A stretch of DNA of 32,470 nucleotides from Eubacterium sp. GTDB lineage: Bacteria > Bacillota > Clostridia > Lachnospirales > Lachnospiraceae. Numbering within the stretch: position 1 is the first letter of the stretch; each line of letters begins with the position of its first letter. The position numbers and the translations under genes were made by a program. The notes below the pieces were generated by a model that saw only the letters and a list, made by a program, of their open reading frames with translations, had not been told where the DNA came from and did not search any database. Positions 1 to 32,470 of the stretch are shown in pieces. The stretch lies in assembly GCA_017614395.1 (NCBI GenBank), contig JAGABX010000011.1, positions 1-32,470 on the forward strand. Direction: 5' to 3'.

Positions 1-822
1 TTTGAATTAAAAAACGGGGAACAGTTATATTACGAGGATGTCGGCACAGGTCCCGAAACTATAATAATGCTGCATGGCTACAACAGCTCGCATAACCGGT
101 ACAGTATTCCGGTCAGCCGGTTGAAGGATAAACTGCGGTGTATCACCTACGATCACCGGGGGCATTGCAACAGTAAGGCAGCCACCCGTGAAACTGTCAC
201 GATGGAAACACTGGCAAGTGACCTGAACGAGATCATTTGCGGTTTATCATTGGATAAATTTACACTGCTTGGCTGGTCGATGGGAGCCGGTGTTGCCCTG
301 ACATATATTGACATGTACGGATGTTCCGCATTGAAACAGCTCGTGCTCAGTGACATGTCGCCTAAAATGTTGAATGAAGGCGATTGGAATCTCGGACTTT
401 TTCAGGGAAAGTTTACTCAGGAAACACTGGAACAGTTAACACAGAAAGCAAAGGATAAGGATTTTTATTCTCTATTCGAGGCGTTTACGATCGGAGTGAT
501 GCCACATCTGGCTAAATTGCCACGTTTTATTGTGAGACGGACGATAAAAAAGAAAATGCAGAACTGTGACGAGGGTGTGCTCAGGAGTCTCGCCATCTCC
601 ATGGAGAAGCAGGATAACCGCGATGTCGTGGAAAAAATAACGGTTCCGCTGACTTATTTTTACGCGGAGCCGGGATCGCTGTTTTCACCGAAGTTGGCGG
701 AGTGGTACGGAGAGCAAGTGAAGGTTCCGTATAAAACGGTTTGTTTTCCGAATAGCGATCACCGTTTGATAGCGCATTATCCGGAAAAATTCGCTGATGA
801 GGTCGGGAAACTTTTTCCGTAG
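1..822 (+). CDS. Alpha/beta hydrolase, 5' end cut by window edge
   Basis: The reading frame is open from base 1, so the true start lies outside the window; an internal ATG at 67 would cut off the first beta strand. It is an alpha/beta-hydrolase-fold enzyme, probably an esterase or peptidase-type hydrolase with unknown substrate. Visible motifs are the oxyanion HGYNSS just after base 67, the nucleophile elbow GWSMG (Ser encoded near base 277) and a C-terminal SDHRLIAHYPEKF carrying the likely catalytic His. The acid residue is less clear: the usual Asp after strand 7 appears to be replaced in FYAEPGS. No signal peptide can be judged. The next gene starts 125 bp downstream in the same direction. 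Superfamily assignment is secure; specific function is not. Confidence 0.85.
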   Translation, partial: FELKNGEQLYYEDVGTGPETIIMLHGYNSSHNRYSIPVSRLKDKLRCITYDHRGHCNSKAATRETVTMETLASDLNEIICGLSLDKFTLLGWSMGAGVALTYIDMYGCSALKQLVLSDMSPKMLNEGDWNLGLFQGKFTQETLEQLTQKAKDKDFYSLFEAFTIGVMPHLAKLPRFIVRRTIKKKMQNCDEGVLRSLAISMEKQDNRDVVEKITVPLTYFYAEPGSLFSPKLAEWYGEQVKVPYKTVCFPNSDHRLIAHYPEKFADEVGKLFP

Positions 823-947
823 TGATACAGTCTTCAGAATCCGGGCAGATGGACATCAGTGAGTCTGGCAAATACCATATCCGCGCGGAAAAAGTGAGTC
901 TGTCAATGTATTGGGAAAATAAGGAAATAAACAGAAAGGAGCGACTT

Positions 948-3683
948 ATGAAAAAGAAATCATATCGTTTAACTGTGCTGAGACTTTTGTTAATCTGTGC
1001 ATGCCTGATGTGCGCGGGAATGTTTTTCGGTTCAGAGAAACAGTCGCAGGCAAAAAAGAAATGGTACAAAATTGAGGGAGAATGGGTTGGGTTTGATAAA
1101 AAAACAGGAGTGCTTTCATGGGCGCCTATCTCCTATGTCCCGAAAAAAATAGCCGGGACGAAGGTAAAGGTCATAGGGAAATGGGCTTTTTCAGGTAATA
1201 AAAAGATTGTGACTGCCGTTATTCCCTCCTCTGTAAAAAGGATTGACAAGGGCGCGTTCAACGCATGTCCCAAGCTTAAAAAAGTTGTTTTCCCCAAAAA
1301 TTTCAAACTCGGGGATGTCAAGGACAACTCATATTTCTGGGGATCAAATAAACTGGAAACTGTTGTAAACAATCCGGACAAAAACTGGCAGGCGCGAATA
1401 GATACATTTGAAAAAGCAGTAAAGTATTTGGACATGCAGGGGCCGCAGTACTTTTTACAAAATGTCCGTAGCAGCAAAAACCAGTGGATCGTCGGACCTG
1501 ACGGCAAACATATCAATCTCGCCGATCCGGAGGCGGATGATGAATGGCAGGTCATTGTTAACAAGGCGCAGGAGCTGACGAGCGGATGCACCACCGACAG
1601 GGAGAAGGCAGAGGCAATATGCACCTGGATATCGAAATATCTTCACTATGATACCGTATGGATGGAGAAGTTTCAGGAGTGGAGAAAAACGCATGACGAA
1701 AACACCGAGGTATTTCCGCTGAAAAAGGTTACGGACGCATATGGTCTGATAACATGGGATCCGTCCGAGCATGAGGGTGAGACGGCAATGACTACCTGCG
1801 GCGGTTACGGAAATCTCACACAGGCGTTATTCGGCGCGGTCGGAATTCCGTGCGTGCATGTCTGGCGCGAGCAGAAGGAAGGCGAGAGAATAGACCATGT
1901 ATTCAACTGCGCATATGTCGGTGGCAGGTGGATATGGATTGACAGTACCTACATGAGTGATGAGAAGCTCGACTATTTCGACTGCGCTCCGGCCGGATTC
2001 GCGGCGAGTGACCACCGATGTGATGACATCAATCTCGATAATCTCGATGATCTGATCGCGGGACAGACTGCGCCGGTGGAGACAAATAAAACAGATAGCA
2101 ATTCCAATACCGAATATGTCAGGATAGACGGATTGAGCTGGGGGATTGACAGAGCAAGCAATACACTCAAGTGGGTTCCCAAGGAGTGGACAGGAACGGT
2201 TATCCCGACTGAGCTCGACGGAATGACGGTCTATGCCATCGGAGATTATGCGGTTCAAAACCATGATGAAATTCGTGAGATAATAATTCCGGAGGGAATC
2301 ACGTCTGTTGGTGAGGGCGCATTCCGGAACTGTGAACGGCTGAGTTGCGTTACCGTTCCGGCGAGCGTGAAAGAAATCAAAGACTATGCTTTTTCCGGTT
2401 GTGATGAGTTGGAAAATGTTGTCTACAACGGAAACCAAAAGGACATTAAATTCGGAGTATATTCTTTTTCAGGAGCATTCTTTTTACATCCCGATTTTTC
2501 AGACGCATATAAAAAAGGAATTTATTTCAAAAATCTCAATGAGATAAAACTAACAGGCAATTTCGCCGATGATATGGTCGCGATCGGAACCTCGCAGGTC
2601 GGATATCATCAGGGAAATGACGAGAGCGAAATGCACGGCTATAACAAGCTCGGCGGTGAATACTATTCCGAGTACAATTACTACACAGGCTCCCCGGACT
2701 GGCAATGGGGCATGAAGGATTTTGTAAAACAGAGTGATTATCCATACGGCTACGGAGGCTGGTGTGGGAATTTCTGTGACTGGTGCATGAGCATGGCCGG
2801 TCTGCCGAAGGAATGCTCGTCGTTCTACGGAAACAGGGATCAGTCAGTAAAATGGAAGGACACGGTATATGCGGGTGGAAATTATGAGTTGAAAAAGGGC
2901 GACATCATGCATATGTCAGCCGGGCATTACTGCATGATAGTATCCGTGACGGTAGATGGCAGCAAGGTAAAAATAAAGACACTGAACGGCAATCCTGATG
3001 TATCATGGAAAACGTATGTGCTGAACAAGTCCAATGGTAAAAATAACGAGAGTCACAATTATGATTTTGATGAGGTTTTCCCTCTGGACAGTTACGCGGC
3101 AAGTGATGTGAAATACTATACGGTTACATTTGATCCTGATGGTGGCAGTGGCGGTGTGAGTGAGAAAACTGTTTTTGAGGGAGCAAATTACGGCCTTCTG
3201 CCTAAACCCGTGAAATCCGGATTCACATTTGACGGATGGTTCACGGAGAAAAACGGCGGAGGTAAAAAAATATCCGCCTACAGAAATGTATGGCTCGATG
3301 GCAACATAACGGTTTACGCAAATTGGAAAGAGGGCGCCGAACCGGATTATCTCGACATCGATACATACGTGAGTCACGCGCCGGAGCATTCATCCATATC
3401 AGAACAGTTTGCGAGGATATATCTCACGAAGGATACTTTTTCATATGCCGATGTAAAAAAGAAGGCGCAGAAAACCAGGATAAAAAGAATGAACGGCAAG
3501 GGAAAAATGACCTGCAAAAATGTTACCGAGGGAGCCAAAAAGAAATACATAAAACTGGGAAATGATGGCCGTGTTACGATAAAAAAAGGCGCTCCGCGAG
3601 GAACCTATGCTATTCATGTTACAGTCGACCAATATAAAACCGTGAACATGACACAGGCAACAGTTTATATCAAGATAGTGTAA
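948..3683 (+). CDS. Secreted LRR / transglutaminase-like / CHAP-like surface protein
   Basis: The start at 948 is chosen because AGAAAGGAG precedes it and it opens a signal peptide (MKKKSYRLTV then a hydrophobic core to about residue 28). The frame is open further upstream but without these marks. The product is 911 aa. Domains in order: BspA-type leucine-rich repeat at about 72-118 (IDKGAFNACPKLKKVVFP); transglutaminase-like core with Cys284 (TTCGGYGN), His317 (DHVFN) and Asp332 (WIDSTY); second LRR at about 425-495; CHAP/NlpC-like amidase core with Cys606 (GGWCGNFCDWC) and His660 (SAGHYCMIV); an InlB B-type repeat at about 725-795 (GFTFDGWFTEKNGG...VYANWK); and a basic C-terminal domain. 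No LPxTG motif is present. Probably extracellular, acting on peptidoglycan or proteins. It ends 5 bp from the stop of the convergent gene. Confidence 0.88.
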   Translation: MKKKSYRLTVLRLLLICACLMCAGMFFGSEKQSQAKKKWYKIEGEWVGFDKKTGVLSWAPISYVPKKIAGTKVKVIGKWAFSGNKKIVTAVIPSSVKRIDKGAFNACPKLKKVVFPKNFKLGDVKDNSYFWGSNKLETVVNNPDKNWQARIDTFEKAVKYLDMQGPQYFLQNVRSSKNQWIVGPDGKHINLADPEADDEWQVIVNKAQELTSGCTTDREKAEAICTWISKYLHYDTVWMEKFQEWRKTHDENTEVFPLKKVTDAYGLITWDPSEHEGETAMTTCGGYGNLTQALFGAVGIPCVHVWREQKEGERIDHVFNCAYVGGRWIWIDSTYMSDEKLDYFDCAPAGFAASDHRCDDINLDNLDDLIAGQTAPVETNKTDSNSNTEYVRIDGLSWGIDRASNTLKWVPKEWTGTVIPTELDGMTVYAIGDYAVQNHDEIREIIIPEGITSVGEGAFRNCERLSCVTVPASVKEIKDYAFSGCDELENVVYNGNQKDIKFGVYSFSGAFFLHPDFSDAYKKGIYFKNLNEIKLTGNFADDMVAIGTSQVGYHQGNDESEMHGYNKLGGEYYSEYNYYTGSPDWQWGMKDFVKQSDYPYGYGGWCGNFCDWCMSMAGLPKECSSFYGNRDQSVKWKDTVYAGGNYELKKGDIMHMSAGHYCMIVSVTVDGSKVKIKTLNGNPDVSWKTYVLNKSNGKNNESHNYDFDEVFPLDSYAASDVKYYTVTFDPDGGSGGVSEKTVFEGANYGLLPKPVKSGFTFDGWFTEKNGGGKKISAYRNVWLDGNITVYANWKEGAEPDYLDIDTYVSHAPEHSSISEQFARIYLTKDTFSYADVKKKAQKTRIKRMNGKGKMTCKNVTEGAKKKYIKLGNDGRVTIKKGAPRGTYAIHVTVDQYKTVNMTQATVYIKIV

Positions 3684-3688
3684 ACATA

Positions 3689-4768
3689 TTATGGTGCGGT
3701 GGCAGAGCATATTTCGAGTCTGCGGTGAAACATCTGCCTCCACTCATCATGACCGGCAAACCATGCGTCATCAAATTCACCGATCGGATGAAAACCGATG
3801 TGGCTGATCGCGTCCAGTGCCGCCTCACGCTGATTTATGGTCCGCAGGGGCTGGCACATGGCGCCGTCTGTTGTGTCATATGAACGGAACGCCTGATTAA
3901 AATCCATCAGGTCATGCAGCCGGATACGCTCGCCGCTTTCGTTATCTATCAGCCATCCCCAGTTGCCCCAGTGACGGTCGGTATTTCCGACCAGATAATC
4001 AATTATATTCATCGTGTAAAAACCATGCGCATCTTTTTTTAATACATCCTCCAACCAATTGATTTCGTGGTTGACAGAGTAGATCTGAAATGCCTCCATC
4101 GTAGCGATACTGTATTTTTTAGAAGTGAAAATCTCTGAACGGGTAACTTTTGTATCTTCAAAACAGTCTTCTGTATATCTGACCTGCGGAACATCAAAAC
4201 AGCCGGCAATTCGGCTTGCGATAAGTTCACGGTCAACTGCTTCTTCATTGCCGTCCTTCAACAAATAAAATGTATCTCCGCGCCTAATCCATGCCTTCGG
4301 AAACATGCCGGGCGTGTTCAGGTTGTTTGCGATCAGGTGGCGGTTTTCAACTGTCATTTGTTTGCCACGCAACGACAGGTCAGTAAATGCGTTGGTCAGA
4401 GAGTGGTCATACAGATTAATATCGGCGAATGATATGTCTTCACCGGTCTCTCTGACCCAGTACAGGTCTATCAACGACAATGCGTGATAACTCATTGCAA
4501 TTTCCGCGCGATCGCGGTCCGTAGTCAATTGTGAAGCGCCGATACTATTCAATATTTCCTTGATATATGCACGATCAATATTGATCAGGCGTGTGGCACA
4601 CCAATGATAGAAATTGTTGAGATTCTGGATCATTATATCTATATCATCAGTTGTTTTCTCGAGAAAAAGATCATAGGGAAGGCGAGCAGAGTCACGAATA
4701 ATACAACTGCCGTTCCTGTTCACAGTGGCAATTTCGTGATCTCCGTGCATGATAACCATGTCTGTCAT
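3689..4768 (-). CDS. Solitary HipA-like kinase
   Basis: A 359-aa protein with the C-terminal kinase core of the HipA/CtkA group. Lys171 (FYLLKDG) fits the ATP-binding lysine. GNTDRHWGN places the catalytic Asp at 264, and LMDFNQAF places the metal-binding Asp at 289. The N-terminal half does not resemble the HipA N1 domain, so this is not a canonical HipA toxin; similar Firmicutes proteins are often called HipA-domain or, misleadingly, excisionase. The start is supported by GGGAGG at 4777-4782 on the minus strand. No HipB-type partner is adjacent. It is divergent from the sigma-WYL gene and has its own consensus promoter with an inverted repeat. Role (Ser/Thr phosphorylation of an unknown target) is inferred from the family. 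Confidence 0.82.
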   Translation of the reverse strand: MTDMVIMHGDHEIATVNRNGSCIIRDSARLPYDLFLEKTTDDIDIMIQNLNNFYHWCATRLINIDRAYIKEILNSIGASQLTTDRDRAEIAMSYHALSLIDLYWVRETGEDISFADINLYDHSLTNAFTDLSLRGKQMTVENRHLIANNLNTPGMFPKAWIRRGDTFYLLKDGNEEAVDRELIASRIAGCFDVPQVRYTEDCFEDTKVTRSEIFTSKKYSIATMEAFQIYSVNHEINWLEDVLKKDAHGFYTMNIIDYLVGNTDRHWGNWGWLIDNESGERIRLHDLMDFNQAFRSYDTTDGAMCQPLRTINQREAALDAISHIGFHPIGEFDDAWFAGHDEWRQMFHRRLEICSATAP

Positions 4769-4793
4769 TGTCTGATCCTCCCATACTCATCAA

Positions 4794-4815
4794 GTTTATG
4801 ATTAAAATAATAAAC
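4794..4815. promoter_or_regulatory. Inverted repeat overlapping the -10 of the HipA-like gene
   Basis: GTTTAT (4794-4799) and ATAAAC (4810-4815) form a perfect 6-bp inverted repeat covering the -10 box and the expected start of the minus-strand transcript. On the minus strand 4800-4815 reads GTTTATTATTTTAATC, 14 of 16 identical to the sequence at the hipBA -10 region (32334-32349). A candidate operator. Confidence 0.45.
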
Positions 4816-4835
4816 GATTGATAAGAGAATGTCAA
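4807..4835 (-). promoter_or_regulatory. Sigma-A promoter of the HipA-like gene
   Basis: On the minus strand TTGACA (4830-4835) and TATTAT (4807-4812) are separated by 17 bp. The predicted start near 4800 gives a leader of about 32 nt with a good ribosome binding site. Confidence 0.7.
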
Positions 4836-4872
4836 TTTTTTTTAATAGAAACGAGAGCATCTGATCACCAGA

Positions 4873-5015
4873 TTAAAACATCTTGCTTTTATTTGGATAA
4901 TATGCTATAATCCAACAGATTGAAAAGCCCTTAACCATAGCCTCATTGTTTCGATTATCATGCTGATGAGATGGCAGCAGTGGTGGGAGAATGGCTGTGT
5001 GAACGATTGGCATAG
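4873..5015 (+). pseudogene. Relic of a duplicated Est1E-like esterase gene (promoter/leader fused to its 3' end)
   Basis: Bases about 4873-4937 match the promoter and leader of the esterase gene at 10169-10957 almost base for base, including TTGCTT, ATGCTATAAT, TCCAACA, ATTGAAA and TTAACCA. From 4944 the sequence jumps to the last 24 codons of that gene. The 43 bases from CATTGTTTCG through GCAGTGGTGG are identical in both places. Translation gives HCFDYHADEMAAVV then GEWLCERLA and a stop at 5013-5015, against EKWLKNDDM in the intact gene. About 740 bp of coding sequence are missing. The simplest reading is a gene duplication followed by internal deletion; the promoter survived. Confidence 0.85.
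4883..4911 (+). promoter_or_regulatory. Captured promoter reading toward the sigma-WYL gene
   Basis: TTGCTT (4883-4888), 17-bp spacer, TATAAT (4906-4911) with an extended -10 TG (ATGCTATAAT). It is conserved from the esterase promoter at 11008-11036. The predicted start is near 4918, giving a leader of about 150 nt to the ATG at 5066, with no terminator-like hairpin seen between. Confidence 0.72.
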
Positions 5016-5065
5016 ATGAAACATAATGAAAATTGATTTCAGGTTTGACAGAACAGGAGGTATTC

Positions 5066-6790
5066 ATGGAAGAATCGTCTGAAAAACACATCGCCGAATT
5101 AGTTGACAGGGCAAAAAACGGTGATAATGACGCATGGACTGAGCTTGTTAATTATTTTCGCAAATACATAGAAAGACTAGCCGGGAAGTACGGATCAAAC
5201 GGCACAGTGGATATTGACGATCTGATATCAGTCGGAATGATCGGTTTCTGTGAGGCCGTCAGACACTTTGATCCGTCAAAGGGAACATCGCTCAAAACAT
5301 TCGCCACATATTACATAACCGGTGCAATTAATGACGAACTCAGGATAGCGCTGAATCCAACGGGAATGAACACGGCCGGTTTAAAGGATGAAGAAACCCG
5401 GGATATTCTGTTATCATATTCATCAGTAGAAGAGTTGAGCGAACAGGGTTTGGATATTCCGGCGCCTGATATATGGAGTAAACTGGAAACAGAGATATCA
5501 GAACCGGTGAAAAAATATGACGATAAAGCTGAAAAACAGGCCGATAACCCTCAGGAGACTGCAGCGAAGGAACAAACCCCCGATGTCAGTGAAGTCATCG
5601 ATAATGCAATTGACAAGGGAAAATTCTCGGAAACGAGAAGAGCACTACAGATTTTAGAGGTACTGAAGAAGGCTACTGATGATAATCATCCAGTTAACAA
5701 GGAAAAACTTGCTGAATTGCTGAAAGTATACAGAGCAGGAAAATATAACAACAGTACTCCAACCAAGGCTGATAACACGTTTACCAGAAGCATAGAGGAG
5801 ATTCTCGCGGAGGTTGATCCCCTGAATTACACAGATGAAAATGACGACGAATACCTGATCAGATACAGCGGGTATCAGGAGGATCGTTTAGACCAAAAGA
5901 TAAATAAAAAGAAAAAGGGACTGGAAATAACTGATTTCACTTATAATCATTTATTCAGCAATGATGAGTTGGATCAGCTGATCAATGTTATCAGTTTGTC
6001 AGCAATTCTGTCGGATGATGACAGGAATAATCTGGTTTCCAAGATACTCAGTACAGCCAGCATGTATTATGAAAACCCGTTATGGAATGGCAAGAAGCTG
6101 CGGTATGGCGCGGATGGGATCCAGGGACGGTTTTTGATCAGCGATGATGAGAGCAGAAAAAAGCTCGCGGAGAACATATATCGGATACGGCGCGCCATAT
6201 GCGAGTTTAAACAAGTATATTTTTATTTCAACTGTCATAATGAGAACCATGAGGTGGTTCATAAAAATGAGAGGCATCACATACTGAGTCCGTATCATCT
6301 GGTGGTATATAATGACCAGTATTATTGCATCGGCCTCAGGAGTGATGACCGGCAAAACAGGATATGGCACTACAGACTGGATCTGATGTCGGATATTCAG
6401 CCGTATCTGGATCCTGATGGAAAAGAGAAAATGATTGAGGTCGTTCCGTTCGAAGGTCTGCCGATATTTAATGCGTACTGGGATCCGGAAAAGTATCTGG
6501 CAGAACATCTGAACATGGGATTTGACGAACCCAGAGAGGTCAGGATCAAGGTCAGGAAGGACCGTTACAATCTGTTATATGATTCTTTTTCAAATCATTA
6601 TAAAAAAGTCAGGGAAGCGGAGGAACCGGGCTATGACATCGTCAGCGTAAAAACGTCCCCGTATATGATCGTCAGGTGGGCGCTGCAACACAGCGAGTAC
6701 GTGGAAGTACTGAACAATGACATCAGAGAGGAAATTCAGAATTTGACAAAAGAGATTTCTACGAGATACGGGAGGAAACCTGAGGATTGA
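5066..6790 (+). CDS. Sigma-70 region 2 - HTH - WYL fusion regulator
   Basis: 574 aa from the ATG at 5066, behind ACAGGAGG at 5053-5060. Residues about 10-93 match sigma-70 region 2: DDLISVGMIGF, AVRHFDPSKG and LKTFATYYITGAINDELR, the core-RNA-polymerase-binding and -10-recognition helices. No sigma region 4 follows. Residues 100-185 are a charged linker. Residues 187-250 resemble the N-terminal HTH of WYL regulators (RRALQILEVLKKATDDNHPV, later RSIEEILAEVDP). Residues about 377-445 form a WYL domain (SPYHLVVYNDQYYCIGLR, IWHYRLDLM; the WYL triad itself reads YYC). About 488-565 resembles the WCX extension. WYL domains usually sense a ligand or nucleic acid, so a ligand-controlled sigma-like or anti-termination role is possible but is inference. 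Divergent from the HipA-like kinase gene. Confidence 0.85.
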   Translation: MEESSEKHIAELVDRAKNGDNDAWTELVNYFRKYIERLAGKYGSNGTVDIDDLISVGMIGFCEAVRHFDPSKGTSLKTFATYYITGAINDELRIALNPTGMNTAGLKDEETRDILLSYSSVEELSEQGLDIPAPDIWSKLETEISEPVKKYDDKAEKQADNPQETAAKEQTPDVSEVIDNAIDKGKFSETRRALQILEVLKKATDDNHPVNKEKLAELLKVYRAGKYNNSTPTKADNTFTRSIEEILAEVDPLNYTDENDDEYLIRYSGYQEDRLDQKINKKKKGLEITDFTYNHLFSNDELDQLINVISLSAILSDDDRNNLVSKILSTASMYYENPLWNGKKLRYGADGIQGRFLISDDESRKKLAENIYRIRRAICEFKQVYFYFNCHNENHEVVHKNERHHILSPYHLVVYNDQYYCIGLRSDDRQNRIWHYRLDLMSDIQPYLDPDGKEKMIEVVPFEGLPIFNAYWDPEKYLAEHLNMGFDEPREVRIKVRKDRYNLLYDSFSNHYKKVREAEEPGYDIVSVKTSPYMIVRWALQHSEYVEVLNNDIREEIQNLTKEISTRYGRKPED

Positions 6791-6883
6791 TCGACTGGAG
6801 TGACTTGTTTCTCCTACTTGTCCTCGGGACTGCGTGCTGCGTAGCGGTTAAACTCCATGCGCAACCCCTGTGATTAAAATAAG

Positions 6884-6910
6884 AGGCGGCAGGAATATGT
6901 CCTGCCGCCT
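6884..6910 (-). terminator. Rho-independent terminator
   Basis: AGGCGGCAGGA (6884-6894) and TCCTGCCGCCT (6900-6910) form a perfect 11-bp GC-rich stem with a 5-nt loop. On the minus strand it is followed by CTTATTTTAA, so it best terminates the trpB-like gene; it may also stop the convergent sigma-WYL transcript. The rest of 6791-6938 shows no gene. Confidence 0.8.
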
Positions 6911-6938
6911 GTTCATTTCAGTATTAAAACAGCAATAC

Positions 6939-8315
6939 TTACGCGTTTACCTTCGGAAGTTTTGCGATTGATGCGGCGATTTCCTCATCGGTAGGAATCT
7001 GGTCAGTCATTTCACCGTTATTGTATTTCTCATATGCAACCATATCAAAATATCCTGTTCCGGTCAGACCGAACACGATGGTTTTCTCCTCCCCGGTTTC
7101 CTTGCAGCGGAGTGCCTCGTCGATTGCAACACGGATTGCGTGTGAACTCTCCGGTGCGGGCAGGATACCCTCAACGCGGGCAAACTGCTCGGCAGCGGCG
7201 AACACTTCCGTCTGTTCTACGCTGACAGCCTCCATGTATCCGTCATGATAGAGCTGTGACAGTGTGGAGCTCATGCCGTGGAAACGCAGGCCTCCCGCGT
7301 GGTTTGCTGACGGGATGAAGCTGGATCCCAGCGTGTACATTTTTGCAAGCGGGCAGATCATACCGGTGTCGCAGAAATCGTATGCAAATGTTCCGCGCGT
7401 GAAGCTCGGACAGGATGCCGGCTCAACAGCGATGATCCGGTAATCGGCCTCGCCCCGCAGTTTCTCGCCCATGAACGGAGCAATGAGTCCGCCGAGATTG
7501 GAACCGCCTCCCGCGCATCCGATGATCATGTCCGGATGAATGCCGTATTTATCAAGAGCCGTCTTGGTCTCGAGACCGATAACCGACTGATGGAGAAGTA
7601 CCTGGTTCAAAACGCTTCCGAGTACGTAACGATAACCCGGATCCTGAGCCGCAACCTCAACTGCCTCTGAAATTGCGCAGCCGAGACTTCCCGTGGTGCC
7701 CGGATGCTCAGCAAGAATCTTGCGTCCCACCTCAGTGGTATCGGATGGCGACGGAACAACAGATGCTCCGTAGGTGCGCATAACCTCACGTCGGAATGGT
7801 TTCTGTTCATAGGAAACCTTTACCATATATACCTTGCAGTCAAGATCGAGATATGAGCAGGCCATTGACAACGCAGTGCCCCACTGTCCGGCGCCCGTCT
7901 CTGTGGTAACACCCTTCAGCCCCTGCTTTTTAGCGTAATATGCCTGAGCAATGGCGGAGTTCAGTTTGTGTGAACCGCTTGTGTTGTTTCCCTCAAATTT
8001 GTAGTAGATTTTTGCCGGTGTTCCGAGTTTTTCCTCAAGGCAGTATGCACGTACCAGAGGTGACGGACGATACATTTTGTAGAAATCACGGATCTCATCC
8101 GGAATATCGATCATCGGTGTAGTGTCATCCAGCTCCTGCGCAACCAGCTCATCGCAGAATACTGCGCCGAGCTCCTGTGCGTTCAGCGGCTGACCCGTGC
8201 CGGGGTTGAGGAGCGGTGCCGGTTTGTTTTTCATGTCTGCGCGAAGGTTGTACCACGCCTTCGGCATCTCATCCTCCTCGAGATAGATTTTGTAAGGAAC
8301 CTTGTTTTCGCTCAT
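6939..8315 (-). CDS. trpB: Tryptophan synthase beta chain-like protein, TrpB2 type
   Basis: A 458-aa PLP enzyme that condenses indole with serine to tryptophan. The start at 8315 is chosen for GGGAGG five bases upstream (8321-8326); in-frame codons upstream lie within the promoter. It is longer than classical TrpB (about 400 aa), as usual for TrpB2. NTSGSHKLN places the PLP lysine at 118, TETGAGQWG follows at 138-146 (catalytic Glu139), and CAGGGSNLGG (267-276) is the phosphate-binding loop. No trpA or other trp gene is nearby, which fits indole salvage rather than de novo synthesis. The gene has its own promoter and terminator. It could also use another beta-replacement substrate. Confidence 0.92.
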   Translation of the reverse strand: MSENKVPYKIYLEEDEMPKAWYNLRADMKNKPAPLLNPGTGQPLNAQELGAVFCDELVAQELDDTTPMIDIPDEIRDFYKMYRPSPLVRAYCLEEKLGTPAKIYYKFEGNNTSGSHKLNSAIAQAYYAKKQGLKGVTTETGAGQWGTALSMACSYLDLDCKVYMVKVSYEQKPFRREVMRTYGASVVPSPSDTTEVGRKILAEHPGTTGSLGCAISEAVEVAAQDPGYRYVLGSVLNQVLLHQSVIGLETKTALDKYGIHPDMIIGCAGGGSNLGGLIAPFMGEKLRGEADYRIIAVEPASCPSFTRGTFAYDFCDTGMICPLAKMYTLGSSFIPSANHAGGLRFHGMSSTLSQLYHDGYMEAVSVEQTEVFAAAEQFARVEGILPAPESSHAIRVAIDEALRCKETGEEKTIVFGLTGTGYFDMVAYEKYNNGEMTDQIPTDEEIAASIAKLPKVNA

Positions 8316-8379
8316 TTTTACCTCCCATTGTTTTTTCATAAAAAGTTTCGCGTTTTCCGTTGCAACCGCAACGATATAT

Positions 8380-8408
8380 ATTTTAATCGATTCGACGCCC
8401 GGTGTCAA
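8380..8408 (-). promoter_or_regulatory. Promoter of the trpB-like gene
   Basis: Minus strand TTGACA (8403-8408), 17-bp spacer, TAAAAT (8380-8385). The leader to the ATG at 8315 is about 55-60 nt, too short for a T-box or trp attenuator. Confidence 0.7.
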
Positions 8409-8448
8409 TAGAAACTGTCCATAATATTATGCAACCGCTCCGGACTGT

Positions 8449-10131
8449 TTATTTGCTCTTATATTTATCTCTGTTCAGCATACCGGACTGTCTGGCAATA
8501 ATCGTGGTAACAACAGCATCTCCGGTGACATTGGTTGCGGTCAGCATCATGCACGCTACCGGATAAAGTCCCATGATTATCGCCACCGCCTCGGCAGGAA
8601 CCCCTATCTGCGGAAAAAGTATGGCCATGCAGACCAGCCCCGATCCGGGTATACCGGGACATCCGATCGATAACGCCATGATAGAAATAAAAAGTGTCAT
8701 CAGTACCTTTCCATCCAATGAAACACCGTATATCCCCGCCATGAAAACAGCCGTGATTACCAGAGTGACACATGAGCCGTCCATATTGATCGTGGCGCCG
8801 AGAGGCAGGGAGAATGAACTTACTTTTCTGGATATGCCAAGCTCATCACACTGATTTAGCGATGTCGGCAGTGTGGCGTTACTCGATGATGTAGAAAAAG
8901 CTGTCAATATGGCGGGGAAAAACTTTTTTAGATATGTAAAAGGATTGACCCTGCCGACAACGAGAAGCAGTACTAAATAAACGCAGATCATCAGGATGCA
9001 TCCCAGATAGCAGATCAAAAGCCAGAATAGTACATCCTTAAATTCTTTCAAATCTATGTTCAATACCATCTTTGCCACGGAGCAGAAAACTACCAGCGGA
9101 ACAAATTTCACCAAATAAGTGACTATTGTTGAGCAAACATTGTTTGCTACGGACAGGGATCTTCGGATTGAAGGAATCCTGTTAGCAAGCGCCGCGCCGG
9201 TTACTCCCAAAATAGCAGCCAGAAAAATGATCTGAAGCATATCGGATTTTTGGAACGGAGAGATTATGTCAATGGGAACAATATTTACGATAGTACCAAG
9301 GATCGAGACATCTGTTGTCTCGCCAGCGGAAACGATGCTTTCTGCCTGATTCCCAAGCGCATGAGTGAGTGCCGGATTACCATCAGGCAACAGAAAAGAA
9401 GACATATAGCCGATAAAAATTGCTATGGCGGAGGTGATCAGATATGCACAGATCACTTTGACTGCAATCTTGCCCAGAGTTCTCAAATCGGTGAATTCCG
9501 CTATGCTGGACGCGATAGAACAAAATACCAGCGGGCCAATCATCATCTTCAGCGCGTTCATGAAAATGTTGAATAACGGATCGAATATGTAAGTAGTAGA
9601 AAATCCCTGCACATTATCTGATGTAAACATTTTGAGCAATATGCCAACGAGGATACCGATCGCCAACGCCCCAAGCGTATAAACGATAGTCGAATACGAT
9701 GATTTTGTAACGCTGATCTCGGCCCGGTTTTGCCCCTTTTGATTTCGAATGGAAAGCCTGTCCCAGAAAACCCGCTCAACCAGGCTGTGGATTACATTGT
9801 TGAATTCGTTATCTTCACCGGGGTCACCATCAAAAAGCAGATGATCCTCTATATCGTCAACATCGAATTCACTTCCGCTGTTTTTTAACCGAAGATTGAT
9901 ATTTCCGAGAAATCCGTGGCTTTCAATCACAAGCACGGAATTTTCATCGGAATGCTCGATCATACGAACGATCGTCTCCTCAGCTATCAGCATCGTACGT
10001 GCTTTTTCTTTTTTTGAAACCTTTCTGTCATCAAGAAGTTTACTGATATAGTTTATGGCTTTTTCAGTGCTTTCAGGAACAGCATCCAGTTTCAATTGTT
10101 TTTCTGATTTTTGTTTTTCCTTATTTTCCAT
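8449..10131 (-). CDS. Dicarboxylate/amino-acid:cation symporter with N-terminal cytoplasmic domain
   Basis: 560 aa from the ATG at 10131, with GGAG eight bases upstream. Residues about 145-545 are a DAACS (SLC1/GltP-like) transporter: the serine-rich loop STSSSNATLP (413-422), NMDGS (449-453), GIPGSG (493-498) and TNVTGD (533-538) match the substrate and sodium sites of the family. It imports dicarboxylates or amino acids with Na+ or H+. Residues 1-140 are an extra soluble domain. Its segment EETIVRMIEHSDENSVLVI followed by KNSGSEFDV recalls RsbW-type GHKL ATPase folds, but the N-box Asn and a DxGxG motif are missing. The esterase gene lies 37 bp upstream in the same operon. Transporter identity is secure; exact substrate and the domain's role are not known. 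Confidence 0.9.
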   Translation of the reverse strand: MENKEKQKSEKQLKLDAVPESTEKAINYISKLLDDRKVSKKEKARTMLIAEETIVRMIEHSDENSVLVIESHGFLGNINLRLKNSGSEFDVDDIEDHLLFDGDPGEDNEFNNVIHSLVERVFWDRLSIRNQKGQNRAEISVTKSSYSTIVYTLGALAIGILVGILLKMFTSDNVQGFSTTYIFDPLFNIFMNALKMMIGPLVFCSIASSIAEFTDLRTLGKIAVKVICAYLITSAIAIFIGYMSSFLLPDGNPALTHALGNQAESIVSAGETTDVSILGTIVNIVPIDIISPFQKSDMLQIIFLAAILGVTGAALANRIPSIRRSLSVANNVCSTIVTYLVKFVPLVVFCSVAKMVLNIDLKEFKDVLFWLLICYLGCILMICVYLVLLLVVGRVNPFTYLKKFFPAILTAFSTSSSNATLPTSLNQCDELGISRKVSSFSLPLGATINMDGSCVTLVITAVFMAGIYGVSLDGKVLMTLFISIMALSIGCPGIPGSGLVCMAILFPQIGVPAEAVAIIMGLYPVACMMLTATNVTGDAVVTTIIARQSGMLNRDKYKSK

Positions 10132-10168
10132 GATTTCATCTCCGTGATTTTGATATATTGATTTTATC

Positions 10169-10957
10169 CTACATATCATCATTCTTGAGCCATTTTTCCA
10201 CCACTGCTGCCATCTCATCAGCATGATAATCGAAACAATGTGTGTCACCGGTAATTTCAACAAAGGTGGAGTTTTTGTATCGGTTCGCTGCATCTCTTCC
10301 ATACTTTATCGGGACCGATTCATCTGCACTGCCGTGTACGATCAAAACAGGACCGGTATACTTGTCTATGCTCTCCTCCATATTGATTGTCTGAGCAACC
10401 ATGAGATAATCACTTTTTATAACAAAGTCATCCCAAAGCGGCAACTCATCGGGGATATGCATGGGATCAAATTCTATCCCGAGTATTTCACCCCGCCTGC
10501 TGTTATCCGGTATGTGACATGCCGGTGACAATGGGATGAGTCCTGCAATCTCAAACCGTTCTCCGTACGCCGCCGCTGCCAGCATAACCGCGCATCCTCC
10601 CTGTGAGTGCCCGCAGAGATATATATCCGATACATAATCAAGATCACGGACATACTCAAGGACTGACAGGATATTATCAAGCCAGAGATTCAGTGTATGA
10701 TCGCAGAAAAAGCCTCCGCTCTCGCCATGCCCGTACATGTCGGCTCGCAGAGTAACACATCCTGCCCGCAGCGCAGCATCTCTCACCGCGAGAAGGTGAG
10801 GCTCCTCCTTGTTCCCGGTTATGCCGTGAATTATGATGCAGATGGGTGTTTTATTCTTTTTATCAAAACCGTCAGGAAAATCAATGACCGCTGACAGATT
10901 AATCCCGGCGGACTCTATGGTTATATTATCTGTCATGTGATGCTTATTCCGAATCAT
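10169..10957 (-). CDS. Est1E/feruloyl-esterase-like alpha/beta hydrolase
   Basis: 262 aa from the ATG at 10957, supported by AAAGGAG (10964-10970) six bases upstream; a longer frame exists but begins inside the 5' leader. Motifs: IIIHGITGNKEE (oxyanion region), GHSQGG with nucleophile Ser118, HGSADESVP with Asp212, and GDTHCFDYH with His240. Sequence and lid segment (ADMYGHGESGGFFCDHTL) closely resemble Butyrivibrio Est1E and lactobacillus cinnamoyl esterases, which release hydroxycinnamic acids from plant cell-wall esters. No signal peptide, so it acts in the cytoplasm on imported esters. Co-transcribed with the symporter downstream, possibly handling a carboxylate product. A truncated duplicate lies at 4873-5015. 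Confidence 0.9.
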   Translation of the reverse strand: MIRNKHHMTDNITIESAGINLSAVIDFPDGFDKKNKTPICIIIHGITGNKEEPHLLAVRDAALRAGCVTLRADMYGHGESGGFFCDHTLNLWLDNILSVLEYVRDLDYVSDIYLCGHSQGGCAVMLAAAAYGERFEIAGLIPLSPACHIPDNSRRGEILGIEFDPMHIPDELPLWDDFVIKSDYLMVAQTINMEESIDKYTGPVLIVHGSADESVPIKYGRDAANRYKNSTFVEITGDTHCFDYHADEMAAVVEKWLKNDDM

Positions 10958-11007
10958 GATTTGCTCCTTTGTTTCCGAGTATTGGTTAAAGGCTTTCAAT
11001 TTGTTGG

Positions 11008-11036
11008 ATTATAGCATATTCCCCAAATATAAGCAA
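11008..11036 (-). promoter_or_regulatory. Promoter of the esterase-symporter operon
   Basis: Minus strand TTGCTT (11031-11036), 17-bp spacer, TATAAT (11008-11013) with an extended -10 TG. It sits back to back with the pncB promoter, 14 bp between the two -35 boxes. Duplicated at 4883-4911. Confidence 0.75.
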
Positions 11037-11050
11037 GTTTTTTATTTTCA

Positions 11051-11079
11051 TTGATTTTTGAGTCACCTTTTGGTATAAT
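11051..11079 (+). promoter_or_regulatory. Promoter of pncB
   Basis: TTGATT (11051-11056), 17-bp spacer, TATAAT (11074-11079) preceded by TGG (extended -10). The predicted leader is about 28 nt. Confidence 0.75.
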
Positions 11080-11114
11080 AGCATTAGTCTTTCGACCTTC
11101 AGGAGGTAATGAAC

Positions 11115-12587
11115 ATGGATAATCGGAATTTCACACTGTTGACAGATTATTACGAACTCACGATGATGCAGGGTTATTTCAAAAACTCCATCGATGAACA
11201 TGTGGTGTTTGATCTGTTTTACCGGCGCAACCCTGATGACGGGGGATTTGCGATCTGTGCCGGCCTCGACCATGCGATTGAGTATATAAAAAGTCTTCAC
11301 TTTGATTATGATGATATAGCTTACTTGCGCGGTTTGGGAGATTTTGACGATGACTTTTTGAATTATCTGGCAAGCTTTCATTTCACAGGCGATATCTATG
11401 CTATTCCGGAGGGGTCTCTGATATTCCCGCGTGAGCCGCTGGTGAAGGTCGTTGCGCCGATCATGGAGGCGCAGCTGGTTGAGACGGCGTTGCTGAACCT
11501 GATCAATCATCAGTCCCTGATTGCCACCAAGGCAGCGCGTGTATGCTATGCCGCAAGGGGTGGCGCGGTAATGGAATTCGGTCTCCGTCGCGCGCAGGGA
11601 CCGGATGCGGGAACCTTCGGCGCGAGAGCTGCGGTTATAGGTGGCTGCGTCGGTACCAGCAATGTTATATGTGCCAAGGAATACGATGTGCCTGCTCTCG
11701 GAACGCATGCGCACAGCTGGATCATGAGCTTTCCTGATGAGCTGACAGCGTTCCGTAAATACGCTGATCTGTACCCCGGAAACACAACACTGCTCGTTGA
11801 TACCTATGATACTCTTCGTTCCGGCGTGCCTAATGCGATCAAGGTGTTTGAGGAACTACGCGAGAAAAACAAGATGCCACGTGCCTACGGGATCCGCCTC
11901 GACAGCGGAGACCTCGCTTATCTGTCGAAAAAAGCAAGAAAAATGCTGGATGATGCCGGATTCACAGATGCAAAAATCTGCGCATCCTCTGATCTTGACG
12001 AGTATCTGATCGACTCACTGCTCGCACAGGGCGCACGTATAGACAGCTGGGGCGTGGGTACAAACCTGATCACGTCCAAGGACACTCCCGCGTTTGGCGG
12101 CGTCTACAAACTATCTGCTATCGCCACAAGAGATGATGTCACATCGGATAATGCAGACGGTTGGGAGCCGAGAATCAAGCTTTCGGAAAACCCGGTGAAG
12201 GTCACTAACCCCGGCAACAAAACAGTGTTTCGCATTTATGACAGGGAAAGCGGGAAACTACGCGCCGACCTCATTGCGCTGGCAGGTGAGAAATTCGACA
12301 CGTCACAGGATATGATGCTTTTTGATCCTGATGCGACCTGGAAGAAAACCCGTCTCGAGGGCGGTAGTTATGAAATGCGCGAGATACTGATCCCGATATT
12401 CAAAAACGGTCAGTGTGTATATGAATCGCCGTCTGTTATGGAGATTCAGGCGTACTGCAAACGCGAGATAGATACACTGTGGGATGAGAGCCGGCGTCTC
12501 GTAAATCCGCAATCGGTTTACGTCGATTTGTCAGATAAACTCTATGACATGAAATCGGCATTGCTGGAAAAATACACACAGAGGTGA
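11115..12587 (+). CDS. pncB: Nicotinate phosphoribosyltransferase
   Basis: 490 aa, normal for the Gram-positive form of the family. Converts nicotinate and PRPP to nicotinate mononucleotide in NAD salvage, using ATP, in the cytoplasm. The start at 11115 is eight bases after AGGAGG (11101-11106); the ATG at 11109 would be only two bases away. Motifs: N-terminal LLTDYYELTMMQGYF, VFDLFYRR, EFGLRRAQG, GTHAHSW (His200 is the likely phosphorylated histidine), YGIRLDSGDLAYLS and GVGTNLITS. It has its own promoter divergent from the esterase operon. The subtilase gene follows 26 bp later and may be co-transcribed. Confidence 0.95.
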   Translation: MDNRNFTLLTDYYELTMMQGYFKNSIDEHVVFDLFYRRNPDDGGFAICAGLDHAIEYIKSLHFDYDDIAYLRGLGDFDDDFLNYLASFHFTGDIYAIPEGSLIFPREPLVKVVAPIMEAQLVETALLNLINHQSLIATKAARVCYAARGGAVMEFGLRRAQGPDAGTFGARAAVIGGCVGTSNVICAKEYDVPALGTHAHSWIMSFPDELTAFRKYADLYPGNTTLLVDTYDTLRSGVPNAIKVFEELREKNKMPRAYGIRLDSGDLAYLSKKARKMLDDAGFTDAKICASSDLDEYLIDSLLAQGARIDSWGVGTNLITSKDTPAFGGVYKLSAIATRDDVTSDNADGWEPRIKLSENPVKVTNPGNKTVFRIYDRESGKLRADLIALAGEKFDTSQDMMLFDPDATWKKTRLEGGSYEMREILIPIFKNGQCVYESPSVMEIQAYCKREIDTLWDESRRLVNPQSVYVDLSDKLYDMKSALLEKYTQR

Positions 12588-12600
12588 TACCATACTGATC

Positions 12601-12606
12601 GGAGGG
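12601..12606 (+). promoter_or_regulatory. Ribosome binding site fixing a TTG start
   Basis: GGAGGG lies seven bases before TTG at 12614, which opens the subtilase with a basic n-region. The ATG at 12607 is in another frame and reaches a stop after five codons. Confidence 0.7.
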
Positions 12607-12613
12607 ATGGCAG

Positions 12614-14494
12614 TTGAAAAGTAAATATAAAAAGCAGTTCATCGCTCTCCTGATGACGGGCGCACTGGTGTTGTCTGAAATTGTGATACATGTGCCAGAA
12701 ACAACGACTGCCACGGCACATGTGGACGTGGATAAATCGTGCGAGGATAGTTGTTCCAATGATGGATCCGTTGAGCGTGCGGATAACGATAAGGCGGTTT
12801 CCGGAAGGGCATCAAAAAAACAATTAAAAAGAATAACAAAAAGATTAGATTCCCTTATCAAAGAATCTGCGGGGGATAGAAATAAACTAAAAATAGTCGA
12901 ACCGGTTTCCGAACGGAAAACAATTTCTCCGATCACACGTGGAGACTTTCATTTGGATGCGGCCTACTCCTGGCTGAATGATACATATTTCGGTTACCAA
13001 TGGTATATCAATGACATTTCTGCGCAGGATGTCTGGGTTCAACTGGAAAACAATGGGCGCCGTCCGGGATCTGATATAGTTGTGGCGGTTGTGGATACAG
13101 GAGTTGATGTGACTCATCCTGATTTAGCTGATAATATCTGGGTTAATTCGACCGAACTGAATGGCGTTACCGGAGTTGATGATGACAAAAACGGGTATGT
13201 CGATGATATATACGGAGGTAATATCGTTGCGCCCGGAGCAATGATGACGGATGCTCACGGACATGGCACACAGATGGCCGGTATCATAGCGATGACTGCA
13301 GGTAACGGAATAGGCGGAGCCGGTGTGGCATACGGAGTGAAAATCATGCCGGTTCGTGTGACTGTGGAGTCGGAATTCACTGTTACCGCAGCACTGAAGG
13401 GATTGGAGTATGCGGTGAACAACGGTGCCGATATCATCAGCATGTCTTTTTCTTCTACAATAGCGTCATCTCAGTTAGAGGAGGCGATGAAATTGGTTTC
13501 TGAGAGGTGTATTACGGTTGCAGCCTCCGGAAACAACGGAAGTGACATGTCCGCACCCTGTTACCCGGCGGTATATGATTCGGTAACCGGAGTCATGTCA
13601 TACGGACGAACAGGCGTTATATCGGATTTCAGTAACTGGGACAACAATCCGGGCAGCGGTCAGGAGTATGATATAGCCGCTCCCGGTGAGGAAATATTCT
13701 CGGCAAACAGGGCGAGATCATTTGCGGAGAGCAGCGGAACATCTCATGCGACGGCAGTTGTCAGTGGCGCGATGGCGGTTGTGCTCAGCGAACTCCGGCT
13801 GTCAGGTAAAAAGCCCAAGCCCGCTGAGTTTAAATCATACTTTTTATCTAATATCAAACATACGACAACACCTGATTTTAATCATAATTATTTGACATAT
13901 AAAAAGCTGAATATCTCGGATATTTTGATGAATGAAACATCGGAATTCAGAACCTTTGCTCCGACACCGACGGTTCCGCCAACGCAGACTCCGGCACCTA
14001 CGGTGACTCCGGCAACATCGCCTGCGCCGACATCCGCAGGAATACCGACAGTGCCGCCATTACCCACACCTGTGCCGCCGGAGGCCACCGTGCCGGTAGA
14101 AACGACTGTGCCGATAGCCACGCTGGAACCTACACCTTCACCGGTACCTACGGCGACAGTCACGCCTGATCCGTATGTAGTAAAGACAGGAACGGTAATT
14201 CGTGCCGGGAAAAAGGGTAAAATGGCTTTTTATCGGGTTACAAATGCTGAATTAAGGAGAGTAACGTACTATACCTGCAATGTTAAGAAGACACGAAAAA
14301 AAGCTCAGGTACCGGATTTTATAAAACTCTCCGACGGAAGGATGTATCAGGTTACCGATATCAGAAAATACTGTTTCTCCAATCGAAAAAATGTAAAAAA
14401 AGTAACGGTATATGCAGAGGCAATTTCTGAGTATAAAATGAAGAAAGCAATTAAAGGTTCAAGAGTTAAAAAGGTAATATATAAAAACAAATGA
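12614..14494 (+). CDS. Secreted subtilisin-like (S8) serine protease
   Basis: 626 aa starting at TTG. Signal peptide: MKSKYKKQF then a hydrophobic stretch to about residue 26. A propeptide-like charged region runs to about 110. Catalytic domain about 125-405: Asp161 (VVDTGVDVTHPD), His217 (HGHGTQMAG), oxyanion Asn307 (ASGNNGS) and Ser377 (GTSHATAV; the usual Met of GTSMA is His). Then come about 75 residues rich in Pro, Thr and Val and a basic C-terminal domain (about 525-626) whose DIRKYCFSNRKNVKKVTVYA resembles a BspA-type LRR cap. No LPxTG or transmembrane anchor. The linker suggests a cell-wall-spanning or extended surface location. No terminator follows; 14495-14611 holds only an inverted repeat. 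Confidence 0.92.
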   Translation: MKSKYKKQFIALLMTGALVLSEIVIHVPETTTATAHVDVDKSCEDSCSNDGSVERADNDKAVSGRASKKQLKRITKRLDSLIKESAGDRNKLKIVEPVSERKTISPITRGDFHLDAAYSWLNDTYFGYQWYINDISAQDVWVQLENNGRRPGSDIVVAVVDTGVDVTHPDLADNIWVNSTELNGVTGVDDDKNGYVDDIYGGNIVAPGAMMTDAHGHGTQMAGIIAMTAGNGIGGAGVAYGVKIMPVRVTVESEFTVTAALKGLEYAVNNGADIISMSFSSTIASSQLEEAMKLVSERCITVAASGNNGSDMSAPCYPAVYDSVTGVMSYGRTGVISDFSNWDNNPGSGQEYDIAAPGEEIFSANRARSFAESSGTSHATAVVSGAMAVVLSELRLSGKKPKPAEFKSYFLSNIKHTTTPDFNHNYLTYKKLNISDILMNETSEFRTFAPTPTVPPTQTPAPTVTPATSPAPTSAGIPTVPPLPTPVPPEATVPVETTVPIATLEPTPSPVPTATVTPDPYVVKTGTVIRAGKKGKMAFYRVTNAELRRVTYYTCNVKKTRKKAQVPDFIKLSDGRMYQVTDIRKYCFSNRKNVKKVTVYAEAISEYKMKKAIKGSRVKKVIYKNK

Positions 14495-14547
14495 CAGTAA
14501 TAGCATGACATGCTGGGCAGAAGAGAAACGAAGGCATACTGCGGAGT

Positions 14548-14585
14548 TAATAATTGTATGGCCGGTGGGCAAATTACAATTATTA
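14548..14585. promoter_or_regulatory. Long inverted repeat before lacZ, candidate operator
   Basis: TAATAATTGTA (14548-14558) and TACAATTATTA (14575-14585) are perfect 11-bp arms around a 16-bp centre, ending 26 bp before the lacZ ATG. The arms cover TTGTAT and TACAAT, a possible weak -35/-10 pair with a 15-bp spacer, so a dimeric repressor site is plausible. An mRNA hairpin is the alternative; it lacks the GC stem and U tract of a terminator. Confidence 0.5.
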
Positions 14586-14593
14586 TCTGATAA

Positions 14594-18268
<3,675 letters not shown>

Positions 18269-18279
18269 TTCAGTTATAG

Positions 18280-18328
18280 AGTATACAGGAGCCGTATACT
18301 GTTCGAAGTTGCTCAGGGTGTTGGCTCC
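18280..18328 (+). other. Hairpin with loop-complementary segment in the lacZ-malQ gap
   Basis: AGTATAC (18280-18286) and GTATACT (18294-18300) form a perfect 7-bp stem. Its loop AGGAGCC contains GGAGCC, complementary to GGCTCC at 18323-18328, so an RNA pseudoknot is possible. The remainder of 18269-18393 is AT-rich leader ending in the malQ ribosome binding site AAGGAGGAG. Confidence 0.35.
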
Positions 18329-18393
18329 ATATGAAATAGATCAGATAAACAATCATTACTAATCAATCATTTTTAAGGAGGAGAAGAATAATC

Positions 18394-20151
18394 ATGAGAG
18401 AAAGCGGTATTTTGTTTCCGATTTTTTCCGTGCCGTCGCGCTACGGAATCGGCAGTTTTTCGAGGGAGGCGTATGAGTTCGTAGATTTCCTGGAGCGTTC
18501 CGGACAGGGATTCTGGCAGATATTGCCGGTGGGTCCGACGGGCTTCGGCGATTCGCCGTATCAGTCTGTTTCGGCATTTGCGGGAAATCCATATTTCATC
18601 TCGTTAGATACGCTGATCGAGGACGGGCTGATCACGCAGGAGGAGGTTGATGCATGCAATTTCGGATCCGATGAAACGCGTGTGGACTATGGTGCAATCT
18701 ATGAGAGCCGTCGGGAGATTCTGAAAAAAGCATACGAAAGATTTTCAGAAAAACTGGCTGCGTCAAAAAAAGATCCTACTATCACAGCCGGTTCACCTGT
18801 TCCAAAGGGGATTCAGTTTCCATCGGAAAGTGCATGTGCAACTGCGAACAATAATGAGGAGTCACAGATATCTGCTTCTGGAGACAGTGCTTCGCAGGAA
18901 TCAGAGTCTGCTAATGGTCAGGCAACGGAAACCCAGGCAGCCGGTAAAGTCGAAACAACGAAATCAGATGACAATGCGTCAAATGATAAGACCGGAAATA
19001 CAACTAAAGTAAAATCTCTGGCTGATGAGTATGAAGCGTTTCTGAAAATGGAAAGCTATTGGCTGGAGGACTATGCGCTGTTCATGGCTCTGAAAGAGCA
19101 GGCCGGAGGCATCTCGTGGCTTGAATGGGATGACGATGTACGCAAGCGCGATAAAAAGGCTATCGATAAAGCAAAAAAAGATCTGGCTGACGAGATGGGA
19201 CTCTACTATTTCGAGCAGTTCGAGTTCGATCGTCAGTGGCGGGCGTTGCGCAGTTACGCGAACAGCAAAAATGTCAAGATCATCGGCGACATCCCATTCT
19301 ATGTTGCGCAGGACTCATCGGATGCATGGTCACATCCGGAGGTATTCCTGATGGACAAGGATCTGAAACCGACTGTCGTAGCCGGATGTCCGCCGGATGC
19401 TTTTTCTCCGACAGGACAGCTCTGGGGCAATCCTATCTACGATTGGGCAGCGGAGAAGAAAAACGGTTATGACTGGTGGCTGCACCGGATGTACAGGACA
19501 TATGCTTTTTATGATGTAATACGAATCGATCATTTCCACGGATTCTGTGATTACTATGCGATTCCGTTCGGTGATGAGACGGCCGAGAACGGTAAACTGA
19601 AAAAGGGGCCGGGCATTGACTTTTTCAATGTGATGAAGGAAAAAGTTGAAAACCTGCGGATTATAGCGGAGGATCTCGGCAACAATACGCCGGAGAACGA
19701 GCAGCTCCTGAAGGATACAGGATTCCCGGGGATGAAGGTACTGCAGTATGGTTTTACCAGTTGGGATTCATACTATGTAAATCACCGTCACATCAACAAT
19801 TGCGTGGTTTATACCGGCACACATGACAACACTCCAACTCGCGCATGGGCAGAGGAGATCAATGAGGGTGAGCGGGATTTCACGCGCCGTTACATCAATT
19901 CCATGAACACGGATTTCGGAGGACTGACCTGGGATCTGATAAGGGAGGCGTATCGGTCGGTAGCGGATCTGTGCATCATTCCTCTTCAGGATTATCTGTG
20001 TTTCGGCAGGGAGGCGAGGATCAATACGCCGGGTGCGCCGGACGGCAACTGGCAGTGGAGATTAAAACCGAATTTTCTGTCGCATGAACTGGAAAAATCA
20101 ATCCGGGGATTGGCTGAGGTGTACAGCCGGATTCCTAAGGTGGCGGACTGA
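18394..20151 (+). CDS. malQ: 4-alpha-glucanotransferase (amylomaltase, GH77)
   Basis: 585 aa; typical members are about 500. It transfers alpha-1,4-glucan chains between maltodextrins in the cytoplasm. N-terminal signature: FPIFSVPSRYGIGSFS and QILPVGPTGFGDSPYQ. Catalytic residues: nucleophile Asp379 (RIDHFHGF), acid/base Glu426 (IIAEDLGNNTPE) and Asp478 (TGTHDNTPTRAW). The extra length is one low-complexity insertion at about residues 124-207, rich in Ser, Thr, Asn, Asp, Glu and Ala, placed between SEKLAAS and KSLADEYEAFL where relatives have a short loop. AAGGAGGAG precedes the ATG by about 12 bases. Tandem with lacZ, consistent with a disaccharide/oligosaccharide utilisation block. Confidence 0.94.
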   Translation: MRESGILFPIFSVPSRYGIGSFSREAYEFVDFLERSGQGFWQILPVGPTGFGDSPYQSVSAFAGNPYFISLDTLIEDGLITQEEVDACNFGSDETRVDYGAIYESRREILKKAYERFSEKLAASKKDPTITAGSPVPKGIQFPSESACATANNNEESQISASGDSASQESESANGQATETQAAGKVETTKSDDNASNDKTGNTTKVKSLADEYEAFLKMESYWLEDYALFMALKEQAGGISWLEWDDDVRKRDKKAIDKAKKDLADEMGLYYFEQFEFDRQWRALRSYANSKNVKIIGDIPFYVAQDSSDAWSHPEVFLMDKDLKPTVVAGCPPDAFSPTGQLWGNPIYDWAAEKKNGYDWWLHRMYRTYAFYDVIRIDHFHGFCDYYAIPFGDETAENGKLKKGPGIDFFNVMKEKVENLRIIAEDLGNNTPENEQLLKDTGFPGMKVLQYGFTSWDSYYVNHRHINNCVVYTGTHDNTPTRAWAEEINEGERDFTRRYINSMNTDFGGLTWDLIREAYRSVADLCIIPLQDYLCFGREARINTPGAPDGNWQWRLKPNFLSHELEKSIRGLAEVYSRIPKVAD

Positions 20152-20169
20152 TGTGTGTGAGATTTCAGA

Positions 20170-20241
20170 AACTATGAACTATAATAAGTAGTAGATAGTT
20201 GTTTGGGAGCGCAGTGCACGTAACTATCTGTAAGTATAGTT
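20170..20241. repeat. Cluster of AACTAT/ATAGTT motifs
   Basis: AACTAT occurs at 20170, 20177 and 20222, and its complement ATAGTT at 20195 and 20236. AGATAGTT (20193-20200) and AACTATCT (20222-20229) also form an 8-bp inverted repeat. The cluster fills the gap before the small-ORF/Nudix operon and includes TATAAT at 20180-20185. It may be a multi-site operator. Confidence 0.35.
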
Positions 20242-20282
20242 GGTGTAAGGTATCAAAATAACAGATTTAGGAGGGATTTACT

Positions 20283-20459
20283 ATGACGGACAAGGAAAAA
20301 AGAGCACATGATTTTGCGGTAATGTATGCGCAGTTCGCATTGCAAAAAACGAATGATGTTTATGCGAGCAAGCCGGGCGAGTCGGCGATTGATTTTGCCA
20401 TCGCGTCGTATCTGGGCGCGCGTGAGCGTTTTATGAATGCGACACCGGGAGATAAATAA
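20283..20459 (+). CDS. Small 58-aa protein of unknown function
   Basis: A short gene starting MTDKEKRAHDFAVMYAQF and ending at the TAA at 20457-20459. AGGAGGG (20269-20275) is seven bases upstream, a near-ideal site. One base separates its stop from the Nudix start, so the two are probably translationally coupled. The sequence is soluble, mixed-charge and predicted helical, with no signal peptide, membrane segment or Cys motif. I do not recognise the family. Confidence 0.75.
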   Translation: MTDKEKRAHDFAVMYAQFALQKTNDVYASKPGESAIDFAIASYLGARERFMNATPGDK

Positions 20460-20460
20460 C

Positions 20461-21036
20461 ATGAAATTTAAAAGCATTAAAAAAGTACATACCGGCAAAT
20501 ATATCCACCGGTATGATATTTGTTATGAAACCGCATCAGGGCAGGACAAGGTATACGAGATGATCAGCCGAAGCGGAGATATCGACAGTCTGGAAACGCT
20601 GCACAGTTCTCATCCGGATGCGGTTGTCCTGATATTGACGGATGAAACAGGTGAGAGGATTCTGCTGAATCGTGAATTCCGCCTCGCCACCGGACAGTGG
20701 ATATATAATTTTCCGGCTGGTCTGATTGACGGAGATGAAACACCTGAGGAGGCAGCGACGCGGGAACTGCGTGAGGAAACAGGACTGTCGTTGGATTCGG
20801 TGGAAGATGTGATTCCTCTCAGTTACAGCGCGGTCGGATTTGCCAACGAGACCAATGTCTGTGTTGTAGGAACCGCTTCAGGAGAGATACGCCCCAGCGA
20901 CTCCGAGGTAGAGGAGATAGAGGCCGGTTGGTTTACCCGCGAGCAGGTGCGTTCGCTGATCAGCGAGGGTAAATATTTCGCTGCAAGGACGCAGGCGTAC
21001 TGCTATCTATGGTCACGGGATAAGGAGGTGCACTAA
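20461..21036 (+). CDS. Nudix hydrolase, ADP-ribose pyrophosphatase-like
   Basis: 191 aa. The start at 20461 is one base after the preceding stop, with GGGAG inside the end of that gene; the frame extends upstream but overlaps the small gene. A full Nudix box is present: G then E at the sixth following position, continuing TPEEAATRELREETGL. The N-terminal strands and the position of the box fit the ADP-ribose/NDP-sugar pyrophosphatase branch (ADP-ribose to AMP plus ribose 5-phosphate). Its role may be clearance of NAD breakdown products. The exact substrate cannot be fixed from sequence. It overlaps the next gene by one base (TAATG). Confidence 0.9.
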   Translation: MKFKSIKKVHTGKYIHRYDICYETASGQDKVYEMISRSGDIDSLETLHSSHPDAVVLILTDETGERILLNREFRLATGQWIYNFPAGLIDGDETPEEAATRELREETGLSLDSVEDVIPLSYSAVGFANETNVCVVGTASGEIRPSDSEVEEIEAGWFTREQVRSLISEGKYFAARTQAYCYLWSRDKEVH

Positions 21037-21371
21037 TGAGTGGATTGGTTGAAATTGATTTTGACGAAATCAGCAATTATCTGGTGGAAAAAGGGGTTTG
21101 TACCGCAGAGGAGGCCATCTCTTATTTAGAGGCTGAGGATGATTATTATGATTCCATCGGATTAAATGTGTATGATGAAGATGAAATCGATGAGGAGATG
21201 AGCTCTTCGGATCGCTCAACCGCTCCGGTCGTTGATCAGAGGGATGTTGATGCTTATATTGTCGAACATACAGATCTGGAGCCTTCGAAAGTGGACGACA
21301 TTACAGGATATTTGATGGAATATCTGTATGGGTATGACGTGTTCGCTGACCCGGAGGATATGGAGGATTAG
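21036..21371 (+). CDS. Acidic 111-aa protein of unknown function
   Basis: Starts at the ATG overlapping the Nudix stop, behind AAGGAGGTG (21022-21030). The protein is very acidic, with runs such as EAEDDYYD and YDEDEIDEE in the middle and a C-terminal ADPEDMED. Residues about 7-30 and 67-100 look like two helical segments with related openings (FDEISNYLVEKGVCTAEE; RDVDAYIVEHTDLEPSKVDD), suggesting an internal duplication split by an acidic linker. Family not recognised. Operon partner of the Nudix enzyme and small protein; transcription ends at the terminator at 21433. Confidence 0.82.
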   Translation: MSGLVEIDFDEISNYLVEKGVCTAEEAISYLEAEDDYYDSIGLNVYDEDEIDEEMSSSDRSTAPVVDQRDVDAYIVEHTDLEPSKVDDITGYLMEYLYGYDVFADPEDMED

Positions 21372-21432
21372 CTTCTATGATACCGGGTGGGGAAAAACTG
21401 AAACCTATCTGGTATAAGTATTTCAGATATTA

Positions 21433-21473
21433 AAAACACCCTTGCATATCGTCTGATACTGCAAGGGTGTTTT
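21433..21473. terminator. Bidirectional rho-independent terminator
   Basis: AAAACACCCTTGCA (21433-21446) and TGCAAGGGTGTTTT (21460-21473) form a perfect 14-bp stem flanked by A and T runs, between two convergent genes. It serves the Nudix operon on plus and the glucosaminidase gene on minus. Confidence 0.92.
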
Positions 21474-21489
21474 ACTATGGTATGCTTTT

Positions 21490-22125
21490 TCAGAACAAAT
21501 CAAAAGACATTTCCGTGAACCAGTTGCCATACAGAAACTCAAGGTTTTTAAACATCTGTTCCCGCTGCTCGCGTTCCTCCTGCTCCCTGATTTTTCTGAG
21601 ACGCGCTAAACGACGCTGTTTACGAAGTTTTTTTGCCTTCTTAAACTCGTTGAACATCTTTTTGTCGTATTTCTGCAAATCGAACTGTTTGACCACGCGC
21701 GCCACCTTGGTGTAGTAACCGCCTGCCGGTACACAGTAGCCACCGCGCAGGATACGGCTGATCTGCTTTTTCCAGCTCTTGGTATCCGTCGCGCCGTAAC
21801 GTGTGTAGTAGCTTTTGTTGATGCACCGCATGTAAGCGTAAATGCCCTGTTTCAATGTGCGATAGGAATACCGTCCGCCACCGAGTCCCCACAGATTGTT
21901 GCGGCTCCCGGCCATTCCCATTGTGCTCTCCACATAGGCCTGTGCGATACATACCGAGGGGAGACTACCATAGGTTTTCCAGTTTTTCTCCTTCGACACT
22001 ACATCATAGATCGTGTCAACTCTTTTCTGCTGCTCCGCGGTGAATGACTGCGCAGCGCTTGATTCGGGTGCAAATCCGAACGTGATGGCGCCGGCAAGCA
22101 GCAATACCAATGCTTTCCTCTTCAT
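21490..22125 (-). CDS. Secreted glucosaminidase-like peptidoglycan hydrolase
   Basis: 211 aa with a clear signal peptide (MKRKALVLLLAGAITF, cleavage near SSAA at 22-25). Residues about 35-150 match the glucosaminidase (GH73/Bax-like) fold: LPSVCIAQAYVESTMG carries the probable catalytic Glu66, followed by NNLWGLGGGRYSYRTLKQG and a YYTKVARVVKQFDL end. It would cut the glycan strand of peptidoglycan outside the cell. The tail at 154-195 is highly charged and coiled-coil-like (KKAKKLRKQRRLARLRKIRE), perhaps for wall binding. Short for the class, with no separate wall-binding repeats. It has its own promoter and a leader of about 140 nt. Confidence 0.88.
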   Translation of the reverse strand: MKRKALVLLLAGAITFGFAPESSAAQSFTAEQQKRVDTIYDVVSKEKNWKTYGSLPSVCIAQAYVESTMGMAGSRNNLWGLGGGRYSYRTLKQGIYAYMRCINKSYYTRYGATDTKSWKKQISRILRGGYCVPAGGYYTKVARVVKQFDLQKYDKKMFNEFKKAKKLRKQRRLARLRKIREQEEREQREQMFKNLEFLYGNWFTEMSFDLF

Positions 22126-22194
22126 TTTTCTTTCTCACTCCTTCTTTTGACGGATTGTTTCTGAATTCGTTCCGGTAACAAAGCCTTTTGATAT

Positions 22195-22207
22195 AGTACA
22201 ATGTACT
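22195..22207. promoter_or_regulatory. Palindrome in the glucosaminidase 5' leader
   Basis: AGTAC-AAT-GTACT is a 13-bp palindrome about 70 nt upstream of the glucosaminidase start, within the predicted leader. It may be a regulator site or small RNA hairpin. No known riboswitch consensus was recognised in 22126-22263. Confidence 0.3.
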
Positions 22208-22270
22208 GTAATCTCGGGTTTTCGGACGATATCCGTCTGTTTTCTTGAATTGTATTAACATTTTCGTAAC

Positions 22271-22299
22271 ATATTAACAGATTATTTCCAATTTGTCAA
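22271..22299 (-). promoter_or_regulatory. Promoter of the glucosaminidase gene
   Basis: Minus strand TTGACA (22294-22299), 17-bp spacer, TAATAT (22271-22276). The predicted leader is about 140 nt. Confidence 0.65.
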
Positions 22300-22315
22300 C
22301 TATTTTTTAAAATAA

Positions 22316-22344
22316 TTGACAGATGCCCAAAAAAAAGCTATAAT
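22316..22344 (+). promoter_or_regulatory. Consensus promoter giving a probable leaderless mRNA
   Basis: TTGACA (22316-22321), 17-bp spacer containing a run of eight A, TATAAT (22339-22344). Only six bases separate the -10 from the ATG at 22351, so transcription should begin at or next to the start codon. No Shine-Dalgarno sequence is present. Confidence 0.8.
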
Positions 22345-22350
22345 ATCGTC

Positions 22351-23286
22351 ATGAAAACTACATGTGAGATATGTTTCCGACATTGTCGGCTTGATGAGGG
22401 ACAAACAGGGTTTTGCAGGGCACGATTCTGCTCTGATGATGCGGTTAAACCGGTTGCCTACGGCGCACTGACATCGCTGGCGCTTGATCCTATAGAGAAA
22501 AAGCCCCTCTATCATTTTTATCCCGGCAGTTATATCCTCTCGGCAGGCGGTTTCGGCTGCAATCTGAATTGTCCCTTTTGCCAGAATGCAGAGATTTCAC
22601 TCGCGGATGGAAGGTCTGAAATACCGGGGACTAAAACACTTTCACCGGAAGAACTTGTGGATATATGTGTGGAGTACAAAAATGCCGGCAAACTTGCGAC
22701 GGAATATAGGAGAGGATTTCGGAGTGAATCGGTTAAAACCGGCATGTTTAATGAGGAACCTGACCGGTCGGACGAATGCATCGGACTTGCGTTTACCTAT
22801 AACGAACCTCTGATTCATTTTGAATATGTCCTCGATACAGCGAAGCTCCTGCGTGAAAATGACCTGAAATGCGTGCTGGTCACGAACGGCAGCGTTACCG
22901 CTGATACGCTCGGGAAAGTCCTCCCATGGATAGATGCCATGAATATTGATCTGAAAAGTTTCAATGAGGATTATTACAGAAATGTTTTGCGTGGGGATTT
23001 AAATACTACAAAGGAATTTATAGAAAAAGCAGCCGCTGCGTGTCACGTAGAGATAACGACACTGATTATCCCGGGTGAGAACGATTCTGATGAAGAGATG
23101 GATGAGATAGCGTCATATATATCTGATATAGGAAATAAAAATAATAAGGATATACCGCTGCATATCTCGCGCTTTTTCCCGAGGAGCAGGTATTCGGACC
23201 GTGCACCGACGCCGGTTAAAACGGTTTATCACCTCGCGGAGAGAGCCAGACGTCAATTAAAATATGTATACGAGGGAAACTGTTAG
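22351..23286 (+). CDS. Radical SAM enzyme, AmrS / pyruvate-formate-lyase-activating-like
   Basis: 311 aa. GCNLNCPFCQN gives the radical SAM cluster cysteines Cys70, Cys74 and Cys77. The N-terminus has a second cysteine set (CEICFRHC...GFC at residues 5-22), as in the AmrS (AmmeMemoRadiSam) group, and AFTYNEPLIHFEY and MNIDLKSFNEDYYR match that group. It should cleave SAM to a 5'-deoxyadenosyl radical; the substrate is unknown. The AmrA/Memo partner genes of the classical AmrS set are absent here. About 25 charged residues (about 117-143) appear inserted before GLAFTYNEP compared with relatives. The mRNA is probably leaderless. The gap 23287-23392 shows no clear terminator. Confidence 0.88.
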   Translation: MKTTCEICFRHCRLDEGQTGFCRARFCSDDAVKPVAYGALTSLALDPIEKKPLYHFYPGSYILSAGGFGCNLNCPFCQNAEISLADGRSEIPGTKTLSPEELVDICVEYKNAGKLATEYRRGFRSESVKTGMFNEEPDRSDECIGLAFTYNEPLIHFEYVLDTAKLLRENDLKCVLVTNGSVTADTLGKVLPWIDAMNIDLKSFNEDYYRNVLRGDLNTTKEFIEKAAAACHVEITTLIIPGENDSDEEMDEIASYISDIGNKNNKDIPLHISRFFPRSRYSDRAPTPVKTVYHLAERARRQLKYVYEGNC

Positions 23287-23392
23287 TTGGTTATTATAGT
23301 AAATGAAAAAACACTGCGTTTCCTGAACCATGAATAGAACGAAAAATGAAACCGTATAGGTTAATACAATACTATATTTAAGGAGGAAAACC

Positions 23393-24364
23393 ATGAGAAC
23401 ACCGATTTCCGTTACTATGATCGTGATCATTGCAATCATCGTATTGCTCCTGATCATACTCGCATCCTGCATCCGCATTGTGCCACAGGCGCACGCTTAT
23501 ATTGTTGAGCGTCTGGGTGGTTACCAGGCAACCTGGAGCGTGGGACTTCACCTGAAACTCCCCATCATTGACAAGGTTGCAAACAAGGTACTGCTAAAGG
23601 AGCAGGTCATCGATTTCAAGCCACAGCCGGTCATCACCAAGGATAACGTAACAATGCACATCGATACGGTCGTCTTTTTCCAGATAACTGACGCGAAACT
23701 CTATACCTACGGCGTGGAATATCCGATCAGCGCCATCGAGAATCTCACCGCGACAACGCTCCGTAACATCATCGGTGACCTCGAGCTCGACCAGACGCTG
23801 ACCTCGCGCGAGACTATCAACACAACGATGCGCGCGAATCTTGACCTTGCGACCGATCCGTGGGGGATCAAGGTCAACCGTGTCGAGCTGAAAAACATCA
23901 TCCCGCCTGCTGAGATCCAGGAGGCGATGGAGAAACAGATGAAGGCTGAGCGCGAGAGACGTGAGGCAATACTTCGCGCAGAGGGTGAGAAAAAGTCGAC
24001 GATCCTCGTTGCTGAGGGTAAAAAGGAGTCCGCAATCCTCGAGGCTGAGGCGGAAAAACAGGCTGCGATACTGCGCGCCGACGCCGTGAAGGAGGCTACA
24101 ATTCGTGAGGCCGAGGGACGCGCGACCGCTATAGAGGCCGTTCAGAAGGCAACAGCGTTAGGTCTGCAATACCTGAATCAGGCTGCACCGACCAAACAGG
24201 TGCTGACACTGAAGAGTCTGGAGGCTTTTGAAAAAGCAGCCGACGGAAAGGCGACCAAAATCATCATTCCGTCTGAGATACAGGGTGTTGCCGGATTGGC
24301 GACGGCAATCTCCGAGATGGTAAAGGATGGGAATATTGCCACTCCTCCACAGATAAAACAGTAG
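23393..24364 (+). CDS. SPFH/Band 7 (stomatin-prohibitin) membrane protein
   Basis: 323 aa, with AAGGAGGAA (23380-23388) before the ATG. One N-terminal membrane anchor at about 6-27, then an SPFH domain at about 30-190 (AYIVERLGGYQATWSVGLHL, LTATTLRNIIGDLELDQTL, PWGIKVNRVELKNI). Next comes an Ala/Glu/Lys-rich coiled coil at about 180-255 (AEGEKKSTILVAEGKKE, AEAEKQAAILRADA) and a C-terminal domain. It matches the QmcA/stomatin branch, which forms membrane scaffold rings and affects protease and membrane organisation. The NfeD partner commonly next to bacterial stomatins is absent; a HAD hydrolase gene follows 23 bp later. Confidence 0.93.
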   Translation: MRTPISVTMIVIIAIIVLLLIILASCIRIVPQAHAYIVERLGGYQATWSVGLHLKLPIIDKVANKVLLKEQVIDFKPQPVITKDNVTMHIDTVVFFQITDAKLYTYGVEYPISAIENLTATTLRNIIGDLELDQTLTSRETINTTMRANLDLATDPWGIKVNRVELKNIIPPAEIQEAMEKQMKAERERREAILRAEGEKKSTILVAEGKKESAILEAEAEKQAAILRADAVKEATIREAEGRATAIEAVQKATALGLQYLNQAAPTKQVLTLKSLEAFEKAADGKATKIIIPSEIQGVAGLATAISEMVKDGNIATPPQIKQ

Positions 24365-24387
24365 AATACAGGAGATAAAGATTAAAG

Positions 24388-25269
24388 ATGGAACAAAATT
24401 TCGAACGCCGTGTAAAGGGCGATAAACCCGTTGTTGCGATATGCTATGATTTCGACAAAACACTCTCGCCGGATGACATGCAGGCTCAGGGTTATATACA
24501 GTCGCTGGGATATGACATCGGACAGTTTTGGCACAATACCGACAGGCTGTCAGTGGATAATCAGATGGATTCGAACCTTGCCTATATGTATATGATGGTT
24601 GACGAGGCGAGAGGGAAGCTGCTTTTTAACAGACAGACGCTGATGGATTACGGTTCAAAAGTGCAGTTGTATCCGGGGGTGGCCGACTGGTTCGAGCGCA
24701 TACGCAAATACGGCGCGGATAACGGTGTAATTGTTGAGCATTATATCATTTCATCGGGCCTGAAGGAAATGATAGAGGGGACTGTTGTCGCAAAGGAGGG
24801 TGCTTTCGAGCGAATATATGCGTGTTCTTTTTTATACAATGACAGGGGCGAAGCGGTCTGGCCGGCTCAGATGGTGAATTACACCAATAAAACACAGTTT
24901 CTGTTCCGCATTTCCAAGGGCGTTTTAGATGTTAATGATCCGGCGGTCAACGATTATTTTGCGCCGGAGGAGAGGCGTGTGCCGTTTCGAAACATGGTAT
25001 ACATAGGTGACAGTGATACGGATATCCCCTGCATGAGACTTGTAAACTCATATGGGGGGCATTCAATCGGAGTATATGATCCGTTGAAACAGGACAAGAA
25101 AAAGGTGCACCGCATGATCCGCGAAAACCGGATACGTTATTTTACCGAAGCGGATTACAGCGAGGATTCAGCGCTTGACCGGCTCGTGAAACAGATCATA
25201 TGCCGTACCGTTGAGAATGAAAAACTCGAGCAGTGGCACTATGACGCATGCGCCGATTTAGAATCATAA
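24388..25269 (+). CDS. HAD-family phosphatase
   Basis: 293 aa cytosolic HAD hydrolase. Motif I is DFDKT with nucleophile Asp21 and Asp23; motif II is probably the Ser pair in YIISSGLKE; motif IV is GDSDTDIPC with Asp208 and Asp212. The large insertion between motifs I and II (about residues 30-100) is a helical C1-type cap. Substrate not predictable; a small phosphomonoester is likely. AGGAG lies about 14 bases before the ATG, longer than usual. It sits between the SPFH gene and the HD-GYP/GGDEF gene, 23 and 31 bp away, so the three are probably one operon. Confidence 0.88.
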   Translation: MEQNFERRVKGDKPVVAICYDFDKTLSPDDMQAQGYIQSLGYDIGQFWHNTDRLSVDNQMDSNLAYMYMMVDEARGKLLFNRQTLMDYGSKVQLYPGVADWFERIRKYGADNGVIVEHYIISSGLKEMIEGTVVAKEGAFERIYACSFLYNDRGEAVWPAQMVNYTNKTQFLFRISKGVLDVNDPAVNDYFAPEERRVPFRNMVYIGDSDTDIPCMRLVNSYGGHSIGVYDPLKQDKKKVHRMIRENRIRYFTEADYSEDSALDRLVKQIICRTVENEKLEQWHYDACADLES

Positions 25270-25300
25270 AATAAGTGTTTTCAAACCAAGTGGGAGCGGA

Positions 25301-27505
25301 ATGAAAAAAAGGATAGTCAATGCATGGAAAGACCTGAACCGGTCGATCTACACCGGGAAAAGGCTCAAGGACAACATGAGGGCGCTGACGATAGTCAGTC
25401 TCTTTTGTGCGGCCCTTGGGCTTGTTTTGGTTATCCTGGATATAGTCGTGGAGAATTATATTATGATAATTCCGTCGGCACTCACACTGATCTGCGGTTT
25501 AGCCAGCGCATATCTCGTGGCGGTATTAAAACGCCGTGATATTGCGATCATCATACCGACTGCTTTTTGCGCGATTGCATTTACTTTTTATACATTTACC
25601 GGTGCCGGCGAAGGAACGGCGCTGCTCTGGTCACTCCTGATGCCGGTCGGCATATGCTATTTCGTCAGCGTAAAATACGGAATTCTTCTTTCAATTTATT
25701 ATACTATTCTGTATTTGATCGTTTTCTATACTCCTATTCGTGACAGTGTTTCTGTTTATTATACAGAGGCTTTCATGGCGCGATTTCCGCTGATGTATGC
25801 CAGCATGTCGATTTTTACCGGAATTGCCATGATACAGTATCACAGGAGTAGTCTGCTCGAGATAGAGTATACGGAACGTCTGAACGCGGAGGTGAAAAAG
25901 CAGACCGCGGTCGCAGAGGAGAGAGCGCATCGTATCCAGCAGATGTCATACCAGACAATCCAGACATTGGCCTACGCAATCGATGCCAAGGATCCGTACA
26001 CCAGAGGGCATTCAACACGAGTCAGCGGTTATTCGGTAAAAATAGCCGAGGCGCTGAACTGGGATGAGGAGAGAGTAAACAATATCCGCTATGCTGCGCT
26101 GTTGCATGACATCGGAAAGATCGGCGTTCCCGATTCGATTCTGAATAATCCCAAACGACTGACGGATGTTGAGTATGACATCATCAAATCCCATACAACC
26201 ATGGGTGCGGAGATCCTGAAAAACAGGGTGCTGATCGACAATGCCGAAAACGTAGCGCTCAGCCACCATGAGCGGTATGACGGCACCGGCTATCCGAACG
26301 GGCTTAAAGGTGAGGAGATTTCCGAGGAGGCGCGTATTGTCGCCATTGCAGATGCATTTGATGCCATGAGTTCCAATCGTATATATCGCAAGGCCTGTGA
26401 CAAGGAGCATATACACCGCGAGCTGATCGAGGGGCGCGGGAAACAGTTTGATCCGAAATTTGTTTTTGTTTTTATAACTCTCTGGGACAGCGGGCAGCTG
26501 GATGACATCATAAAGGAAAATATGGTTGAAACAGAGGAGAGCCTGGAGGAGTCATCTGCCCTGCTGCAGGAGGTTATGGAGACGTTTACCTCGCAGAGCG
26601 CAGACGAGATAGATGTAGTAACCGGCATCATGAGCCGGAACGCCGGTGAGACGGCAATCGCCCAGGCGATGAAGGAGGATGTGGGCTGCCTTGTATTCTT
26701 TGATCTGGATAACCTGAAAAAGATCAACGACACAAATGGTCATGATGCCGGAGACAAGGTGCTCAGGATGGCGGGTGATACCCTGTCGGATAACAGTGAT
26801 GACGGGCTTTGCTGCCGACTCGGCGGCGATGAATTCCTGCTTTTTATCAGGACTACTTCACCGGAAAGAACAGCGGCGCGTATAAAAAAAGTATTGGTTG
26901 AATTCAAGAAAAAGAAAAACGCCGATCCTTCCGTCGCGGTTGCGTCATTATCAGCCGGCGCGGTAATGTGCACGCCGGATGATGTTTATGAAGATGTATA
27001 CAACATGGCAGACAAAGCACTGTACCATGTCAAGCAGAACGGAAAGAATGACTTTGCATTTTATACTGAGGAAATGGAAGGTCTCGAGAGCGGACGCGTT
27101 GATATTAAAAAGATGGTCTCCGCCATCAGCGACAGCGGCAGCTACGAGGGCGCGCTCGGGGTTGAGTACAGGGAGTTTACCAAGCTATATGAGTTTGTCG
27201 GCAAGATGGAAAAAAGATTTGATCATAAATTCAAACTCATTATGATCTCGCTGGATTCCGAAACCGACAATGAAATAAATGATGAAGAAATGGAACGCGC
27301 TATGTACTATATGGAACAGTCCATCATGCAGACAATCCGTGACGTGGATGTGATCACAAGGTACAACCGTCACCAGTTTTTGGTTATATTGCTCGGTACC
27401 GATCCGGAGGGTGTCAAGATAGCGACAGATCGTATATTCCGGGGCTATTACAAGATGAACGGCAGCGGTGGGTTCTCCCCGTCGTATATGATAGTGGATG
27501 AGTGA
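25301..27505 (+). CDS. Membrane HD-GYP phosphodiesterase with GGDEF and degenerate second GGDEF domain
   Basis: 734 aa. About six membrane segments at residues 28-180, then a short coiled coil. HD-GYP domain at about 218-405 with HD (269-270) in LLHDIGKIG and an intact HHERYDGTGYP (322-332), which predicts cyclic-di-GMP hydrolysis. GGDEF domain at about 435-590 with intact RLGGDEF (508-512) and FFDLDNLKKIND; the upstream RxxD inhibitory site is absent. Residues about 615-734 resemble another GGDEF fold (DVITRYNRHQFLVILLGTD) with the signature replaced by NRHQF, so catalytically dead. The HD-GYP domain precedes GGDEF, the reverse of the common order. GGGAG lies before the ATG. It ends directly before the surface-protein gene. 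Confidence 0.93.
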   Translation: MKKRIVNAWKDLNRSIYTGKRLKDNMRALTIVSLFCAALGLVLVILDIVVENYIMIIPSALTLICGLASAYLVAVLKRRDIAIIIPTAFCAIAFTFYTFTGAGEGTALLWSLLMPVGICYFVSVKYGILLSIYYTILYLIVFYTPIRDSVSVYYTEAFMARFPLMYASMSIFTGIAMIQYHRSSLLEIEYTERLNAEVKKQTAVAEERAHRIQQMSYQTIQTLAYAIDAKDPYTRGHSTRVSGYSVKIAEALNWDEERVNNIRYAALLHDIGKIGVPDSILNNPKRLTDVEYDIIKSHTTMGAEILKNRVLIDNAENVALSHHERYDGTGYPNGLKGEEISEEARIVAIADAFDAMSSNRIYRKACDKEHIHRELIEGRGKQFDPKFVFVFITLWDSGQLDDIIKENMVETEESLEESSALLQEVMETFTSQSADEIDVVTGIMSRNAGETAIAQAMKEDVGCLVFFDLDNLKKINDTNGHDAGDKVLRMAGDTLSDNSDDGLCCRLGGDEFLLFIRTTSPERTAARIKKVLVEFKKKKNADPSVAVASLSAGAVMCTPDDVYEDVYNMADKALYHVKQNGKNDFAFYTEEMEGLESGRVDIKKMVSAISDSGSYEGALGVEYREFTKLYEFVGKMEKRFDHKFKLIMISLDSETDNEINDEEMERAMYYMEQSIMQTIRDVDVITRYNRHQFLVILLGTDPEGVKIATDRIFRGYYKMNGSGGFSPSYMIVDE

Positions 27506-27520
27506 TTGTGTTGGAAAGGA

Positions 27521-30500
27521 ATGGTGAATTATGAAAGGGAAAAAGCCTCAGAATCGAGTGGGGGGGTGCCGAAAAAGCGCGTAATTTCGGTGCTTTTGAG
27601 CCTTGCCCTGGTTGTTGGAACGCTGTCCGCGCTCGGTGTTGATTCGTGCCGGAGCGGGTTTGGCGGCAGCCGGGTGGCGAAGGCGACGGGAGGCGATGTT
27701 ACATATATAGATGGGGATGGTGCTACGCAGACGTGCACCGGCGGTTCGTATGAAGTAATAACTGATCAAATCACTTGGGGAAGTCTCGGTAACACAACCT
27801 GGTACGTTGTGGATGATGATAAAACGATTGGCAGCCGTATTACTGTTGCCGGTACGGTCAACCTCATCCTCTGCGATGAAAAAACGCTGACAGCAAACAG
27901 CGGAATAACGGTTGCTGATGACGATACGAATTTGACAAATGGTTCGCCAAACGTTCTGAAAATTTACGGTCAGGGTGCAGGGACGGGAACGCTGGAAGCG
28001 AAAGTAGAGGGTCAGACTGTCAACGATGCAGCAATCGGTGGTAAGGAGAATGTTAGTAACGGTAATTGTGGAGAAATTAATATTTATGGTGGCAAGGTAA
28101 ATGCGACTGTGACTGCTTTAGGGAATACCCATTCATCTGCTGAAGCTAATAGTGCCGGAATCGGAGGCGGGAAAGGTGGTTCAGGTGGAAACATCACGAT
28201 TTATGGCGGCACGGTAAATGCGACAGTAAAAGCGTCCGATAATAATAATACGAATGTTAAATCATTTGGAGCCGGAATCGGTGGCGGCAATAATGGCACA
28301 GGTGGAAACATCACTATAAACGGTGGAACAATAACTGCGACTGCGACTTCTTCTGTAAACTCATTTGGAGCCGGAATCGGAGGCGGGAAAGATGGTTCAG
28401 GTGGAACCATCATGATAAACGGTGGAACCATAACTGCAAAGGCGGATGCAAATTCGAATAGACCTATATCAGTAATGTCTAGCGGAGCCGGAATCGGTGG
28501 CGGGTCACGTGGCTCAGGTGGAACCATCACGATAACCGATGGAGATGTTACGGCTACTGCAACTGCAAAAACTACCGCGGCTCTTTCTGCAGAATCTTAC
28601 GGAGCCGGAATCGGTGGCGGGGCAGGTGGTTCAGGGGGAACTATCGTGATAGACGATGGAACTGTTGAGGCTACCGCAACTGCAGAAAATACCGGGAATA
28701 GGGAGGCAAAATCTTGCGGAGCCGGAATTGGAGGTGGTTCGGATAAATCATTTGGGAGCATCACTATCAGGGACGGAAATGTTACTGCAAAATCAACTGT
28801 AGTTTCTAATGCTAGTAAACATGGTGATGGATGTGGTGTAGGAAATGGTAGCGGAGCAAGTGGTGCATTTGGAGATATAACTATCTCAGGCGGAACGGTC
28901 ACAGCAAAAGGAGGGGATAGTGTCGATTATAATAGTGATCAAAGACATGGGATCTGTGGTGGGAATATTGATATCAGTGGGTCAGCAAATGTTACGGCAA
29001 ACGGTGGTGGCGGAAGCGGCACAAACAATGTGACCGGAGGACACGGAATCTGTGGTATCGTTCGGATAACAGGCGGGTCACCGACAGTCAAAGCAATCGG
29101 TGGAGACGGAACTGGAAATCAGCTTGGTGGTTGTGGTATCAAAGGTAATGTGACTGTATCCGGTGGTGTTTCAGAAAATGCAGTGATTTATGCGACAGCT
29201 GGGGTGGACAAGGATAATAATCCCAATAAAGCTATTATTGGGTATGTAAATCCAGGCACACTTAAAATACAAAAAGGTGAATCATCGGATGGTCCGTGGT
29301 CATTGATAGGAGACGGTGGATTTGATGCAAGCAGAAATGAAATAGACGAAAAATATGTCAGGATCAGCGGGTTTGGCCAGCCTTCAAATCCGGGTGGAAA
29401 TTCCGGTGGCGGGGGCAGTAACAGCGGTTCATCGACGTCACAATCATACAGTCCGACATCATCGCAGCCACAGCCAAGACTGGGGGACGGATTGTCCGGC
29501 TGGAGTGAGATTGGAACAGCCATAGCGAATATCCCGGACGGTGGCAGTCTCGATATCGACATGAACGGCACGATCACATTACCGGCGATTGCTATCAGCT
29601 CCATTCAGGGTAGAGATATTAACCTTGTACTCAATATGGGCGGTGGGATCAAATGGACGATCAACGGCAATGATCTATCAGGTGTATCCGGGGATGTATA
29701 TTTAGGAGTATATCTCGGCACATCAGGAATTCCTGTAGAGATCATAAATAAACTAACCGGAGAGAGGGAGAAGATAAACCTGATGCTCTCCCGTGACGGT
29801 GGGCCGGGTTTCCGCGCAATACTCACGATTCCGTTGAAGCCGGCATGGGCCGGACAGGTTGCCAACCTTTTTAACTATAACAAGGTAACTGAAAACATGG
29901 ATTTCGTTTCAAGCGGAACGATCAACCCGGACGGCAGTGCGGATCTCGTTATAGGTGATAATCAGCCATCTGCCGATGAGGCTTCTTCCGCAAGCGCAGC
30001 ACCATCTGTAAAGTCGGCACCATACGCACAGAAAGCACCATCTGCAGAGGCAACGTCATCTGCGGAGTCAATACCATACGCAAACGCCGTGCCTTACACA
30101 CAGGCAGCACCATCTGTAGTTGCAGAACCTTCTGCAATGGAATCTGCTCACGAACAATTGAAAATAGCAGCGGCTGATGGATCCGGCCAGGCAAGTTCGT
30201 TCTACACCATCGTCATTGACGACCATTCATTAGATCCGAATGCGAAACCTGAGCCGACTGCGACACCGGCCGTAACACCTGAACCGACCGTGGAGCCGAT
30301 ACCGGAACCGACACAGGCACAGGAGCTCACGCTCAGCGCTGCTTCAAAACAGGGCAAAATCACCCTGTCATGGAATGAACAGACTGAAGCATCAAAATAC
30401 CGTATCTACCAGCTGATCGATGGCAGGAAACTGTTACTGAAAACCATTGAAAATATGAACTCGCAAAACAATTCATTAACCATAGCAAAGGCTTTTTCTG

Positions 30501-30640
30501 CCGTTAAAAAGAAAAAGAAAACCACCTATCATCGCAAAAAATTAAAGGTCGGAAAAGAATACACCTTCATCATCCGTGCATGTATAAACAGCAGTTGGAC
30601 GAGAATCACTGATGCTTCAACGGCGACAGTGAAAGTATAA
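27521..30640 (+). CDS. Large repeat-rich secreted surface protein (start frame in doubt)
   Basis: About 1039 aa if read from the in-frame ATG at 27521, whose ribosome site is badly placed. The ATG at 27531 has AAGGA ten bases upstream and begins MKGKKPQNRVGG, a proper basic n-region, but it is one base out of frame across seven G at 27560-27566. With eight G it would join VPKKRVISVLLSLALVVGTL, a clear signal peptide. Domains: Gly-rich repeats GAGIGGG-x-GSGG-x-ITI at about residues 212-470, probably a beta-solenoid; a Ser/Gly linker; a globular region at about 650-800; an Ala/Ser/Pro-rich stretch with PSA/PYA units; a PEPT linker; and a C-terminal fibronectin-type-III-like domain (KITLSWNEQTEASKYRIYQL). 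No LPxTG. Likely an adhesin or wall protein. Confidence 0.85.
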   Translation: MVNYEREKASESSGGVPKKRVISVLLSLALVVGTLSALGVDSCRSGFGGSRVAKATGGDVTYIDGDGATQTCTGGSYEVITDQITWGSLGNTTWYVVDDDKTIGSRITVAGTVNLILCDEKTLTANSGITVADDDTNLTNGSPNVLKIYGQGAGTGTLEAKVEGQTVNDAAIGGKENVSNGNCGEINIYGGKVNATVTALGNTHSSAEANSAGIGGGKGGSGGNITIYGGTVNATVKASDNNNTNVKSFGAGIGGGNNGTGGNITINGGTITATATSSVNSFGAGIGGGKDGSGGTIMINGGTITAKADANSNRPISVMSSGAGIGGGSRGSGGTITITDGDVTATATAKTTAALSAESYGAGIGGGAGGSGGTIVIDDGTVEATATAENTGNREAKSCGAGIGGGSDKSFGSITIRDGNVTAKSTVVSNASKHGDGCGVGNGSGASGAFGDITISGGTVTAKGGDSVDYNSDQRHGICGGNIDISGSANVTANGGGGSGTNNVTGGHGICGIVRITGGSPTVKAIGGDGTGNQLGGCGIKGNVTVSGGVSENAVIYATAGVDKDNNPNKAIIGYVNPGTLKIQKGESSDGPWSLIGDGGFDASRNEIDEKYVRISGFGQPSNPGGNSGGGGSNSGSSTSQSYSPTSSQPQPRLGDGLSGWSEIGTAIANIPDGGSLDIDMNGTITLPAIAISSIQGRDINLVLNMGGGIKWTINGNDLSGVSGDVYLGVYLGTSGIPVEIINKLTGEREKINLMLSRDGGPGFRAILTIPLKPAWAGQVANLFNYNKVTENMDFVSSGTINPDGSADLVIGDNQPSADEASSASAAPSVKSAPYAQKAPSAEATSSAESIPYANAVPYTQAAPSVVAEPSAMESAHEQLKIAAADGSGQASSFYTIVIDDHSLDPNAKPEPTATPAVTPEPTVEPIPEPTQAQELTLSAASKQGKITLSWNEQTEASKYRIYQLIDGRKLLLKTIENMNSQNNSLTIAKAFSAVKKKKKTTYHRKKLKVGKEYTFIIRACINSSWTRITDASTATVKV
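27560..27566 (+). repeat. Poly-G tract at the start of the surface protein
   Basis: Seven consecutive G. Adding one G fuses the well-placed ATG at 27531 to the signal-peptide frame; with seven, that start ends at a stop 17 codons later. Typical position for slipped-strand phase variation, but also a typical site of sequencing error. Confidence 0.7.
28154..28920 (+). repeat. In-frame 117-bp tandem repeats
   Basis: The unit beginning GCCGGAATCGG recurs at 28154, 28271, 28370, 28487, 28604 and 28721, with a degenerate copy near 28838. Spacings are 117, 99, 117, 117, 117 and 117 bp, all multiples of three (39 or 33 residues). Each encodes GAGIGGG, GSGG, an ITI strand and a GGT/DGT turn. Copy-number change would keep the frame. 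Confidence 0.88.
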
Positions 30641-30676
30641 CCATTATAGCGAAGCTTTCCTGCCGGGGTGTGAAAT

Positions 30677-31915
30677 CTATAGTTTTGAAAATGCCGGGCG
30701 CATGTATTCCGTGACTTGGCGTGGTATGCCATACTTCGAGGATAGCTTCTCCCAGTTATTGCGAACTGTTTTTATTATTTCATTTGCGGTTTTTTCTGCG
30801 GTGTTCTTGTTGATTCCGTAGTAATGAGCAGATGATACTGCTAAATCCCTGTGTATACGGCTGTCGCCCGGAACTATTTGCAGAGAGAGTTGATCTCCGT
30901 AAGGGATGGGATTGATATCGTAGGCGGGAGAGAGGCGCCATCCTTTTTCTGACAAAATAAACCCGTGGTTTCTCAAGTGGTCGTCTGAATTAGATATCGC
31001 CATGTTAAACACCATGCGTTTCCATAATTCTTCAAGATCGGAGGATGCATCCGCACTGTGAGCTCGCAGGAAACCTGCAATATCAAGGTAGCTTGCACTG
31101 TTATCCATATCGGTTTTTCCGAGCATAGTCATTGCAGACGAAAAATGCACGCGCCGATCTATGGTTCTATCAAATCTTTTTATTAAAAAGGTTCCCGCTT
31201 TTTTTGAAAAGTGCTCCAACTTTGCTTCCGGAACAAAAAGACCGCATAAAAGAGCCAGATCATGGGCAACCATTTCCCAGGCACCTATGTCGTACTCATC
31301 GTGTTTAGACGGAAATTTGGCAATCCAAAGCATTCCTTTTTCATCCCGGATGGTTGCTTTCGGACGTGCTCCGCCGAGAGAGGAACCGGGGGCAAGTAAC
31401 TGGTCAAGCCACTTTTTCTCGAGTAAATTTTCATTGGTTTCAATATGCCGAACAGCGGATTCCAGTTTGCGAAGTTCCACCCACGGAGGTGTTGCCAACC
31501 TGTCATCGGAGGAAAGAAAAGGTCCGTCCGTTTCAGTCTTAAAGCGCAGTCCCCCCATCCGTGCCTCGTCGTAGACACCGAGGAGATAGTCGCTCTCTGT
31601 CAGTTTTCTTGGGACGCGGCCCTCTTCAGATGCATAGATAGCCTCGCGTCTCTGCATCAGGAGGCGTCCCCATCGATCCGGACAGGAATCGGCGAATATA
31701 CCAAATATCGGTTTGTCATCCTGCTGATATTGTCTGCCTGTGTAGGGCAGCAGATCGTAATCGAACAGAAAGCGATTGGATGATGAGGTTAGCCAGTTGT
31801 TATCAAACTCAAATGAAAAAGACTCCTGTCCTCTCGTGGTAAAGGAATACAGAGTTCCGATTCGTTGTGGGTCATCTTCGCGCCAACCGGCATATACATT
31901 GATTGTTTTATTCAT
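30677..31915 (-). CDS. hipA: HipA toxin, Ser/Thr protein kinase
   Basis: 412 aa, canonical HipA length (E. coli 440). The N1 domain starts NVYAGWREDDPQRIGTL. Motifs: the Gly-rich loop SSLGGARPKA (178-187), ATP-contacting Lys200 (WIAKFPS), catalytic Asp311 (ISNSDDHLRNHGF) and metal Asp333 (SPAYDINP). HipA kinases phosphorylate translation factors such as GltX and induce growth arrest; this target is inferred from the family. The start at 31915 has GGTGG upstream. The hipB-like gene is 73 bp upstream on the same strand, a wider gap than usual. Convergent with the surface protein gene, 36 bp apart, with no obvious terminator between. Confidence 0.93.
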   Translation of the reverse strand: MNKTINVYAGWREDDPQRIGTLYSFTTRGQESFSFEFDNNWLTSSSNRFLFDYDLLPYTGRQYQQDDKPIFGIFADSCPDRWGRLLMQRREAIYASEEGRVPRKLTESDYLLGVYDEARMGGLRFKTETDGPFLSSDDRLATPPWVELRKLESAVRHIETNENLLEKKWLDQLLAPGSSLGGARPKATIRDEKGMLWIAKFPSKHDEYDIGAWEMVAHDLALLCGLFVPEAKLEHFSKKAGTFLIKRFDRTIDRRVHFSSAMTMLGKTDMDNSASYLDIAGFLRAHSADASSDLEELWKRMVFNMAISNSDDHLRNHGFILSEKGWRLSPAYDINPIPYGDQLSLQIVPGDSRIHRDLAVSSAHYYGINKNTAEKTANEIIKTVRNNWEKLSSKYGIPRQVTEYMRPAFSKL

Positions 31916-31988
31916 AGTAAATCCACCATTCCTCGGAGTTTTTTTGCGTTATTTTTCACACTATACTTCGCGACAAGGTATTTCAATG

Positions 31989-32303
31989 CTATTGTCGTGG
32001 TGCGCGTTTGCGAACCGTTAAGTTCAAATCCTGCAGGGTTCGTCCGAGTTTGTCGTCCTGTGCTATCAACAGGAGATCCCGATCCATTCCGCCTAATGCG
32101 TGCAGAACGGCGGCGTATGTTCCCATAGCAACGGTTGGGGAGCCTTTTTCAACTGCCCATAGCGTTGTGCGGCTGATGCCGGCGCGGTTGGCAACCATCT
32201 CCACGGGCAGGTCACGGCGCAGGCGTGCCAATCGTATCTGTTCACCCATCTGTGTCAGGATGTCCTGTGTTTGTGGGAGTATTTCTGTTGTGTGTTTTGC
32301 CAT
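31989..32303 (-). CDS. hipB: HipB-like antitoxin, XRE-family HTH
   Basis: 104 aa. Residues about 18-75 form a Cro/C1-type helix-turn-helix (IRLARLRRDLPVEMVANRAG then ISRTTLWAVEKG). The basic tail ending RKRAPRQ may be the flexible, protease-sensitive end. GGGAGG lies upstream of the ATG at 32303. First gene of the hipBA operon; it should bind its own promoter and neutralise HipA. A palindrome over the -10 box is the likely operator. Confidence 0.9.
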   Translation of the reverse strand: MAKHTTEILPQTQDILTQMGEQIRLARLRRDLPVEMVANRAGISRTTLWAVEKGSPTVAMGTYAAVLHALGGMDRDLLLIAQDDKLGRTLQDLNLTVRKRAPRQ

Positions 32304-32333
32304 AACCGCTCACCGCCTCCCTTTGCTTTTTAT

Positions 32334-32349
32334 GTTTAATATAATAAAC
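32334..32349. promoter_or_regulatory. Candidate HipB operator
   Basis: GTTTA (32334-32338) and TAAAC (32345-32349) are inverted arms around six A/T bases, overlapping the -10 box. A 14/16 match occurs at the promoter of the solitary HipA-like gene (4800-4815). Confidence 0.5.
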
Positions 32350-32369
32350 CATTTAGTATGAATTGTCAA
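32341..32369 (-). promoter_or_regulatory. Promoter of hipBA
   Basis: Minus strand TTGACA (32364-32369), 17-bp spacer, TATTAT (32341-32346); predicted leader about 30 nt. The last 100 bases of the window (32371-32470) are AT-rich and show no gene. Confidence 0.75.
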
Positions 32370-32470
32370 GTTAAACTAACATTAAAATCAATCCACAATG
32401 TGTTCCATCCATCTGACGGGTGCTTAAGTATTGTCTATATAAGTGCATTTTTACTTGATTTTTCACAAAA

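Follow-up and report, generated by a model that had tools for sequence, protein, structure and literature searches.

The gene at positions 5066..6790 (+ strand) of the window, the 32,470-nucleotide stretch of DNA analysed here, encodes one protein chain in which sigma-70 region 2 is joined to a WYL-family regulator. Taken as a whole, the evidence is best explained if this protein is an alternative sigma factor in which a WYL-family activator within the chain takes over from region 4, an explanation that we hold with considerable confidence. It builds on computed features, namely the domains, the recurrence of the fusion, the existence of a two-gene form, and a promoter motif that keeps its spacing and lies close to these genes. 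Normally the activator is one protein and the sigma factor another, whose region 4 reads the -35 element. If the explanation is right, a single chain combines the two functions, with a sensing dimer in the place of region 4.

The gene is a single uninterrupted frame of 574 amino acids plus stop that starts with ATG, is preceded by a visible Shine-Dalgarno sequence (AGGAGG, 5055..5060, +), and has homologues of the same architecture. The initial annotation had recognised sigma region 2 at the N-terminus, which was confirmed: residues 27-93 (5144..5344, +) match Pfam PF04542 (Sigma70_r2) with 46.9 bits against a cut-off of 24 (E 2.4e-12), and the motifs quoted in that annotation are present in the translation. 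The best NCBIfam matches of the N-terminus (best 25 of 55) are FliA/WhiG, SigB/F/G and SigK. Comparison of the single sequence with the PDB (E ≤0.01) gave 57 distinct sequences, every one named a sigma factor or WhiG, and a profile comparison gave 52 distinct sequences, sigma factors only. A linker of residues 94-185 (5345..5620, +) lies at the place of sigma regions 3-4. The annotated lack of region 4 also held: Sigma70_r4 was not listed for the window protein at E up to 1, a listing limited by the HMMER filters that remove most matches with E above 0.1, and was listed for 0 of 47 fused members at E ≤0.001.

The further claim that the remainder is a complete WYL regulator stood in part. The WYL domain itself (residues 372-445, 6179..6400, +), with Y-Y-C as its WYL motif, passes the threshold of Pfam PF13280 with 23.3 bits against 21.8. 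The WCX-like part (residues 489-550, 6530..6715, +) stays below it, with 18.4 bits against 23.9 for PF25583 (E 0.0029). The presumed winged HTH, residues ~186-262 (5621..5851, +), is matched by no Pfam model; its assignment follows from its place in the chain, its conservation and the promoter evidence given below, and the recognition helix of the WYL half would lie within it at residues ~237-247. In an independent Pfam check of the family (E ≤0.001), Sigma70_r2 was found in 37 and WYL in all 47 fused members. WCX passes E 0.001 in two of the 47 and is matched at E ≤0.1 by five of 16 proteins in a mixed WYL set, and a winged helix appears as one weak match (E 0.04-0.05) in single members only.

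A possible housekeeping promoter of the fusion gene is seen at 4883..4911 (+; TTGCTT, 17 bp, TATAAT). Its -10 is perfect and its -35 poor, and it is absent from the output of a consensus scanner that requires four of six bases at -35. In the same area, 4882-4937 nearly repeats the start region (50/56 bases) and 4944-4996 the 3' part (51/53 bases) of a hydrolase-like gene at 10169-10999 (-). Immediately upstream of the fusion gene they form a duplicate with an internal deletion, and this duplicate may lend the gene a TATAAT.

The full fusion was found in two of 39 genomes of the same genus, the window's own and G011, and in four of 392 genomes of an order-wide sample, where up to three candidates per genome were scored and full length was confirmed. 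Genome contigs were scanned as well and contain 73 loci. In 50 of these, region 2 lies in the same frame according to a sigma profile built here, the seeds of which were the window, two separate sigma genes and 20 of those 50 loci. The two samples overlap by coordinates (G011 is locus L061, G133 is L050, G360 is L040 and G173 is L079). The alignment used for residue counts has 47 rows, the window and 46 of the 50 fused loci; L048, L058 and L071 (3' end open) and L074 (frameshifted) were left out. The analysis also excluded L114 and L117, with frames in the wrong orientation. An NxxG motif that is common in the family starts the linker (N97 and G100, each in 34 of 47 members). Judged by record titles, the hosts are Lachnospiraceae and other Clostridia, many from gut or rumen metagenomes and some from isolates. 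A phage or plasmid origin of the fusion is unsupported: viral contigs contained no relative and no match to the motif described below in an exact search, and no phage or plasmid record covers 80% of the query.

The initial annotation had considered that homologues split into two genes might betray a sequence error. Relatives with two-gene forms do exist, which is what an erroneous joining of two genes by sequencing or assembly would predict, but they are separate operons in their own right, while many assemblies contain the single frame, which is present in 50 of 73 contig loci, and the tree of the WYL part unites 31 fused rows in one clade (99/93). The fusion is therefore not a sequence error; we rejected this explanation and regard its probability as negligible.

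Upstream sigma genes were counted in 13 of the 23 non-fused loci, among them L105 with a broken WYL frame; the remainder are generic WYL proteins (L108-L110) and fragments or frames that start at a contig end (L080, L096, L104, L106, L107, L111, L112). In ten of the 13 the WYL gene directly follows a small sigma gene of the same strand, with 6-38 bp between them or an overlap. Upstream of L082 there is only a region 4-like piece, in L087 the sigma part is joined to an HD domain and lies 2.1 kb upstream, and in L089 the fetched locus gave no sigma match. Of the generic WYL proteins, L108 and L109 lack a sigma match, and that of L110 lies ~1.4 kb downstream on the other strand. All three separate sigma proteins that were scanned contain region 2; for region 4 two gave matches below the cut-off (E 0.003 and 0.015) and one none. 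L079 is a single 793-residue frame with a weak region 2 (E 0.0009, below cut-off), a WYL domain, an extra C-terminal part and, by eye, a region 4-like stretch. Two-gene loci carry the same promoter layout as fused ones, and in the cases examined the split forms mostly keep a region 4-like part, so loss of region 4 is unnecessary for this type of promoter.

In the tree of the WYL part (54 rows), L079 falls inside the two-gene clade. A second fused group of five rows (100/100) is weakly placed, and L095 stands apart on a long branch. On this tree, fused and two-gene states were thus interchanged at least twice, in one direction or the other. In L087 one open frame (1866-3176) contains the HD domain, sigma region 2 and, as a weak match, region 4; a motif site follows directly after it.

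The principal new finding is the promoter motif. The gaps of eight gene arrays behind the fusion contain a recurrent palindrome like TTCAAAATTTTGAA, followed after ten bases by TCCATAATAT. The general form is a 20-bp palindrome (ATCTTCAAAATTTTGAAGAT and lineage variants) at a fixed distance from the -10-like TCCATAATAT; a matrix made from 38 of the 39 sites given below reads ATCTTCAAAATTTTGAAGAT, seven bases, CTCCATAATATA, GTG. If CATAAT occupies -12 to -7, the register we infer, the centre of the palindrome falls at about -31.5 and thus at the -35 position. A regular expression found 39 sites in 926 kb, compared with a mean of 1.1 in ten block shuffles.

Selection by the -10 half alone gave 90 sites in 51 loci, 77 of them oriented like the gene. 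Upstream of these, palindromy appears at one offset only, where 46 of the 90 have at least eight of ten pairs, against one site at +1 and none at the remaining 15 offsets. As the matrix had been trained on 24 loci, the palindromy test was repeated on 39 sites in 27 other loci. At least seven pairs were found at the same offset in 23 of the 39, compared with 0-2 at twenty other offsets, and 35 of the 39 sites point in the direction of the gene. Of 54 family loci with 1.5 kb downstream, the training loci included, 42 have a full matrix score above 20 and 50 a score above 10; no site above 10 is present in L053, L074, L095 and L100. The maximum was 5.0 in 31 control stretches (170 kb), and shuffled loci score below 5.0 save a few, the highest reaching 13.1 (L098). 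In the lineage variants the letters of the palindrome change in both halves together and the -10 part stays constant, as in CTCAA...TTGAG of G011 and TGCAA...TTGCA of an Oscillospiraceae group.

The initial annotation had offered two readings, a ligand-gated sigma-like factor that makes its second DNA contact through the HTH of the WYL part, or a regulator tethered to RNA polymerase. The first is partly supported, and the conserved two-part promoter, the half-sites that change together and the two-gene form of sigma and WYL genes favour it. In the second, region 2 would merely dock the WYL regulator and another sigma factor would open the promoter. A dimer would carry two copies of region 2, of which one polymerase would use one, and in the PafBC and DriD complexes the promoter is opened by the housekeeping sigma factor (PMC11804915, PMC12340889). 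Against this, the fused proteins keep in region 2 the segment with which sigma factors melt the -10 element (T78 in 46 of 47, Y or F79 in 47 of 47), and the -10 element beside these genes comes with a specific TCC prefix. A second sigma factor would also compete for the same clamp site. We consider tethering rather unlikely.

Alternatively, a repressor, which might be the WYL half itself, could use the palindrome as its operator over ordinary sigma-A promoters, with region 2 as a relic. Palindromes over -35 are also a common repressor location. However, no TTGACA-like box is evident, as the motif consensus consists of the palindrome plus the -10; the spacing between the two is constant; and region 2 persists in 50 fused loci and, in a gene of its own, next to split relatives. 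Repression thus seems quite improbable, even less likely than tethering.

For the sigma factor with a built-in activator the following steps can be proposed. Region 2 would dock on core RNA polymerase, read the -10-like TCCATAATAT and open the -10. The WYL half would bind the 20-bp palindrome at the -35 position as a dimer, at a fixed distance from the -10. A ligand in the WYL pocket probably gates the protein, which is likely by analogy with PafBC and DriD. The first arginine of the pair with which PafBC binds ssDNA is kept in all 47 fused members and the second is leucine in all 47, where the positions were set by a weak alignment to PafC (E 0.02) and by the residues named in PMC11804915. 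With leucine at the second position the ligand may differ from that of PafBC. The region 2 residues at the usual -12 contacts differ from those of sigma-70, which would fit a C instead of a T at -12. The regulon would be small and would usually consist of genes adjoining the regulator's own gene, and the same promoter layout would serve the two-gene form, in which a small sigma gene is followed by the WYL gene. Points that speak against this picture, detailed above and below, are the lack of an HTH profile match, the four family loci with no site above 10, the shuffle score of L098, the two genomes with a site but no fusion, the window without a site, the distance between the AAA+ gene and the nearest site in G011, array family A and the region 4-like part of most split forms examined.

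The distribution of the motif is consistent with such a local regulon. In ten carrier genomes (≤3 mismatches) 18 matches occur in seven genomes, 17 of them inside the gene's own locus, compared with one match for the reversed pattern. The eighteenth lies in the genome of L100, on another contig, before genes of the array type. Three of the ten, the genomes of L061, L060 and L049, have lineage variants that are detected by the matrix only. Among the 392 genomes of the order (≤2 mismatches), the motif is present in three of four with the fusion and in two of 388 others (Fisher p 4e-6), where the pattern was derived from eight other loci and the three matching fusion genomes are also among the contig loci. 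The reversed pattern gave no match in these genomes at ≤2 mismatches. In the two other genomes, G242 and G279, a motif site is present and no fusion was found.

The window itself contains no motif site according to the matrix scan. Its genome has one match with three mismatches, at C19:64118, 98 bp before the ATG of an AAA+ gene on the same strand, and this gene encodes a tandem AAA+ protein of 995 residues from a family found in the arrays. No other of the 39 same-genus genomes matches at three mismatches. The reversed pattern gives two matches at that level in the 39 genomes, so a chance match is possible, and the site persuades mainly through the AAA+ gene behind it, together with the fit of the extended site (matrix score 39.1, against a maximum of -3.1 in five shuffles). 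A full-length relative of the AAA+ protein occurs in two of 14 same-genus genomes searched, which are the two fusion carriers; two further genomes of the 14 show partial AAA matches. The AAA+ gene of G011 shares an array with the fusion but follows the nearest site only after ~3.8 kb. As the only site of the window's genome is at C19:64118, the predicted target is unlinked: the AAA+ gene on the other contig is probably the target, and the neighbours of the fusion gene in the window probably are not.

In the eight loci that were drawn, co-directional genes extend over several kb downstream of the gene. The single-linkage clusters of neighbours within 6 kb include an unknown family (39 loci), several kinds of metallophosphoesterase (22, 15 and 8 loci), NT5C-like HAD proteins (12 loci) and the tandem AAA+ protein (ten loci). 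The first genes behind the predicted promoters were counted for 57 of 69 cases, with 12 near-duplicates left out. They include Metallophos (6), NT5C (4), AAA (2), GNAT families (2) and HAD_SAK_2, an RNA-repair family (1), and about two thirds have no family match at E ≤0.001. A relation to a known defence system is unsupported, since PADLOC matches are weak and concern AAA+ proteins only (two of 57). One array family (A) occurs in two of the 392 genomes (E ≤1e-10), neither with the fusion, and thus does not track it.

Several other observations concern these arrays. HAD_SAK_2 proteins, which carry an RNA-repair name in Pfam, lie directly behind the WYL gene in a cluster of four loci (for example L098:5873-6406), a hint that the arrays deal with nucleic-acid ends. 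L052 and L072 contain, by eye, a MobA/MobL-like relaxase frame and an XRE-like regulator behind the arrays, ~4.5-8 kb after the fusion gene, which hints at a mobile element. Just after the predicted start, 16 of 70 leaders have a hairpin (below -4 kcal/mol; counted with no shuffle control) followed by a T-run, among them L049, L052, L055, L064, L072, L083, L142 and L150, an arrangement that resembles a very early attenuator.

Several known systems are comparable. DriD of Caulobacter is a homodimeric WYL activator whose site, ATACGAC(X)7GTCGTAT, overlaps the -35 at a fixed distance from the -10, with the -35 at the site centre (PMC12340889, preprint). The fusion resembles it as a presumed wHTH-WYL activator with a candidate operator that overlaps the -35 (palindrome centre at about -31.5) at a fixed distance from the -10. 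However, DriD acts with the housekeeping sigma factor, which retains domain 4, and has no sigma part in its chain. PafBC of mycobacteria works by sigma adaptation on SigA with a -26 motif (PMC11804915). Here, too, WYL proteins assume the -35 role of sigma domain 4, as proposed for the fusion, but PafBC is a heterodimer and the fusion a single chain, presumably dimeric, and of the PafBC arginine pair the fusion keeps the first alone. RsoA (sigma-2) and SigO (sigma-4) likewise show that sigma-2 and the part that reads upstream are separable modules, although this pair has neither a WYL part nor a fusion. In phage T4 a diverged sigma factor, gp55, uses -10-like promoters without a -35 box and another protein, gp33, sits on the beta flap in the place of region 4, but gp33 is separate and does not bind DNA by itself, and activation comes from the sliding clamp gp45 (PMC7892883). 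ECF sigma factors with a regulatory extension also have a sensor domain fused to a sigma factor; unlike the fusion, they keep both sigma-2 and sigma-4, and the extension senses. WYL does not occur in the text of the review on ECF extensions.

The initial annotation knew of no characterised system with this architecture. This agrees with the open-licence literature, which shows no sigma-WYL fusion as far as article listings and the openings of abstracts go; neither is one present in passages of PMC4012209 and PMC8999054. The parts and the geometry are thus already known, and it is the combination in one chain, with its promoter, that was not found described in these texts. We lean, with modest confidence, towards a new class of initiation factor made of one chain, namely a sigma factor that lacks region 4, brings its own ligand-gated dimeric activator to a -35 palindrome, is related to a two-gene operon of sigma and WYL genes with which it has interchanged more than once, and serves nearly private gene arrays, with phosphoesterases and nucleotidase- and RNA-repair-like proteins among their products, perhaps in a response to nucleic-acid damage or phage.

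The fusion and its matching two-part promoter point to a self-contained genetic switch. Being short, specific and for the most part limited to the gene's neighbourhood, the predicted promoter allows a test with a single protein, polymerase and template, and it might be used as an orthogonal promoter system of compact size. Separate genes, a fusion with a region 4-like stretch and fusions without it make up a natural series that would show how such a factor can arise.

Some minor observations concern the surroundings of the genes. In L072, L052 and L051 the end of an rlmD-like methyltransferase gene (recognised by eye) lies 21-78 bp upstream of the fusion gene, and remnants of its 3' end precede the fusion gene in L066 and, weakly, in L043. 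In G242 (L157) the motif site lies ~240 bp behind an rlmD-like gene, also recognised by eye, without the fusion; such a gene precedes the fusion in some relatives. The neighbourhood of the rlmD-like gene is a possible insertion hot spot. In the window, two frames at 3689-4768 (-) and 30677-31915 (-) are HipA-like, as judged by eye from their translations.
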